From NCBI RefSeq assembly GCF_000023325.1, contig NC_012785.1, forward strand, positions 930,001 through 994,000: a stretch of 64,000 bases of DNA. The letters are read 5' to 3'. This DNA comes from Kosmotoga olearia TBF 19.5.1. Lineage in GTDB: Bacteria; Thermotogota; Thermotogae; Petrotogales; Kosmotogaceae. Positions 1-64,000 of the stretch are shown here, piece by piece. Below the pieces are notes generated by a model that saw only the letters and a program-made list of their open reading frames with translations, made no database searches and was not told the origin of the DNA. The position numbers were made by a program, and so were the translations under genes. Position 1 is the first letter of the stretch. Every line of letters begins with the position of its first letter.

Positions 1-944
1 CGATGGTAAGAACCTCTTGAAAGTTTTATAAGTAAATGTGCAAAATTTTCCAGCACACCGGTTTCTTCAAGACCTCCAACTACAACAAAAAGCCCAATAA
101 AAAACAATATCGTTGACCATTCTACTTCTTCCAGAGTTGCTTCTACATTTTTTCTGTCCATAATCGTTAGAGATAACGCTGCCATCAGAAGGGCTATCGT
201 TGAACTTTCTAAATGTAACTCATGTTGAAAGAGAAAAAGAAACGTCGTAATGACTAGTAATACAATAGATATTCTGAAGTTTTTTCTGTTAGTAACTGCT
301 TTGGTTAGTTCGATACCTTTTGCGTCTGTAAGATCTACACTGAGCTTTTTCCTAAGCAGAAAAATTATCATCGTATGGGTGGCGATGAATATGAGTACAA
401 TTGCGGGACCAAGATTGACAATAAAATCCATAAAAGACAACCCCGCAGCGGAACCTATCATTATGTTTGGCGGGTCACCAATAAGCGTTAAGGCACCACC
501 GATGTTTGATGAAAAAATTTCACCAAGCACCAAAGGAAATGGGTCAAGACCTACAGCATCAGCGATAGCAAGAGTAATAGGAACAAAAACAAGGATTGTT
601 GTAACGTTATCAAGAATACTGGAAGCAAGGGCTACTACGCTAACCATATACAGATATAGTTTCACCATACTACCCTTCGAGAGCTTTAGCGCCAACGCGC
701 CAAAGTACTCGAAGATACCGCTTTTTTTCATAACGGCTACGAAGATCATCATTCCTATGAGGAGAAATATGGTGTTGAAGTCAACGTATTCTTTGTAAAC
801 AATTGCAGGATCTCTAAACACCCCAAAAATAAGCATGAAGGTTGCGCCAAATAAAGCAACAAGCATCCTGTTAAGCCGTTCGGTGATGAGGAAGAAATAG
901 GAAATAAGAAAAATCGACACCGCTACAACTGTTTGATAACTCAC
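1..944 (-). CDS. ArsB/NhaD-type ion permease, 3' end outside window
   Basis: The reverse strand is open from a GTG at 944 (GGAG at 953-956) to the window edge, giving about 314 residues without a stop. The translation is strongly hydrophobic with repeated membrane segments. It contains motifs of the ArsB/NhaD/SLC13 ion-transporter superfamily: NVTTILVFVPITLAIADA, then FSSNIGGALTLIGDPPNIM, followed by a hydrophilic loop and a second set of membrane segments. The family exchanges anions or Na+/H+ across the cytoplasmic membrane; the substrate cannot be told from sequence. The family is usually about 420 residues, so roughly a quarter is missing. It stands alone downstream of the clpC terminator and probably has its own promoter. 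Confidence 0.8.
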   Translation of the reverse strand, partial: MSYQTVVAVSIFLISYFFLITERLNRMLVALFGATFMLIFGVFRDPAIVYKEYVDFNTIFLLIGMMIFVAVMKKSGIFEYFGALALKLSKGSMVKLYLYMVSVVALASSILDNVTTILVFVPITLAIADAVGLDPFPLVLGEIFSSNIGGALTLIGDPPNIMIGSAAGLSFMDFIVNLGPAIVLIFIATHTMIIFLLRKKLSVDLTDAKGIELTKAVTNRKNFRISIVLLVITTFLFLFQHELHLESSTIALLMAALSLTIMDRKNVEATLEEVEWSTILFFIGLFVVVGGLEETGVLENFAHLLIKLSRGSYH

Positions 945-987
945 GCTATCATCTCCATAAGAATTTTGACAGAACCAATTATACAAC

Positions 988-1022
988 AAAAAAAGTACGC
1001 GGCAGGAATATCCCGCCGCGTA
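988..1022 (-). terminator. Intrinsic terminator of the dnaK-hsp20-clpC operon
   Basis: An 8-bp GC-rich stem (TACGCGGC at 1015-1022 read on the minus strand, paired with 996-1003) is followed on the minus strand by a run of seven T (988-994). It lies 22 bp past the clpC stop. Confidence 0.85.
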
Positions 1023-1044
1023 TGCCTTAGAACTTTCGAAATGA

Positions 1045-3429
1045 TTATTCTTCTTTGTAAATCTTTATGCCGAAATCATCGGCACCCACAACGACAACAT
1101 CGTTTTCAGAAAGCTCGCCGCTGATTATCATGTCGGCAATCTGTCCTTCCACATCTCTTTCAACGAGCCTCCTTATCGGCCTTGCGCCATATACGGGATC
1201 ATATCCTCTATCCGCAAGGTAATCGACGGCTTTATCGGTGTAACGCATGGATATACCCTGTTCGCTGAGTTTTTCCTCGACCTCTTTCAATCTCAATTTA
1301 ACGATCTCTCTCAGGTGCTCTTTGCTCAACGGCTTGAAGAACACGATGGCATCGAGTCTATTCAGGAACTCCGGTTTGAATGCTGACTTAAGTTTCTGTT
1401 CGACAAGTGCCGTTGTGTTTTCGTCGAATTTACCCTTCGTCATCTCTTCAGAACCCACATTACTGGTCATGATGAGTATGGTGTTGGAGAAATTAACGGT
1501 TTTTCCTTTTCCATCAGTTAATCTTCCATCGTCCATCACTTGAAGTAGAACATTGTGAACATCAGGATGTGCTTTTTCAACTTCATCAAGTAATATGACG
1601 GAGTAGGGTCTTCTTCTAACCGCCTCAGTTAATTGACCACCTTCTTCGTATCCGACGTATCCCGGAGGCGCACCAATAAGCCTCGATACAGAGTGCTTTT
1701 CCATGTATTCGGACATATCGATTCTTATCATCGCATCTTCGCTACCAAAAAGTATATTTGCCAGTGTTTTCGCAAGTTCCGTCTTCCCGACACCTGTTGG
1801 TCCAAGGAATAGGAATGATCCCCATGGTCGGTTCGGTGCTTTTAGACCAGCACGTGCCCTTCTTATGGTATGGGCAACCGCACTAACAGCCTCTTCCTGA
1901 TCTATGAAACGTTCGTGAATTAGCTTTTCGAGATTTTTCAATTTATCCCTTTCAGATTCGAGAAGTTTCCCGGCTGGTATTCCGGTCCACTGCTCGACGA
2001 TTGAAGCAATTATTTCTTCCGTAACTTCATTGTTCTGAGCGTTGTCACTCTTGAACCATTCAGCCTTTCTGGCTTCGTATTCTTTTCTGATTTTCTCGAA
2101 TTTCGTTTTGAGTTCCGCGGCTTTCTGGTATTCACCTTCCTGAACGAGCTCGGATATCCTGTTGTCGAGCTCCTGGAGCTCTTTTTCCATCTTCCTCAAA
2201 TCATCCGGAAGATATCCGGCTTTAAGGCGTACATAAGATGCAGCTTCATCTATAAGATCAATAGCCTTGTCTGGTAGGTATCTGTCTGTTATGTATTTCA
2301 TACTTAGATCAACGGCCGCCTCAAGAGCTTTATCCGTTATCTTAACCTGGTGATGCTTTTCATACGACTCTCGCAATCCTTTTACAATTTCCAGCGCCTC
2401 ATCCCTTGAAGGTTCGTCTACATAAACTGGCTGGAATCGTCTTTCAAGAGCCCTGTCTTTTTCGATGTACTTTCTATACTCATCGAGAGTAGTTGCCCCT
2501 ATACATTGAAGCTCTCCTCTCGCGAGAGCTGGTTTCATAAGGTTGGCAGCATCCATTGAACCCTCCGCAGAACCGGCACCCACAACGGTATGAATCTCAT
2601 CTATGAACAAAATCACTTCTCCAGCAAGACGTTTCACCGCATCAATGATCCCCTTCATTCTCTCTTCAAATTCTCCACGGAACTTGGTTCCAGCAACAAC
2701 TCTTCCCATATCCAGAGCAAGCACTTTTTTGTTTTTCAGGTATTCGGGAACGTCACCATCAACGATTCTCTGAGCCAACCCCTCGACAATTGCGGTTTTA
2801 CCAACACCAGGTTCCCCGACTAAGGCAGGATTGTTTTTGGTCTTTCTACCGAGTATCTGGATGACCCTTCTTATTTCTTCATCCCTGCCTATAACAGGCA
2901 TCAGTTTTCCTTGCTTTGCCAAATCGGTTAAGTCTATGGTGAAACGCTTGAGAACATCAACATTCTCGTTTTCGGACGCTTCACCCTTTTGCCTGGCACT
3001 CAGTATGGCATTGTAAACGGTATCAACGTTCAATCCGTGTTTCATCAGGATTCTTGCCGCTACTGACGAAACCTCTCTAAGCATAGCAAGTAACAGATGT
3101 TCCGTACCAACTTTGGCATCGTGCATTCTTTTGGCTTCGTTTCTGGCTGCTTCTATGATGTGGCGTGCGTCGGGTGTAATATAAATCTGATTGGAAGATT
3201 CAACACGCCCACCATAGCGCGCAATAACCTCTTCGACATCACGGCGAAGGGATCTCATATTAACCTTCAACTCTTTCAGAATCTCATAAGCAAAGTTATC
3301 CTCATCTTCGAGGATAGCAAGCAAAATATGCTCGCTGCCAAATTGATTCTGGCGATATCTTGTCAATATATCCTGAACATCCATCAGGATTTTTTTCGCC
3401 TTCTCCGTGTATTCTTCATAATTTATCAT
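1045..3429 (-). CDS. clpC: ClpC-type AAA+ unfoldase, ATPase subunit of Clp protease
   Basis: A 794-residue Hsp100 chaperone. An N-terminal double Clp-N repeat (about 1-145) is followed by the first AAA+ module with Walker [10 protein letters not shown] and Walker B LFIDEIHT. Next comes a short UVR-like coiled middle segment (about 400-455), the ClpC signature rather than the long ClpB M-domain. The second AAA+ module has GPTGVGKTE and [10 protein letters not shown], and a D2-small domain ends the protein. ClpC unfolds proteins and feeds them to ClpP in the cytoplasm. The start at 3429 has GGAGGTGAGAG just upstream. It is the last gene of the operon with dnaK and hsp20, separated from hsp20 by a hairpin that could lower its expression. 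It could also be named ClpA-like; the UVR-type middle favours ClpC. Confidence 0.93.
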
Positions 3430-3447
3430 TCTCTCACCTCCAGTTTT

Positions 3448-3471
3448 AAAAAGGGCGCCTTAAAGGCGCCC
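3448..3471 (-). terminator. Intercistronic hairpin with T-tract, likely partial terminator between hsp20 and clpC
   Basis: On the minus strand GGGCGCC (3465-3471) pairs perfectly with GGCGCCC (3453-3459) around a 5-nt loop, then TTTTT (3448-3452). It sits between the hsp20 stop and the clpC ribosome binding site, so it should partly terminate transcription or protect the hsp20 mRNA end. Confidence 0.7.
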
Positions 3472-3489
3472 CGTATGATTTCATCTCAA

Positions 3490-3942
3490 TTACTCAACTT
3501 TCACACTTACCGTTTCTTTCTTGACTTCTTCCTTCTTAGGCAATTCGATTTTCAGGACGCCGTCTTCGTATTTTGCTTTAACTTTGGTCGTATCGATACT
3601 GTCGGGCAATCTGAAAGCTCTCTGGAACATACCATAGGAACGCTCGTAGAGATGGTAGTTTCTGGATTTGTCATCTTTTTCAGAGGATTTCTCTCCTTTG
3701 ATTGTCAGGATTCCATCTTCAATTTTGATTTCGAGATCTTTCTTCTTTATGCCAGGTACTTCCATTTCCACAAATATGGCATCGTCCGTTTCGTAGATAT
3801 CGACTTCGGGGATGAGCATGCCGTACTCTCCTCTTCTTACATCGAGTCCTCTAAAGGCTTCGCTGAAAAGCTTATCGATCTCTTTCTGAATTTCCTCAAA
3901 GGGTCTGAAGAGTTCAGAAACGTTCTTCTTTGGAACCAACAT
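3490..3942 (-). CDS. Small heat shock protein, Hsp20/alpha-crystallin family
   Basis: A 150-residue small heat shock protein, an ATP-independent holdase that keeps unfolding proteins refoldable. The alpha-crystallin domain spans about 40-140 and includes the beta-strand segment MEVPGIKKKDLEIKIEDGIL and the typical SYGMFQRAFRLPDSIDT loop. The usual A-x-x-x-N-G-V-L motif appears as KAKYEDGVLKIELPK. A short C-terminal tail carries VSVKVE, possibly a diverged I-x-I/V anchor. GGGGAGGTGATAGC precedes the ATG. It lies 38 bp after dnaK in the same direction and before clpC, so holdase, foldase and unfoldase are probably co-induced by heat. Confidence 0.93.
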   Translation of the reverse strand: MLVPKKNVSELFRPFEEIQKEIDKLFSEAFRGLDVRRGEYGMLIPEVDIYETDDAIFVEMEVPGIKKKDLEIKIEDGILTIKGEKSSEKDDKSRNYHLYERSYGMFQRAFRLPDSIDTTKVKAKYEDGVLKIELPKKEEVKKETVSVKVE

Positions 3943-3980
3943 GCTATCACCTCCCCGACAAAATTTTCAGTTTATTCATT

Positions 3981-5813
3981 TTAGGCATTGTCTTTCGGTG
4001 GTATGTACTCAGAATTTCCACCTTGGTCTCCAGGATTTCCGGTCTGATCAGTCTGCCCACCCTGAGCCGATTGGTAAATAGCCTGGCCGATTTTCATAAT
4101 CTCCTGCTGCAACTGATCGAAGAGTAGTTTGATCCTCTGTATATTGTCTGAACTTATCGCATCTCTCAAGTCTTTTACTATATTCTCTATTTTTGCTCTG
4201 TCCTCGGGTGAAATCTTGTCCCCATTCTCCTTGAGCATCTTTTCTGCACGATAAGCGAGTTCATCAGCCTGGTTTTTGAGTTCGATCTCCTGTTTCTTCT
4301 TCTTGTCCTGTTCTTCATATTTCTTCGCATCTTCGATAATCTTCTTGATTTCATCTTCGGATAGCTTGTGTCTTCCGGTAACAACCATCGATTGCTGTTT
4401 TCCGGTTCCAAGATCCTTGGCATAAACGTTCACAATTCCGTCACTATCGATATCGAAGGTAACCTCTATCTGAGGTACACCTCTCGGTGCCGGTGGAATA
4501 CCCGTAAGCTTAAAGCTTCCAAGGAATATGTTGTCGCGGGCCATGGTTCGTTCACCCTGGTAGATCCTTATTTCAACCTCTGTTTGACCGTCTTCAGCTG
4601 TAGTAAAGATCTTGGATTTCTTTATCGGGATCGTTGAATTTCTTTCGATTATCGGTTCCAGGAGCCCTCCTTTTACTTCGACTCCCAGCGTGAGTGGCGT
4701 TACATCGACAAGGACAAGATCCTTTTCCAGTTTTCCTCCAAGTATAGCAGCCTGAATCGCCGCACCAATAGCCACTGCTTCATCAGGGTTAACGGTTTTG
4801 TTGGGTTCTTTACCGAATATATTCTTGATGAAGTTCTGTACGTATGGAATTCTCGTAGAACCACCAACAAGTATGATTTCATCAATATCCTGAGGTGACA
4901 TCTTGGCATCGTTCAGAACTCTTTCAATTTGTTCTCTTGTTGATTCAACAAGATCTCTTATCAGCGATTCAAAAGTGGATCTTGTTATCTTCATTTCAAG
5001 ATGGAGCGGTCCCTCGGCTGTCGCTGTTATGAAAGGCAAGCTGATCTCCGTTTCGTATTTTGAAGAAAGCTCTATCTTAGCCCTCTCGGCCGCATCTTTA
5101 AGTCTCTGGTAGGCTTGTTTATCCTGCCTGAGATCAACGCCATGCTGTTTTCTAAACTCTTCGGCTATGTAATCAATGAGTCTCTGGTCAAAGTCATCAC
5201 CACCAAGGTGGTTGTTTCCAGCCGTTGCAAGAACTTCAACAACTCCATCACCGATGTCAAGTAACGACACATCAAAGGTTCCTCCACCAAGGTCGTACAC
5301 TATGATTTTCTTGTCACCTTCGCTTTTGTCCAGCCCATAGGCTACTGCCGCGGCTGTAGGTTCATTGATGATTCTCAGAACTTCGAATCCTGCTATAATA
5401 CCAGCTTCTTTTGTAGCCTGTCTTTGAGCATCATTGAAGTAAGCTGGACAAGTTATAACCGCTTTGGTTACCTTACCGTTCAGATAGGCTTCAGCGTCTG
5501 TTTTGAGTTTTTTCAGAATATAGGCACTTATCTCCTGGGGTGTATACTCTTTGTCATCTATCTTGACCTTATAATCAGACCCCATCTTTCTTTTTATTGA
5601 TCTGATAGTTCTGTCACTGTTGAGAATAGCCTGACGCTTTGCGGGTTCACCAACGATTATTTCACCGGTTTTACTGAACGAAACCACAGATGGTGTGGTT
5701 CTTGAACCTTCAGCATTGGGGATAACCTCAACATTTCCATCAGGCTTAACCCAGGCAATAACAGAGTTTGTTGTTCCAAGGTCAATACCTACAATGTATT
5801 CTTTTTCAGCCAT
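3981..5813 (-). CDS. dnaK: Hsp70 chaperone DnaK
   Basis: A 610-residue Hsp70. The nucleotide-binding domain starts with [11 protein letters not shown] and includes [19 protein letters not shown] and the adenosine motif [13 protein letters not shown]. The substrate-binding domain begins near [18 protein letters not shown], followed by a helical lid and a Gly/Gln-rich tail. Length matches other bacterial DnaK proteins. GGAGGGAATGAT lies directly before the ATG. It is first in the operon and read from a consensus promoter at 5858-5886. grpE, dnaJ and hrcA are not next to it; it is instead grouped with hsp20 and clpC. Confidence 0.98.
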
Positions 5814-5857
5814 ATCATTCCCTCCTTTTTCACCTCGTGTTCTATCTTCGCATTTTA

Positions 5858-5886
5858 ATTATATTTAGTTAGCAATCGAATGTCAA
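5858..5886 (-). promoter_or_regulatory. Consensus vegetative promoter of dnaK
   Basis: On the minus strand TTGACA (5881-5886), exactly 17 bp, then TATAAT (5858-5863). Both hexamers match the sigma-70 consensus perfectly. The -10 lies about 45 bp upstream of the dnaK ATG. This is the clearest promoter in the window. Confidence 0.9.
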
Positions 5887-6078
5887 GTTTGCCATTTCAA
5901 AAATGTGGTTTTGTATGGTCCGCTTTCATTCATATATATAATTATACCAATCTAATCGCAATATAATCTTATAGCGACCGTTACTAAAGAATGCCAAATT
6001 TATCTGGTCGATTCTTGTTTCTTTTTTTTAGTGTCTGTTTATCGTGATAATGCTAAACTCCAAGTAGGAGGTGATGAG

Positions 6079-6762
6079 TTGCCCAGATTAATTGACAAGC
6101 TCTTTCCAAAAGAAAGCCCTTTGAGACTCCTTAAAGAACATGCCGATCTGGTCTTAAAGGCTTCCTCTTATTTACCAGAAGCGCTGGAGCTTTACTTCGA
6201 AGGAGACTTAAAGAAAATCACCGTGATGTCAAAAGAAGTTGAGGAACTGGAACGCCAGGCTGATGATATCAAAGCACGTATTCGCGCAAGCTATATGAAA
6301 CTCAAATTCGTGTATTTCGAAAAATCAGATCTAATGACCATCCTCCACAAAGCCGATAGTGTTATAGATGGGGTTGATGATGTTTTAAAGATATTGCAAA
6401 TGAACTCGGTTGAAGGTCTCGAAAAAACCGACATTCCAAAAAATTTCATCAGCCTTGGCGAAGATTCATTTAAGTCGGTACAACTTATGCACGACTTAAT
6501 AAAAACACTGCTTGACATTGTTGAAAGCTCCTTTGCTCCTAAAGAGATCGGTAAAGAAGTCAAGGAAATAGATGAACTAGAAAATTACGAGTTCGACACG
6601 GATGTTCGTTCGGTAGAACTCGGAAAAATGCTTTACGCCCAAAAGAATAGGATGAATCCCGTGGATATTCTCTACCTCGAGAAATTGACGACAACAATTT
6701 CGGACATTGCTGATAGCGCTGAAAACGTTGCGGAAGCTATTCTTATGGTAATCAAATCATAA
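6079..6762 (+). CDS. DUF47 (PhoU-like) regulator of phosphate transport
   Basis: A 227-residue, largely alpha-helical protein of the DUF47 family, distantly related to PhoU. Such proteins are encoded beside PiT transporters and are thought to modulate them. Recognisable features are the repeated helix pairs around KEVEELERQADDIKARIRAS and LHKADSVIDGVDDVLKIL, and the C-terminal helix KLTTTISDIADSAENVAEAI typical of the family. I place the start at the TTG at 6079, which follows GGAGGTGATGAG. A GTG at 6031 is in frame but has no ribosome binding site. The PiT permease begins 34 bp downstream. No full PhoU metal-binding motif is evident. Confidence 0.85.
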   Translation: MPRLIDKLFPKESPLRLLKEHADLVLKASSYLPEALELYFEGDLKKITVMSKEVEELERQADDIKARIRASYMKLKFVYFEKSDLMTILHKADSVIDGVDDVLKILQMNSVEGLEKTDIPKNFISLGEDSFKSVQLMHDLIKTLLDIVESSFAPKEIGKEVKEIDELENYEFDTDVRSVELGKMLYAQKNRMNPVDILYLEKLTTTISDIADSAENVAEAILMVIKS

Positions 6763-6796
6763 GAAGGCCCAAATTTTTTCATCTGGAGGGATTTTC

Positions 6797-8011
6797 TTGC
6801 TTTTATATATCTCGCTAGCTTTAGGATTCGGTCTTGCTATGACCATCGGAGGAAACGATGTCGCTAACTCCATGGCAACCGCTGTTGGTGCTAAAGCAAT
6901 TACCGTTAGACAGGCTGTGCTAATTGCGGCTGTTCTCGAATTCTCCGGTGCTTTCCTTTTTGGCACACACGTTACAAGTACCATCACCAAAGGAATACTG
7001 GAACCGGCCTTTATAGGTTCTCAAAATGCTCTTGTTTTTGGGGCTATTTCCGCTCTCATAGGAGCATTTGCCTGGCTCGTCCTGGCTACTCTTGGTGGCA
7101 TGCCGGTATCGACAACCCACTCTATCATTGGCGGAATGGTTGGATTCGGTTTGATAGCTGGAGGACTGCAGGCTGTAAACTGGGTAAAAATGCTCATGAT
7201 CGTAAGTAGCTGGATTATATCACCTCTTGTCGGTGGATTCATCGCATATGTGGTATTCAAATTAATTGCAGCCAGTATTCTCAAAAAAGAAGATTTGATG
7301 ACTGCTACAAAGCATTACGCACCCATTTTCATCAGTTTTGCCTTCTTTACAATCGCTTTCCTTTTCACCGTGAAAACACTTAAAAACCCTGTCAATATAT
7401 CATTATTCTGGGGATTATTGTTCTTTGTTATTTCTTTTGTTATCAGCAGTTTGCTAATACGAAGATTTCTCAAAAAAAAGCAAACAGGAGACTGTTACGA
7501 GGTTGTAGAATCTACATTCAGAAAAATGCAGATCCTGACATCTTGTTATGTGTCCTTCTCCCATGGAGCCAACGATGTTGCTAATGCGATTGGACCTCTC
7601 GCGGTGGTTTATTTCGCCCTGACAGCCGGGGGAATTGGAGAAACCGTGAACATCCCATCGTGGATGCTTGCCATCGGTGGCTTCGGTATAGCTCTGGGCG
7701 TAGGGCTTTGGGGGAGAAAGGTTATGGCAACTGTCGGAACGCAAATCACAACACTAAACAACACCCGTGGTTTCAGCATCGACTTCGCGGCAGCCACATC
7801 TGTTCTCATAGCTTCCGTCTTTGGAATGCCCGTTTCCACGACTCACGTCGTTGTCGGGGCTGTTACCGGAGTCGGAATGGCGAGGGGGTTCGAAGCCGTT
7901 AATAAAGGGGTGCTCAAGAATATCCTCTGGGCATGGCTTGTAACAGTACCGGTTACAGCAGGCATTTCTGGATTTGTCTTCTATCTTTTCAGCAAAGTTT
8001 TCATAATGTGA
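6797..8011 (+). CDS. PiT-family inorganic phosphate transporter
   Basis: A 404-residue inner-membrane carrier of the PiT family, which couples phosphate uptake to H+ or Na+. The two duplicated signature motifs are present: TIGGNDVANSMATAVGAKAI near residue 15 and SHGANDVANAIGPLAVVY near 255. Each half also has the PVSTTH motif. About ten hydrophobic segments can be counted, with a central cytoplasmic loop. The start is a TTG at 6797 with GGAGGG six bases upstream. It forms a two-gene operon with the DUF47 gene. Its 3' end overlaps the convergent clamp-like gene by 11 bp. Confidence 0.93.
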   Translation: MLLYISLALGFGLAMTIGGNDVANSMATAVGAKAITVRQAVLIAAVLEFSGAFLFGTHVTSTITKGILEPAFIGSQNALVFGAISALIGAFAWLVLATLGGMPVSTTHSIIGGMVGFGLIAGGLQAVNWVKMLMIVSSWIISPLVGGFIAYVVFKLIAASILKKEDLMTATKHYAPIFISFAFFTIAFLFTVKTLKNPVNISLFWGLLFFVISFVISSLLIRRFLKKKQTGDCYEVVESTFRKMQILTSCYVSFSHGANDVANAIGPLAVVYFALTAGGIGETVNIPSWMLAIGGFGIALGVGLWGRKVMATVGTQITTLNNTRGFSIDFAAATSVLIASVFGMPVSTTHVVVGAVTGVGMARGFEAVNKGVLKNILWAWLVTVPVTAGISGFVFYLFSKVFIM

Positions 8012-9053
8012 TGGGTATGGAAACCATATATTCTTTTAGTCGATCTGATATGAGAAGCTCTTTACCGTGAATCGCTATAAAAAGTTTTTTTGAGCTACAC
8101 CGTGAAACCGCCGAACGTAATCTGTGAGGATCAATTTTAGCAAAAAATTCCGGGAACTCACTTATTGCGAGAGTGGTTTCGTACTTAAAATTTCCGGTTT
8201 TTACCAGAAGTTTCAGTGTTTCAGCTTTTGAAATTAAAAGAACACTGAATCCCTTTTTCACGAGTCTTGCCATTTTCTTCAAACCTGTGAGAAGAAGATT
8301 TCTGTCTATCGGTGTCTCTTTGTAAGTATTTTTCTTCAAAGAAAATATCCTCTCCTCATATACCGGTGTTCTGTCATTACAGAAAGAAAACAGCAAAGGA
8401 CCCGCCTTTAGTCCAACGTCATTGATACCGTCTCCGAAAACGATCTCCACATTCTTCAAAGTTTCCAGTGCTTTGAATAAATGTCTCACCGTTACGTAAG
8501 GTAAAGATACCTGGAAATTTCTTTTTGATTCGGTCTTCAAAAATGCAATAACGGTCATATTCGAACTCGTTGAAACCATAGCGGTTTCATTGCCACCACC
8601 GAAGATCGTTACCATCTCACCTTCAACGTTTATTGAGGAAGCGAAGTTTAATTTTCGCCTGAATTCGGATAATTCCATCTTGAACAATGCTTCAAACTTC
8701 CGTTCCATTCTAGGTCGCTCTTCTATCTTTGAGTTTTCTATGATCAATCTATCGCCATTGGCAGAAATCACAAGCTTTTTATCGCCAAGAGAAAATTGGA
8801 TATTCTCCTCCTTCGACTTCCGTTCTTTCAAAACCCTTACCTGGTCAATAGGTAAGATGTATGTTCCTGAGAACGGAGATACCTCTTTATTTACAGCTAA
8901 TTCAAGCTTTCCACAACCATCACTCACAAAGAACCTGAGCCCTTTGAAGTAATGCAATCTCACGAAGCGAAAGCCGGGTTCAACTGTCCCGGCAAATTTT
9001 TCACATAGCTCAAGTATTTTTTTGTATTCCCCGTTTTTCAGAACGAATTGCAT
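8001..9053 (-). CDS. Divergent DNA polymerase III beta (sliding clamp)-like protein
   Basis: A 350-residue protein with no catalytic motifs. Its layout and faint motifs match the three-domain bacterial beta clamp. Domain 1 has GTYILPIDQVRVLKE and KLVISANGDRLIIE, where clamps have a ...vPaklL... and ...lvI.sg.srf... pattern. Domain 3 has a stretch like the clamp fNpkyLldaLk segment (AKIDPHRLRSAVSRCSSKKL). The last residues, YMVSIPITL, parallel the clamp ending yLimPmrL. It starts 11 bp after the polC stop, in the same operon. The real replicative dnaN is presumably elsewhere in the genome. It may be a PolC accessory or a lineage-specific second clamp. The fold call is my inference from weak similarity. 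Confidence 0.6.
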   Translation of the reverse strand: MQFVLKNGEYKKILELCEKFAGTVEPGFRFVRLHYFKGLRFFVSDGCGKLELAVNKEVSPFSGTYILPIDQVRVLKERKSKEENIQFSLGDKKLVISANGDRLIIENSKIEERPRMERKFEALFKMELSEFRRKLNFASSINVEGEMVTIFGGGNETAMVSTSSNMTVIAFLKTESKRNFQVSLPYVTVRHLFKALETLKNVEIVFGDGINDVGLKAGPLLFSFCNDRTPVYEERIFSLKKNTYKETPIDRNLLLTGLKKMARLVKKGFSVLLISKAETLKLLVKTGNFKYETTLAISEFPEFFAKIDPHRLRSAVSRCSSKKLFIAIHGKELLISDRLKEYMVSIPITL

Positions 9054-9064
9054 TCATCTTCACC

Positions 9065-12000
9065 CTAAAAGAGTGTTATTTGCTCTTTTTCAGGAAGTCC
9101 TTTGAAGGCCCCATACTTTCTCAGTATTTCCACGTGCGTTTTGTTGATCGAAGTCCTTTTCAAAAGATCTTCCACTGAACTAAATGGCCTCTTCTCACGC
9201 TCTTTTATTATCGAAATGGCTACTTTATACCCAAGGTTTTTTAGCCTGTTAAAAGGTATTCTGAGGGCGTTGCCTTCTATCAAAAAACGTCTCGCATCTG
9301 ATTTCTCTAAATCAACAGGCAGAAAGGAATAACCTCTAAGGCGCATTTCCAGCACGATCTCAAGAAGCGTTTCTTTGGATCTTTCTTTGACATTCTTGTT
9401 TGCATTATTTTTGAGATTTGTAATTTCCTTTCTTATACCACTTACATCACCAAGAGCGAGATCTACATCGAATTCGTCACCCTTTATTGTAAAGTAAGTT
9501 GAATAAAAGGCCAGGGGATAATGAACCTTGAAATACGCCACCCTGTAACCCATACTAACATAAGCAACAGCGTGAGCCTTCGGGAAAAGATATTTGATCC
9601 TTCGGCAAGATTCAATAAACCATTCTGGTACTTCTGCTTCCTGCATCATTTCAACTTCCTCATCCGTTATGCCTTTCCCTTTTCTCACCTTTTCCATTAT
9701 TTTGAATGCTTTTAACGGCTCTATTCCTTTTGAAATCAGATAATTCATAATGTCATCTCGACATGCAATGACATCTGACAGCGTTGCTTTTTTCGAAACT
9801 ATCCAATCACGAGCGTTATTCAACCAAACATCTGTTCCATGGGAGAGCCCGGATATTCTCACAAGCTCACCAAAGGTTTTCGGACGGGTCTCCCGGAGCA
9901 TTCCCCGAACAAACTGTGTACCAAACTCGGGTATCCCGAGAGTTCCCACATCTGTACCTAAGTCACGAGGATTTATTCCTAAAACCTTCGTCGAAGAGAA
10001 TATAGACAAAGTATCTTTATCATCCATGGGAACAGTCGTTGGATCGACACCTGTTATATCTTTGAGCATCCTTATAAAAGTTGGATCATCGTGTCCCAGC
10101 GCATCTATCTTGACCAGATCATCGTGAATCACTTCGTAAGCGAAATGTGTTGTCATTGTTCGAGATTTCGTGTCGTTTGCTGGAAACTGTACAGGGGTGA
10201 ACTCATGCACATCTCTGTCCTTGGGAACGATCATAAGACCGCCAGGATGCTGTCCTGTGGTTTTTCTGACTCCAACGATTCCAGAAGCAAGGCGGTCTAT
10301 CTCCGCCCTCCTCAACTGCTTTTTGGAACGTTCCATGTAGGCTTTTACAAACCCATAAGCGGTTCTTTCAGCAAGCGTGCTTATCGTGCCTGCTCTGAAA
10401 ACGTGATCTTTACCAAAAAGCTTTTCAAGGTATGCATGAGCTCTTTCCTGATATTCTCCCGAGAAGTTTAAATCTATATCTGGTACTTTGTCACCTTCAA
10501 ACCCCAAAAAGGTTTCGAAAGGAATGTTCTGGCCGTTTTTTTGCATTAGCGCACCGCATTCGGGACAGCTTTTGTCTTTAAGGTCGTATCCGGATTCAAC
10601 TGAACCGTCCAGAACGAATTCCGAATGTTTACATGCAGGACATACATAGTGAGGTGGTAACGGGTTCACTTCGGTAATTCCCAGCATCGTCGCAACCAGA
10701 GAACTTCCAACAGAACCTCTGGAACCAACAACATATCCGTCTTCGTTGGACTTTCTAACGATCTTCTGAGCAATAAGGTAAAGGACAGCGTAACCATGAC
10801 CTATGATAGCACGAAGCTCTTTTTCAAGACGCTTTTCAACGATTTCCGGGAGTGGATCTCCATAGATCTCATGGGCCGTTTTGTATGTTAGTTCCCGTAC
10901 CTGTTCGTCCGCTCCTTCGATAATGGGTGGATGAAGTTTCCCTCTTATAGGTGCTATATTCTCAACCATTAAGGCTATTTTTCTGCTGTTCTTTACAACA
11001 ACTTCGTAAGCGATCTCTTCGTCTTCAAAAATCTCCTTTGCAGCTTCAAGCATTTCTTCTGTGGTTCTAAGATAGAGAGAGGGTTGCTTGTCAAAATTCT
11101 GGTACTCTTGTGCAGCTTCAAGTACGGCACGGTAAATAGCATCCTCTGGTTCTAAGAAATGAACATCTCCGGTCATCACCACAGGAATGTTCAGTTTTTT
11201 GCCTATCCTGTAGAACTCGCGGTACATATTTTTGAGATTCTCTCGTGTTATATGAGCTTCTGCTTCGTTGTAGTCCAGAACATCCAGCGGCATAATCTCT
11301 ATAAAATCAAAAAATTTCGCGATCTCCTCAAGCTCCGCAGCATTTGCTCCGGAAAGATACGCCTTCGAAAGTTCTCCAGATATACAAGCTGAACCAATGA
11401 TCAATCCCTCACGCTTTTCGAGAAGAATGCTCTTCGGTATTCGAGGCTTCTTATAGAAATATTTTGTGTGTGACAACGTAACAAGCTCATAGAGATTTCT
11501 CAAACCCGTTTTATTTTTTGCGAGTATGGTTACATGAAGCGGTCTCAAGCTCGAGATGTTTATGTGCTTTCTCAAATTTTCGAGCTCTGCTATCTTCTTT
11601 ATTCCTCTCTTCTTCGCCATAGAGAGAAGCTTCTTGAAAACCTCAGCGGTTATTCTCGCATCCTCTGAAGCCCTGTGATGTTCAAAATCTCCGAGTTTTA
11701 GACGTTTAACAACATTGTCTAAAGAATAGCTTTTCGATTTGAGAAGGCTTTTGGATAAAGCCAGAGTATCTATATAAGGTAATTTCCAGTCTTCGTTGTA
11801 CAGCTGCTTGACCGCGTTTCTTACAAAGCGGTAATCGAAAGTTGCGTTGTGAGCAACCAGAACAGAATCTTTACAAAACTCGAGAAATTTCGGTAGTACT
11901 TCAGAAAGCGATGGGGCATCTTCCAATTCTCTATCACTGATCCCTGTTATTCTGGTAACTTTTTCAGAAAGATTTCTTTCTGGTTTTACAAAAGATGAGA

Positions 12001-13357
12001 ATTCTCCTATTACTTCGGTTCCTTTCAGCTTAACAGCGCCTATTTCAATGATTTCATCTGCTGAAGGATCAAGCCCGGTGGTTTCAAGATCAAAAACCAC
12101 ATAAATGCTGTTCATCAACTCAAGGTTTTTATCTTCTATTTCCCTTACGATGGGTTCTGAATCATTTACCATGTAACCTTCCATTCCAAAGATAGGTTTT
12201 ATCCCGCTTTTTTTCGCGGCAAAGTAGAAATTTGGAATGGACTGAACAACACCGTGATCCGTAAGGGCTACAGCATCGTGTCCCCAACTTTTAAGGGTTT
12301 TGAACAATTCGTTAACATCGACAATAGCATCGAGTGCACTCATTTTTGTATGGAGGTGAAGTTCGACGCGTTTCTCCTCGGCATTATCTTTCCGCTTCGG
12401 GAGTTCGATCTGGTTCAGGTCTCTTACCATTAAAACTTCTTCTTTTATCCTGTCATCATATTCAAGCTTTCCTCTTACCAAAAGCTCGTCCCCGTTATTT
12501 ATTCCATTCCATACCTCTCTGGCTTTTGCGCCGATCAACTTACAGATTATCGAATCGGTAAAATCCGTTACATTGAAGGTAAGAACAGACACCTTTCCAT
12601 TCCATTTATCAAGACCAAAGACCTTTCCAGCAACAACCACATCTTTTTCTCTACCCATAACATCACAAATCTTCTGTGGTGCCTGTCTGATTCTTCTCCC
12701 GAGAATTACTGTACTCTCCTTTTTAGAGGGTTTCAAAACCTGTGCTGATTCGCCAGAAGTCGCTGAAGAAGGCGAAAGTATTAAAGGTGTTTCGGGCACA
12801 ATATCTGGCTTAGCTTCATTCTGTATGGGTTCAAAAATTATTTCGAAAGGGATATTTTTCCCTGCAGTCTTCTTTATCGCCTGTCGTAAATCATCTTTTT
12901 TTGATCTTATACGCGCTTCTGCAAAACTATTTTTAACGTGTATGATTATTTTCTCACCATCAAATTTGATATCCGACTGTTCTAGATAAGAAGCCAGACC
13001 ATTCGTGTGTTTAATAAAAGCGTCGATGTCAAATTCAGCATCATCTACTCCGGAGGGCTCTTTGCCAGCCAAAGGAACTCCATCCGGATGATGTAAAGAT
13101 TCACTGACGGGTCTGAACCCAAGAGAAACCCTTATGTTTAGTTGCGCAGAAGCTACTTTTACAAAACGCTCCAGAAGAAATCTTTTGATTTTTTCTGGAA
13201 GTTTGTCATCGAATACAAGAGTCATTTCTCTCTTTGAGAGGTCCACAACTGCATCCAGCACATAAAATGAATCACAGTTGTACTCCGGATAAAAACCAAG
13301 GATTCTTTCAACAATCCTGGAGATTGGTATATTCAATTCTTTGAAACGTAACTTCAC
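9065..13357 (-). CDS. polC: DNA polymerase III alpha subunit, Gram-positive type PolC
   Basis: A 1430-residue replicative polymerase. In order: an N-terminal PolC domain, an OB-fold segment (about 215-320), and a PHP domain opening with RVELHLHTKMSALDAI. A DEDD 3'-5' proofreading exonuclease is inserted in the PHP region (VFDLETTGLDPSADEIIEIG ... HNATFDYRFV ... HRASEDARITAEVF). The C-family polymerase core has GSRGSVGSSLVATMLG, a Cys4 zinc site (CPAC ... CPECG) and DIDLNFSGEYQE. A helix-hairpin-helix region ends the core. The last five residues, QITLF, fit the clamp-binding consensus QxxLF. It overlaps ruvC by 4 bp and is followed by the clamp-like gene. Confidence 0.97.
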   Translation of the reverse strand: MKLRFKELNIPISRIVERILGFYPEYNCDSFYVLDAVVDLSKREMTLVFDDKLPEKIKRFLLERFVKVASAQLNIRVSLGFRPVSESLHHPDGVPLAGKEPSGVDDAEFDIDAFIKHTNGLASYLEQSDIKFDGEKIIIHVKNSFAEARIRSKKDDLRQAIKKTAGKNIPFEIIFEPIQNEAKPDIVPETPLILSPSSATSGESAQVLKPSKKESTVILGRRIRQAPQKICDVMGREKDVVVAGKVFGLDKWNGKVSVLTFNVTDFTDSIICKLIGAKAREVWNGINNGDELLVRGKLEYDDRIKEEVLMVRDLNQIELPKRKDNAEEKRVELHLHTKMSALDAIVDVNELFKTLKSWGHDAVALTDHGVVQSIPNFYFAAKKSGIKPIFGMEGYMVNDSEPIVREIEDKNLELMNSIYVVFDLETTGLDPSADEIIEIGAVKLKGTEVIGEFSSFVKPERNLSEKVTRITGISDRELEDAPSLSEVLPKFLEFCKDSVLVAHNATFDYRFVRNAVKQLYNEDWKLPYIDTLALSKSLLKSKSYSLDNVVKRLKLGDFEHHRASEDARITAEVFKKLLSMAKKRGIKKIAELENLRKHINISSLRPLHVTILAKNKTGLRNLYELVTLSHTKYFYKKPRIPKSILLEKREGLIIGSACISGELSKAYLSGANAAELEEIAKFFDFIEIMPLDVLDYNEAEAHITRENLKNMYREFYRIGKKLNIPVVMTGDVHFLEPEDAIYRAVLEAAQEYQNFDKQPSLYLRTTEEMLEAAKEIFEDEEIAYEVVVKNSRKIALMVENIAPIRGKLHPPIIEGADEQVRELTYKTAHEIYGDPLPEIVEKRLEKELRAIIGHGYAVLYLIAQKIVRKSNEDGYVVGSRGSVGSSLVATMLGITEVNPLPPHYVCPACKHSEFVLDGSVESGYDLKDKSCPECGALMQKNGQNIPFETFLGFEGDKVPDIDLNFSGEYQERAHAYLEKLFGKDHVFRAGTISTLAERTAYGFVKAYMERSKKQLRRAEIDRLASGIVGVRKTTGQHPGGLMIVPKDRDVHEFTPVQFPANDTKSRTMTTHFAYEVIHDDLVKIDALGHDDPTFIRMLKDITGVDPTTVPMDDKDTLSIFSSTKVLGINPRDLGTDVGTLGIPEFGTQFVRGMLRETRPKTFGELVRISGLSHGTDVWLNNARDWIVSKKATLSDVIACRDDIMNYLISKGIEPLKAFKIMEKVRKGKGITDEEVEMMQEAEVPEWFIESCRRIKYLFPKAHAVAYVSMGYRVAYFKVHYPLAFYSTYFTIKGDEFDVDLALGDVSGIRKEITNLKNNANKNVKERSKETLLEIVLEMRLRGYSFLPVDLEKSDARRFLIEGNALRIPFNRLKNLGYKVAISIIKEREKRPFSSVEDLLKRTSINKTHVEILRKYGAFKGLPEKEQITLF

Positions 13358-13860
13358 CTATGAGCACCTCCGGGAAATCTTCGAAAGGAGATATGACACC
13401 ATGCAACTGCCAGAGCATCCGCAGCATCATCAGGTTTTGGAGTTTCGTTCATTCCCAGAAACTTTTTCATAACCCGCTGGATCTGCCCCTTCTCAGAACG
13501 ACCATATCCAGTAACTGATTGTTTAACCTGGTGCGGTGTGTATTCAAAAATGGGAATACTAAGCTGCTTCAAAACCAGCAAAACAACCCCTCTCGCTTCT
13601 CCAACCTGAATGGCAGTTGTAACGTTTCTGAAGAAGAAAAGCTCTTCGATAGCAGCTTCATCTGGTCGATACTCTTCCACAATTTCGTGGAGGCGATCGT
13701 ATATCTTCAACAGTCTATTTGGGATCGGCTCACCCGGTTTTGTTTGAATAACACCGTAACCAACCAGCGAGACTTTTGAGCCAGAAACATCTATCAAACC
13801 GTATCCTAAAGTGCCAAAGCCAGGATCGATACCAAGGATTCGAGTACAACTCTTTGCCAA
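13354..13860 (-). CDS. ruvC: Holliday junction resolvase RuvC
   Basis: A 168-residue endonuclease that cuts Holliday junctions symmetrically during recombinational repair. The RNase H-like fold motifs are clear: catalytic Asp in RILGIDPGFGTLGYGLID, Glu in AAIEELFF, the DNA-contact loop TPHQVKQSVTGYGRSEKGQI, and the C-terminal acidic pair PDDAADALAVAWCH. Length is normal for the family. The start is a TTG at 13860 preceded by GGAGGTG. Its stop overlaps the polC start (ATGA), so the two are translationally coupled. ruvA and ruvB are not adjacent. Confidence 0.97.
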   Translation of the reverse strand: MAKSCTRILGIDPGFGTLGYGLIDVSGSKVSLVGYGVIQTKPGEPIPNRLLKIYDRLHEIVEEYRPDEAAIEELFFFRNVTTAIQVGEARGVVLLVLKQLSIPIFEYTPHQVKQSVTGYGRSEKGQIQRVMKKFLGMNETPKPDDAADALAVAWCHISFRRFPGGAHR

Positions 13861-14048
13861 AACAACACCTCCAGCTTTACCATTTTACTTCCTGAAAATC
13901 TGCGAAAGAGATAGAACAATCTCTTCACGTGGGAAAGGAGGCTTTGACAGAATCAAACGCTCACCAGCAAAGGTTTGCAAAAGGGCAGTTCCTGTTCACA
14001 TGGTTTCTTTTTCGATACAAAACCGGTATATTTCTCTGAAGCAAAAAA

Positions 14049-14807
14049 CTACGTCAGTCTTTCACTATTTTTTGGCTCAATCCCCTGCTCTTCTAAATCT
14101 TTAAGAAGTTTTTCATAAGCCTTTCTCGCGGCGTCCTGTTCCGCAGCTTTCTTCGTTTTCCCGTAACCAACGGCAAGCGCTTTTCCATTAACCCGCACCT
14201 CTACGTGGAAGAGCTTGTTCTGAGGAGTGCCGATGTTTTCTATGTAAGAATATTCAGGTCGTACACCCAGATTACCCTGTGTTAATTCTTGAAGGGTCGT
14301 CTTGTAATCAAGCACAAGTTCTTTATTCAAAGCTTTTTCTATATAGATTCCTAATTTCTCTTTCACAAAATTCCTCGCTATCTCGAATCCTTCGCTCAAA
14401 TAAAGGGCGCCAAGGATAGCCTCAAAAGCATCGGCCAGTATCGAGTCCCGTCCCCTTCCGCCAGTCTTTAGCTCTCCTTTGCCAAGAAGCAGGTACTCCC
14501 CTATGTTCATATTCCGAGCAACCTCTGCCAGAACTTTTTCGCTTGCTACGACCGCACGTGTTTTTGACATCACACCTTCATCTACGTCGTACTCTCTGTA
14601 CAAGAGATCTGCAAGCGAAAGAGCCAGCACAGCATCCCCAAGGAATTCCAATCTTTCATTCGATTCAACATTCATTCCCTTACGTACAACTTCATTTGCA
14701 TAAGAAGAATGACACAGAGCTTTGAAAATCCACTCTGTGTCAATATCCAAATCGTTTTTCTTGCAAAACTCTTGAACTTTCTTATAATACTCTTTCATCT
14801 CACCCAT
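14049..14807 (-). CDS. rnc: Ribonuclease III
   Basis: A 252-residue double-stranded-RNA endonuclease for rRNA precursor and mRNA processing. The catalytic domain holds the signature NERLEFLGDAVLALSLADLL and the downstream acidic motif DAFEAILGALYLSEG. A dsRNA-binding domain follows from about residue 175, with the typical ending GKTKKAAEQDAARKAYEKLL. The 5' end overlaps the upstream tkt gene by 13 bp. Two Met codons lie close together, at 14807 and 14798, and I cannot decide between them; AGGA lies just upstream of the first and GGGTGAG before the second. Confidence 0.96.
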   Translation of the reverse strand: MGEMKEYYKKVQEFCKKNDLDIDTEWIFKALCHSSYANEVVRKGMNVESNERLEFLGDAVLALSLADLLYREYDVDEGVMSKTRAVVASEKVLAEVARNMNIGEYLLLGKGELKTGGRGRDSILADAFEAILGALYLSEGFEIARNFVKEKLGIYIEKALNKELVLDYKTTLQELTQGNLGVRPEYSYIENIGTPQNKLFHVEVRVNGKALAVGYGKTKKAAEQDAARKAYEKLLKDLEEQGIEPKNSERLT

Positions 14808-16699
14808 TTCCTGACTCTTTCAGCTATCGATTCCGCGTCAAGTCCGGCAATTTTATAAAGGTCTTTTTTACTTCCAGAAATGAAGTACCTATCGATTCCG
14901 ATTTTTTCGAATTTCTCCGGCAGGAATCCCGCCAATGCAAAGTAGCTTTCAAGGAGCGTTCCAAGGCCACTGTTCACGTTATGATCTTCAAAAGAACAAA
15001 CTTTACCCTTAAGATATTCCTTTACTTCCTCAAAATTTGCGTCAAGAGGACAGCTTACATTCAAAATGGTGATTTCTATTCCTTCAGCCTTAAGCTCATC
15101 AGCAGCTTTAACTGCTTCTGTTGTTACCTGTCCTGTAACGACAACCGTGGCATCTTTTCCTTCGCGAATGACATCAACCTTTCCATATTCAAATTTATAG
15201 TCATCACCAAAGAAAGGTTTGCCATTTGCGTCCGTTATTATATCCATTTTCGAGCGTCCCATGGCTATAATGAAATTTCCTTTGTTTACAGCCGCATATC
15301 TTACAGCTCTGTCTGTCTGGTTGGGATCTGCAGGAACGATTAGCTTGAAACCGTATAGATTCTTTATGGCACCTATATAGTCGAGACAGTGATGGGTCTT
15401 TCCATCTTCCCCAACATCTATACCCACGTGGGTTACACCAACCTTCAAGTCAGTTTTGTTTATATCGTTGAGTCTTTGTTGGTTATAGGTTTCATCAATT
15501 CCAAAGACCCCAAAATCTGCAAAGAATGTTTTCGCACCTGATATGGACATGGCGCCAGCAACCGTTACAGCGTTGTGTTCCTGCACACCGATCTGGACAA
15601 AATTCTCGGGCCATACTTTTTCGAAATCCTCAAGTTTCGTTGAAGGTTTGAGGTCGCAATCAACAACCGCTATGGGCGCCTTTCCTTTGTTAATCTTTGC
15701 AAGATCCGCTAAAGCCTTCCCGAAAGCGGAACGATTATCAAGTTTTTCAGAAGCGCCGTAAGTTATCGGTGTTCCGGGATCGATTTCAACGAACTCCGTC
15801 GGCGGTACAATTGGCTCGTGATAGGAAGGTAATTTCTTTCTCATCTCAAGGTACTTTTCAAGATCATTTTCTACTCCGAGTTCAGCGAGAGCCTTCTTAC
15901 AAGCTTCCAGATCTAGTGGCTTTCCGTGATATCCAACGACATCTTCCATAAAGCTGACACCTTTACCCATAACTGTTTTCGCAATTATTACCACAGGTCC
16001 CTCCGAATAATTGGAAGCTTCGCACAGCGCATCGTTAAGAGCTTCGTAATCGTGGCCATCGACTTCGATGACTTTCCAGCCGTCAGCTTCATAATTAGCC
16101 TTTATATCGACAAACATAACATCATGAGCTCTTCCAGATATCTGTGCATCGTTATAATCGATAACTGCCACCAGATTGTTCAACCCGTACTTCACCGCTG
16201 TCCTTCTGGCTTCAGCAACCTGTCCTTTTGCCTGTTCAGCATCACCCATTGCAACGTAAACCTGGAAATTCTTGCCGCTTATCTTAGAAGCAAGGGCCAT
16301 ACCAACACCGGCAGAAAGCCCTTGCCCGAGATTACCGGTAGTCCATTCCACACCAGGTATGCCACGGGTTATGTGACCCTCATAAATACTGCCAGCATGT
16401 CTGAATCCTGCAATAACTTCGTCAATATTGAAAAAACCAAGTCTCCCAAGTGCCGCATAAACACCTGGAGAAGTATGGCCATGACTAATAACAACCCTGT
16501 CTCTGTTAGGATCGAAAGGATTTTCAGGATCGATATTTGCATACGCATAAAGCATAAGGTAGATATCTATCGATGACATCGAACCACCAGGATGACCTGA
16601 TTTAGCAACTGTGGTCATCTTTAAGATATCACCACGACAGATACGTCCAAGTTCTTTGAGTTCAGCTATTTTCTGTTCTGAAAGCTTTTTTTTCGCCAT
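14795..16699 (-). CDS. tkt: Transketolase
   Basis: A 634-residue, full-length thiamine-diphosphate enzyme that moves two-carbon ketol units in the pentose phosphate pathway. The N-terminal domain carries KSGHPGGSMSSIDI, the catalytic-site segment YEGHITRGIPGVEWTTGNLG, and the ThDP/Mg motif GDAEQAKGQVAEARR with DYNDAQISG about 30 residues on. The pyrimidine domain contains NFVQIGVQEHNAVTVAGAMS, and a C-terminal domain follows. The ATG at 16699 follows GGAGGTATCAGA; an in-frame TTG at 16720 lies before that ribosome binding site and is rejected. The end overlaps rnc by 13 bp, an unusual pairing of carbon metabolism with RNA processing. Confidence 0.96.
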   Translation of the reverse strand: MAKKKLSEQKIAELKELGRICRGDILKMTTVAKSGHPGGSMSSIDIYLMLYAYANIDPENPFDPNRDRVVISHGHTSPGVYAALGRLGFFNIDEVIAGFRHAGSIYEGHITRGIPGVEWTTGNLGQGLSAGVGMALASKISGKNFQVYVAMGDAEQAKGQVAEARRTAVKYGLNNLVAVIDYNDAQISGRAHDVMFVDIKANYEADGWKVIEVDGHDYEALNDALCEASNYSEGPVVIIAKTVMGKGVSFMEDVVGYHGKPLDLEACKKALAELGVENDLEKYLEMRKKLPSYHEPIVPPTEFVEIDPGTPITYGASEKLDNRSAFGKALADLAKINKGKAPIAVVDCDLKPSTKLEDFEKVWPENFVQIGVQEHNAVTVAGAMSISGAKTFFADFGVFGIDETYNQQRLNDINKTDLKVGVTHVGIDVGEDGKTHHCLDYIGAIKNLYGFKLIVPADPNQTDRAVRYAAVNKGNFIIAMGRSKMDIITDANGKPFFGDDYKFEYGKVDVIREGKDATVVVTGQVTTEAVKAADELKAEGIEITILNVSCPLDANFEEVKEYLKGKVCSFEDHNVNSGLGTLLESYFALAGFLPEKFEKIGIDRYFISGSKKDLYKIAGLDAESIAERVRKWVR

Positions 16700-16720
16700 T
16701 CTGATACCTCCAATCCTCAA

Positions 16721-17614
16721 CTATTTATCATCTTCTTCAAGCTCTATGTCTTCATCTTTCTCTCTAAGAAGTTCTTCTGGATCTGTGTCTGAAAGAAAAG
16801 AAACCTGGCTTTTTCTGAATTCATCGAAAGGAATTTTCAATAGCTGACCGTCATCCGCTACAAGCGTCAGCATCTTGAGAAAAATATTGACGGTGAGAAC
16901 TTTGCAGGTTTTGTTCTGGTATTCCACCACGGTCCCTTCATCGGGTATATCTTTAAGTTCTTCTTCGTACAGATCCTGCTCGTAAGCAAGACAGCACAAC
17001 AACCTGCCACATCGTCCTGAGATTTTTGCAGGGTTAATTAACAGTTGCTGTTTTTTCGCATGCTTTAACGTAATGCTTTCAAAATTCCTGAGAAATCTCA
17101 CACAACATGCAACCATACCACACAGTCCGAGACTTCCCTGCATTTTAACCTCGTCACGGATACCAACCTGTCTTAACTCTATACGCGTTTTGAATGTCCT
17201 TGCGAGATCTTTGACCAGTTCCCGAAAGTCCACCCTGCTATCGGCTCCAAAATAAAATACGATTCTCGAACGGTCAAACATATATCTTGCTTCAAGTAAC
17301 CTCATAGGCAAACCATGTTTCTTGATGAGCTCTTTACAAATCTCAAAGGCTTTCTCTGAATCTTCCTGGTTCTTTCTGTGAACCTCTTCGTCTTCTTCTG
17401 TCATTTTTCTCAAGATTGGCTTTATCTCTTCGCTTAACTGATCTATTCTCATTATAACAGGGCCATATCTAACCGTTCCAACATCAAGACCAAACTCGCC
17501 CATAGCGATCACACGGTCCCCTGGACGTAATTGCAAATCTTCTGCGGTGTATTTACTGAGTTTTCCAACAGCGTGGAATTCCACACCATAAACATGTCCA
17601 TATATCTCAGGCAT
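16721..17614 (-). CDS. ricT: RicT/YaaT-like PSP1-domain protein
   Basis: A 297-residue PSP1-domain protein related to Bacillus RicT (YaaT), part of the Y-complex that influences RNase Y-dependent mRNA maturation. The conserved core is visible: VRYGPVIM near residue 55, DRSRIVFYFGADSRVDFREL, then LCGMVACCVRFLRNFESI and ISGRCGRLLCCLAYEQDLYE. The Cys-rich segments match those proposed to hold an iron-sulfur cluster in RicT complexes. A very acidic tail ends the protein. Lying directly after holB reproduces the holB-yaaT order of Bacillus and supports the call. No ricA or ricF homologue is in the window. Confidence 0.88.
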   Translation of the reverse strand: MPEIYGHVYGVEFHAVGKLSKYTAEDLQLRPGDRVIAMGEFGLDVGTVRYGPVIMRIDQLSEEIKPILRKMTEEDEEVHRKNQEDSEKAFEICKELIKKHGLPMRLLEARYMFDRSRIVFYFGADSRVDFRELVKDLARTFKTRIELRQVGIRDEVKMQGSLGLCGMVACCVRFLRNFESITLKHAKKQQLLINPAKISGRCGRLLCCLAYEQDLYEEELKDIPDEGTVVEYQNKTCKVLTVNIFLKMLTLVADDGQLLKIPFDEFRKSQVSFLSDTDPEELLREKDEDIELEEDDK

Positions 17615-17629
17615 ATTTTCCCTCCATTT

Positions 17630-18661
17630 CTAGCGTTTCACAAAAATTTCTCTTGCGCTGTAAAGAATTCTGTGTAATATGAGATCTCTATTCAATGAAC
17701 CAATTTTCAATCTCGATAACCTTTGACACCACAGGAAAACTTCCTCAGATTCTGCCGTATTTTTAAGATCCAGGTCCATCAACCATTCGAGTAATTCCAA
17801 ATTCTGTATGAGATTCCATCTTGAAGTTCTACTGATAATGAACGAGTCATGAATCAACGTTCCTAAAACCGCTGCAATCTCCTGAAGAGTATGGAAATAA
17901 TTACCGTTGGTGTTCAAAGTTTTTTTCAATACCACAAATTTCTTAAAAAACTCGTGTTCCCCCTCAGAAACAATCCTACGAATAACCTCAAGATAAAACT
18001 TTCGTCGCATCAAATATTCTTCAGGCCGAGAATCCGTAAGTTTCTCAAATTTTGTCACCAGATCCTGAAAATTCAATTGCTCAAAGCTCTTCAATGCTTC
18101 TATCAATTGTGACACATCATTGTCGAGACAATGTTTCAGAACTTCGAAATCTTCAAAGCAACCCGCGTAAATGTACTTAACATCCTCCCTGTACTTTTTC
18201 TTCAGAGCATCTAACATTTCGTAAGGATAATCCATTTCAAAGAAAATGCTCCGGCTCCTTATCGTTGGAAGAAGAGATTCCCACGAAGTCGTTGTCAGTA
18301 TCAATGTCGCAAATTCCGGTGGTTCTTCAAGTGTTTTCAAAAAAGCATTGGAGGCCTCAGGAGTAAGCCTTTCAACTCTATGAATGACAACATATTTTTT
18401 CTTGCCATTTGCAGGTTTATGGAGCAAGAAACGTTCAACATCCAATATATCGTCAATTCCTATGTTTCCTGAAGATGGTTGTACTACCAGGAGATCCTCG
18501 GTTTCTCGTTGCGAATTCCATTTCGTATCACTCCGAACAAGCTCAAAAGCTCTCTGCAACAAAAAACTTGGCGCTTTTCCAATAAACGCTACCGTTATAC
18601 CTTTATCCAGATGTATAAGGTTCTCCAATGTTTTTAGAAAGGTCTCATTCATAACTCCCAT
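17630..18661 (-). CDS. holB: DNA polymerase III delta-prime subunit (clamp loader)
   Basis: A 343-residue clamp-loader subunit. The AAA+ motifs are degenerate, as expected for delta-prime: the P-loop region reads FIGKAPSFLLQRAFELV with no GKT. The later motifs are intact: YVVIHRVERLTPEASNAFLK, TLEEPPEFATLILTT and the SRC-like LLPTIRSRSIFF. The Cys4 zinc module found in many delta-prime proteins is absent. The first ATG (18661) has almost no leader: a TATAAT lies only a few bases upstream, so the message may be leaderless. A second in-frame ATG at 18652 follows GGGAG. It heads the minus-strand run and is divergent from ndk. Confidence 0.9.
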   Translation of the reverse strand: MGVMNETFLKTLENLIHLDKGITVAFIGKAPSFLLQRAFELVRSDTKWNSQRETEDLLVVQPSSGNIGIDDILDVERFLLHKPANGKKKYVVIHRVERLTPEASNAFLKTLEEPPEFATLILTTTSWESLLPTIRSRSIFFEMDYPYEMLDALKKKYREDVKYIYAGCFEDFEVLKHCLDNDVSQLIEALKSFEQLNFQDLVTKFEKLTDSRPEEYLMRRKFYLEVIRRIVSEGEHEFFKKFVVLKKTLNTNGNYFHTLQEIAAVLGTLIHDSFIISRTSRWNLIQNLELLEWLMDLDLKNTAESEEVFLWCQRLSRLKIGSLNRDLILHRILYSAREIFVKR

Positions 18662-18728
18662 AATTTAATTATAGCTGAAAGCTAGCAAATGTTATATGTA
18701 TGATATATTTTTAAATGGGAGGGATTTT

Positions 18729-19172
18729 ATGGAGAGAACATTTGTTTATTTGAAACCAAATACGATACAGAGGCAATTGATCGGGGAAGTGATATCCAGA
18801 TTTGAAAGGAAAGGGCTGAAAATCGTAGCTTTAAAAATGCTGAAAATGACAATGGAGCAGGCGGAGAAACTCTACGAGGAACACAAAGGGAAGGATTTCT
18901 ATAAGCCGCTTCTGAAGTTTGTTACCTCCGGTCCAATAGTTGCGATGATCCTTGAGGGACCCCGGGCTGTTGAGGTTGTTCGCCATGTTATAGGAAAAAC
19001 GGATCCTCTTGAAGCTAACAGCGGGACGATCAGGGGAGAATTCGGAGTCACGATAAGAAAGAACATAGTCCATGCTTCCGACAGTCCCGAGCATGCCAAA
19101 CACGAAATGTCGATTTTCTTCGATACCAGTGAAATCGTGGATTATAAGCTCTTACTAGAGGAACAATTCTGA
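18729..19172 (+). CDS. ndk: Nucleoside diphosphate kinase
   Basis: A 147-residue enzyme that equilibrates nucleoside di- and triphosphates. The sequence opens with RTFVYLKPNTIQR (usually RT...iKPDav.R) and continues with FTSGPIVAMILEGPRAVEVV. The active-site block NIVHASDSPEHAKHEMSIFF contains the phosphorylated His. The ATG at 18729 has GGGAGGG at the right distance; an upstream in-frame ATG at 18696 lacks one. The stop overlaps the next gene by 1 bp. A plausible promoter (CTGAAA, 18 bp, TATGAT) overlaps the divergent holB promoter. Confidence 0.97.
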   Translation: MERTFVYLKPNTIQRQLIGEVISRFERKGLKIVALKMLKMTMEQAEKLYEEHKGKDFYKPLLKFVTSGPIVAMILEGPRAVEVVRHVIGKTDPLEANSGTIRGEFGVTIRKNIVHASDSPEHAKHEMSIFFDTSEIVDYKLLLEEQF

Positions 19173-20353
19173 TGGTCATAGCTGTTTTAAAAAAAGGAAA
19201 GGAAAAGAAGCTCCTCAACGGTTACCCGTGGGTTTTTGAAGATGAAATCAGTGAAGTTCAGGGTGAGCTAATCCTTGGCTCCCCGGTGAATGTTTTTTCG
19301 AATGATTGGGCCTTCGTGGGAAAAGGCTTATACAATCCCTTTTCGAACAGAAAGATAATGTTTCTGACCACTGAAGATGTAGAGTTAGACGAAAATTTTT
19401 TCAGAGAAAGATTATATAAAGCCCTGGAATGGAGAACACGTTTTTTTGATAAGCCCTATTACAGGTTATTTCACGGTGAAGCCGACGGAATTCCCGGGTT
19501 CATTGCCGACAGGTATGGTGAAGTTATAGTTGTACAGTTCAGAAATTCCATTGTAGAACTATTGAAAAAACAGCTGGTAAATTCTATCGTAGAGCTTCTT
19601 CTTCCTGCTGCGGTTTATGAGAGAAGCGATTTTGAAATGGGCACCGGTGAAGCTTTGCAAAGGGAAACGGGACTACTTTTTGGTGAGATAAAAACTCCAA
19701 TTGTTGAGGTCGAAGAGAATGGATTGAAGTATATCGTGAACTTTACAAACGGGCAAAAAACCGGGTTTTTCTTCGACCAAAGAGATTCGAGAAAAATGGC
19801 ACGGAAAATTGTAAAAAGATTCGCTTTCAAGAGAGCTCTCGATCTTTTTTCGTTTACCGGTGGTTTTGGAATAAATATGGCCAAAGCGGGTGCTGAAGTT
19901 GTTTGCGTCGATAAATCCGGTGAAGATCTAGAAGTAGCTGAACTCAACGCAGCGTTGAATGATGTAAAAGAACGCATGAGTTTTGTTCAGATGGACGTCT
20001 TCAAATATCTGAAATCTTTGGAAAAGAAGGAACAATTTGATATAGTTGTTTTAGATCCTCCATCGTTGATAAAAAGAAAGAAGGAACTTCGTAGAGGAAT
20101 AGAACTTTTAAAAGAATTAGTCTCTCTCTCCGTTCCGGTAGTTAAAAGCCACGGAGTAATTTGCCTTTGCAGTTGCGCTTATAATCTTGGGCTAGAACAT
20201 CTTATTGAAGCATTAAGAAAGGTATCTTTGGAATTAGACGTTCAGTATAAAAATATTGGGATAACCTACCAGTCTTTAGATCATCCCTGGGTTTTGCAAA
20301 TCCCGGAATCGCTTTATTTAAAGTGTGTGTGGACAGTTGTTGAAAAGAGGTGA
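19172..20353 (+). CDS. Class I SAM-dependent rRNA (cytosine-C5) methyltransferase, RlmI-like
   Basis: A 393-residue PUA-methyltransferase fusion of the RlmI/YccW group. An N-terminal PUA domain (about 1-70) opens with KKGKEKKLLNGYPWVFEDEI. The central EEHD-like region includes YRLFHGEADGIPGFIADRYG. The Rossmann domain has the SAM-binding motif ALDLFSFTGGFGINMAKAGA, motif IV VLDPPSL and CLCSCAYNL, where the second Cys is a candidate nucleophile. RlmI methylates a 23S rRNA cytosine; the exact target here is inferred. Its ATG overlaps the ndk stop. The last residues overlap the ribosome binding site of the next gene, suggesting coupled translation. Confidence 0.88.
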   Translation: MVIAVLKKGKEKKLLNGYPWVFEDEISEVQGELILGSPVNVFSNDWAFVGKGLYNPFSNRKIMFLTTEDVELDENFFRERLYKALEWRTRFFDKPYYRLFHGEADGIPGFIADRYGEVIVVQFRNSIVELLKKQLVNSIVELLLPAAVYERSDFEMGTGEALQRETGLLFGEIKTPIVEVEENGLKYIVNFTNGQKTGFFFDQRDSRKMARKIVKRFAFKRALDLFSFTGGFGINMAKAGAEVVCVDKSGEDLEVAELNAALNDVKERMSFVQMDVFKYLKSLEKKEQFDIVVLDPPSLIKRKKELRRGIELLKELVSLSVPVVKSHGVICLCSCAYNLGLEHLIEALRKVSLELDVQYKNIGITYQSLDHPWVLQIPESLYLKCVWTVVEKR

Positions 20354-20358
20354 TAGAG

Positions 20359-21168
20359 GTGCCAGCTATATGGACCCACCTCATTCACGGTGACAGGGTT
20401 TTAAGAGAATTGAATATCGGTTTTGAAGAGGATTCCCTTTTCCTGTTCCATCTGGGAACCCAGGGACCTAATGTTTTCTTTTACCACGAGAATGAAGAAT
20501 ACAAAACCGCAGGTCACAGACTGCATAATCACAAGTGCGGTAAGTTTCTCTCCTACCTTTCAGAAAATTTATTTGAAGATTTTAGTCCCTATGTATACGG
20601 CATAATCTGTCATCACACACTAGATAGATTGACTCATCCATACATAATCTCACGTGCTGGAAACAGCAGCAAACATACCGATCTTGAAGAGGTAATAGAC
20701 ATTCAAATGGTAAAACGTTTCTTAAAAATTTCCATCGATACATTGAATCCACTGGGAATATTGCCTAAAGAGGTCCCTGAAATCATCGATCAGCTTTATG
20801 CAACATTCCTTTATGATGTTTTCAGAATAGACGGCATAAGCTTTTCTGAAGCTTACGGTAGAATGAGAGAAATGCTAACGCGAAAAGACCGCTCAGCTTT
20901 AGCGAATATCTTCAGAGGATTCACAAAGATATTTACACCTGGAAGTTCCCAAAAACAGCTGTTACTGAACGAAGACGTGTTGAACCTCAACAAGCGTTCC
21001 TGGTATCATCCAACCACCGGCTGGGAAAGCCGGGCCACTTTCCTTGAGTTATTTGATAATGCCGTTGAAGAAGCTGCTAAGATAATTCTCCCTTCTCTGA
21101 AGACTCATCGACCACCACAAATCCCCGATTTTTCATTCATGACGAATCTTCCATGCGTAGATTATTGA
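20359..21168 (+). CDS. Zinc-dependent phospholipase C-like protein
   Basis: A 269-residue protein of the zinc-dependent phospholipase C-like family (PF00882 type), often uncharacterised in bacteria. The scaffold of metal-binding His/Asp residues is visible: WTHLIHGDRVL at the N terminus, then GTQGPNVFFYH, HRLHNHKCGKFLSYL and ICHHTLDRLTHPYI. There is no signal peptide, so a cytoplasmic role is likely. I choose the GTG at 20359, six bases after AGAGGTGAT; the open frame extends to 20350. The gene sits between an rRNA methyltransferase and glgD, which gives no functional clue. Substrate unknown. Confidence 0.75.
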   Translation: MPAIWTHLIHGDRVLRELNIGFEEDSLFLFHLGTQGPNVFFYHENEEYKTAGHRLHNHKCGKFLSYLSENLFEDFSPYVYGIICHHTLDRLTHPYIISRAGNSSKHTDLEEVIDIQMVKRFLKISIDTLNPLGILPKEVPEIIDQLYATFLYDVFRIDGISFSEAYGRMREMLTRKDRSALANIFRGFTKIFTPGSSQKQLLLNEDVLNLNKRSWYHPTTGWESRATFLELFDNAVEEAAKIILPSLKTHRPPQIPDFSFMTNLPCVDY

Positions 21169-21178
21169 GGTGATAATT

Positions 21179-22303
21179 GTGAAAGTCCTTGGATTGGTTA
21201 TGGCAAATCACCGCGCAGAAACCCTCAGACCCTTAACAAAGAAGCGTACGAGTGCAGCTTTACCGGTTTTCGGAAAATACAGAGCCATCGACTTTACGTT
21301 GAGCAATATGGTTAATGCCGGTATATCAAAGATTGGAATAGTTACTCAATACAGTCCCCGGAGCCTTATGGATCATCTCGGCTCAGGAAAGGAATGGGAT
21401 CTCGACAGAAAAAGAGGAGGTCTTTTTATACTCCAGCCTTACGATACAGCATCCAAAGAAACTCTTGGATATGTAGGAAGTGCTGATGCCCTTTTTCAGA
21501 ACATGACCATATTGAAAAGAGGAAATGAAGACTACACTCTTATCAGTGATGGTGACAGTATATACAAGATCGATTTCAGCAAAATGTTCAGAGCACATAT
21601 CGAAACTGGAGCTGATATAACAGTTTTAACCGCAAGATCTGAATTTGTAAAGCATCAAGCCGTTCACCAGAAAACCATTTCCGACGAAACGGGAAGAGTC
21701 GTTGAATGGAAAATGGAAGACGAAAACATTGAAAATGAAAAATTTTCCGTTCCTCTCGGCGTTTACTTCATGAACAAATTCCTTCTGAGAGAATTGCTTT
21801 ATGCGAATGTTCCCGAAGGTAAGGTAGATTTCGTCAAGGATATCATCGCGTCCAATGTAGATTCACTCAGAGTAGTTGAGTATAGATTTGAAGGATACTG
21901 GAGAAACCTTAAATGTGGTTTGGATTGTTATTATAAAACCAATTTAGACATACTCTCTGAAGAAGTAAGGCAAGAACTTTTTTACCAGCACGGAAAGATC
22001 TACACCAAGCTAAAAGATTTGCCACCACCGAAGATAACCGGTACAGCACGGGTTTCAAATTCCATGATAAGCGATGGTTCCATTATATCCGGACGGATCC
22101 ATAACTCCGTTCTCTTCAGAAACGTTAAGGTACTTGCGGGAGCTATTGTGAAAAATTCGGTAGTACTTGAAGGCTGTCTCATAGAAGAAGGTGCTTACGT
22201 TGAAAATGCGGTGTTAGATAAGAATACAGTGATACGGTCTGGAAGAAGATTTATTGGGTCTCCTGAGAAACCAGCTATTGCAGAAAAGTTCGCGGTTTTA
22301 TGA
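21179..22303 (+). CDS. glgD: GlgD-type glucose-1-phosphate adenylyltransferase subunit
   Basis: A 374-residue protein of the ADP-glucose pyrophosphorylase family, in the GlgD branch. The nucleotidyl-transferase signature is altered at the N terminus: [20 protein letters not shown] replaces the catalytic G-G-x-G-T-R-L of GlgC. The rest of the fold remains ([28 protein letters not shown]), with a C-terminal left-handed beta-helix of hexapeptide repeats. GlgD usually acts as the regulatory partner of GlgC. Start: GTG at 21179 after GAGGTGATAATT. glgC follows after 10 bp. Together they would supply ADP-glucose for glycogen. Confidence 0.92.
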
Positions 22304-22313
22304 GGTGATACGA

Positions 22314-23585
22314 ATGGCAAACAGAACCGTTGCTCTCATTCTCGCCGGGGGACAAGGGACCAGATTGGGATTGTTCACAGAAGAAATGGCAAAACCCGCT
22401 GTTCCTTTCGGTGGGAAATACAGAATAATTGATTTTACTTTAAGTAACTGCGTAAATTCAGGTATATACAACGTTGGGGTTCTGACGCAGTATCGGCCTC
22501 ATACACTCAGTAAACACATTGGGATTGGCAGACCATGGGATCTAGATAGAAAAGACGGTGGCGTTGTAATACTACCACCTTATAAGGGACGAGAGGATTC
22601 TGATTGGTATTCCGGAACAGCCAACGCGGTTTTTCAAAATATAGATTATGTTGACGACTTCGATCCAGAACTTGTCCTTATACTATCTGGTGATCATATC
22701 TATGCTATGGATTACAATGAACTCATAGATTTCCATTATTCGAAAGCTGCCGATGGTACGATCGCCTGTATGAGGGTTCCTATGTCCGAGGCTTCGAGAT
22801 TTGGAATCGTTGTAACTGACTTCAATGAGAGAATCGTTGAATTCCAAGAAAAACCAAAAGAACCAAGATCAAATCTGGCATCCCTCGGTATCTACGTTTT
22901 TAAATGGAAATTCCTGAAAAAAATGCTTATAGAAGATGAAAAAGATCCCAACAGTTTCCATGATTTTGGTAAGAACATACTGCCAAGAATTGTTGAAGAA
23001 AATCAGGGTTCTCTGTTTGCTTTCCCTTTCGAAGGATACTGGCGAGATGTTGGAACCATAAGGTCTTTATGGGAAGCCAATCTGGAGTTGACACGTCCGC
23101 TTCCTCCTCTTAATCTCCATGATCCAACGTGGAGATTTTATACTCATACCGAGGAATATCCACCAGCTTTCGTTGCTAACGACGCAAATATTCGGAATTC
23201 ATTGGTCAGTGAAGGAGCTGTTATTCACGGATATGTGGAGAACTCCGTTATTTTTCAGGGAGTTTATATTGCACCGAACGTTACAATAAAAAACTCCGTG
23301 ATTATGACCAATACTATAATCGAAGAGAATTGTGTTATCGATAAGGGAATCATAGGTGAGAACAGCATCATACGAAACGGCACTCATCTCGGAGAAGGTG
23401 AAGAAAAAGAGAACAATATGTTCCCGGATATATACAACGCTGGGCTTGTTGTTGTCGGCTCCGATGTCGTTATTCCTTCTGGAAGGCGTGTTGGAAAGAA
23501 CGTTGCTATATGGAATCACGTAAAAGAATCCGATATAGATGGTGACATCAACAGTGGCGAAACTGTCTTTCCAAAAAACAGATAG
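22314..23585 (+). CDS. glgC: Glucose-1-phosphate adenylyltransferase, catalytic GlgC
   Basis: A 423-residue enzyme making ADP-glucose from glucose-1-phosphate and ATP, the committed step of glycogen synthesis. The intact catalytic motif [20 protein letters not shown] is followed by [32 protein letters not shown] and the sugar-phosphate motif [11 protein letters not shown]. Hexapeptide repeats fill the C-terminal 120 residues. The ATG at 22314 follows GAGGTGATACGA. The open frame reaches 22254, but that part overlaps glgD and lacks a ribosome binding site. No glgA or branching enzyme is present nearby. Confidence 0.96.
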
Positions 23586-23934
23586 AAAAAATGGAATTTC
23601 TTTGATTTTCACCTCACTGTGTCTGGCACTCACAGTGATTTTAGTTGCTATGATATGGTTCCTCGACAGTTATACAAAAAAACAGGAAAAACTCGTTGAA
23701 GATACCTTTAAACTAAGTCTTGATATAAGGAGTATTTTCCATACATTCCCGAATAACGCAAATAAAACAACAGAAATCACCACAGAAACCATCTATCAAA
23801 ACGATACAAAAATAGAGATTCTTTCTGTTAAAATAAATACACCTGAGCAAGGTGTCACATTCGAATTCATAGGCTCTATCGAACCCTTAGATACAGGGGA
23901 AGGAGAAAAAAACAAAAAAGGAAGAAGGAGGTAG
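23539..23934 (+). CDS. Hypothetical small single-pass membrane protein
   Basis: Not recognised. An open frame of up to 131 residues overlaps the last 47 bp of glgC. It has one clear membrane segment (about residues 23-45, [20 protein letters not shown]), a Lys-rich coiled stretch and a polar C-terminal part. The end is basic (KNKKGRRR) and overlaps the ribosome binding site (GGAGG) of the next gene. It may be a membrane-anchored accessory of the secreted nucleotidase that starts 6 bp later. The start is uncertain because no ribosome binding site precedes the ATG at 23539; internal starts are possible. Confidence 0.55.
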
Positions 23935-23939
23935 GGAAA

Positions 23940-25421
23940 ATGAGAAAACTGCTTCTAGTATCGCTATTAGTACTCATTGCGGTATTTGTTCTTGCAGAAA
24001 AGATAACCATCCTGCACATCAACGACACACACGGGCATGCATGGACTTTTAGTGAATGGAAAAATCCCGATATAGGTGGTTTTGCTTTGATTGCAACCCT
24101 GGTTGATCAATTCAGGAAAGAGAATCCCAATACGTTGTTTTTGCACGCTGGCGATCTCAATACCGGTGTACCTGAATCCGACCTCATAGACGCCGCAGCG
24201 GATATCGTTGCATTGAACCTCATGGGACTGGATGCGATCGTCCTTGGAAACCATGAATTCGACAACCCACCGGAAGTTCTGGCAAAACAGATAAAATGGG
24301 CTCACTTCCCATTCTTGAGTGCAAACATTTATAAAGATGGAAAACCTGCTTTCACCCCTTACATAATTAAAGAAGTCGGTGGATTGAAAGTTGCGATCGT
24401 TGGTTTCACCACCGAGGAAACGGAAATCCTCGAAGCCCTTTATGCTCAAGGTTATGAATGGAAGAGTGTCATCGAAGTCGCCAAGGAATTGGTTCCTGAA
24501 CTGAAAAAACAGGCAGACCTTGTTATTGCCCTAACACATCTTGGTACTGGCAAACCTATCGTAGGTGTTAACTCTATCGAACTCGCTGAACAAGTTGATG
24601 GCATAGATGTCATTGTTGACGGTCACAGTCATTCTCTTCTCACCGAACCAATGGTTGTAAATGAAACTCTCATCATTCAAGCTGGAGAATGGGGCAAATA
24701 CCTCGGTAAGCTCGATCTCGAAGTAGAAAATGGCGGAATCGTTTTCGTCAGCTACGAATCCATCCCGATAAAGAAAGCCAATATAGAATCCAACAGAGCT
24801 GTTGATATCGTTCTTGATTATTTCAAGAAGCTTGGGGATGAAAAACTCGATACCGTTGTTGGTGAAACCAAGATTCTGCTTGAAGGAACAAGAGCAATAA
24901 TCAGAAATCAGGATACAAATCTCGGTCACCTTGTAGCTGATGCCATGGTCTGGAAGACTGGTGCCGACCTCGCCATAACCAACGCAGGTGGAATCAGAGC
25001 CTCAATTCAGCCCGGACCGATAACATACCGCGATATTCTCAAGGTTCTTCCGTTTGGCAATACCCTTTACATCATAAAGATCACAGGGGAACAGTTGATG
25101 GAAGTACTCAAATACACCACAACGATTCCAGCTGGAAAAGGTGCCAGACCACAAGTAGCAAATCTTAGCTACAAAATTGAAAACGGCGAGGTCAAGGATG
25201 TTATGATCAAAGGAGAGCCAATAGATCTCAGTAAGACCTACACTCTCGTTACAAACAACTATATGGCTGCCGGTGGAGACGGTTACAAAATGCTCAAAGG
25301 ACTCGAAGGTTATGACACCGGATTCGTCCTTGCCGATGTCGTCATGGAATATATCTCTGAAATCAGCCCGATTACCGAGTACGACGATGCTCCAAGGGTA
25401 ATAAAAGTCGAAGCTGAATAA
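23940..25421 (+). CDS. Secreted 5'-nucleotidase / 2',3'-cyclic phosphodiesterase family protein
   Basis: A 493-residue UshA-type protein. It begins with a signal peptide (MRKLLLVSLLVLIAVFVLA). The calcineurin-like metallophosphatase domain carries ILHINDTHGH, FLHAGDLNTG, VLGNHEFD, LTHLG and DGHSHS. The C-terminal 5'-nucleotidase domain has ITNAGGIRASI and NNYMAAGGDGY. The family strips phosphate from extracellular nucleotides so nucleoside and phosphate can be imported; the exact substrate range is not visible. It should act in the periplasm. GGAGG precedes the ATG. It is the last gene of the ndk-to-nucleotidase run and is followed by hairpins. Confidence 0.93.
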   Translation: MRKLLLVSLLVLIAVFVLAEKITILHINDTHGHAWTFSEWKNPDIGGFALIATLVDQFRKENPNTLFLHAGDLNTGVPESDLIDAAADIVALNLMGLDAIVLGNHEFDNPPEVLAKQIKWAHFPFLSANIYKDGKPAFTPYIIKEVGGLKVAIVGFTTEETEILEALYAQGYEWKSVIEVAKELVPELKKQADLVIALTHLGTGKPIVGVNSIELAEQVDGIDVIVDGHSHSLLTEPMVVNETLIIQAGEWGKYLGKLDLEVENGGIVFVSYESIPIKKANIESNRAVDIVLDYFKKLGDEKLDTVVGETKILLEGTRAIIRNQDTNLGHLVADAMVWKTGADLAITNAGGIRASIQPGPITYRDILKVLPFGNTLYIIKITGEQLMEVLKYTTTIPAGKGARPQVANLSYKIENGEVKDVMIKGEPIDLSKTYTLVTNNYMAAGGDGYKMLKGLEGYDTGFVLADVVMEYISEISPITEYDDAPRVIKVEAE

Positions 25422-25502
25422 GCCAATTGAAAATGTCGCTGATTTGACATTTTAAAACCTCGAAAATTTGAGGAGTAGTTTATAAATATTTCCTGTATTA
25501 TA

Positions 25503-25526
25503 ATAGGGGCGTAAGCCCCTATTTTT
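25503..25526 (+). terminator. Intrinsic terminator between the nucleotidase gene and rnfC
   Basis: AGGGGC (25505-25510) and GCCCCT (25515-25520) form a perfect stem capped by a GTAA tetraloop, followed by ATTTTT. A weaker A/T-rich hairpin (stem 25430-25437 with 25446-25453) lies closer to the stop. A TATAAT overlaps the start of the stem but has no good -35. Confidence 0.8.
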
Positions 25527-25580
25527 CATTTCTTACCGGCGTTATCAATACATAAAATCTATTGGATAGAAAGGTGGTAG

Positions 25581-26906
25581 ATGATGGGACTGTTGAGCTT
25601 CAAAGGTGGGGTTCATCCGCCTGAGAAAAAAACTCTTTCTGAAGATGTTCCACTATCCAGAGCCCCACTACCAGGAAAGGTTTTTGTTTTCCTCGCCAAT
25701 CATGCAGGTGTACCCGCAAAACCAATTGTTCAACCCGGTGATGATGTCAAAACAGGACAGAAGATCGCTGAAGCTGCTGGTTTCATCTCGGCGAATTTAC
25801 ATTCCCCGGTTACAGGGAAGGTTGTGGAGATCTCCAAGATGTATCATCCTGTTCTCGGAAAACCTCAGGATGCAATTGTAATCGAAAAAACTAGCGACGA
25901 TGACTGGGAACTCCTCGAACCAGCAAAATCGTACGAAGAATTCAGTCGAGATGAAATCATAGAAAGAATTAAAGAAGCCGGTATAGTTGGTCTTGGTGGA
26001 GCCACATTTCCAACCCACGTTAAATTAAATCCACCTAAGGATAAGAAAATCGACGTTCTTATAATTAATGGTGCTGAATGTGAGCCTTATCTTACTGTTG
26101 ATTATCGTTTGATGCTGGAAATGTCAGAAAAGATTATTCGCGGGATTCGAGCATTAATGAAGGCACTTGGGGTTGAGAAAGCAATTATAGGTATAGAAGA
26201 TAACAAACCAAAAGCTATAAGAAGAATGAAAGAAGCCGCAGGTGATGGAATTGAGGTTAGAGTTCTTAAAACTAAGTATCCCCAGGGTGCTGAAAAACAG
26301 CTTATTTATGCCCTTACGAAAAGAATTGTTCCGTCTGGTGGTCTTCCAATGGACGTTGGTGTTGTTGTACAAAATGTTGGAACTGCCTTTGCTGTTTATG
26401 AAGCTATCGAACTGGGAAAACCTCTCATCGAGAGGGCTGTTACTGTAACCGGTGAAGGAGTTAAAAAACCCATAAACATTGTAGCGAGAATCGGGACCCT
26501 TGCCAGCGAGCTCATTGAATTGGCTGGTGGTATGGAAGCAAACGTCGATAGAGTTGTCTTTGGTGGTCCAATGATGGGAATAGCCGTTCCCAAAATAGAT
26601 ATTCCTGTGATGAAAGGAACTTCAGGTATCACGGTAATGACAAAAGAGGTTGTAGGAGAAAGGGAAAGCTTCCCCTGTATCAGATGTGGAGGATGTGTTA
26701 AAGCCTGCCCCATGTATCTACAACCTTTTCAGCTTTATCTTTACACCAGTAACAGGCTTTACGACAGAGCCGTTGATGAAGGACTTATGGACTGTATGGA
26801 ATGCGGAAGTTGTTCTTATGTTTGTCCAGCAAACATTGACCTTGTCAAGAGTTTTAAGCTGGCTAAAAAGGTTTACCGTGCGTTGAAAGGGGGAGCAAAA
26901 AAGTGA
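25581..26906 (+). CDS. rnfC: Rnf complex subunit RnfC (NADH-binding, two 4Fe-4S)
   Basis: A 441-residue peripheral subunit of the Rnf ferredoxin:NAD+ oxidoreductase, which couples electron transfer to Na+ or H+ pumping. The N-terminal barrel (about 1-110) contains VQPGDDVKTGQKIAEA. The NAD/FMN-binding fold has VGLGGATFPTHVKL and NGAECEPYLTVDYRLM. Two 4Fe-4S motifs follow: CIRCGGCVKACP and CMECGSCSYVCPANIDLV. Length is close to the short RnfC type without the long C-terminal repeat tail. AAAGGTGG precedes the tandem ATGATG start. First gene of the canonical C-D-G-E-A-B order. Confidence 0.96.
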   Translation: MMGLLSFKGGVHPPEKKTLSEDVPLSRAPLPGKVFVFLANHAGVPAKPIVQPGDDVKTGQKIAEAAGFISANLHSPVTGKVVEISKMYHPVLGKPQDAIVIEKTSDDDWELLEPAKSYEEFSRDEIIERIKEAGIVGLGGATFPTHVKLNPPKDKKIDVLIINGAECEPYLTVDYRLMLEMSEKIIRGIRALMKALGVEKAIIGIEDNKPKAIRRMKEAAGDGIEVRVLKTKYPQGAEKQLIYALTKRIVPSGGLPMDVGVVVQNVGTAFAVYEAIELGKPLIERAVTVTGEGVKKPINIVARIGTLASELIELAGGMEANVDRVVFGGPMMGIAVPKIDIPVMKGTSGITVMTKEVVGERESFPCIRCGGCVKACPMYLQPFQLYLYTSNRLYDRAVDEGLMDCMECGSCSYVCPANIDLVKSFKLAKKVYRALKGGAKK

Positions 26907-27844
26907 AGCTAAATGTTGCAGCAGCACCTCACCTACGATCAACCAATAGCGTACGGAAGATTATGATTGATGTTCTTATAGCGTTGTTGCCTGCCAGTGT
27001 GATGGCTGTAATACTGTTCGGTGCGAAAGCTTTGTTCCTGATAGTGTTCAGCGTTGTAACCGCAGAACTTTTGGACTTCTTTTTCATGAGAATTCTAAGA
27101 GGCAAAAAAGATTACAGACCGGACGGTAGTGCCGCGGTTACTGGCCTGCTTTTGGCTCTTAACCTTTCCCTGGCGGTGACATGGTGGCAAACCCTTGTTG
27201 GTATTATCGCGGCAATAGGGATTGCGAAAAATGTATTTGGCGGATTGGGAAAGAATATATGGAATCCAGCCCTGGTTGGACGTGTTTTCATGCTGATCTC
27301 TTTCCCGGTACAGATGACGACCTGGTACACACCCTTTGATTTGCAAACAACCGCCACACCAATGGCGTTGTTAAAAGACGGGAAGGAAACCATCTGGGGA
27401 ATCAGAGACCTTTTCCTCGGAACGGTTCCAGGTTCTCTGGGTGAAGTGAGTGCATTATTGTTGATTCTTGGTTTTGTATGGCTGGTAATTCGTAAAAGAA
27501 TAAAGCTTATGATACCGATCGCTTATGTGGGAAGCGTAGCCTTGATCTCGGCAATTTTCTACCTTGTGAACCCTGCATACGGGGATCCGTTGTACCACAT
27601 CTTTGGTGGCGGATTAATGCTTGGAGCGCTTTTCATGGCAACCGATATGGTCACAAGTCCTATGACACCGAAAGGGCAATGGATTTTCGGATTGGGTTGT
27701 GGTGTAATCACCATGGTTATCCGATATTTTGGAGGTTATCCAGAGGGTGTTTCCTTCTCAATCCTGATAATGAATTCCTTTGTGCCACTGATAGATTCTG
27801 TAACGCGCCCGAAGAGATTTGGCGAGGTGAAAGCCAATGCGTGA
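26903..27844 (+). CDS. rnfD: Rnf complex subunit RnfD (membrane, covalent FMN)
   Basis: A 313-residue integral membrane subunit related to NqrB, with about nine hydrophobic segments. Recognisable pieces are SVRKIMIDVLIALLPASVMA, the RPDGSAAVTGLLLALNL loop, and the flavin-attachment region ATDMVTSPMTPKGQ, in which a Thr binds FMN in this family. The GTG start overlaps the rnfC stop by 4 bp, and the end overlaps rnfG by 8 bp. Confidence 0.95.
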   Translation: MKLNVAAAPHLRSTNSVRKIMIDVLIALLPASVMAVILFGAKALFLIVFSVVTAELLDFFFMRILRGKKDYRPDGSAAVTGLLLALNLSLAVTWWQTLVGIIAAIGIAKNVFGGLGKNIWNPALVGRVFMLISFPVQMTTWYTPFDLQTTATPMALLKDGKETIWGIRDLFLGTVPGSLGEVSALLLILGFVWLVIRKRIKLMIPIAYVGSVALISAIFYLVNPAYGDPLYHIFGGGLMLGALFMATDMVTSPMTPKGQWIFGLGCGVITMVIRYFGGYPEGVSFSILIMNSFVPLIDSVTRPKRFGEVKANA

Positions 27845-28565
27845 GTATATCAAAACAGGACTAACACTCATGTTGATAACCCTCATAGCCGGTTTGGGAT
27901 TGTCACTTGTATATACACTCGTTAAAGAACCAATAGAAAAAGCAGAAATAAGTGCCAAAATAAAAGCAATAGAAAAAGTCCTGACAGATTCGAATACTGG
28001 TGAGCTTCTCATCGAAAGGTCGGCTATTCCAGAAACTGCTCAAGAACTTTCAAAGTACGAATGGCTTCCCTCAGGCTTCACACCGAAAGAAGGTTTCTTA
28101 TATATTTCATCCGATGGTAAAGGAAAAGTTCTGGCACCCGCTTATGTTTTCAGAGCAAAAGATGGCAGTAAGATATATATTCTCACCGGACAGGCCGTTG
28201 GTTACGGTGGAAATGTTATTACCATAGCAGCTTTTGTGGAAGATACTTCAGGTATCAGATTAAACGCTATCAAGGTTATTGAATACTCTCAAGAAACTCC
28301 TGGATTAGGAGCAAAAATAGCTGATGAAAACATACAGAAACGTTTCTATCCGATTTCAAAAGAAGGGCTTGAGAAACACCTGAAGGTTGATAAGGATTCC
28401 GGCAAAGGGGCTGTCAATGACGAAATGGAAATGGAAAGGCGCAGAAACACCGAAGGCATCATTCAAACAAGTGACGTGATGACCGGTGCGACAATAACCC
28501 CTAGAGCTGTTGTAACTTCAATCAATGCAATGTATGAGTTTCTCAAGAAGGCAGGTGTGAACTAA
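27837..28565 (+). CDS. rnfG: Rnf complex subunit RnfG (covalent FMN)
   Basis: A 242-residue subunit with one N-terminal membrane helix (TLMLITLIAGLGLSLVYTLV) and a periplasmic flavin domain, related to NqrC. The flavinylation motif S/T-G-A-T is present as DVMTGATITPRAVV near residue 220, so FMN would be linked to that Thr. Typical family pieces VIEYSQETPGLGAKIAD and VGYGGNVITIAAF are also visible. GAGGTGAAAGCC precedes the ATG. Its last base is shared with the rnfE start. Confidence 0.95.
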   Translation: MREYIKTGLTLMLITLIAGLGLSLVYTLVKEPIEKAEISAKIKAIEKVLTDSNTGELLIERSAIPETAQELSKYEWLPSGFTPKEGFLYISSDGKGKVLAPAYVFRAKDGSKIYILTGQAVGYGGNVITIAAFVEDTSGIRLNAIKVIEYSQETPGLGAKIADENIQKRFYPISKEGLEKHLKVDKDSGKGAVNDEMEMERRRNTEGIIQTSDVMTGATITPRAVVTSINAMYEFLKKAGVN

Positions 28566-29188
28566 TGGCCGAAAAACTGAATAAGATGAAGGTCCTCACC
28601 AACGGATTCATAGCTCAGAATCCAACATATGTACAGGTTTTGGGAATGTGTCCAACGCTTGCAACGACAACCAGCGCTGTGAATGGTTTGGGTATGGGAT
28701 TGGCCACAACAGCTGTTCTCATCATGTCGAACGTAGTTGTTTCTCTTTTAAGAAAAGTTATTCCAAATAAAATACGTATCCCGGCTTACATAGTCATCAT
28801 CGCTTCCTTTGTTACAGTCGTAGATTTGCTAATGCATGGGTTTGTATATGACCTCTGGAAGACTCTTGGGTTGTTTATTCCACTTATCGTTGTTAACTGT
28901 ATAATTCTCGGACGTGCGGAATCCTTCGCATCGAAAAACGGCGTTTTTCTTTCATTCCTGGACGGTCTGGGAATGGGTCTTGGATTTACCGGTTCACTTG
29001 TGCTGCTCGGAGCTGTGAGAGAGATTATCGGTAACGGTAGTGTGTTCAATGTTCATTTGACCGATATAAAGATGTTTGCAATGGTGCTCCCACCGGGGGC
29101 TTACATTGCTCTTGGTCTGTTAGCCGGATTGTTCAATTACATCGGTGCAAGAAGGAACAAAGCTTCGAAAGCCAAAGCCGGAAAGTGA
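28565..29188 (+). CDS. rnfE: Rnf complex subunit RnfE
   Basis: A 207-residue membrane subunit related to NqrD, with six likely helices. Hallmarks are NPTYVQVLGMCPTLATTTSA near the N terminus, IRIPAYIVIIASFVTVVDLL and IPLIVVNCIILGRAESFASK. The Cys in each half (GMCPTLA and VNCIILGRAE) corresponds to those that bracket an intramembrane iron-sulfur cluster between RnfA and RnfE. The ATG shares a base with the rnfG stop. Confidence 0.95.
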   Translation: MAEKLNKMKVLTNGFIAQNPTYVQVLGMCPTLATTTSAVNGLGMGLATTAVLIMSNVVVSLLRKVIPNKIRIPAYIVIIASFVTVVDLLMHGFVYDLWKTLGLFIPLIVVNCIILGRAESFASKNGVFLSFLDGLGMGLGFTGSLVLLGAVREIIGNGSVFNVHLTDIKMFAMVLPPGAYIALGLLAGLFNYIGARRNKASKAKAGK

Positions 29189-29194
29189 GGTTGA

Positions 29195-29794
29195 GTGATT
29201 ATGACGATGGGAATGGGAACAAGATTGTTCTTCATATTTCTTTCCGCTGTATTAGTTAATAACTTTGTTCTTTCAAGGTTTCTTGGGATATGTCCCTTCC
29301 TAGGGGTTTCCAGAAAAGTGGATACAGCTATCGGGATGAGTCTTGCGGTTATTTTCGTTATGGTTATGGCTTCCGTGATCACATGGTTGCTGAATGTTCT
29401 ATTAGTTGCCCTCGGGCTACCATTTTTGACTACCATAGTTTTTATACTTATTATAGCCGTTCTTGTTCAGTTCGTTGAAATCGTCTTGAAGAAAACCAGT
29501 CCTGGACTGTATGAAAGCCTCGGAATATATCTGCCGCTAATAACCACGAACTGTGCCATTCTTGGTCTTGCTGTTCTCAATGTTCAGCTTGAATACAATC
29601 TGCTGGAAACCATAATAAACTCTGTTGGTGCAGGAATAGGTTTTGCTCTTGCTTTAATAATTTTCTCAACAATTAGGGAAAGAATGGATCTTGTAGAGTT
29701 ACCGGAAGCTTTTAAAGGTACCGCAAGCGCTCTCATAACAGCCGGCTTGCTTTCAATGGCGTTCACAGGATTCCAGGGCCTCGTGAAGCTGTGA
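29195..29794 (+). CDS. rnfA: Rnf complex subunit RnfA
   Basis: A membrane subunit of up to 199 residues related to NqrE and homologous to RnfE, inserted in the opposite orientation. It shows LVNNFVLSRFLGICPFLGVS and LPLITTNCAILGLAVLN, with the paired Cys residues for the intramembrane cluster. The start is not certain: GTG 29195, ATG 29201 and ATG 29210 are all in frame behind GAGG; comparison with usual RnfA length favours one of the later ones. It is followed after 13 bp by rnfB. Confidence 0.94.
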   Translation: MIMTMGMGTRLFFIFLSAVLVNNFVLSRFLGICPFLGVSRKVDTAIGMSLAVIFVMVMASVITWLLNVLLVALGLPFLTTIVFILIIAVLVQFVEIVLKKTSPGLYESLGIYLPLITTNCAILGLAVLNVQLEYNLLETIINSVGAGIGFALALIIFSTIRERMDLVELPEAFKGTASALITAGLLSMAFTGFQGLVKL

Positions 29795-29807
29795 GGGGGT
29801 ATGGTGG

Positions 29808-30500
29808 ATGATAATAGTTTATTCGGCCTTGATTTTAGGAGTTCTAGGTTTTGTTTTCGGTACATTTCTCGCTTTTGCAGCGGCAAAATTCGCTGTAAAA
29901 GAAAATCCGAAAGAGAAATTAATTGAGGTTGTACTCCCTGGAATAAATTGTGGGGCCTGTGGATATCCCGGATGTTCCGGATTCGCAAAAGCGGTTAGCG
30001 AAAGTAAAGCGTCTGTTGATGGTTGTATTCCCGGGAGAAGAGCCGGCGTTCCGGAGAAAATAAAGAAACTCCTTGAAGCCTCTGATGACGCTATAGAAAA
30101 GATATGGGAAAAAGCCGGTGGCGATCCAGAAGCAGCTGTTAAAGAGTTCTTCGCTGGTGCAGCGCCAAGCGAAGAAACAAAGCCCAAGAAACCTTCAAGG
30201 CCAAGCAAAGAAGAAGTGGAAAAGTACAGAGCAATGCTTGATGAAAAACCGGTTGCCAAGGCAGTTTATTCCATTCTTCCAAAAATAGACTGCGGTCTCT
30301 GCGGGTATCCCGGTTGTGCAGCTTTCGCTATTAAAATAGTGGAGGAGAAAGAAAACCCGAGTAAGTGTATCCCCGGTAAACGTCAGAAAGTTGAGGAAAA
30401 GGTGAAGAATATCAAGGAAAAATCCCCGGAAGAGATTAAAAAAATCGTAGAGGAAGCCAAAGGAGATATAGAGGAACTGAAGAAAAGATTCGAGGTGTAG
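29808..30500 (+). CDS. rnfB: RnfB variant with two FeS (4Cys) domains and no ferredoxin module
   Basis: A 230-residue subunit that would accept electrons from ferredoxin. One N-terminal membrane helix (about 1-25) is followed by the usual 4Cys FeS domain, CGACGYPGCSGFA ... CIPG (C-x2-C-x4-C-x15-C). Classical RnfB continues with ferredoxin-type CxxCxxCxxxCP motifs. This one instead has a Pro/Lys-rich linker (about 120-145) and a second copy of the FeS domain, CGLCGYPGCAAFA ... CIPG, then a charged helical tail. No other cysteines occur, so at most two clusters are predicted. Position and the membrane anchor leave little doubt that it is the RnfB of this complex. Confidence 0.9.
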   Translation: MIIVYSALILGVLGFVFGTFLAFAAAKFAVKENPKEKLIEVVLPGINCGACGYPGCSGFAKAVSESKASVDGCIPGRRAGVPEKIKKLLEASDDAIEKIWEKAGGDPEAAVKEFFAGAAPSEETKPKKPSRPSKEEVEKYRAMLDEKPVAKAVYSILPKIDCGLCGYPGCAAFAIKIVEEKENPSKCIPGKRQKVEEKVKNIKEKSPEEIKKIVEEAKGDIEELKKRFEV

Positions 30501-30503
30501 CTC

Positions 30504-31637
30504 TTGAAGAAAATAGCGATAGTAGGTTCCACAGGTTCCATTGGAACTCAAACACTTGAAGTGATTAGAAAACTTGATAATTTTAGAGTTGTGGCCATGG
30601 CTTGTGGCCACAACTTTTCACTTTTTGAAAGACAACTCCACGAATTTTCTCCAGAATACGCTGCTATGCTTGAGCCAAATAGAGAGCTAGAAGTTAATTT
30701 TCCATCTGTGAAGTTTTTTTATGGTGCTGAAGGAATTGAAGAGATGCTGGAGATAGCCAAACCTGATTACACAGTTCTTGCGGCCAGCGGCGCGATAGGG
30801 TTGAGATACAGTCTCAAGGCGATTGAGCATTCTAAACGGCTCTGTCTTGCTAATAAAGAGTCCATCGTTTGTGGTGGAAAACTTCTGCTGGAAAAGGCAA
30901 AGCGGTATTCGGCAGAAATTATTCCTGTTGATAGTGAACACAGTGCGCTCTTTCAGTTGCTTCGAGGCGATGTTCGACCAGAGAAAATATTCATCACCGC
31001 TTCAGGTGGTGCACTCAGAGATTATCCGCTCGATAGAATCAATGAAGTTACACTGAAAGATGTTTTGAATCACCCTGTCTGGTCTATGGGGGTTAGAATA
31101 ACTGTTGATAGTGCTACTATGGTGAACAAAGGACTTGAGATTATAGAAGCCCATTATCTCTTTTCCTATGATGAAAAAGACATTTTGACATATGTTTGCA
31201 AGAATAGCGCAATCCATGCCGGAGTAATCTACTCAGACGGAACAATAAAACTTCACATCGGCAAACCGGACATGAGAATTCCGATAGCTTATTCTTTAAC
31301 TTATCCCCAAAGGGCTGCACTGAAAGACTTCACGGCTTCTCCTCTGGATTATTCCCTTTCTCTGGAGGAAATCGATTATCGAAGATATCCGGCTTTGAAA
31401 CTAGCACGTGAAATTATCGGGATACCGTCGAAACAAATCGCGTTCAACGCTGCTGATGAAATAGCAGTCAAAAACTTTGTGGAGGGTAGAATTTCTTTTG
31501 GTAGCATTTATAGGATAATTGAAAAAACTATCGAGCGTATTGAACCGATAAGTCCTAAAGACTTCGAAGAGGTTCAGGCTATCGATGTATTGGCAAGAAA
31601 AATTGCACAGGAAGAGGTGAGAAAATGCTCACGTTAG
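30504..31637 (+). CDS. dxr: 1-deoxy-D-xylulose-5-phosphate reductoisomerase
   Basis: A 377-residue NADPH-dependent enzyme of the MEP isoprenoid pathway, converting DXP to MEP. The N-terminal Rossmann motif is IAIVGSTGSIGTQTLEVI. The metal- and substrate-binding block is IIPVDSEHSALFQLLRGD, followed by FITASGGALRD and the catalytic-loop region LNHPVWSMGVRITVDSAT with MVNKGLEIIEA. Length is slightly short but complete. The start is a TTG at 30504, after GAGGTGTAGCTC, which contains the rnfB stop. The 3' end overlaps the protease gene by 13 bp. The dxr-rseP-ispG order is common in bacteria. Confidence 0.96.
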   Translation: MKKIAIVGSTGSIGTQTLEVIRKLDNFRVVAMACGHNFSLFERQLHEFSPEYAAMLEPNRELEVNFPSVKFFYGAEGIEEMLEIAKPDYTVLAASGAIGLRYSLKAIEHSKRLCLANKESIVCGGKLLLEKAKRYSAEIIPVDSEHSALFQLLRGDVRPEKIFITASGGALRDYPLDRINEVTLKDVLNHPVWSMGVRITVDSATMVNKGLEIIEAHYLFSYDEKDILTYVCKNSAIHAGVIYSDGTIKLHIGKPDMRIPIAYSLTYPQRAALKDFTASPLDYSLSLEEIDYRRYPALKLAREIIGIPSKQIAFNAADEIAVKNFVEGRISFGSIYRIIEKTIERIEPISPKDFEEVQAIDVLARKIAQEEVRKCSR

Positions 31638-33139
31638 TTTACTTTTTTCTTATACTGACGGCGATAGTCGTTGTTCATGAGTTCGGACATTATCTTTTCG
31701 CAAGGATTTTTGGTGTTAGGGCCTTAGAATTTGCTGTTGGATTTGGCCCCAGAATTTTTTCTAAAAAAGGCAAAAAAACAGAATTCAGAATAAACGTTCT
31801 TCCTCTAGGAGGATATGTGAAACTTGCTGGTGAAGATTTTGGAGAACTTTCTGAAGAAATTCCCGAAGACGAGCTTTTTTCCAACAAACCCTCATGGCAA
31901 CGTTTCCTGATAGCTTTTGCCGGACCGTTATTTTCGATAATAGCTGGATTTATTATATTCGCTCTTGTTGGGGCGTTCTGGGGTTTCCCTGAAGTTCGTA
32001 TCGAACAGGTGGAACCAGGTACTCCGGCATATTACGCCGGTTTAGAGGCTGGAGATAGAATTCTTGAGGTTAACGGCAGGGTCCTGATTCAGGAAAATAC
32101 TCTCAGTGATCTCATTTCGAAAGGTAAAGAGTTGACTCTAACAATCGAAAGAGACGGAAAAGAACTTCAACTGAACGTGAAGCCAGCTCTCTTTCCCGAA
32201 GAAGCTATTCTCGTGATCAAAGATGCTGAGATGATACCAGAAGAAGGAAGTATTATCGAATTATTCAACGGAGTACCTTTTGATGGGAAATACAGCGATT
32301 TCTCCAGCGTTTTAACTCCTGAGAATACCATCAAGATAACCTTTAAAGATGGTACTCAGCTTTCCGGGGTAATTGAAGGTGTTTCGGTTACCAAAGAGAG
32401 GTATGCAATTGGAATATATTACAGCAATTTCGAGCCTGTTCTGAACAAGGACTTTGGAAGATTTAAGGCTGGTGACAGAATTCTCGAAGTCAACGGCATG
32501 AAACTCGAAAATGGAGTTGATCTATCAAGGCTGGCTCAAATAATAGGTTTGAATGAAAATCAGCTTTTCATCCACCTTTCAGGGAATAAAATGGAATGGT
32601 TTGGTAGAGGATTACCGGATGAATTGACCATTAAGGTTCTTCGCAATGGTAAAGAACTAACGCTGGAAACAAGTAAAACTGAAATAACCAATCTGATGAA
32701 AGAACCCAATGTTTTCCAGCTTGGTTATTCTTACTGGTATCCCAAAAATGTATTTCATGCCTTTTCTTTGGGTTTCAAATGGGCTAACGAGCTTTTATTC
32801 TCAATGGTCAAGATACTTTCACGGTTATTCACCGGTGGGACCAGTCTGAATGAGTTTTCAGGACCTATCGGAATGGTTACCCTTGTCAGTCAGGCAACAA
32901 AAGCGGGGTTAAAAACCATCCTAATCCTTGTTGGATTCATTACCCTGAACATAGGTGTCATAAACCTGCTTCCCCTTCCAGCTCTCGATGGTGGGAGAAT
33001 GGTTCTGGCGTTCGTTGAAATGGTTACTAGAAAAAGAATTGATCCAAAGGTAGAAGGTTATATTCACACAATCGGGTTTATAATAATTATGGGAATTTTA
33101 ATCTACATAACCTTTATAGATATAGGAAGATTTCTGTGA
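31625..33139 (+). CDS. rseP: RseP/site-2-type intramembrane zinc metalloprotease
   Basis: A 504-residue membrane protease. The zinc site HEFGH (residues 18-22) lies in the first membrane helix and the third ligand motif [13 protein letters not shown] in a C-terminal helix. Between them are PDZ-like regions: [20 protein letters not shown] with [12 protein letters not shown], and a second, more diverged copy around [18 protein letters not shown]. Family members cleave anti-sigma factors or remnant signal peptides inside the membrane; the target here is not evident and no rseA homologue is nearby. Slightly longer than E. coli RseP because of the spacing between the PDZ domains. The ATG overlaps dxr; the stop overlaps ispG. 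Confidence 0.94.
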
Positions 33140-34179
33140 GCAGAATAATAAAAATTGGGAATGTTGAAATAGGCGGAAATAACCCTATCGTAATTCAATC
33201 TATGACAAATACCAAGACCGCAGACGTAAATGCCACTATCTCGCAAATAAGAGCTCTCTCATCAGCTGGATGCGGGATAGTCAGAGTATCTGTCCCGGAT
33301 TTTGAGAGTATAAAAAGCCTGAAAGAGATAGTTAAGAACGTAAAGATCCCGATTGTTGCCGATATCCATTTTGACTATCGTCTCGCCATAGAATCTATAA
33401 AAGCCGGTGCCTCCAAGATTCGAATAAATCCGGGAAACATAGGTGCTGACTGGAAGGTCAGGGAAGTTGTTAGGGTAGCAAAAGAATATGGCGTTCCCAT
33501 AAGGGTAGGGGCGAATTCCGGGTCCATAAAAAAAGGTTACACTCATCTTCAAAAAGCTGAAGCTCTTGCCGAAAGTGCCCTGGAAGAAGTGAGAATTCTT
33601 GAATCCATGGGGTTTGATAGAATAGTCATCTCCGCAAAGTCTTCATCTGTCATGGAAACTATCGAGGCGAATGTTTATATCCACTCTAAAGTTGATTATC
33701 CACTTCATATAGGTGTTACTGAAGCCGGTGTTGGTGAGAGCGCGATCGTGAAATCATCCATAGGGATTGGGGCATTGCTCATCAAAGGAATTGGAGACAC
33801 TATAAGAGTTTCTATGGCTGGGGATCCGATAAAGGAAGTTCTCATAGCAAAAGAAATCCTTAAATCACTTGGTAAGTTGAAAGGGCCGCAGGTGATTGCC
33901 TGTCCCACCTGCGCGCGTACCGAGATAGAGGTAGAAGTTCTTGCAAAAGAAGTAACAGAATGGCTGGAAGGAATAGATGAGGAACTCACAGTAGCTGTCA
34001 TGGGTTGTGTTGTAAATGGTATCGGCGAAGGAAAACATGCGGATATAGGTGTGACAGGAACAAAAGATCAAGCCGTTATATTCATTAAGGGGAAAATCGT
34101 GGAACAGGTGGAAAAAGGTAAACTAAAGGAAAGGTTCTTCTTTCACCTGGAGAATTTATTGGGGAGGAAAAAAACATGA
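33136..34179 (+). CDS. ispG: 4-hydroxy-3-methylbut-2-enyl diphosphate synthase (flavodoxin/ferredoxin)
   Basis: A 347-residue iron-sulfur enzyme of the MEP pathway. A TIM-barrel part begins with [19 protein letters not shown] and includes [15 protein letters not shown] and IRINPGNIG and [12 protein letters not shown]. The C-terminal part carries the three cluster cysteines in [12 protein letters not shown] and [17 protein letters not shown], with the conserved Glu in between. The GTG at 33136 overlaps the protease stop. Electrons may come from the reduced ferredoxin pool that also feeds Rnf; that link is inferred. Confidence 0.97.
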
Positions 34180-35147
34180 AGGTATCCATAATTGGTGCGG
34201 GAATGGTTGGATCGTCAATCGCCTATGCAACGATGATAAAAGGGGTAGCAAGGGAAATAAGCATCGTGGATATAAACGGTGATTTAGCGGAAGGTCAGGC
34301 TCTCGACTTGAGTCATGGAGCTCCCTATGTTCATCCTGTAAGGATAAAAGGCGGCAATGATTACAGTTTAACGAAAAATTCCGATGTTGTCGTTATCACT
34401 GCCGGTAGAGCTCAAAAACCTGGTGAAACGAGATTACAGCTTCTTAAAAGTAATGCGAAGATCATCTCTTCGATAGTTGAAAGCTGTCTCAAATATTCCG
34501 AAAATCCGATAATACTGATGGTCTCAAATCCCGTAGATGTGCTTACGTGGGTAGCGTGGAAGAAATCCGGGCTACCAAGAGAACGAATTATCGGTTCAGG
34601 TACGACACTTGATACGGCAAGGCTCAGACAGAATATAGCAGATCATTGCAAACTTGACCCGAGAAGTGTACATGCCTATATTATAGGAGAACATGGGGAT
34701 AGTGAAATCGCCAGTTGGTCCACGGCGAATGTGGGAGGAGTTCCAATAAAAGAATTCTGCAATGGCTGCTTGGCTAAAGGGTGCGAAAGAGATAAGGTGT
34801 TCGAAAGAATATTCGAGAATACCCGTGATGCTGCTTATAAAATCATTGAAAAGAAAGGCGCTACATACTATGGTATCGGCCTTGCTGTGGCAAGAATTCT
34901 TGAAACTATCGCTGGAGATCATCATTCTGTCTTAACGGTATCCAGTGTCCATGAAGAGTTTAGAGGAATGCGGGATGTTCCTTTTAGTGTTCCCAGTGTT
35001 CTGGGTAAAAAAGGAATAGAAAGAATCCTTCCTTTAAAACTCTCGGACGATGAATTGAAAGGATTAGAAAATTCCGCGAAAGTTATAAAAGCTGCTATAG
35101 AAAGCATATTAGAGAATCGAGAGCCGAGAGCCGAGAATCCGAGATAG
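34176..35147 (+). CDS. ldh: L-lactate dehydrogenase with element-derived C-terminal tail
   Basis: A 323-residue NAD-dependent L-lactate dehydrogenase, reducing pyruvate in fermentation. The Rossmann motif is [12 protein letters not shown]. The specificity loop [16 protein letters not shown] has Gln (lactate) where malate enzymes have Arg. Catalytic residues lie in [11 protein letters not shown] and the active His in IIGEHGDSE. The ATG overlaps the ispG stop by 4 bp. The final residues (about [11 protein letters not shown]) and the stop codon are encoded by CCGAGA-type repeat sequence of the neighbouring element, so the natural C terminus has been replaced by a short charged tail. The fold is otherwise complete, so activity is probably kept. 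Confidence 0.95.
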
Positions 35148-35158
35148 CAGCTACGCTT

Positions 35159-35291
35159 GAAGTGCGGAGCTGCGCTCCGGACGCTCACGAGGTTGAGGTT
35201 TGCAGACGCTGTGCGCTGCTTCGCAGCGGTTGTGCTGGGCTTTGCCCAGGCTGTGCGTGACTTCGTCACGGCCATGCGGCTCTTCGAACCG
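35159..35291 (-). repeat. Left hairpin array (minus-strand polarity), 21-bp units
   Basis: Four contiguous 21-bp units start at 35208, 35229, 35250 and 35271. Each has a GNNNTG spacer on the plus strand, a 6-bp arm, a 3-nt loop and the complementary arm. Read on the minus strand the arms are CGGTTC/GAGCCG, CGTGAC/GTCACG, CTGGGC/GCCCAG and CGCTGC/GCAGCG, with loops GAA, GAA, AAA and GAA. A fifth unit at 35159-35179 (arms CGGAGC/GCTCCG, loop GCA) is separated by a degenerate 28-bp stretch. The one non-Watson-Crick pair is a T-G wobble on the minus strand. Confidence 0.85.
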
Positions 35292-35307
35292 GAATAAAAT
35301 ATCTTTT

Positions 35308-35427
35308 AACCCGCCGCAGGTGCGTGTCAACTGCGAAGCAGTTCGTAACAACTCCGAAGGAGTTCGCACCACCGGCGAAGCCGGTCGTATCAATCCCGAA
35401 GGGATTCGTCTCTGCCGCGTAGCGGCT
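35308..35427 (+). repeat. Right hairpin array (plus-strand polarity), 21-bp units
   Basis: Units start at 35329, 35350, 35371, 35392 and 35413, exactly 21 bp apart. Arms are AACTGC/GCAGTT, AACTCC/GGAGTT, ACCGGC/GCCGGT, AATCCC/GGGATT and TGCCGC/GCGGCT (last outer pair mismatched). Loops are GAA four times, then GTA. Spacers follow CGNNNC (CGTAAC, CGCACC, CGTATC, CGTCTC). A decayed unit at 35308-35328 keeps only the spacer CGTGTC. Confidence 0.88.
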
Positions 35428-35503
35428 TTCTCGGACTCTCGGATCCCCGGACTCTCGGTTCTTGAAGTATCTTTTTCATCACATGAACCAAGGAGGGATT
35501 TGG

Positions 35504-36580
35504 GTGAGTAAAAGTTCTTTTTCATTCTTTGCGATGATCCTATTTTTCTCAGGGGTACTATTCGCTTATGCTGGCATACAATACGAACCTGAAAATATCA
35601 GACTTGTTCCACCAGAAAGCGACTTAAAAGCACTATTATGGACTAACAAACCTACTGGTTCAATGTATCTTTCTGGTGAAGAGATGGTAATTCATTTTAA
35701 GACAAACAAAGATGCTTACGTAACCATTCTCGACATCCTTCCGAATGGGAAAATAAAAGTTCTGTTTCCGAATAAATTCGAGAAGGATAATTTTATTCAA
35801 GCAGATGTTGAATACACGCTTCCAGGGACCTCTTCAGAGTATCGCTTGTTAACTGGAGATATCACAGGCAAGGAAGTGTTCATATTAATAGCGTCAACAG
35901 AACCATTGTATTTTCTGGATCCTGTTTTTATACGATTACAATATTCAATTTTTACTTATTTCTTGAGCGATGTAACTGCTTTCGTCCCTACGGTTACTCG
36001 TTCGCTTGACAACGTTCCTTGGACTGTTGCTGCAACATATCATTATATCAACTACCTTCCGAACCTCCAGCGTGTGAGGTTAGATTCCGATCGCCCGAAC
36101 ACAAAAGTTTATGTCGATGGACTTTATTCTGGAATCGCTCCGGTCGAATTGAAACTTGAGGAAGGAAAACACAGTGTTTACATGTTCAACGACAAGGAAC
36201 TCGCTTACGGTCCGGATGTCATAAATGTAAGTGCTGTTTCGAGGCAATTTGATTTTCAGTTATTTCCAACCTATCCTTATGGGTTCATAGATGTTTTCTC
36301 CGACCCTGTTGGCGCGAATGTTTACGTTGATGGAAAATATGTTGGAAAAACCCCCTATCACGATTTTGCCAGGGTTGGGTATAGATCGGTTAGAGTTTCA
36401 AAATGGAAGTATCACTCTGTTACGCAAGAAGTATATGTAGATGAAGGTGAAGTAAGCACAATCGATGTTCAGCTTGTTCCCAAGACTGAAGAAGAGATAA
36501 GAAAAGAAATAAATACAATGATTTTGGTTATGGGCATCGCGGTCAGTATCATAGCATTACTGATTATACTATCACAATAA
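35504..36580 (+). CDS. Secreted DUF4384 and double PEGA-domain protein
   Basis: A 358-residue protein with an N-terminal signal peptide or anchor (SFSFFAMILFFSGVLFAYA). Next comes a DUF4384-like domain (about 40-150; YVTILDILPNGKIKVLFPN, ending EVFILIASTEPLYF). Two PEGA repeats follow, RVRLDSDRPNTKVYVDGLYS and GFIDVFSDPVGANVYVDGKY, where tandem surface-type beta domains are expected. A C-terminal membrane helix (TMILVMGIAVSIIALLIILS) ends the protein. It should be anchored in the membrane and face the toga or periplasm. PEGA proteins are structural or binding scaffolds; the partner is unknown. Start: GTG at 35504 after AGGAGGG; the frame extends back into the hairpin element but without a start signal. 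Confidence 0.85.
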   Translation: MSKSSFSFFAMILFFSGVLFAYAGIQYEPENIRLVPPESDLKALLWTNKPTGSMYLSGEEMVIHFKTNKDAYVTILDILPNGKIKVLFPNKFEKDNFIQADVEYTLPGTSSEYRLLTGDITGKEVFILIASTEPLYFLDPVFIRLQYSIFTYFLSDVTAFVPTVTRSLDNVPWTVAATYHYINYLPNLQRVRLDSDRPNTKVYVDGLYSGIAPVELKLEEGKHSVYMFNDKELAYGPDVINVSAVSRQFDFQLFPTYPYGFIDVFSDPVGANVYVDGKYVGKTPYHDFARVGYRSVRVSKWKYHSVTQEVYVDEGEVSTIDVQLVPKTEEEIRKEINTMILVMGIAVSIIALLIILSQ

Positions 36581-36586
36581 AAAATT

Positions 36587-36615
36587 AGAGGCGCTTTTTT
36601 TCGCGCCTCTGTTTT
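36587..36615 (+). terminator. Intrinsic terminator of the PEGA gene
   Basis: AGAGGCGC (36587-36594) pairs with GCGCCTCT (36603-36610) across a T-rich loop, followed by GTTTT. It lies 6 bp after the stop. Confidence 0.85.
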
Positions 36616-36714
36616 AAATTATACCACAAGAATCATGGTTAGTCAAGCTTTGTGTATGTAATATGATAGTAATCTTAGACTTTTCTGAGGTATTGCGGGA
36701 GGGAATACATAATT

Positions 36715-37608
36715 GTGCTAAGTAAGAAAATTCTGGCGAATATCTATCTACTTCTTGTCGTGGTTTTCTGGGGACTAACTTTTCCGCTGCAGAAAGTTAT
36801 TCTTATAAACTCATTATCGCCGGCTTTTTACAATGCTTTACGTTTTTTTATGGCTATCATTTTCTTGATTCCTTTTAAGGCTTTTAGGAAAAACTTCTTC
36901 AGCTCTTTAAAAGAAGAATTATTTCATGGAGTAATTCTTGGATTATTTCTCTCTGGTGGATATGTTTTTCAAACGTGGGGGTTAGTTTATACAACAGCGT
37001 CCAAAAGTGCCTTCATAACAGCTTTGTATGTTGGATTGGTGGCTATTATGGCTCCTTTTTTAGAAAGAAAAGCTCCTACATTCTTACAAATTGTGGCGCT
37101 TGGAATTTCTATCATGGCACTTTATTTCCTCACGAGTCCAGCCGGTGGCGGTTTTAATTTAGGCGATTTTCTGACTCTGTTATGTGCAATATCGTATGCT
37201 TTGCATGTCCTTTTCATAACACATTTCACCCGGGAAAATGAATCTGAACTTTCTCTCCTCTTACCACAGCTTGTAACAGTTATGCTGGTTAACGTTATTT
37301 TGATACCGGTTATTCCAGGTAAAGTGATTTTGAACCGGGAAATATTTTTTACAGCCGTTTTTGCCGCTATTTTTGCTACAATTTTTGCCATAGCTATTCA
37401 ATTGAAGTATCAGAAGTATGTAGGCTCTCTCGGTTCATCGTTAGTTTACGTTGGTGAGCCCGCTTTTGCACTACTTTTTGCAGTTATCTTGCTGGGGGAA
37501 AAAATCACAATGATTGAAGGACTTGGGTTGATAATGATGGTCGTCGGGATAATTCTTGGAAGTTTGTCAACGATTAAAGAAAAAGAACAGGAAAGTGAGG
37601 TGGGATAA
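36715..37608 (+). CDS. EamA/DMT-superfamily transporter
   Basis: A 297-residue integral membrane protein with ten hydrophobic segments in two EamA repeats. It begins YLLLVVVFWGLTFPLQKVIL, and the end of the second repeat reads VYVGEPAFALLFAVILLGEK, a typical DMT signature. Members export metabolites such as amino acids or take up solutes; the substrate cannot be assigned. GTG at 36715 lies 11 nt after GGGAGGG, slightly long. The following response-regulator gene begins 1 bp after its stop, so the carrier may be in the two-component operon. Confidence 0.87.
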   Translation: MLSKKILANIYLLLVVVFWGLTFPLQKVILINSLSPAFYNALRFFMAIIFLIPFKAFRKNFFSSLKEELFHGVILGLFLSGGYVFQTWGLVYTTASKSAFITALYVGLVAIMAPFLERKAPTFLQIVALGISIMALYFLTSPAGGGFNLGDFLTLLCAISYALHVLFITHFTRENESELSLLLPQLVTVMLVNVILIPVIPGKVILNREIFFTAVFAAIFATIFAIAIQLKYQKYVGSLGSSLVYVGEPAFALLFAVILLGEKITMIEGLGLIMMVVGIILGSLSTIKEKEQESEVG

Positions 37609-37609
37609 C

Positions 37610-38275
37610 TTGAAAGCAAAAGTGCTTCTCGTAGAGGATGATCCTCACATAAGAAAATTCATTCAGCTGGAACTCGAACACGAAGGCTATGAAGTAAAAA
37701 CAGCCGTTACCGGTCCACAAGCTCTCGACGAACTTGAAAAGGAGCTTCCAGATGTTGTTTTGCTGGATGTGATGTTGCCGGAGATGAATGGTTTTACCGT
37801 GTTAGAAAGAATCCGGGAAGACTTTTCAACGGAGCTTCCAGTAATTATGTTGACAGCTCGAGGAGAGCTGGAAGATCGGGTCAGGGGATTGAAAAGTGGT
37901 GCTGATGATTACATAGTAAAACCTTTCCACATTGAAGAGCTTTTGGCCAGACTGGAAGCAGTCCTGAGAAGAAAGGGCTATTCAGAAAAAATTTTATACG
38001 GTAATATAGAAATGAACCTCTCTTCCAGAGAGGTAAAGGTTAATGGTGAACCTGTCGAGCTTAGTAGGACAGAGTTTGATTTGCTAAAAGTCCTTCTTAC
38101 GAATGCAGGAATCGTTATGTCAAAAGATAGGCTGTTAGAGCTGGTATGGGGAACGGAAGAATGGGGGAATCCTAACGTTGTGGAAGTGTACATAAATTAT
38201 CTGCGAAAGAAACTTGGATCAGCGGGGAAGATCATAAAAACGGTAAGAGGTGTTGGTTACGTTGCGAAGGAGTAA
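37610..38275 (+). CDS. OmpR/PhoB-family response regulator
   Basis: A 221-residue two-component regulator. The receiver domain (about 1-120) has the acidic pocket VEDD, phosphoacceptor Asp in DVVLLDVMLPEMNGF, Thr in VIMLTARGE and Lys in DYIVKPF. A winged-helix DNA-binding domain (about 130-221) contains VELSRTEFDLLKVLL and VVEVYINYLRKKLG. The start is a TTG at 37610 after AGGTGGGATAAC; an in-frame ATG at 37556 lies inside the upstream gene. Its end overlaps the sensor kinase gene. The regulated genes are unknown; the co-transcribed DMT carrier is a candidate. Confidence 0.94.
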   Translation: MKAKVLLVEDDPHIRKFIQLELEHEGYEVKTAVTGPQALDELEKELPDVVLLDVMLPEMNGFTVLERIREDFSTELPVIMLTARGELEDRVRGLKSGADDYIVKPFHIEELLARLEAVLRRKGYSEKILYGNIEMNLSSREVKVNGEPVELSRTEFDLLKVLLTNAGIVMSKDRLLELVWGTEEWGNPNVVEVYINYLRKKLGSAGKIIKTVRGVGYVAKE

Positions 38276-39572
38276 ATCCATACCATTTTCACTTCAGTTA
38301 TTTATCAGTATTGTTATGATAACCGTGCTCGTCATGGTTTTCTTTGCCCTTTTTGTTTATAGTCTTTCATCCGAGCTGTTTGTACGAAATTACGCTACCG
38401 AGCTGGAGAAGAATTTTAGAAATTTCTTCAACTTTAATGCCCAAAGGCATGGTATAGCATCAGGGCCACGCGGAATGTCGGGTGGACCACAAAGCAGGAT
38501 TTCAAAAAGTCTTTTTATTATGGTTGATGATAGTGTACTTCAAAACCCGGATGGAATACCAGCACCGGATTTTTTTGAAGGACGAAAACTCCTAAAAATA
38601 GATGGAAATACCTACCTGTTCTATGGATTTATAGATTCCGGAAAAAAGGTGCTTTTGGGCATAAGAACTGCTGAATACGATTTTCTGCTTGGTGGCTTGA
38701 AAAAAGCTTTTATTGTTGCCATTATGTTATCGCTGATTCTTTCAGGCATTGTGGGATATTATATAAGCTCCAAGATATCGACACCACTTAAAAGAACGAT
38801 GGAACTCTTAAAAGAAGTTGTGGTGAGTGATCTTTCAAAGAGAATATCTGTTGACTCTAACACGAAAGAGATATTGGAACTTACTCAGGCGATAAATTCA
38901 GCATTGGACAGGATAGAAGATGGTTATAAAAGGCAGGAGCAGTTTTCCTCTGATGTAGCCCACGAGATACGTTCCCCATTAACTGCTATACTTGGTTTTT
39001 CACGAATGATACAGCGTTGGGGAGCAAGAGACCCAGAAATCGTTGAAGAATCAGCGAAAAATATAGCAGAAACAGCTGCAAAGATGCTTACCCTTACTGA
39101 AGGTTTGCTATTTCTTTCGAAACCAAACCTTTCACCAAATCTGGAAATTTTGAATCTGAGGACCCTGGTAGAAAGAAACGTTTCGGATATCACTAGAATT
39201 TATGGAATAAAGATAAAAAACGTCGTGCCCGATTTAAATGTAAAAACCGATGAAAGCCTGCTTTCCATAGCTATAAAGATACTCCTGGAGAATGCGGCAA
39301 AACACGGCGAAGGTAAGCCAGTGGAAATTGGTTGGGATAGCGAAAGAAAGGCTTTATATGTTAGGGATTATGGTCCCGGGATACCAGATGAAATTAAGGA
39401 TAAAATATTTGACAGATTTTTCAAGGCAGAACGCTCAAGAAGCGGTTCTGGACATGGCCTTGGTTTATCAATTTTCAAAAAGATCTGTGATACGTTGGGA
39501 TTAACCGTAAAGGTTGAGGATCCACCTGATGGTGGCGCAAGTTTCGTAATAACAGGCTGGAAATTATCATAA
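38262..39572 (+). CDS. Membrane sensor histidine kinase
   Basis: A kinase of about 436 residues, partner of the preceding regulator. Two membrane helices (about 10-35 and 145-165) flank a small extracytoplasmic sensor part of about 110 residues with a Gly-rich stretch (GIASGPRGMSGGPQS). A HAMP-like linker follows, then HisKA with SDVAHEIRSPLTAILGF. The ATPase domain shows IAIKILLENAAKHG (N box), VRDYGPGIPDE (G1) and GSGHGLGLSIFKKI (G2). Start unclear: GTG 38250, TTG 38253 and TTG 38262 are in frame after AAGAGG; spacing favours 38262. No sensed ligand can be read from the sequence. Confidence 0.9.
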   Translation: MRRSKSIPFSLQLFISIVMITVLVMVFFALFVYSLSSELFVRNYATELEKNFRNFFNFNAQRHGIASGPRGMSGGPQSRISKSLFIMVDDSVLQNPDGIPAPDFFEGRKLLKIDGNTYLFYGFIDSGKKVLLGIRTAEYDFLLGGLKKAFIVAIMLSLILSGIVGYYISSKISTPLKRTMELLKEVVVSDLSKRISVDSNTKEILELTQAINSALDRIEDGYKRQEQFSSDVAHEIRSPLTAILGFSRMIQRWGARDPEIVEESAKNIAETAAKMLTLTEGLLFLSKPNLSPNLEILNLRTLVERNVSDITRIYGIKIKNVVPDLNVKTDESLLSIAIKILLENAAKHGEGKPVEIGWDSERKALYVRDYGPGIPDEIKDKIFDRFFKAERSRSGSGHGLGLSIFKKICDTLGLTVKVEDPPDGGASFVITGWKLS

Positions 39573-39583
39573 CAACGGTAAAA

Positions 39584-41731
39584 TCAAAAACGTTTTTCTA
39601 CGAGTTCAAGGGCGATTCTTTCCCTTTCGAGGTCAATACTCAGAACTTTTACTTTTACAATCTGTCCAACAGACAGAACTTCGAGAGGATCGCAAACATT
39701 TTTTCCCATTCTTGTTTTATGGATCAATCCGTCCTGCTTGACGCCGATATCGACAAAAGCTCCAAAATCCACTACGTTCCTTACGGTACCCTCAAGTTCC
39801 ATATCAGGTCTTAAGTCTTCTATTGAAAGAACATCATCGTGCAGTATGGGTTTTGGCAATTCGTCCCGTGGATCAAGCCCGGGATTCTTTAATGCTTTTA
39901 CTACCTCTTTTACAGTAATGGGATTGAACCCCGCTTTTTTTACGAAACTTTCTATATCGAATTCTTCCAGTTTTCCTCTTAACTCTTCACGTTTCCGGAT
40001 TATTTCTTCCGGGAGAATTCCTACTTCTTTCAATACTTCACGGGCAATATGATAGGATTCAGGATGAACAATGGTGTTATCTAAAGGTTCCTCACCATCT
40101 ATTATCCTGCAGAATCCAGCAGCCTGCTCAAATGCCTTGTTACCGATTCCTTTGACTTTCAATAGGTCTTCCCTCTTTTTGAAAAGTCCAACCTGTTTTC
40201 TGTACTCAACAATGTTTCTTGCCATTCTCGCATTTAGGCCGGATATGTACTTCAGTAAATGTTCTGAAGCGGTGTTAAGGTTAACTCCCACGTAGTTGAC
40301 CACAGATTCCACTTCTCTATCGAGTGCTTTTTTTAAGTTTTTTCTCGACACATCGTGTTGGTACATTCCCACACCTATCGATTCAGGCGGGATTTTCACA
40401 TACTCGGCAAGGGGATCCTGAACCCTTCTCGCGATTGAAATTGCACCACGGGTAGTTACATCATATTCTGGGAGTTCCTCAGTAGCCGTCTTGGACGCCG
40501 AATATACAGATGCTCCGGCTTCGGAAACGATCATGAATTTACAATTCAGATTGCAGGTTCTAATGGTTTCAGCCACAAAACTCGCAGTTTCACGTGAAGC
40601 GGTTCCATTTCCAATGGCTATTATCTCTACTCCAAGCAGTCTTACCGCATTAGCCACTTTCATCTGCGCGGATTTTTTATCATTTCGCGGTGGTGTCGGA
40701 TAAATAGTATCGTGGTAAAGAACTGAGCTATCTTTTCCAACCACCGCTATCTTACAACCTGTACGGTAGCCAGGATCAATTCCCATAACAACCTTTTCGC
40801 CCATCGGTGGTTGCAGCAAGAGGTTTCTCAAATTCTTTGCGAAAACTTTGATCGCCCTGTCTTCGGCAGAAACCTTTAGATCACTCCTGACTTCTCGCTC
40901 GATAGATGGTTTCAACAGCCTTTCATAAGAGTCTTTCAACGCTTCCAGAAGTTCGGAAAAATACGCTAAAGAAGAGGAAATTCCAAGTTTCTTTTGAAGC
41001 GAAGAGCCAGGGTCGAAGGGAAGTGACAGAGTAACTTTTAGAACTTTTTCCCGTTCTCCTCTAAATATGGCGAGAATTCTATGTGAAGGGATTTTTTTAA
41101 TAGGTTGCGAAAACTCATAATAGTCTCGATAAATGCCTTTCGGGTCTTCGGCGTCCCCTCGTAAGCATTTCACTATTCCTTTTTCACTGAACAACGTTCG
41201 TAAAAAAACTCTTATTTCAACATTGTGAGATATCTTTTCCGCTATAATATCCTTCGCGCCTACCAAAGCTTCCTCGATAGACACTATCCCCTTTTCCTCC
41301 GATATAAAGCTTTGAACGAAGTTGTCATCACGAGATTTCGCCGATAAAAGGAATTCAGCAAGCGGTTCAAGCCCTTTTTCCCTCGCCATGTCAGCTTTTG
41401 TCTTCTTTCGGGTTTTATAGGGAAGATACAAATCTTCCACTTCCTGAAGGCTTTCAGAGGTTTTTATCGCCTTTTCAAGCTCTGGAGTCAGTTTGCCTTT
41501 TTCACTTATTAATCTTAAAACTTCCTCTTTCCTTGTTTCCAGCTTTTTAAGATACTCCAGCATATCAGCGATTTCCCTAATCTGAATTTCATTCAATTCT
41601 CCTGTTTTCTCTTTTCGATATCTTGCAATAAAAGGAATTGTCTTTCCTTCTTCAAGGAGTTCAATGGAGTTTTTGACCTTCCATGTTGGCAAACCAAGTT
41701 TTTTCGCTATCTCTACTGTAAAATCAATCAC
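39584..41731 (-). CDS. tex: Tex-type S1 RNA-binding protein, transcription accessory factor
   Basis: A 715-residue Tex-family protein. The N-terminal helical region opens with KVKNSIELLEEGKTIPFIAR and YRKEKTGELNEIQIREIADM. A YqgF/RNase H-like domain (KVVMGIDPGYRTGCKIAVVG) is followed by helix-hairpin-helix modules (LNTASEHLLKYISGLNARMA, LLKVKGIGNKAFEQAAGF) and a C-terminal S1 domain (MELEGTVRNVVDFGAFVDIG). Tex proteins bind nucleic acid in the cytoplasm and affect transcription and RNA turnover. The GTG at 41731 follows GGGAGG; the frame runs to 41752 but that part precedes the ribosome binding site. It overlaps the upstream pyruvate-kinase-like gene by 8 bp. Confidence 0.95.
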   Translation of the reverse strand: MIDFTVEIAKKLGLPTWKVKNSIELLEEGKTIPFIARYRKEKTGELNEIQIREIADMLEYLKKLETRKEEVLRLISEKGKLTPELEKAIKTSESLQEVEDLYLPYKTRKKTKADMAREKGLEPLAEFLLSAKSRDDNFVQSFISEEKGIVSIEEALVGAKDIIAEKISHNVEIRVFLRTLFSEKGIVKCLRGDAEDPKGIYRDYYEFSQPIKKIPSHRILAIFRGEREKVLKVTLSLPFDPGSSLQKKLGISSSLAYFSELLEALKDSYERLLKPSIEREVRSDLKVSAEDRAIKVFAKNLRNLLLQPPMGEKVVMGIDPGYRTGCKIAVVGKDSSVLYHDTIYPTPPRNDKKSAQMKVANAVRLLGVEIIAIGNGTASRETASFVAETIRTCNLNCKFMIVSEAGASVYSASKTATEELPEYDVTTRGAISIARRVQDPLAEYVKIPPESIGVGMYQHDVSRKNLKKALDREVESVVNYVGVNLNTASEHLLKYISGLNARMARNIVEYRKQVGLFKKREDLLKVKGIGNKAFEQAAGFCRIIDGEEPLDNTIVHPESYHIAREVLKEVGILPEEIIRKREELRGKLEEFDIESFVKKAGFNPITVKEVVKALKNPGLDPRDELPKPILHDDVLSIEDLRPDMELEGTVRNVVDFGAFVDIGVKQDGLIHKTRMGKNVCDPLEVLSVGQIVKVKVLSIDLERERIALELVEKRF

Positions 41732-42680
41732 CGCTGATAACCTCCCTGACAACCTTAACTACTTCAATTGGGAAATTCCCGGATACTGTTTCATTGGAAA
41801 GTACTATGCCTGAAAAACCGTGTTCTATCAGGTCATAAAGGTGACAAATTTCGCTTCTCGTTGGTCGGGGATTGTCTACCATGTGTTCCATAACCTCACC
41901 TGCCATGAAGACAGGGCAGGTAAAATCCCGCATAGATTTCACAAATTCACCATAGAATTTTGCAAGTCCCCTCATTCCAAGATGTGCTCCAAGATCACCC
42001 CGACAAAACCACATTTCGTCGGTTTCACTTGAAATTTCCTTCAGTTTATCCAAATCCAAATAATTTTCTATCTTAGCAGCCACATACCTTCGTGAAATTG
42101 CTCTTAGATTTTTTATCTGTTCAGGAGAACTAACAAAGGATAATGCGTATCTCACAAAGGGATAATCACGTGTTTTTGAGATTATTTCCACGTCCTTCTC
42201 GGTTAAAGAAAAAGATCTGAAATTTTTATCCGAAAGGAATTCAAAGTTTATTCCCTTAGCTCCATGGACTCTTCCAGCTTTCAGTACTATTGCATAGGCT
42301 CTATTTCCATCGTTATCGAGAATCTTCAACTTTATCTTTCCATCATTTAGGGAAACATTCAGGTTCGGGGAAAGAAGTTTCAATACAGCAGGTTCTACTA
42401 AAAGGGTTTTTATTTCCGGGCTTTCACTTGTAGCAAAAACAATCTTTTCCCCCGGAATAAGTTCAACGGTTCGTTGATCTTTTCGAAGTCTTTTTTTGCT
42501 ACCTTTAAGATCGATATAGAGCGGGATGTTGTAGAAATGGAACTGGTATTCTTCTAAAAACTCTATTAACTCACCAATCTCCATATGTGAAGAATTAACC
42601 CTGAAAGCAGTTACTCCAGCATTCAGCAGCTCTCGGGCAATTGAAAAGTCCTTTATAGTAGCAAAAATTTTAAAATTCAA
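41724..42680 (-). CDS. Barrel-only pyruvate kinase homologue, catalytic loop altered
   Basis: A 318-residue homologue of the pyruvate kinase barrel, lacking the C-terminal regulatory domain (normal enzyme about 470). Visible counterparts: FRVNSSHME for the aR.NfSHg motif, RYALSFVSSPEQIKNL, KIENYLDLDKL, WFCRGDLGAHLG for the metal-binding arGDLg, and NPRPTRSEICHLYDL with IVLSNETVSGNFPIEVV. The substrate loop GPKIR reads LKGSKKR, and the catalytic Lys motif has become RYALSF, so ordinary kinase activity is doubtful. TTG at 42680 follows GAGGTGATAGAA; a TATAAT lies at 42699-42704. Coupled to tex and divergent from the CofE-like gene. May be a regulatory or new-function paralogue. Confidence 0.75.
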   Translation of the reverse strand: MNFKIFATIKDFSIARELLNAGVTAFRVNSSHMEIGELIEFLEEYQFHFYNIPLYIDLKGSKKRLRKDQRTVELIPGEKIVFATSESPEIKTLLVEPAVLKLLSPNLNVSLNDGKIKLKILDNDGNRAYAIVLKAGRVHGAKGINFEFLSDKNFRSFSLTEKDVEIISKTRDYPFVRYALSFVSSPEQIKNLRAISRRYVAAKIENYLDLDKLKEISSETDEMWFCRGDLGAHLGMRGLAKFYGEFVKSMRDFTCPVFMAGEVMEHMVDNPRPTRSEICHLYDLIEHGFSGIVLSNETVSGNFPIEVVKVVREVISGD

Positions 42681-42716
42681 TTCTATCACCTCGCAAAAAT
42701 TATACCCCCTTAGATT

Positions 42717-42737
42717 GAACATATCTTCAATATGTTC
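42717..42737. promoter_or_regulatory. Perfect inverted repeat between divergent promoters, operator-like
   Basis: GAACATAT (42717-42724), a 5-nt centre, then ATATGTTC (42730-42737). TATAAT boxes point outward at 42699-42704 (minus) and 42744-42749 (plus). The -35 position of each falls inside the palindrome. A dimeric repressor or activator could thus control both genes. No regulator gene is adjacent. Confidence 0.6.
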
Positions 42738-42788
42738 CGGTGATATAATAAAAAAAAGAAAAAGCGAGATTTGAAAGGAGGCACATAT

Positions 42789-43760
42789 GTGTCAGAACAA
42801 ACTGTAAAAGGAGAACTCAGGGTTATACCGATAAGTGTTTCGAAGGCTATCGTACCCGAGGAGGCTCGAAGAACTACAGCTGGAGAATATCTTGTTAATG
42901 CCCTTAAAGAAAAAGGAATAGAGGTTCAGGATAAGGATGTTTTTGTACTCACTTCAAAATTAGTCTCGCTCTTCGATGGTAGAACAATCAATTTGAGTAC
43001 AGTGACTCCCTCGAGAAAAGCGAAGATTCTTGGCAAACTTTTCCATAAAGATCCCCGTGAGGTTGAACTGATAATGCGTGAAGGAAAGGTTCTGGCTGTT
43101 ATACCTTTCAAAAAAATTGCGAAAAACCCCGCTATATGGAAGCGAATGCTCCAGTTTTCGGCTAACCCCGAAGGTACACGCCAAGCGCTCGATATATCAA
43201 CATATGTTTTTGTTGTCAATAACCACGCAGCTTATCTCGATGACGCTGGTATAGATTTTTCCAATTCTCCACCAGATTATGTAACGCTACTACCTAAGGA
43301 CCCTTGTGCCAGCGCTAAAAGAATTCGAAAAGAAATCATGGATTTAACCGGTAAAGAAGTTGCTGTGATTATCACCGATACCGTTTCCGTGTTAGGAAGA
43401 ATGGGATCGCAAGACATTGCCATAGGTTATTCTGGTATTGACCCAATTACAAGAAAAAGCGGTAAGGAAGATCTTTTTGGAGAGCCTCATCTTGGAGGAA
43501 ACGACCTTGTTATTGATTCTATGGCTGGAATTGCAGGACTTGTCATGGGACAGATGAACGAAAGTACTCCTGCGACACTTATCAGAGGATATGATTACGA
43601 GCCAGAAAGAGAAGATGAAGAACCTAAAGGTATGGAGTTAATAGCTTATCCGAAGAGTATGGCTTTTAGATCAAGTGTTCTAACGATATTAACAACTGTC
43701 TGGTTTCGCATAGTCAATTTTTTTACCTTTCAAAAATGGCCAAAAGATGAAGAAAATTAA
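42789..43760 (+). CDS. CofE-like (coenzyme F420 gamma-glutamyl ligase family) protein
   Basis: A 323-residue protein of the CofE/FbiB ligase family. Motifs include KDVFVLTSKLVSLFDGRTIN (usual ..vTsKivSkaEGr..), VTPSRKAKILGKLF, DDAGIDFSNSP, the ligase core VAVIITDTVSVLGRMGSQDI with AIGYSGIDPITR, and DLFGEPHLGGNDLVIDSMAG. CofE adds glutamate to F420-0; Thermotogota are not known to make F420, so the substrate is probably something else. The C terminus has an extra hydrophobic stretch (about 295-312, SSVLTILTTVWFRIVNFF) that may touch the membrane. GTG at 42789 follows GGAGG. It is monocistronic, closed by a terminator. Confidence 0.82.
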   Translation: MSEQTVKGELRVIPISVSKAIVPEEARRTTAGEYLVNALKEKGIEVQDKDVFVLTSKLVSLFDGRTINLSTVTPSRKAKILGKLFHKDPREVELIMREGKVLAVIPFKKIAKNPAIWKRMLQFSANPEGTRQALDISTYVFVVNNHAAYLDDAGIDFSNSPPDYVTLLPKDPCASAKRIRKEIMDLTGKEVAVIITDTVSVLGRMGSQDIAIGYSGIDPITRKSGKEDLFGEPHLGGNDLVIDSMAGIAGLVMGQMNESTPATLIRGYDYEPEREDEEPKGMELIAYPKSMAFRSSVLTILTTVWFRIVNFFTFQKWPKDEEN

Positions 43761-43763
43761 AAC

Positions 43764-43788
43764 GGCGGGGCTCAAAACCCGCCTTTTT
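43764..43788 (+). terminator. Terminator of the CofE-like gene, possibly bidirectional
   Basis: GGCGGG (43764-43769) pairs with CCCGCC (43778-43783), followed by TTTTT. On the minus strand the same stem is followed by a T-rich stretch (GTTTTAATTTT), so it may also end the convergent HMA-like gene. Confidence 0.8.
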
Positions 43789-44002
43789 AATAGCTTTCAA
43801 CTTTGATTATCCGATATCCCTTTGCTGAAAGTTTCTCCTCAAGATTCTCAACGATTTCAAGAGAATCTGCTTCCACAATAACCTTTCCTGAAGAGAATTC
43901 AACGCTTTTAACTTCCCTGCCAAGAACAGATTTGATTACTCGCCGTACAGAATCAACGGACCCATCATCACTCATACCTTCAATTGTGAGTACCATTCGC
44001 AT
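43787..44002 (-). CDS. HMA-like ferredoxin-fold protein without metal-binding cysteines
   Basis: A 71-residue protein with the beta-alpha-beta-beta-alpha-beta pattern of heavy-metal-associated domains. It reads VLTIEGMSDDGSVDSVRRVI, then VKSVEFSSGKVIVEADSLEI and LSAKGYRI. In metal chaperones the loop after GM carries CxxC; here it is SDDGSV, and the protein has no cysteine. It therefore should not bind copper in the usual way. GGGTGATACG precedes the ATG. It is convergent with the CofE-like gene and stands alone. Confidence 0.7.
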   Translation of the reverse strand: MRMVLTIEGMSDDGSVDSVRRVIKSVLGREVKSVEFSSGKVIVEADSLEIVENLEEKLSAKGYRIIKVESY

Positions 44003-44290
44003 CGTATCACCCCAAATATTGGTCTCACTATAATATTCTCATCTTTCGCGCTTTTCGTCAACATGCGGATTAATCAAGTTGTCAATAAATAAATCAATGC
44101 GTAATAGATATTCAACGAGCTTTAAAGCTTTTTCTAAAGAATGGAAGTATGATAGAGATACACTTGGGAGAACAATAAGGAAGCCTCGATTAAATACAAC
44201 GTGCTAACCCCACCCCTGTTCGAAAGATTTCCCCATCACGAAGCGTCAGAGCAGCCTCACAAGAGGCTGCTCTGATTTTTGCAAAAGAGA
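44003..44290 (+). other. Gene-free stretch ending in a strong plus-strand terminator; candidate small RNA
   Basis: No open frame of note. The stretch 44150-44245 contains short complementary pieces (GGGAGAAC near 44168 with GTTC and TTCCC further on). It ends in the terminator at 44246-44280 on the plus strand, where no upstream plus-strand gene needs one: the nearest plus gene has its own at 43764. A small RNA of about 100-150 nt is possible. A TATGAT at about 44150 has no good -35. It matches no RNA family that I can recognise. Confidence 0.3.
44246..44280 (+). terminator. Orphan intrinsic terminator
   Basis: A perfect 13-bp stem (44246-44258 with 44263-44275) has an ACAA loop and is followed by TTTTT (44276-44280). 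On the minus strand there is no T-tract after the stem, so it is oriented for plus-strand transcription although it lies 11 bp past the stop of the minus-strand pilin gene. Confidence 0.7.
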
Positions 44291-44737
44291 TTAATAAATA
44301 TCAAATTCTATACGATAAAGAACAGTAGCATTGTTCGCATTCTGAAGTCCTCCGGCCAGATAATCCGCACCAGCAGGAATTATCGCGGTGGAATCGCTCG
44401 AAGCCGGAAGTATCTCGTGAACGGTGTCAAATTTCACCTCTTCGGTTGTAAAAACCACAATGACATAATGACCGCCAGAAGAAGTATAAGCTATTCCGTA
44501 ATTTTGTGTATCTATGTCCCTACCAATTTCAGAAATATTGGAAGGCAGCTCGCGATCTAACAATAGTTTGTTCTGAATACCCCCGGCAAGAACTTTGAGA
44601 TTAAATGCCACCTGAATCGCCTTGGCTTTTCTTATCGCATTCATGGCAACAGGTGTAATACTGGCAAGAAGCGCCGCTATAACAGCAAGGACTATAAGCA
44701 GCTCTATGAAAGTAAACCCCCTTCTTCTGGTAAACAT
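44291..44737 (-). CDS. Type IV pilin-like / type II secretion pseudopilin
   Basis: A 148-residue prepilin-like protein. A short basic leader (MFTRRRG) is followed by the prepilin-peptidase site G-FTFIE, with Glu at +5 and a hydrophobic helix ELLIVLAVIAALLASITPVA that would form the pilus core. The globular remainder is short and contains no disulfide pair. GGGAGGGAT lies before the ATG. The gene is solitary: no prepilin peptidase, ATPase or secretin genes lie nearby. A TATAAT occurs about 40 bp upstream on the minus strand. It may be a minor pilin or part of a DNA-uptake pilus. Confidence 0.88.
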   Translation of the reverse strand: MFTRRRGFTFIELLIVLAVIAALLASITPVAMNAIRKAKAIQVAFNLKVLAGGIQNKLLLDRELPSNISEIGRDIDTQNYGIAYTSSGGHYVIVVFTTEEVKFDTVHEILPASSDSTAIIPAGADYLAGGLQNANNATVLYRIEFDIY

Positions 44738-45210
44738 ATAATCCCTCCCGCAATAGTGTTCTGAGGTACTCTAAATTATACAATCGTTTTGTAAAGAAGC
44801 AAGGAGCAATGATGTTACATGAGAAATCGATTGATGGATAGTTAGTTTAACTAACAAACGCATTTATAATAATAGTAACAACGAAAAAGATCTGGTAAGC
44901 ACTCCTTCGGAGTGGGAAACAATAGACGTTTGCAAAGGCTGTCAATTGGTAGAGTGACGTTTGCGACAAAAAACACGAGAATCCGATGTTCGAGATCGAC
45001 GCGACTGACTTCGCCGAGGAAACGATTAATTCTGTCGGTGACACGTGTCTGCGGCGGGAAGAGTAGAAGAGCGGGTATCGGGTCTGGGTAGAGCAGCTGC
45101 TTTTTACTCTTTACAGCCAGAGAGAAATTTACCTCACTGACATCATTTGTGATAAATGAACCTTTATCAAAGTATATAATTTATGGAATCTATTTGAAAG
45201 GATATGACGA
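44738..45210. other. 473-bp gene-free region with palindrome, promoter-like box and one array-type hairpin
   Basis: No supported protein gene. It contains a 15-bp palindrome GTTAGTTTAACTAAC (44841-44855), then TATAAT at 44865-44870 with the palindrome in the -35 position. At 44900-44914 there is a single hairpin CACTCC/GGAGTG with loop TTC (GAA on the minus strand), the same design as the 35.2-kb array. The next 150 bp is G/C-richer than typical spacers, with scattered CGAGA and TTCGAGA strings (about 44973-45000). It may be a decayed copy of that element. A TATAAT near 45175 could serve the helicase gene. Confidence 0.4.
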
Positions 45211-46785
45211 ATGAGTATGAATTTTAGTGAAATGGGTTTATCCCGAAAGATGTTGAACTCCATTGAAAAAGTGGGGTTTGTAGAACCTACTCCGATACAA
45301 TCTAAAGCAATACCGGTGATTTTAAATGGAAGAGATATAATTGGCCAGGCACATACCGGAACCGGTAAGACAGCCGCTTTTGGAATACCTCTTCTTGAAA
45401 TGCTGGATTACTCATCAAAAAAAGTACAAGCGCTTATTCTCTGCCCAACAAGGGAACTGGCTGTTCAGGTGGCACGCGAAATAGCTGCGTTGGCCTCTAA
45501 TCGCAAGGAAATAGAAGTACTTGCTATATACGGTGGGCAATCTATAGAACGGCAGATAAATACCCTAAAGAAAGGAATTCAAGTTGTTGTTGGTACTCCC
45601 GGCAGAATAATGGATCATATGCGAAGAAAGACGCTCAAGCTCGATGACACAAAATTTGTAGTGCTGGATGAAGCTGATGAGATGCTAAATATGGGGTTTC
45701 TTGAGGATATACGGTACATACTCAGCCATGTTGGAAAAGAACGACAAATCACTATGTTTTCAGCCACCATGCCGAAAGCAATTATAGCTCTGGCTCAGGA
45801 ATTTCAGAAAGAACCTGAACTGATAAAGGTGATAAATAGAGAATTGACTGTTTCCACGGTAGAACAATATTATCTTGAAATAGGGGAATCCAGAAAGTTT
45901 GATGCTCTTTCAAAGCTCATTGAGTATTACAATCCGCAACTTTCGTTGGTTTTTTGCAACACGAAGAAGAAAGTAGATGAACTTGTTCCGATGCTTCAGG
46001 CTAAAGGTTATCTTGTCGACGGGCTCCACGGAGATATGAGTCAATCATTGAGAAACAGAGTCATGAACAGTTTCAGGAATAAATCGATTAAAGTTCTTGT
46101 AGCCACCGATGTTGCTGCTCGTGGTATAGACGTTGATGATATCGAGGCAGTTTTTAATTACGATATACCCCAGGATGAGGAATATTATGTTCACAGAATA
46201 GGAAGAACTGGAAGGGCAGGAAAAACCGGAAAAGCCTTCAGTTTCGCCTACGGTCGTTCTCTTCACAGGTTGAGAGAAATACAACGTTATACAAAAATCA
46301 AGATAAAATCCTTAAACGTGCCCTCAGAAAAGGATGTGAACACAAAAAGAATGGAAAGCTTTCTTGGTGAAATCAATGATATCCTCGAACAGGGCAATCT
46401 AAGTGATTACGTTCCTGCTGTAGAGGAACTTATTGCAAGGGGTTACACCTCAATGGAAATAGCTGCTGCACTAATAAAAATGAATGTGTCAAAAAGAGCC
46501 TATTCTCAGAATGAGGCTGGGGCTAAGAATAACAATCGTGACCGTGAGATGATAAAGCTGTTCGTCAGCGCGGGGAGTAAGCATAACATAAGAGTTAGAG
46601 ATATTGTTGGAGCAATTACCGGCGAGGCGGGTATTCCCGGTGATCGCATAGGTTCAATTGAACTTTTGAGTAAGCATAGTTATGTGGAAGTTGAGCGCAG
46701 ATATGCTGAATTGGTTATTGATTCTCTCAATCGCTGCAAGATAAAGGGAAACAAAATAGTTGCCGAATTAGCAAGAGCAAAGTGA
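45211..46785 (+). CDS. DEAD-box RNA helicase with DbpA-type RNA-binding domain
   Basis: A 524-residue ATP-dependent RNA helicase. The Q motif reads GFVEPTPIQSKAIP, motif I AHTGTGKTAAF, Ia PTRELAVQVA, motif II VLDEADEML, motif III FSATMP, then ARGIDVDDIEAVFNYD and motif VI HRIGRTGRAG. The C-terminal region (about 445-520) begins KLFVSAGSKHNIRVRDIVGA and includes DRIGSIELLSKHSYVEVE, a DbpA-like RNA-recognition fold. In DbpA/CshA relatives this guides action on rRNA during ribosome assembly. AAAGGATATGACGA precedes the ATG. It ends 1 bp before the convergent cyclase gene. Confidence 0.95.
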   Translation: MSMNFSEMGLSRKMLNSIEKVGFVEPTPIQSKAIPVILNGRDIIGQAHTGTGKTAAFGIPLLEMLDYSSKKVQALILCPTRELAVQVAREIAALASNRKEIEVLAIYGGQSIERQINTLKKGIQVVVGTPGRIMDHMRRKTLKLDDTKFVVLDEADEMLNMGFLEDIRYILSHVGKERQITMFSATMPKAIIALAQEFQKEPELIKVINRELTVSTVEQYYLEIGESRKFDALSKLIEYYNPQLSLVFCNTKKKVDELVPMLQAKGYLVDGLHGDMSQSLRNRVMNSFRNKSIKVLVATDVAARGIDVDDIEAVFNYDIPQDEEYYVHRIGRTGRAGKTGKAFSFAYGRSLHRLREIQRYTKIKIKSLNVPSEKDVNTKRMESFLGEINDILEQGNLSDYVPAVEELIARGYTSMEIAAALIKMNVSKRAYSQNEAGAKNNNRDREMIKLFVSAGSKHNIRVRDIVGAITGEAGIPGDRIGSIELLSKHSYVEVERRYAELVIDSLNRCKIKGNKIVAELARAK

Positions 46786-46786
46786 A

Positions 46787-47698
46787 TTAACCGATAGTAA
46801 GCCTGTTTCTACCCCTTTGTTTACTTATATACATCAGCTCATCGGCACGCTTTATGATACTCTCTTTTGTGTCGCCTTGTTTTGCAAGGGTAGCTCCAAT
46901 CGAGATGGTTACACTCAAACTTTCTCCATTTAGTTCGAAACTGGAGCTCTCAACAAGTAGGCGATATCTCTCAGCTATTGTTTCAATAGTTTTCATGTTA
47001 ACGTTTTTGATGAGCGCAACAAATTCTTCACCACCCCATCTACCGACAACATCGGAAACTCTTGAGGCACCGAGAAGCGTATTAGCCACGATCTTCAATA
47101 CTTTGTCGCCTGCGACATGGCCATAGGTGTCATTAAAACTTTTGAAATGATCTATATCCATGAAAATTACACCGAATCTCAATTTATGCCTCATGAAATC
47201 ATTCATGAAATCTTCTAATCTTTCTTCAACGTAACGTCTGTTTGGAAGTTTCGTCAATTCATCAAACATGGCAAGTTTTTCAAGTTCAGTCATTCTCTGT
47301 TTAAGTGCTTCTTCAGGTGTTTTGTCATTGAAGAGCTCTAGGGCGGCGTGTATTTCGCCATAGTCATTTCTGAGTGGAACCACTCTGATACATACAGGTT
47401 TTCTGTAACCATCTTTGTGGTGAAGATACACGTTTGCTTCTCTAATCTTTCCATCTTTAAGTGTCTTTGCAAGCGGGCAATCTCCTTTACAAAGACTATT
47501 TCCCGCTTCGTCAACATGCATAAGGATATTATCCATACAGGATCTTCCCAGAATTTCATCTTTACGGTAGCTGGTTATCTTTTCTGCTGCTTTGTTCCAG
47601 TAAAGTATTTTTCTGTGCTTATCAACAATATAAGCTCCTTCGATTAGTACATCAAGTAAACCCCTCCAATGCCTGTAATCATGATCATTGCCTGACAT
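46787..47698 (-). CDS. PAS-GGDEF diguanylate cyclase
   Basis: A 303-residue signalling protein. An N-terminal PAS domain (about 8-125; GAYIVDKHRKILYWNKAAEK, IRVVPLRNDYGEIHAAL) is followed by a short coiled linker and a GGDEF domain (LAMFDELTKLPNRRYVEERL, FMDIDHFKSFNDTYGH). The active-site motif is VGRWGGEEFVALI, an accepted GGEEF variant, so c-di-GMP synthesis is likely. No membrane segment is present, hence cytoplasmic. No RxxD inhibitory site is obvious at the usual place. Start at the ATG 47698 behind GGGTGAT; an in-frame GTG at 47710 is also possible. Confidence 0.93.
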   Translation of the reverse strand: MSGNDHDYRHWRGLLDVLIEGAYIVDKHRKILYWNKAAEKITSYRKDEILGRSCMDNILMHVDEAGNSLCKGDCPLAKTLKDGKIREANVYLHHKDGYRKPVCIRVVPLRNDYGEIHAALELFNDKTPEEALKQRMTELEKLAMFDELTKLPNRRYVEERLEDFMNDFMRHKLRFGVIFMDIDHFKSFNDTYGHVAGDKVLKIVANTLLGASRVSDVVGRWGGEEFVALIKNVNMKTIETIAERYRLLVESSSFELNGESLSVTISIGATLAKQGDTKESIIKRADELMYISKQRGRNRLTIG

Positions 47699-48019
47699 TT
47701 TATCACCCACTCTTGAAAAATTTTTTGTTTGTCGTATATTTCTCGAAATTTATTCTATCACTATTCCTTTCGGTTATTGTTTTTGCCTTTCATCGATCCA
47801 TTGAAATTGAAATAAAGAAGATTCTCGACAACATTCCTAAAAAAGTTTAAAAACTCTTTCTCAGTACCTTTTCCAAGTGTGTTTAATTGTCTTCGGTTCT
47901 TAATAGATTATGGTTATAATTGATTTGACGGGTTTTCACTTTCGTTTTATTCTATTTCTTACCCATTAAATTCAGTTTTTTCAAGTTTCCACCGGTTCCA
48001 GGATATGGGAGGTGGCAAC
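47699..48019 (+). promoter_or_regulatory. Intergenic region with promoter of the opine dehydrogenase cluster
   Basis: A 321-bp spacer with no gene. On the plus strand TTGACG (47925-47930), exactly 17 bp, then TATTCT (47948-47953) forms the best promoter, about 65 bp before the first ATG. A second -10-like TATAAT is at 47915-47920 without a good -35. The left part, upstream of the cyclase, is A/T-rich with no structure that I can support. Confidence 0.5.
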
Positions 48020-49105
48020 ATGAAAATCTGCGTTGTTGGCGCTGGCAATGGTGGACAGGCTATCGCCGCTTATCTCGCAATGCATGGACATGACGTTGCT
48101 CTTTTTAATCGAAGCCGGAAAAGAATATCCGGAATTCTCTATGCACGAAAGATCAGAATAGAGGGCGAATCCAGTGGCGTTGCTACGCTAAGTTACGTTG
48201 GAACAAACATCGAAAAAGCAATAGAAGGAAGAAAATTAATTATGGTGGTAGTTCCCGCTTTTGCGCATGCTTCCGTTGCTAAAAGAGTCGCTCCATATCT
48301 TGAAGATGGTCAGGTCATTGTCCTTAATCCTGGCAGAACCGGTGGTGCACTGGAGTTTAGAAGAGTATTAGACGAGATGAATGTCAAGAAAGATATCGTT
48401 ATTGCCGAAGCTCAAACCTTTGTTTTCGCCTCAAGAATCACGGGGCCGGGAACAGTAAAGATATTTAAAATTAAAAATGCTGTTCCTGTTGCCGCATTAC
48501 CTGCGTCTAAAAACGATCTACTTTTCGAAACTCTACCTAAAGTGCTTCCTGAATTCGTGGTTTCTCCGAATGTTCTTTACACTAGTTTCAACAACATAGG
48601 AGCCGTATTCCACCCCGGAGCACTTTTGATGAACGCTGGTTGGGTAGAATCAAGGCATGGAAATTTCCAGTTTTACCTTGAGGGAATAAGCCCTTCGGTG
48701 GCAAGAGTTCTGGAAAAAATCGATGAGGAACGTTGCCAGATAGCCCGTGCACTCGGGGCAGAACCGATGACGGCTGTTGAATGGATCGATTTCGCCTACG
48801 ACGTCCAGGGTATCGATCTGTACGACGCAATTCATAACAATGAAGGATATCAGGGAATAGCTGCACCCGTTAGTCTTTCTAATAGGTACATTCTCGAAGA
48901 TGTACCCATGAGTCTCGTGCCTATAAGCTCTTTCGGAAAGTACCTCGGTATTCCGACACCAGCTATCGATTCGATTGTCAACATCGCTAATTTTGCGCTC
49001 AGAAGAAATTTCTGGAAAGACGGAAGAACGGTTGAGCACCTTGGACTTGCCAATATGACCGTGGATCAGATATGGAACTTTGTTGAGAACGGGAGAGATA
49101 CATGA
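48020..49105 (+). CDS. Opine (octopine/nopaline) dehydrogenase-family protein
   Basis: A 361-residue NAD(P)-dependent dehydrogenase. The N-terminal Rossmann motif KICVVGAGNGGQAIAAYLAM is followed by HDVALFNRS. The C-terminal opine dehydrogenase domain includes NNIGAVFHPGALLMNAGWVE, with the His conserved in this family, and EWIDFAYDV. Family members reductively join an amino acid and a 2-oxo acid, or run the reverse reaction. GGGAGGTGGCAAC precedes the ATG at 48020. It overlaps the cobalamin-binding gene by 4 bp, implying a common pathway with the next two products. Substrates are unknown. Confidence 0.88.
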   Translation: MKICVVGAGNGGQAIAAYLAMHGHDVALFNRSRKRISGILYARKIRIEGESSGVATLSYVGTNIEKAIEGRKLIMVVVPAFAHASVAKRVAPYLEDGQVIVLNPGRTGGALEFRRVLDEMNVKKDIVIAEAQTFVFASRITGPGTVKIFKIKNAVPVAALPASKNDLLFETLPKVLPEFVVSPNVLYTSFNNIGAVFHPGALLMNAGWVESRHGNFQFYLEGISPSVARVLEKIDEERCQIARALGAEPMTAVEWIDFAYDVQGIDLYDAIHNNEGYQGIAAPVSLSNRYILEDVPMSLVPISSFGKYLGIPTPAIDSIVNIANFALRRNFWKDGRTVEHLGLANMTVDQIWNFVENGRDT

Positions 49106-50739
49106 TGTCGAAAAAGAAAATAATCGCAGGTGCCCTTGGAAGCGATGTTCATGTAGCCGGTGTGCTCAATTTTCTCGATTTAGCAAACAAAGAAGGATAT
49201 GACACGGTATACCTTGGGGGGGCTGTACCACTGGAAAAATTCATTGGGGGAATAATCGAAACTGACCCAGATATTGTGGCAATAAGCTACCGTCTCGATT
49301 CGGATGCCCTTCGGAATCTTTTGAAGGAATTTGAGATGGAAATAAAAAGGTACGGTCTTCAAAATAAAATATACATCTTCGGTGGAACTGTAGAAACAGC
49401 AAAAGTAGCACGGGAGTTTTCTTTTATCTCCAAAGTTTTTGATGGAAGCATGAGCATTGATCAGATAGCGATGTTCTTAAGAGGAAAGCGTGATGAAAAA
49501 GAAGATGAGATACCTCCTCAGACCCTTACTGAACGAATAAAGTACAAATCCCCTTACCCGTTGATAAGACACCACATAGGCCTCCCCACACTCCAAGAAA
49601 CAGAAAGAGAAATAGAAAAATTAGCGGAATCCGGTTTGCTCGATATCATTTCACTCGCACCAGATCAAAACGCCCAGCAATTCTTTTTCACGCCCGAAGA
49701 GATGGATCCAGCACAGGATGGCGCTGGCGGTGCTCCTTTTAGAACTCGCGATGATTTTACACGCATGTACCAGGCAAGTAGAAGGGGAAACTATCCTCTT
49801 TTACGTTGCTATTCAGGAACCAGAAATTTGATCAAATTCTCCGCTTTGCTACACGAAACGATACACAATGCCTGGGCAGCGATACCCCTCACATGGTATT
49901 CCGACCTTGACAGGCGTTCCGATAGACCCCTCCTTGAAGCTATAAAGGAAAACCAGGAAGCAATTCGCTGGAACGCTTCCATGGGAATACCCGTAGAGAT
50001 AAATGAATCCCATCAATGGGCATTGAGATACTGTCACGGTGCCGTGGAAGTTGCCACAGCGTACATCGCAGCTTACAATGCAAAAAAGCTTGGAGTAAAG
50101 TACTACATTGCACAGTATATGTTCAATACTCCCCCCGAGATATCACCAAAGATGGATACAGCAAAAATGCTGGCAAAAAAAGAGCTTATCGAATCACTTC
50201 ATGACAATGATTTCATCTCGTATCGCATGGTGAGAACAGGATTGATGTCTTTTCCCGCCGATCCGTATATGGCGATGGGACAGCTCGTTTCTTCCATGTT
50301 CACCGCAGCATATCTGAAACCCCATATAATTCACGTGGTTGCCTACTCTGAAGCCATAAAAAGGGCTACTTCAAAAGAAATAATTGAAAGCGTCAAAATG
50401 GTGAAAAAAGCGTATCTCGAGGCAATGAAAGGATTGCCGGATTTCGAAGCAGATCCAGTTGTTAAGGAAAGAAAGGAACAGTTAAAGGAAGAAGCAATGC
50501 TTATCGTTAGAGCGATAGAAAGCCTTGGCAAAGATTCAGACAATCCTTTAATCGATCCAGAAGTCATCCAGGCCGCTATAAAAACAGGCATACTCGATGC
50601 ACCGGGACTTAAAAAAATGTCAGTCGCCTGTGGAAAGCTTCGTACAAGAGCAATAAATGGTGCTTATTACGCTGTGAATGAAAAGGGAAAACCGATTTCC
50701 GAAGCTCAAAGACTTAAGTCGCTGGGATTTGAAGTATGA
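49102..50739 (+). CDS. Cobalamin-binding mutase-like protein of unknown reaction
   Basis: A 545-residue protein. The first 130 residues form a B12-binding Rossmann domain: the base-off His motif D-x-H-x-x-G is present as SDVHVAGVLNFLDLANKEGY, followed by VYLGGAVPLEKFI and IVAISYRL. The remainder (about 150-545) is a helical and barrel-like domain with motifs I cannot place exactly, such as RCYSGTRNLIKFSALLHETI, MGIPVEINESHQWALRYCHG and FNTPPEISPKMDTAKM. The layout recalls adenosylcobalamin mutases, with the B12 domain at the N terminus. No PLP-lysine or radical-SAM motif is seen. Flanked by overlapping opine dehydrogenase and ATP-grasp ligase genes. Confidence 0.75.
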   Translation: MMSKKKIIAGALGSDVHVAGVLNFLDLANKEGYDTVYLGGAVPLEKFIGGIIETDPDIVAISYRLDSDALRNLLKEFEMEIKRYGLQNKIYIFGGTVETAKVAREFSFISKVFDGSMSIDQIAMFLRGKRDEKEDEIPPQTLTERIKYKSPYPLIRHHIGLPTLQETEREIEKLAESGLLDIISLAPDQNAQQFFFTPEEMDPAQDGAGGAPFRTRDDFTRMYQASRRGNYPLLRCYSGTRNLIKFSALLHETIHNAWAAIPLTWYSDLDRRSDRPLLEAIKENQEAIRWNASMGIPVEINESHQWALRYCHGAVEVATAYIAAYNAKKLGVKYYIAQYMFNTPPEISPKMDTAKMLAKKELIESLHDNDFISYRMVRTGLMSFPADPYMAMGQLVSSMFTAAYLKPHIIHVVAYSEAIKRATSKEIIESVKMVKKAYLEAMKGLPDFEADPVVKERKEQLKEEAMLIVRAIESLGKDSDNPLIDPEVIQAAIKTGILDAPGLKKMSVACGKLRTRAINGAYYAVNEKGKPISEAQRLKSLGFEV

Positions 50740-50752
50740 AGGAGATGATAGG

Positions 50753-51718
50753 ATGAAAGTCGCGGTTGTTTATGACCTTCCAATGAGTGAGGAAGATAAA
50801 AGGATGGTGGAAGCCGTTATCAGGGCTCTTTCTAAGAAGCATGATTCTCAACCTCTTCCAATAGACGAAAAATTTATGGAAACAGTGAAAGAATACGACT
50901 TTGCTTTCAACCTCTCAACCGGTGGTGGAAAACTTTCCAAACAGGTTCATGCTCCTGCGATTTTAGATAGGCTTGGAGTACCTTTCACCGGCTCATCGGC
51001 GATCGTCCACGCAATATGCATTGATAAAAGCATAACAAAACTGATACTGGAAAAATCCGGTATCCCCACCCCAAGGTTCGTCAAGATAGATGACCCGAAT
51101 AATATTCCTGAAATAGACTTTTACCCAGCCTTTGTTAAACCCTCCTGCGAAGGAAGTGCTCTTGGCATCTCCAGAGATTCCGTTGTAAAAAACCAGAAGG
51201 AATTGAAAAAACAGGTTGAGATGATCATGAACAAATTCAATCAACCTGCGATCGTAGAAGAGTTTATAGACGGAAGAGAATTTACCGTTGGAATTATAGG
51301 TAATGGTAATGATTTGAAAGTTTTACCCATACTGGAGATCGATTTTTCAAATCTTCCAGAAGGATTGGAACATTTTTATTCCCACAGGGTGAAACATCAT
51401 TATGGGGAAAAAACGACCTACATTTGTCCTGCAAGGTTGGAAGAAAGCCAGAGAAAGAAGTTAGAAAATTACGCAAAAAGAGCCTTTAAAGCTATAGGTC
51501 TCTTTGATTTTGCACGGATCGATGTTAGAATGCGAGTTAACGAATTTTATATAATCGAAGTTAATTCACTACCGCTTCTTGTTCCTGTTTATTCAGACCT
51601 GACGAAAATGCTTGCACCTATTGGCTGGAAGTACGAGGATCTTGTTAACGCAATTCTTGAGGCAGCGATTGCACGATACCAGAAGTCTTCTGAAAACTCA
51701 AAACTCAATCTCGGATAA
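50753..51718 (+). CDS. D-Ala-D-Ala ligase-type ATP-grasp enzyme
   Basis: A 321-residue ATP-grasp ligase related to Ddl. Visible are FTGSSAIVHAICIDKSITKL, the substrate-binding FVKPSCEGSALGISRDSVV, the loop VEEFIDGREFTVGIIGNG, and the Mg-binding end ARIDVRMRVNEFYIIEVNSL with PLLVPVYSDLTKML. Ddl normally has NTIPGfT where this has NSLPLLVPV, so the acceptor amino acid may differ. The N-terminal domain is shortened (VYDLPMSEEDKRMVEAVI). ATG at 50753 follows AAGGAGATGATAGG; longer in-frame starts lie within the preceding gene. Third gene of the opine-B12 cluster; it overlaps the convergent gene by 21 bp. Confidence 0.82.
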   Translation: MKVAVVYDLPMSEEDKRMVEAVIRALSKKHDSQPLPIDEKFMETVKEYDFAFNLSTGGGKLSKQVHAPAILDRLGVPFTGSSAIVHAICIDKSITKLILEKSGIPTPRFVKIDDPNNIPEIDFYPAFVKPSCEGSALGISRDSVVKNQKELKKQVEMIMNKFNQPAIVEEFIDGREFTVGIIGNGNDLKVLPILEIDFSNLPEGLEHFYSHRVKHHYGEKTTYICPARLEESQRKKLENYAKRAFKAIGLFDFARIDVRMRVNEFYIIEVNSLPLLVPVYSDLTKMLAPIGWKYEDLVNAILEAAIARYQKSSENSKLNLG

Positions 51719-52387
51719 GGAAGATTCCACAGATTCAAGGAACGGCCATTGAGAAGCTCCTAACTCATTAACATCTTTCCAGTGTACCTGTGTCTTGATT
51801 TCTATTTTCCTGACATCCTTCGAAGCAAGTGAACGCTTTGCGAACTCTATCATCCTGCATTCCATAGCCTGAAGAAGGATCTCGCTGGCGCTTTCAAATT
51901 CAATTCGGGAGGGGTCACGAAGATTAACGATTACAGTATCACCATTTTCGAGAAATGACACGGGTATTTGAGAAAGATATGTTGTATTCACGTACTTTCC
52001 TTTGAAAAGCGGAAAAAATCCTGGAAAAGCTAAACAGGCTCTTGCCACATCGGCTGAAGAGGCTCCATAGAGTTCAACAGTTTGTCTGGAAAGATCTATT
52101 ACTTCGGCTTTAACACAGGTGTTCCCACTTAATCCTGTCAGAAATTCGTCGGCTTGCTCCCAGGTGTGGGCAGCTATCGATGTGGTCCAGAGAACACAAT
52201 ATTCTATCTGCTTTTTTCTTGCCGTCTTTTTGTCTATATTCTCACTTTTTTGCCTTCTATTTATCACACGCAGGGTTCCTTCAAATTTCTTAATGAACCC
52301 CTGAAGTCTCTGACGGGCTTCTTCTTTACCAAAATTTTCAAAAAGAATCGCATAGAAACCAGCCAGTCCGTTAGCAATTATCTCCAA
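51698..52387 (-). CDS. Patatin-related protein lacking the catalytic nucleophile half
   Basis: At least 229 residues, mostly unrecognised. The segment GASSADVARACLAFPGFFPLF with KYVNTTYLSQIPVSFLENG resembles the C-terminal half of patatins (...AS.aiPg.fpP... then the D-G-G and pathway to a vdl strand), and the upstream neighbour is a real patatin. There is no G-x-S-x-G serine motif and the DGG is replaced by NTTY, so it should be inactive. The start is unclear: TTG at 52387 has no ribosome binding site, and the frame stays open and helix-like upstream (VLEKLLSEKKQR) to about 52437, directly after the patatin stop. Confidence 0.55.
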   Translation of the reverse strand: MEIIANGLAGFYAILFENFGKEEARQRLQGFIKKFEGTLRVINRRQKSENIDKKTARKKQIEYCVLWTTSIAAHTWEQADEFLTGLSGNTCVKAEVIDLSRQTVELYGASSADVARACLAFPGFFPLFKGKYVNTTYLSQIPVSFLENGDTVIVNLRDPSRIEFESASEILLQAMECRMIEFAKRSLASKDVRKIEIKTQVHWKDVNELGASQWPFLESVESSLSEIEF

Positions 52388-52434
52388 TCTTTGTTTTTTT
52401 TCAGACAGAAGTTTTTCTAAAACCGGTATGGTAG

Positions 52435-53319
52435 CTAACCCTTGAAGACAGAACCCACCGACGTGTATTCTCGTTCGAACATCTCCTCAGGAAGTGTGAG
52501 ATTAAGGGTATGTTCGTAGCTCTTCTCCATGATCTCAAGACAACGGCTGAAATCGAGACTATCTATATCTTGGACAGGTGGACGAATTATAAAATCTGCT
52601 TCTTTCCTTAAAAAAGAAAGAATTCTGTTCTCGCATATAAGATTCATCGCGTTCAACAAAGCGTTTGAAGTTTCGGGGATGGTAATTGGATAGCTTTTTC
52701 CAGATAAATCAACCGCAACCACATAATCAGCCCCAAGGTCTCTTGCAATATCTGCCGGTAGATTGTTCAGCGTACCGCCATCAGCCATGATGCTGTTTTC
52801 AAGTACGACCGGAGGGAAGATTCCGGGGATTGCCATTGACGCTTGAAGTGCCTGAAAAAGCTTCCCTGAAGAATGAAGGATAATTTTTCCGGCTTTTAGA
52901 TCGGTAGATACGCAGTGAAACTCAATCTGTAAATCTTCAAAGTGTAGTTTGCCAAGATATTTCCGGAAAACCCTGAAATACAATTTTGATGGTAAAACAG
53001 AAGATTTCTTTGTCATGTAGGAACAGCTTATCTTCACAAGAAAACGATTGCGACCATAGGAGACTGAAGAAAAATTAAAAGGAAAAAACTTAGCGGCGCG
53101 CTTGTAGATTTTCACCGAATAGTCCCAGAGAAGTTCTGCATCTTTCAGGACAGCATATCCAGCTCCGACGACGGCACCTATACTCACACCAATTATCGCA
53201 TCAGGAACAAATCCTCTTTCCTCAAGAGCACGAATCACGCCAACGTGCGCGGCACCTCTTGCACCTCCACCACTCAGTACAAGAAATTTACGAGATTTCT
53301 TCTCTCCCATTTTTTTCAT
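52435..53319 (-). CDS. Patatin-like phospholipase
   Basis: A 294-residue acyl hydrolase of the patatin/RssA type. The oxyanion motif is FLVLSGGGARGAAHVGVIRA, the nucleophile elbow IIGVSIGAVVGAGYAVL (G-x-S-x-G), and the catalytic Asp lies in SIMADGGTLNNLP. These enzymes cleave fatty acids from phospholipids and probably act at the inner face of the membrane; there is no signal peptide. AGGAAAGG lies just before the ATG. It precedes the degenerate patatin-like gene in the same direction and lies 70 bp downstream of rbgA. Confidence 0.92.
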   Translation of the reverse strand: MKKMGEKKSRKFLVLSGGGARGAAHVGVIRALEERGFVPDAIIGVSIGAVVGAGYAVLKDAELLWDYSVKIYKRAAKFFPFNFSSVSYGRNRFLVKISCSYMTKKSSVLPSKLYFRVFRKYLGKLHFEDLQIEFHCVSTDLKAGKIILHSSGKLFQALQASMAIPGIFPPVVLENSIMADGGTLNNLPADIARDLGADYVVAVDLSGKSYPITIPETSNALLNAMNLICENRILSFLRKEADFIIRPPVQDIDSLDFSRCLEIMEKSYEHTLNLTLPEEMFEREYTSVGSVFKG

Positions 53320-53389
53320 TTTTCCTTTCCTCTAACCAGATTTCCAGGGTGATTTCGTACAGACGTTCCAAAAATATTTCGGTTACTTG

Positions 53390-54232
53390 TTATTGCTTTT
53401 CTTTCTTCTGAGACACAAGTTGCTCAATTTCTTCAGGGGTTTCATAAGAGAAACGGCCAAACTTGCCATTAGCAAGTTCCCTGAGGAAAGCAAACGCACC
53501 ACGTTCGAGATTCAATTCTCCTCTGGATTGGAGGAACCTTCTCTTTTCTGTGAAATTTTCAAGAAACTCGAATGGATCATCGGTATTTATGTCAATAAGA
53601 CCGGATAATACTGCCGTTCCATAACGTTCAGTAAGTAACGTGAAAACATCCCTGAAAGCTTCCAGAATATCAAGTTTTTCCAGCGGAAGGGAACCGACTG
53701 CGGCGAGTTTAGTAATTATCGAAGGACTATGGAGCCGCGTGTACAGAATACCCGGGGTATCTAAAACCATAAGTTGCTTACTGACGGTAATCCATTGAAC
53801 TCCCCGGGTAACACCGGGGGTATTTCCAACAACGAGAGACTTCTTTCCCTTTAATCGGTTTATGAATGTTGACTTTCCAACGTTTGGTATTCCAACTATC
53901 ATGATTCTTTTTTCAGCGTATCGACTTTTTATGAGAGGAAAGACCTTTTTTGTAAGGAATCTTCTAGCATCCGCACTTTTTAGATTGATTTTAAGAATAG
54001 GGACGTTACCTTTTAAAAAGTATTTCTGCCATCTGGAGGTGATGGCCGGGTCGGCGAGGTCTTCTTTATTGAGCACGAGGATTCTTTGTTTATTCCCAAA
54101 GAGCTTTTCATATTCATATGCTCTACTTGTATATGGAATGCGTGCATCTACCAATTCAACAATTGCATCGACAATCTTCAGATGTTTCTGAATGTTTTTC
54201 TTCGCTTTTTCAATATGACCCGGGTACCACAA
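53390..54232 (-). CDS. rbgA: Ribosome biogenesis GTPase RbgA/YlqF
   Basis: A 280-residue circularly permuted GTPase needed for late 50S assembly. The order of G motifs is permuted as expected: G4 VLNKEDLAD, G5-like region, then G1 VGIPNVGKSTFINRL, G2 TPGVTRG and G3 LDTPGIL. The protein begins WYPGHIEKAKKNIQKHLKIV, characteristic of YlqF. A helical RNA-binding tail ends it. The start is a TTG at 54232 with GGGGG upstream. Two TATAAT boxes lie 5' on the minus strand; the farther one pairs with TTGCAT at 18 bp. Confidence 0.95.
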   Translation of the reverse strand: MWYPGHIEKAKKNIQKHLKIVDAIVELVDARIPYTSRAYEYEKLFGNKQRILVLNKEDLADPAITSRWQKYFLKGNVPILKINLKSADARRFLTKKVFPLIKSRYAEKRIMIVGIPNVGKSTFINRLKGKKSLVVGNTPGVTRGVQWITVSKQLMVLDTPGILYTRLHSPSIITKLAAVGSLPLEKLDILEAFRDVFTLLTERYGTAVLSGLIDINTDDPFEFLENFTEKRRFLQSRGELNLERGAFAFLRELANGKFGRFSYETPEEIEQLVSQKKEKQ

Positions 54233-54325
54233 AGCATTATACCCCCTGACGGATTATACAGTGGTTTTATCTGTACATGCAAACAGAATATACCACAAAT
54301 ACCAGGATGAAGTGGAAAACGAATT

Positions 54326-55126
54326 TTATCGAATTTCGATAAACCCGCCAGAAAGGCATTCGTTGACTTGTGAGTTGAAAATCTCTTTCAGGATTTTAAT
54401 AGCTTTATTACCTGTACAATGGCACGGATAAAGACTTTCAAACTGGAAGGCTTTTAGAGATTCCGCAATCTTATAAAGTTCTTCGTCTGTTTTCTTTATT
54501 AGATGAAATCCTCCAACGATCGCTTTTATCTTTTTGTCTTTAGACAAATGCGACATTATGTTTATTATTCCACGATGGGAACACCCGGTGATTATAATTG
54601 TGCCTTCTGGAGATTCAAGAGAGAGATATAGCTCTTCTTCAAAAAAATCCCGTTTTAATTTTTTCGATTCATCTTCAACTTTAAATCTCTTTTCTGGTTG
54701 TTCAAAACTCACCATAGGTACAGCTGTTAAAAGCTGAATACCATCGAAGATTTCAGAATCCTTTTCTATCGTTTGAAACTTACCGCCCAGCTTTTCGTAA
54801 TAATCTATGGTGTGTTCGAGACCTATGTACTTCCCTCCGCCGTATTTATGGTTGAAGAATCCATTTCCAATGAAAATCCGCTTGGGACCGGTTTCCCTCA
54901 ATAATGATTCCAACCCATTTCCATGATCATAGTGTCCGTGACTTATAACCACAGCATCTATGTTTCTAAGATCCAATCCAAGTTTTCTGGCATTTTTGAG
55001 AAAGACATCACTTTGACCGGTGTCGAAGATAATTTTTTTGTCTCTGAATTCAATCAAGGCACTGAATCCATGTTCCGATTCAAATCCGGCTTTAGCCTTA
55101 TCATTTATTAGAATCCATATTTTCAA
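54326..55126 (-). CDS. Metallo-beta-lactamase-fold hydrolase (COG1237 type)
   Basis: A 266-residue MBL-fold enzyme. The metal motif is VVISHGHYDHGNGLESLL (H-x-H-x-D-H), with further ligands in GCSHRGIINIM and GGFHL and CHCTGNKAI. The protein opens with KAGFESEHGFSALIEFRDKK and IIFDTGQSD. Relatives are annotated as dihydropterin-linked beta-ribofuranosylaminobenzene phosphate synthases or generic hydrolases; the substrate is open. It is the last gene of the sugar operon, 26 bp after the MFS gene. Confidence 0.85.
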   Translation of the reverse strand: MKIWILINDKAKAGFESEHGFSALIEFRDKKIIFDTGQSDVFLKNARKLGLDLRNIDAVVISHGHYDHGNGLESLLRETGPKRIFIGNGFFNHKYGGGKYIGLEHTIDYYEKLGGKFQTIEKDSEIFDGIQLLTAVPMVSFEQPEKRFKVEDESKKLKRDFFEEELYLSLESPEGTIIITGCSHRGIINIMSHLSKDKKIKAIVGGFHLIKKTDEELYKIAESLKAFQFESLYPCHCTGNKAIKILKEIFNSQVNECLSGGFIEIR

Positions 55127-55152
55127 CGTTTTTCACCTTCTTTTGGTGACTT

Positions 55153-56352
55153 TCAGGAGCTTACAGTTTGATTTTTCTTATTCTTACCAATTGGAAAAGA
55201 TGATATATAAAATGCACTGATGTTAGCCAAAACAAGGCTGAGAGAAATGACCACAAACATCCATTGATACCCTCTGCTGTCGATTACACTACCGATCAGA
55301 CTTACAGAGATAGATTGGGAAATAACCACAATTACGCTGTTTATCCCAAATACTTTTCCTTGATCGATTTCAGAAACCATAGTTGAGAGTATAGAGGAAT
55401 TTAAGGAGTATAAAAAACCTGTTGCTATGCTCAACGCGATGAAGCATGCTATTGCAAACACTGATGTTGCAGAGGCAGTTAAAATGGAGTGATAGAAAAG
55501 CGCTATAACCGCTGAAAACGAAGTGATTGTAGTTAACGAAATTATAAACAGCCTTTTTTGCCCGATTATTTTGCTGAACTTTCCGGTAGCGAAAGATACG
55601 ATACCACTAAAAAAGGTGGAAGCTCCAATCCATGCTGAGGCCGTCCCTATATTCATGCTTGCCTCAGAATTCAAAAAAGAGGTTAAATAAGGGAAAAGCC
55701 CTCCAAGGGCGAACCATAACCCAAATTCCATTATGAAATAAGCCAGTAGTCCTGGATATTTTCTGAGAACATTGAAAGAATTGCTGTTCTTTTGTCCTGC
55801 TTCAAATTCCGAGAACTTTACAGGGTGCTTTTTGGTGTATATCATCGTGGGGGCTATAGAAATCAACACAACTACTCCCAAAACCAGGAAAGTCAGATTT
55901 GGTTTAGAATCATAGATAGCTCTTATAAACAACGATGTGATGAAAGTGGAAAGGCTCATTACTCCTGTCACAAAGCCATAATTTCTATCTTTGCTTTCGA
56001 TGGTGCTATAGTCACTTACCAGTGCGGAATAAGGAGTTAAAAAACTGTAAGCACTGGCTACAAGGATAACCGCTGATATTCCTTTTAACACCAGCGAGTG
56101 TAATGTCAACCCAATTATTCCCAGTGATGCCATCAACGTTATGGCAAAAATAAAAGGCGTTCTCTTCCTGATCCTATCGCTGAGAAAGCCTAGCAATGGG
56201 CTTAGAAAAATCGTTGAAAGCATTCCCAGAGAAATAAGCTGTCCGGGTATGGATTGTGAGCCAAATTGCGCGGAAAGATAGGGAATGAGTATCAAATTGA
56301 ATATCCCAAATATAACACCTACACTGATTATTCCCAGAGAGATTACTATCAT
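55153..56352 (-). CDS. Major facilitator superfamily transporter
   Basis: A 399-residue membrane protein with about twelve hydrophobic segments. The loop between helices 2 and 3 carries the MFS motif LLGFLSDRIRKRTPFIFAIT. The closing half repeats the pattern around FATGKFSKIIGQKRLFIISL. It resembles sugar or glycoside carriers (MelB/AglT type); the substrate is presumably that of the operon or a product being exported. The ATG overlaps the stop of the preceding gene by 4 bp, with GGGGGT upstream. Confidence 0.88.
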   Translation of the reverse strand: MIVISLGIISVGVIFGIFNLILIPYLSAQFGSQSIPGQLISLGMLSTIFLSPLLGFLSDRIRKRTPFIFAITLMASLGIIGLTLHSLVLKGISAVILVASAYSFLTPYSALVSDYSTIESKDRNYGFVTGVMSLSTFITSLFIRAIYDSKPNLTFLVLGVVVLISIAPTMIYTKKHPVKFSEFEAGQKNSNSFNVLRKYPGLLAYFIMEFGLWFALGGLFPYLTSFLNSEASMNIGTASAWIGASTFFSGIVSFATGKFSKIIGQKRLFIISLTTITSFSAVIALFYHSILTASATSVFAIACFIALSIATGFLYSLNSSILSTMVSEIDQGKVFGINSVIVVISQSISVSLIGSVIDSRGYQWMFVVISLSLVLANISAFYISSFPIGKNKKNQTVSS

Positions 56353-57338
56353 TTTTTACCCCCAAGCATTTCTTGAACCATTTTAGCGTATCTTTCTAGA
56401 TTCAGGTTGTTAATTCGAAGTACCTCTTCGACGACTTCGTTGGGAATATTGTGACCTCTGCTGTAAAGACAGGAAAGAGCTCCAGAAATCGCTGCTATGG
56501 TGTCGGTATCTCCACCAATAGAAGCACCAATCCGTATTGAAAGCCACGTATCATCTCTTGCGTAGGCAAAGATTGATACTGCTGCGGGAACCACTTCATT
56601 AGATTCCATATTAGTTCCAATAACATCATATATAAAAGACATTACCTCTTCTGGTGAATGGAGATTACTTATTTTATCCAGCGCATATCTTATCCTCTCA
56701 CCTGTGGATGCTCCCACAAACTCATTGCCCGATATCTCTCTGCCTATTTTTGCACCTTCAAGAATTGACTCGAGTATCTCATCGAAAGAAGCGCCCATAA
56801 CAGCGGTATGAAAACCAAAACCAAGACTCATGGCTGCTTCTAAAGCTATATTTGTATTATGAGTGGGAATAGAGCACGCGCGTATAGCTTCTTTGAGTTT
56901 TTCTTTGTTGCCCTTCTCAACGCTGAGTGCCGGTGCCAGAACCCTCATAGCGGCTCCACATGTCGTTCCACCTGTACCTGCTTTTTCAGGATTTTCACCG
57001 TCCTGTATCTTCTTCAGCGCTTTTAGAGAGCTTGGCCCGATATATCCTTTCTCATCTGCATGGGTCTCTTCTATCCAGCGACGAAGTCCTTCGACTGTCC
57101 CTTCAACTGTTACCCCTTTCTTTTCATAAAATGTCTCGAGCAGATAAAGCACCTGTTCTGTATCATCTGTTATCTGCCCTTTTTTCAAGTTTTTGTGGAT
57201 AAGAGAAACTGAAGGGTCGATCAATGTATCGATCAAACCAAATCTATTACGTATCATTTTTAAGGTCATGAATTCAGTGGGCATCCCCATAGCGTCTCCG
57301 ACTGCAAAGGCTTCAAGAACTTGCTTAAAAATGAGCAC
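56349..57338 (-). CDS. ADP-ribosylglycohydrolase (DraG/ARH) family protein
   Basis: A 329-residue, all-helical Mg-dependent hydrolase homologue. Signature residues are AFAVGDAMGMPTEFMT near the N terminus, GQITDDTEQVLYLLETF for the first metal site, GTGGTTCGAAMRVLAPAL, and the second metal site IGGDTDTIAAISGAL. True members remove ADP-ribose from proteins or nucleosides. Many bacterial homologues sit in sugar or nucleoside operons, as here, and may hydrolyse a glycosidic bond in a small molecule. The start is a GTG at 57338 following GAGAGGAAAG. Confidence 0.88.
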   Translation of the reverse strand: MLIFKQVLEAFAVGDAMGMPTEFMTLKMIRNRFGLIDTLIDPSVSLIHKNLKKGQITDDTEQVLYLLETFYEKKGVTVEGTVEGLRRWIEETHADEKGYIGPSSLKALKKIQDGENPEKAGTGGTTCGAAMRVLAPALSVEKGNKEKLKEAIRACSIPTHNTNIALEAAMSLGFGFHTAVMGASFDEILESILEGAKIGREISGNEFVGASTGERIRYALDKISNLHSPEEVMSFIYDVIGTNMESNEVVPAAVSIFAYARDDTWLSIRIGASIGGDTDTIAAISGALSCLYSRGHNIPNEVVEEVLRINNLNLERYAKMVQEMLGGKK

Positions 57339-57357
57339 TTTATCTTTCCTCTCCTCT

Positions 57358-58416
57358 CTACCAGGGAATGTCTAAATTTTCAGCGATTTTTCTCAATTCA
57401 TAATATGTAGGTTCGTCAATCTCCACTCCGCATTCGAGTGATTTCTCGCGTTTTTCATATTCTTTTTCTCCGTGCACATAAATCCTTTCTTTTCCATCCG
57501 CTTTTTTAGCGCTTCTCAAACTGTTTATCAACTCCATCGCATGTTCCTTTATTTTCTCAGGATTGCCGAAAATCGCCGGGTCAAGTGCGGCAAAAAAGTG
57601 TGTTATTTTACCTTTTCCTTTATAAGTATCGTAACTAAAAGAACCGAGCGACAACCCCGAAGTCAGAAGTTCAACCAGAAGCACCAATCCATAACCTTTA
57701 TGACCGCTAAATTCTTCCCCTTCTCCACCTAAAGGCAGAAGTCCTCCGCCTTTTCTCTGTTTTAAATTAGAAAGAACTTTTTCTGGATCTGTTGTTGTAT
57801 GCCCCGTTTCATCTACGGCCCAGCCTTTCGGAATCTTTTTGTTCAACCTGGAATACACTTCCAGTTTTCCCCGGGGCGCAACACTTGTTGCCATATCTAT
57901 GAGTATCGGATATTTTTCACTTGTTGGAAAAGCAAAAGCTATTGGGTTTGTTCCAAGAAGGGCTTCCCTCGAGAATGTATGAACAACCAGAGGGGCTGTA
58001 TTGGTGAGTGATATTCCTACTAAACCCATTTTCACAGCCATTTCAGCGTAATATCCAGCTATTCCATAGTGGTTTGAATTTCGGACGGTTGCCATTCCAA
58101 TTCCGTATTTTTTCGCTTTTTCTATGACCTTTTCCATTGAAAATTTAGCAATGTGTTGTCCTACCCCGTTGTTTCCGTCTATAGCTAAAGTAACAGGAGT
58201 TTCAAAGATTATTTCCGGTTCACCATTCGGATCTATAATCCTTTCTTTTATATGATTTACGTATCGTTTTAACCTTGCTACTCCGTGTGACGATATTCCC
58301 CTCATATCTGCTTCAACGAGTACTTCGGCAACCACTCTCGCCTTTTCATCGTCGCATCCCATCTTTTTCATCACATCAGCGGTAAAGTTCATTAACTTTT
58401 CTCTTTTTACCTTCAT
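57358..58416 (-). CDS. Ldh2-family (malate/L-lactate/ureidoglycolate-type) NAD(P)-dependent dehydrogenase
   Basis: A 352-residue oxidoreductase of the Ldh2 family, unrelated to the classical lactate dehydrogenase at 34.2 kb. Motifs include ADMRGISSHGVARLKRYVNH, AIDGNNGVGQHIA, RNSNHYGIAGYYAEMA and GTNPIAFAFPTSEKYPILID. Substrates in the family are 2-hydroxy or 2-oxo acids and sugar acids such as diketogulonate. In this operon a sugar-acid substrate is likely. The ATG at 58416 overlaps the upstream stop (ATGA) with GGGGTGGAAAAA before it. Confidence 0.9.
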   Translation of the reverse strand: MKVKREKLMNFTADVMKKMGCDDEKARVVAEVLVEADMRGISSHGVARLKRYVNHIKERIIDPNGEPEIIFETPVTLAIDGNNGVGQHIAKFSMEKVIEKAKKYGIGMATVRNSNHYGIAGYYAEMAVKMGLVGISLTNTAPLVVHTFSREALLGTNPIAFAFPTSEKYPILIDMATSVAPRGKLEVYSRLNKKIPKGWAVDETGHTTTDPEKVLSNLKQRKGGGLLPLGGEGEEFSGHKGYGLVLLVELLTSGLSLGSFSYDTYKGKGKITHFFAALDPAIFGNPEKIKEHAMELINSLRSAKKADGKERIYVHGEKEYEKREKSLECGVEIDEPTYYELRKIAENLDIPW

Positions 58417-59399
58417 TTTTTCCACCCCACTGGCCAACCAGCTTTTTGGCTACCTGAAAGGACTTTAACACATTTTCTGAGCCCTTGCAGTTTTATCGGG
58501 TAGTCACATTCACACATTGGATTTCCGTCAAGTACGATGTACACACCTCTCTTAATTCCAGATACCTCGATGGTTTCCCCATCTCCAAAAAGAATTTGCT
58601 CGATAAGTACTGGATCTTCCAGTTCGTGTTCTTTAAGGTATGAATCCACAATAACCCTGTTTGAGATAGTCAAAATTCCGACTGATTTGAAAAAAGAAGC
58701 CCAGGAAAGTTTTCCTGTGACTGCTTTTCCTATATAGAATTCCGAAAAATTCAAAGGAGATGCTATAATTTGTGCAACTTTTTTTGAGCTGAGAGAAATT
58801 CTCCTGCTGTTTTTCAAAACATCCAGTTTTTCTGCTATATCGTCGCAGGGTATTCTCTCAACTTTCCTGCCGGATTCCAGAAAATCTTTTACGCTGAGAT
58901 TAACCATCTTTCCATTCAACGTTCCCAGAAAAGTATCCCCAAAAACGACATCGATAAATGCATAACCTATGTGCTCGTTCCCTTTCCAGACCTTCAGACA
59001 ATCCACGAAGTCTATATGTGAAGGCTTTTCTATATTTTCCAATGAAAAGCGGACGAGGGGACCGACATTTGCGGTCCCCCCGGCTATACCCATTATGGGG
59101 GTGTTTAATTTTTCATCAATGAGCGTTGCAGCAATGAAATTGGCCGTGCCGTCTCCTCCAACACTTACTATAACGTCTGAACATTTTGAGAGCTCAATCG
59201 TTAATTCCCTGATCGCGCTTTTAAAATCGCTTGAAACAATGTCAACTATCTTAACGTCTTCCAGGAAATCTCCACCAAATCTACCCGAACCAGTAACTAT
59301 CTCATCGAATACTTCTTTTAGCTTCGATATCCTTTTTCTTATATATTCGAATTTACCAGCCGATGTGTTTACTATCACTCCAGCTCTCAAGCATGTCAC
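58413..59399 (-). CDS. ATP-NAD kinase-like (AcoX/COG3199-type) protein
   Basis: A 328-residue protein of the NAD kinase/diacylglycerol kinase superfamily. The nucleotide motif VIVSVGGDGTANFIAATLID is intact, followed by TPIMGIAGGTANVGPLVRFS, where classical NAD kinase has G-N-x-G-F-L. A beta-rich C-terminal domain follows (FGDGETIEVSGIKRGVYIVL). It is closest to the AcoX-type proteins found in catabolic operons. It may phosphorylate NAD or a related small molecule. Overlaps both neighbours by 4 bp, which indicates strict co-expression with the isomerase and dehydrogenase. Confidence 0.78.
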   Translation of the reverse strand: MTCLRAGVIVNTSAGKFEYIRKRISKLKEVFDEIVTGSGRFGGDFLEDVKIVDIVSSDFKSAIRELTIELSKCSDVIVSVGGDGTANFIAATLIDEKLNTPIMGIAGGTANVGPLVRFSLENIEKPSHIDFVDCLKVWKGNEHIGYAFIDVVFGDTFLGTLNGKMVNLSVKDFLESGRKVERIPCDDIAEKLDVLKNSRRISLSSKKVAQIIASPLNFSEFYIGKAVTGKLSWASFFKSVGILTISNRVIVDSYLKEHELEDPVLIEQILFGDGETIEVSGIKRGVYIVLDGNPMCECDYPIKLQGLRKCVKVLSGSQKAGWPVGWKK

Positions 59400-60178
59400 C
59401 CCTGCAAATTCGTTAAAAACTTCAACACGGCCTTCATCTTCTCCTCCGGTTCTTCAAGGAAGTATCTGTAGGATGGTTCTACGGTGAAGAACCCGGAAAA
59501 TCCCTTTTCCTGCAAAATAGAAACGATTTTCACCCAATCGAGATCTCCTTCGTTCGGCAGAATATGTTTGGCTTCACCTTTATGATCACTTGCATGAATG
59601 TGTATCACATCCAGTTTTTTCAGCATCTCCACTGGATCTTGATCGGACTCAACCGCTTCTGTTGTATCAAGCATTGGAAAAATATTCTCATGGTTCACAG
59701 CACGAATTACCTGCAGCATCTCTTCAGGTGTACGCCCGCCCTTTGGTGAGTTTTCAAGAGCAATTTTTACACCGTTTTCCTTGGACTTTTCGCATAGATA
59801 TCTCATATTATCCATTATAGGGGTGTAAAATAATCTTTCCGTGGTTTCATTACCAAAATAGGGCGGATGAATGACAATGACTTCCGTTCCGAGGGTTTCC
59901 GCAAGTGTGGTGATATTGTCTATCAGAGTTTTTGCTTCCCTCACCATTCCGGGATAAGGGTTGTAAAACATCGAGAAAAAGACAAGTGGGAAGTGTATGG
60001 AGGCAACTTTTATCTTCACTCTGCTCGTTATTTCTTTCGCAAAGCAAGGTTTTGTTTCCTCCATACACTGAGGCATTAATTCTGCATACTGAAATCCCGC
60101 TTCTTCTACAATTTTTAAAGAATCAAGACTGTTTCTCGGAAACAAGGCTGCAGTCGAAAAGGACAGGTTCATTTTCAT
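59396..60178 (-). CDS. Sugar phosphate isomerase/epimerase (AP endonuclease 2 family)
   Basis: A 260-residue TIM-barrel protein of the xylose-isomerase-like/AP-endonuclease-2 family. Elements are FSTAALFPRNSLDSLKIVEE, VIVIHPPYFGNETTERLF, GVKIALENSPKGGRTPEEML with the metal-ligand Glu, MLDTTEAVESDQDPVEM, VIHIHASDHKG and GFFTVEPSYR. Such enzymes isomerise or epimerise ketoses or cyclitols such as inosose. It overlaps the binding-protein stop by 4 bp and the kinase-like gene by 4 bp. Confidence 0.88.
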   Translation of the reverse strand: MKMNLSFSTAALFPRNSLDSLKIVEEAGFQYAELMPQCMEETKPCFAKEITSRVKIKVASIHFPLVFFSMFYNPYPGMVREAKTLIDNITTLAETLGTEVIVIHPPYFGNETTERLFYTPIMDNMRYLCEKSKENGVKIALENSPKGGRTPEEMLQVIRAVNHENIFPMLDTTEAVESDQDPVEMLKKLDVIHIHASDHKGEAKHILPNEGDLDWVKIVSILQEKGFSGFFTVEPSYRYFLEEPEEKMKAVLKFLTNLQG

Positions 60179-61404
60179 TCGTTTTCTATCTCCTTCTTAA
60201 GCTTTTCTGCTGCTTCTTTCATTGCCTCTTCTGGTGTTAATATACCCCTCTCGATCTTGTCGAGGTATTCGTATAATAGATAGTCCATTGTTCCCATCTG
60301 TTCAAAATGCCAGTAAGCTTTTCCATATTTCATCTGTTCAAAAGCAACTCTATAATCTGGGTTTTCTTCCATGAATTTTTTAACCTCAGGTACTTCCAAA
60401 ACAGATTCTCTTATAGGAATATAACCGGTCTTTATACAGAATTCACCGAGATTCTCGGGTGATACGAGCCATTTTATGAGTTTCCACATGGCGTCATCTT
60501 CTTCTTTGCTGTGAGGGAACATAACGAGAACAGCTCCACCTATTGGAATAGCCCTTTTAACCTTCTTTGGAAGGAATGCGACTCCAACCTCAAAGGGCAG
60601 TTTTCCGCACCATTTTCCTATCCTCGAAGAGCTTCCCATATAAAAACCGAGGGTTCCAGATATAAACTGTTTGTCAGCTAAATTATGCATTCCGACGGGC
60701 ATTGCCTTTTCATCGATTAATTTCTTCCAGAAAGCAGCGGCTTCTACCCCTTTCGGACCATCGAAGAGAGGGGTCATAGTATCTGCATCTATTATTTCAC
60801 AATCATTCTGGAACAGCATTGCTTTGAAAAGCCATGGAGTGTCTTTAATATTCAATCCCCATACGTCTGGTTCACCATCGCCGTTCAGGTCCTTTGTTAT
60901 TTTCTTGGCGTATTCCAGTAATTCCTCCCATGTCTCGGGCGGTCTGTTGGGATCGAGTCCGGCTTCTTCCATAAGTTTCTTGTTGTATATGAGAACCGGG
61001 GTACTTATGTTGTATGGTATAGCACATATTCTACCCTTGTACTTTGCATAATCCCAGGCGACATCATAGAAATCACTAATATCAAAATCAGGATCGTACA
61101 ACATATACTCGAGTATCTTGTAATTCCCATAAGCACCTGTGAATATTGGACCGGCAGGAATTATTCCTCCATTCGGAAGGCTCTTGGTTACCAGTGCCGA
61201 CATAACCTTTTGAGCAGTTTCTCTGTATTTTCCAGTGTAAACAAGCTTTACCTTTATATCCGGATGAGCCTTATCGAACCTCTCGACAATCTCTTTCAAT
61301 ACCTGCCCTTTTGTTCCGCTCAAAGGATACCAGAACACGATCTCCACAGAAAGCACCGTAATTGTGAAAAGAACCAACAACCCCACTAAAAGAAGCTTTC
61401 TCAT
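60175..61404 (-). CDS. ABC transporter sugar-binding protein
   Basis: A 409-residue family-1 extracellular solute-binding protein. A signal peptide (MRKLLLVGLLVLFTITVLS) lacks a lipobox Cys, so the protein is probably free in the toga periplasm. The mature part starts VEIVFWYPLSGTKGQVLKEI, and later has YNKKLMEEAGLDPNRPPETW and WKLIKWLVSPENLGEFC, both typical of MalE/UgpB relatives. The ligand could be a disaccharide, sugar alcohol or glycerol phosphate-like compound. GGAGGAGG precedes the ATG. Its permeases are the two genes transcribed just before it. Confidence 0.94.
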   Translation of the reverse strand: MRKLLLVGLLVLFTITVLSVEIVFWYPLSGTKGQVLKEIVERFDKAHPDIKVKLVYTGKYRETAQKVMSALVTKSLPNGGIIPAGPIFTGAYGNYKILEYMLYDPDFDISDFYDVAWDYAKYKGRICAIPYNISTPVLIYNKKLMEEAGLDPNRPPETWEELLEYAKKITKDLNGDGEPDVWGLNIKDTPWLFKAMLFQNDCEIIDADTMTPLFDGPKGVEAAAFWKKLIDEKAMPVGMHNLADKQFISGTLGFYMGSSSRIGKWCGKLPFEVGVAFLPKKVKRAIPIGGAVLVMFPHSKEEDDAMWKLIKWLVSPENLGEFCIKTGYIPIRESVLEVPEVKKFMEENPDYRVAFEQMKYGKAYWHFEQMGTMDYLLYEYLDKIERGILTPEEAMKEAAEKLKKEIENE

Positions 61405-61429
61405 AACAAAACACCTCCTCCTTTAGAGT

Positions 61430-62242
61430 TCAAAACTTCAAACCGGTTAACGTTGTGGATTTAACCAGATATCTCTCGGCCAATATATATACAATTAATA
61501 CAGGAACAATAGCCATCAGTGATGCGGCCATCATCAAGTTATACTGTGTACCGCCTTCTTCTACAAAATATTTGAGACCTATCGGCAGGGTTCTCATTTC
61601 AGGAGAATTGGTAACTACAAGTGGCCACAAATAACTTCTCCAGTATGTCAGGAATACAAAAAGGGAAATCGTTCCTATGGGAGCTTTAGAGTTTGGAACA
61701 ATGACGTTAAAAAGGATTCTGAAGTAGCCACAACCATCTATCTTTGCAGCATCTTCAAGATCTTTGGGAATCGTTACAAAGAATTGTCTGAGGAAAAATA
61801 TGGAGAACCCACTGTAAAGAAACGGAACAATAAGTCCCTGATAGGTATCAATCCATCCGAGCTTGTACACAATGATAAAAGTGGGTATTAGAGTGACCTG
61901 GAACGGCATTATCATTGTCGATAGAAGAAAGATCATTATTGGGATCTTTCCTGGAAAGTGCAACCTTGCCAAAGCATAAGCCGCCAGTATAGCTAAGAAA
62001 ACCTGACCAAAGGTTATTGCAAAAGTCACTATAATGCTGTTCAGATAATATCTCCCGAAGGGGATCATCTCAAGAACTCTGGAGAAATTTTCAAAGGTCC
62101 AGGTTGATGGCAGCCATTTTGGGGGATAGGAGAAAACATCCATATCCGTTTTGAAAGCAGATAAAAACATCCAAACAAAAGGAAAAATCATGAGCATAGC
62201 ACCGATCAAAAGTATCAAATGTATGTACCATGTCTTCTTCAT
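61430..62242 (-). CDS. ABC sugar permease, MalG/UgpE type
   Basis: A 270-residue inner-membrane permease with six helices. The EAA loop, which docks the ATPase, reads EDAAKIDGCGYFRILFNVIV. The N terminus MIFPFVWMFLSAFKTDMDVF is typical of the MalG branch. The ATG at 62242 follows GGGGTGATGGGA; an upstream TTG at 62260 overlaps the previous stop. It pairs with the MalF-type gene. No ATPase subunit gene is in the window, so a shared MsmK-type ATPase may be used. Confidence 0.93.
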   Translation of the reverse strand: MKKTWYIHLILLIGAMLMIFPFVWMFLSAFKTDMDVFSYPPKWLPSTWTFENFSRVLEMIPFGRYYLNSIIVTFAITFGQVFLAILAAYALARLHFPGKIPIMIFLLSTMIMPFQVTLIPTFIIVYKLGWIDTYQGLIVPFLYSGFSIFFLRQFFVTIPKDLEDAAKIDGCGYFRILFNVIVPNSKAPIGTISLFVFLTYWRSYLWPLVVTNSPEMRTLPIGLKYFVEEGGTQYNLMMAASLMAIVPVLIVYILAERYLVKSTTLTGLKF

Positions 62243-62256
62243 TCCCATCACCCCGC

Positions 62257-63144
62257 TCAAGAATACTCAACGGATTTTCTGCCAAGTCTCTTTTGGACTT
62301 GTGTCAAAGCAATAACCATGCCAAACAGAATCAACGCCGCTGCAGATGCCCTTCCCATCTTGTAATTTTCAAAAGCTTGCTGGTATATGTAAAACACCAT
62401 CACACCGGTACTGTACAAAGGACCACCTTTAGGTGTCATTACAGATATCTGTGCGAAGACCTTAAACGAATTAATAATCCCCATAAGTACAACAAAGTAA
62501 ACGATCGGAGAGAGAAGGGGAAGAGTAATTTTGAAAAAGGTTTGCCTTGAATTGGCACCATCTATGTAAGCAGCCTCTATCAAATGATTTGGTATAGATT
62601 GAAGCCCTGCAAGGAATATGATGATATCGTAACCAAGCCCTTTCCAGAGAGAAAACAGGATTACAGACGGCATTGCCCAATTTGGATCATACAACCATTT
62701 TATGGGCTTCAAACCTACAAAAGACAAAATTTGGTTGAGCGGACCAAAAGTTGGGTCGAAAAGCCATATCCATATGAGTGCCACCGCAACCATAGGTGTT
62801 ACCACAGGTGCAAAATAAGATACTCTGTAGAATTTCTTCATTCTGATCTTCTTGTCAAGCAAAACGGCAATAAAAAGTGATATCACAAGATCAAGCGGTA
62901 TCTTCACACAGGCAAAGTAGAATGTATTCCTTATTGATTTGAGAAACTTTTCATCACTGAAGATATAGATATAGTTTTTCAAACCAACGAACTTTTTAAC
63001 AGGGCTTACGAAATCCCAGTTGGTGAAACTGACGTAAAATACCACGATCATGGGAATTATCATGAAAATGGTGGCAAGTACCAATGTCGGTGAAAGGCAC
63101 ACATAAGCGGTTATGGTTTCGCGAAGCTTACGCTTTTTCATCAT
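62257..63144 (-). CDS. ABC sugar permease, MalF/UgpA type
   Basis: A 295-residue permease with six helices (YVCLSPTLVLATIFMIIPMI, then FYVSFTNWDF). The EAA loop is IEAAYIDGANSRQTFFKITL. The typical Trp-rich stretch VALIWIWLFDPTFGPLNQIL is present. Its 5' end overlaps the alcohol dehydrogenase gene by 17 bp. Together with the MalG-type gene it forms the membrane channel. Confidence 0.93.
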   Translation of the reverse strand: MMKKRKLRETITAYVCLSPTLVLATIFMIIPMIVVFYVSFTNWDFVSPVKKFVGLKNYIYIFSDEKFLKSIRNTFYFACVKIPLDLVISLFIAVLLDKKIRMKKFYRVSYFAPVVTPMVAVALIWIWLFDPTFGPLNQILSFVGLKPIKWLYDPNWAMPSVILFSLWKGLGYDIIIFLAGLQSIPNHLIEAAYIDGANSRQTFFKITLPLLSPIVYFVVLMGIINSFKVFAQISVMTPKGGPLYSTGVMVFYIYQQAFENYKMGRASAAALILFGMVIALTQVQKRLGRKSVEYS

Positions 63145-64000
63145 TTTCCCACATCCTCAGTGAGATTTTCATACACTCCTTGTCCATAACTTTTTCAAAA
63201 GCCTTGTCGTATTCAGATACTGAGTAACTGTGCGTAACAAGCTTTGAATAAAGCTCATTTTCTATTCCAAGTTCTTCAAGTGCTTCAGCAAAATCGGGCA
63301 AGCTATATCCGAAGCTTCCGCTAACGACTATTTCCCTGTAATGTAGATGGAATGGATTTAATGTGAGCCTCTTATCCTTCGGGTAACCACCGAATAGTAG
63401 CAAACTCCCGCCATCCTGCATCAAATCCATGTACTGGAAAGGTTCATCTATGGTTGCGGCAATCACTACCATATCGTAGCCTTTTTCTTTAAGAGCATCA
63501 GGTTCCATGACATCAAGCCCCATATCTTTCAAAAAAGAAGCCCTCCACTCGAAAGGTTCTAAAATCCTGACAGATGTTCCCCTAACGCTTAAATAAATGG
63601 CAAAAAGCGTTCCCATAACTCCTCCACCAACTATCAGAACACGTTCGGGAACACCAAACTTTCTAACCGTACCAATTACGCACGCAAGAGGCTCTGCCAG
63701 TACTACCTGTTTTCCCGGTTTCTCTATCTTGAAAAGACCCCTCAAACTATGATTCGCAGGAACTGTTATGTACTGTGCAAAACAGCCGCTCGGAAGATAT
63801 GTCTTATTCTTACAAAGCTCGGGAAGCCCTTTTCTGCATTTTTCACAGACACCGCATTCACCGTACGGAGCGACCGCAACATAATCACCGACTTCGAGAT
63901 GTTCTACAAAAGCAGGTTTTTCCACGACAATTCCGTAACATTCGTGCCCCAGTATCGTTGGCGGTTTAAAAAGATGATGCCCTCGCAAAAAGGTTTTAAT
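63128..64000 (-). CDS. Zinc-dependent medium-chain alcohol/polyol dehydrogenase, 5' end outside window
   Basis: The open frame runs off the right edge; at least 290 residues are visible. The ends upstream of the first in-window start codon still read as this family (IKTFLRGHHLFKPPTILGHE), so the start lies outside. The catalytic-zinc Glu is in GHECYGIVVE and the structural zinc site is CGVCEKCRKGLPELC. The Rossmann motif is VLIVGGGVMGTLFAIYLSVR, followed by an acidic residue (LEPFEW) that favours NAD. Sorbitol, threonine or sugar-alcohol dehydrogenases are the nearest types. It is the first visible gene of the sugar operon. Confidence 0.92.
   Translation of the reverse strand: MKTFLRGHHLFKPPTILGHECYGIVVEKPAFVEHLEVGDYVAVAPYGECGVCEKCRKGLPELCKNKTYLPSGCFAQYITVPANHSLRGLFKIEKPGKQVVLAEPLACVIGTVRKFGVPERVLIVGGGVMGTLFAIYLSVRGTSVRILEPFEWRASFLKDMGLDVMEPDALKEKGYDMVVIAATIDEPFQYMDLMQDGGSLLLFGGYPKDKRLTLNPFHLHYREIVVSGSFGYSLPDFAEALEELGIENELYSKLVTHSYSVSEYDKAFEKVMDKECMKISLRMWENDEKA

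Follow-up and report, generated by a model that had tools for sequence, protein, structure and literature searches.

Short palindromes repeated between bacterial genes are best known from the REP, BIME and REPIN sequences and their RAYT (TnpA-REP) enzymes. They are present in high copy number, mainly in intergenic DNA, as single units, as mosaics or as inverted pairs. Neisserial intergenic mosaic elements and BOX elements are also modular intergenic repeats, which are reshuffled by recombination. At the level of the fold, DNA loops of the d(GCGNAGC) type are unusually stable. Within the REP family, some members vary in the stem with complementary changes (PMC3733652). CGTC-3 REPs have been described in K. 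olearia and M. prima; these palindromes bear a CGTC tag, have 9-bp stems that begin with AT and loops mostly of 5 nt, and mostly form head-to-head pairs (Di Nocera 2013; PMC3733652). Finally, template switching yields compensatory stem changes with loops that are kept or inverted, with a preference for loops that have a stable DNA form (PMC8794818).

Here, we focus on a window of 64,000 nt (positions 930001-994000) in the genome of the thermophile Kosmotoga olearia TBF 19.5.1 (G000), a single contig of 2,302,126 bp. The window holds a feature that is best read as one copy of a dispersed, non-coding palindromic mosaic element, REP/BIME-like but of another architecture: 15-nt hairpins (N5-C, a GNA loop, G-N5) are joined by CGNRNC spacers into a 21-bp unit. 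No description of GNA hairpin arrays was found in open-licence papers.

Ten Hairpins in a Composite Element

Reading of window positions 34600-36000 and a listing of all hairpins with a 6-bp stem and a 3-nt loop confirm ten 15-nt hairpins, exactly where the first-pass annotation had located ten GNA-triloop units with a 21-bp step. The run of minus polarity (35165-35291) comprises CGGAGC.GCA.GCTCCG (35165-35179), CGCTGC.GAA.GCAGCG (35214-35228), CTGGGC.AAA.GCCCAG (35235-35249), CGTGAC.GAA.GTCACG (35256-35270) and CGGTTC.GAA.GAGCCG (35277-35291), the last with one G-T wobble. The run of plus polarity (35329-35427) comprises the perfect hairpins AACTGC.GAA.GCAGTT (35329-35343), AACTCC.GAA.GGAGTT (35350-35364), ACCGGC.GAA.GCCGGT (35371-35385) and AATCCC.GAA.GGGATT (35392-35406), followed by the terminal hairpin TGCCGC.GTA.GCGGCT (35413-35427), whose outer pair is open, as is usual at the terminal position. 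The loop is GNA in nine units and AAA in one. Eight stems pair perfectly, and the other two are those with the wobble and the open outer pair. The step is 21 bp except for the isolated unit at 35165. All ten were read in the sequence; the unit at 35165 also appears in the hairpin listing, those at 35277 and 35413 were found by a covariance model, and the others by both. This model describes two adjacent hairpins and was built partly from the window's own units, which score up to E 1.5e-14. Besides the main array units, it gives a weaker match in the window at 44888-44914. A second, degenerate patch of the repeat family extends over 44888-45080, with a lone CACTCC.GAA.GGAGTG hairpin of minus polarity and a relic repeat. 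Hairpins with a 6-bp stem, a triloop and at most one wobble number 84 in the window; single ones are common by chance, phased C-RNA-G arrays are not.

The whole composite element measures about 340 bp (35126-35462) and consists of an inverted type C array joined through a linker to a type A array (types described below), with TCTCGG-rich tails at both ends. The left tail (35113-35146, minus strand) is built of CGAGAG-type repeats, the reverse complement of TCTCGG, and pairs in predicted folds with the TCTCGG-rich right tail (35428-35462, plus strand), which was placed by sequence reading and by copies in the genome. The tails are mutually complementary and thus form terminal inverted repeats, as in MITEs. 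Elsewhere in the genome, at 917 and 929 kb, two nearly complete copies show 89.7% and 89.3% identity to the element and have unrelated flanks; because the match at 929 kb covers window positions 35106-35441, the element ends are uncertain by about 20 bp. Counting the element itself, 119 matches to it occur in ~0.9 Mb of the host genome, more than 100 of them partial. At three copies, whose ends are imprecise, no target-site duplication was visible by eye; hence, the copies may have spread by recombination and not by true mobility.

An Occupied and an Empty Junction

The element is located between a lactate/malate dehydrogenase gene (ldh/mdh; 34176-35147, plus strand) and a downstream gene for a DUF4384/PEGA protein (35504-36580, plus strand, probable GTG start). 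About 350 bp of element part the two genes in the window, whereas alignments show them directly adjacent, ~50 bp or less apart, in three relatives (G002, G006 and G005). The relatives therefore represent the empty state and the K. olearia genome the occupied state of this junction, the only site compared cleanly between genomes, which provides the pair of occupied and empty sites sought by the first-pass annotation. The reading frame of ldh/mdh enters the element and has gained a C-terminal tail of ten residues and a new stop codon from the left tail. Proteins of relatives align with the ldh/mdh product only up to residue 311-315.

A Family With a Shared Grammar

A simple pattern search of the genome matched 31 places, and the covariance model gave 207 matches genome-wide, with many more candidates unscored. 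In ~0.9 Mb of genome stretches, 174 arrays with 587 units were counted, a density that is not a genome average because some stretches were picked for holding arrays. In the same stretches, 288 of ~410 steps between units are 21 bp long; steps of 20 bp (47) and 19 bp (23) belong to other array classes. Spacers of 4-6 nt follow the consensus C-G-N-R-N-C. The stems recur in order: type A arrays run AACTGC or AACCGC, AACCAC, AACTCC, ACCGGC, AATCCC and CGCYGC into a TCTCGG-rich tail, type B arrays run CACTCC, CCTGAC, CCCAGC, CCACGC and AGCCGC into a tail, and type C arrays run CGCAAC, CGTGAC, CTGGGC and CGCTGC. Some copies of these types lack some of the words. Perfect C-GNA-G hairpins number 79 in 404 kb of the host genome versus 3 in one dinucleotide shuffle. 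The excess is absent in three other Thermotogota samples (2 versus 6 shuffled in G009, 1 versus 3 in G018 and 0 versus 2 in G044), and an equivalent family in the Mesotoga-like genome G009 is thus rejected.

As abundant, mainly intergenic short palindromes, the arrays resemble REPs. Convergent gene gaps are enriched at array sites (29/84 versus 69/443), and relative to neighbouring tandem genes, called as crude ORFs, 20 arrays are sense and 18 antisense. Other degenerate intergenic repeats adjoin the arrays in four stretches (L005, L007, L018 and L065), for example GTACAACCTACAACG (10-bp) and TCTCGG (8-bp) runs, which are present in G002 too. In L004, L010 and L136, arrays are accompanied by palindromes of the GTCATCCTGAACTTGATTCAGGATCTC type, which look like the CGTC REPs described in K. 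olearia.

Like REP, BIME and REPIN sequences, the arrays are high-copy palindromes that occur singly, as mosaics or as inverted pairs in a host with RAYT-like enzymes. Unlike them, they have up to six different hairpins per run, 6-bp stems, a (G/A)NA triloop, a vocabulary of ~100 stems and TCTCGG tails, and they lack a GTAG or CGTC tag at the stem end: the spacers fit CGNRNC, the preceding four bases are not GTAG, and CGTC is only occasional. Since the arrays behave as REP/BIME mosaics but lack the tag, they appear to be a variant of the REP/BIME kind and not members. The CGTC-3 REPs share the host species, and such palindromes often adjoin arrays, yet tag, stem and loop differ and the two are distinct. 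Neisserial mosaic and BOX elements are modular like the arrays but, as commonly described, differ in sequences, spacing and loops. Template-switch hairpins offer a mechanism, not a family: one-step hairpin-templated copying could explain two-sided stem changes and loop inversions, but has been described in rRNA and microRNA genes and not in a dispersed repeat family (PMC8794818).

Several other classes do not fit. An integron attC site is rejected because the units have 15 nt with CGNRNC after them, and because AAC/GTT is missing from many stems. Such sites are imperfect inverted repeats of 57-141 bp with RYYYAAC...GTTRRRY ends. A CRISPR array would have identical repeats and unique spacers of ~26-50 bp, whereas here units differ and spacers have 4-6 nt. 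An intrinsic terminator would combine a G+C-rich stem with a T-run, whereas CGNRNC spacers follow the units. A protein-coding repeat comes to mind because 21 bp equal seven codons and the arrays are open in several frames; it is ruled out by units of 19 and 20 bp, the intergenic sites and the lack of an orientation preference.

Pairing Is Kept While Stems Change

Of 570 unfiltered 15-mers located 21 bp to either side of a good unit, 272 form all six Watson-Crick pairs, versus 0 of 1332 at control offsets. Stem covariation stood up to statistical testing in a set limited to units with four or more pairs and a loop whose last base is A: two-sided changes within stem classes occupy 308 cells (299 Watson-Crick) versus 58 expected under independence, although the largest class brings together several different words, and part of this change therefore reflects differences between old words and not recent mutation. 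Paired cells number 1930 versus 1507 ± 15 after shuffling the 3' arms within classes; because related copies are not independent, these covariation figures measure pairing beyond chance and not a number of events. The loop rule of the first-pass annotation holds as well. Among 15-mers at ±21 bp with at least four of five outer pairs, ~97% have a (G/A)NA loop, with a variable middle base that is rarely G. The differing stems of neighbouring units, which had been taken for covarying versions of one hairpin, turn out to be drawn from a common stem vocabulary and to follow a fairly constant order. The host vocabulary comprises 102 stems, and 26 of 38 units of G002, a genome of another genus, use stems among these in a scan independent of stem sequence. 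Neighbouring stems are therefore separate words of this vocabulary and were not made side by side.

Mismatches in the GNA orientation are G-T in 71 cases and A-C in 73. Selection on the RNA fold of one strand should prefer G-U, so this parity does not favour a one-strand transcript, and an RNA with a G-U signature is rejected. Loop-inverted units are found inside GNA arrays, for example CCTGAC.TTC.GTCAGG at position 1,503,253 of the genome, between two GNA units; such inversions are few, in about three places that yield nine rows when counted from both strands. Given the mismatch parity, the lack of gene orientation and the in-place loop inversions, constraint or copying looks to act at the DNA level, which we favour. 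Overall, the first-pass interpretation stands in part. As for what maintains the fold and not the sequence, copying accounts for the data as well as selection does (no RNA-strand mismatch signature, some loops inverted in place, modules exchanged between strains).

Distribution Among Relatives and Strains

Related genomes, where further copies had been predicted, do contain them, and the family appears confined to Kosmotogaceae among the genomes searched. Outside Thermotogota, exact-unit matches in 84,980 species are single copies only, at about the chance number, and a wide taxonomic spread is rejected. A phage or plasmid origin found no match either; the sole match in viral_contigs has no surrounding array.

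Two metagenome contigs, L129 and L136 (G041 and G004), carry the same locus as 132 kb of the host genome, with 99.5% identity to the host for L129 and 97-99% for the flanks of L136. Both are near-identical to the host yet binned with other Thermotogota, and thus look misbinned. One array end in L136 departs from the host as a block, and the modules there are arranged as at another place in the host genome. This block difference suggests that modules may be exchanged between strains by recombination. In array-rich regions of two genera (L107-L114 versus L183-L185), several genes are 87-92% identical, compared with 71% for ldh/mdh; hence, horizontal exchange is a likely contributor.

RAYT-Like Genes and Array Density

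The host genome encodes two RAYT-like proteins that match Pfam Y1_Tnp above the cut-off; their best NCBIfam match is REP_Tyr_transpos, at 67-68 bits versus a cut-off of 80. The same array remnant lies downstream of both genes, and a full array downstream of one. The RAYT gene of G002 has no array next to it, so that flanking by arrays fails there as a general rule. Among the listed top-scoring matches, 25 of 79 array clusters in G000 lie within 100 kb of RAYT-like genes (6.9 expected) and 8 of 19 in G002 within 50 kb (0.9 expected), but the dense regions of the two genomes share orthologous genes, are not independent and may be one inherited hotspot. Arrays are also present in G006, where the RAYTs are broken, and in G008, where no RAYT was found, and they are few or missing in other RAYT genomes of the family, including Mesotoga-like ones. 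The host RAYT-like genes carry a GGGACAG-type upstream sequence that resembles TIRYT repeats, which are TIRs of the GGGGWSAS type (PMC3733652). Between TIRYT repeats and the hairpin arrays there is no sequence relationship. Among other ORFs of the host genome, about a dozen (242-267 aa) match PF00308 and encode DnaA-like ATPases, which are probably multiple copies of IstB-type insertion-sequence helpers.

The array-dense region of G000 (1.25-1.45 Mb, L107-L114) surrounds the two RAYT-like genes. Array orientation is biased only there (23/25) and flips about the GC-skew minimum at ~1.37 Mb; the 32 versus 22 outside is not significant. With the origin at ~1.37 Mb according to GC skew, the GNA strand would be the leading-strand template in the biased region, and elsewhere no significant bias is seen; thus, ssDNA transposition from the lagging-strand template, read by the GNA strand, is rejected. 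The dnaA gene lies at 0.4 kb of G000, far from the GC-skew minimum. Mobilisation by the two RAYT-like transposases of the host is a plausible hypothesis. The single-stranded DNA stage suggested in the first-pass annotation is likewise still a hypothesis, which fits the strand-specific GNA loop and the clustering near RAYT-like genes.

Alternative Explanations

If the GNA hairpins were the substrate of a host RAYT-like (TIRYT-like) HUH enzyme that transports the arrays in ssDNA form, in the way suggested for REP/REPIN with TnpA-REP, the arrays would be non-autonomous ssDNA transposons. The first G in a triloop is recognised by a related TnpA-REP (PMC8266576), loop polarity is uniform within each array, and the remnants behind both RAYT-like genes, the full array behind one and the densities around RAYTs in G000 and G002 point the same way. 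Against this, the upstream sequence of the RAYT-like genes is like TIRs and unlike the hairpins, the G002 RAYT lacks an adjoining array, arrays persist with broken or missing RAYTs, Mesotoga-like RAYT genomes have few or none, the two dense regions are not independent, and replication-strand bias is not significant beyond the dense region. We regard this explanation as doubtful.

Structured RNA would shift the constraint to transcripts, in which the hairpins act as stabilisers or protein-binding sites and stems are kept by selection on the RNA fold. The strong compensatory change and the enrichment in convergent gene gaps would suit such a role, as would the folding of the 353-nt region as RNA (z -6.3), but its folding as DNA is equally exceptional (z -7.7), no Rfam family matched, the GNA strand has no G-T excess over A-C, and the arrays are unoriented relative to tandem genes, which makes an RNA role improbable. 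Since 21 bp correspond to two helical turns and REP/BIME sequences bind gyrase or IHF, the units might instead present the same face of duplex DNA to a nucleoid or topology protein. The dominant 21-bp step and the conserved C, G, purine and C of the spacer agree with such a binding array. However, other classes step by 20 or 19 bp, and neither a polar GNA loop whose middle base varies nor changing arms would be needed in a duplex site; we hold this to be very improbable.

Proposed Mechanism and Implications

The joint explanation that we consider probable, with clear reservations, is a REP/BIME-like mosaic element that maintains its pairing through events on the DNA and may be dispersed by a trans-acting enzyme. 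The hairpin would form in single-stranded or cruciform DNA, where the very stable GNA turn may allow one arm to template the other during replication by template switching. Corrected modules would then spread by ectopic recombination, and selection by a protein reading the C-GNA-G loop and the spacer may be added on top. Dispersal, the less certain part, would depend in trans on a mobile-element enzyme, with the host RAYT-like HUH transposase as the best candidate. Equal G-T and A-C mismatches would also be expected if both strands were transcribed, or without a strand-specific constraint. Moreover, stem words common to genera would be unexpected from free template-switch drift alone, unless dispersal or horizontal exchange is recent. 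A bolder and rather unlikely version is an undescribed DNA-level system, in which GNA arrays are dispersed as ssDNA by a RAYT-like enzyme that recognises loop and spacer irrespective of the stem, while hairpin-templated copying re-perfects the stems, so that ~100 interchangeable stems are built and shuffled genome-wide.

Because a single small genome holds homologous hairpins by the hundred, with strong two-sided change, a strict loop rule and module exchange at the strain level, the family amounts to a natural experiment on the persistence of palindromes. It makes selection versus template-switch copying directly testable, and beyond the tagged REPs its arrays provide candidate substrates for RAYT/TIRYT enzymes.
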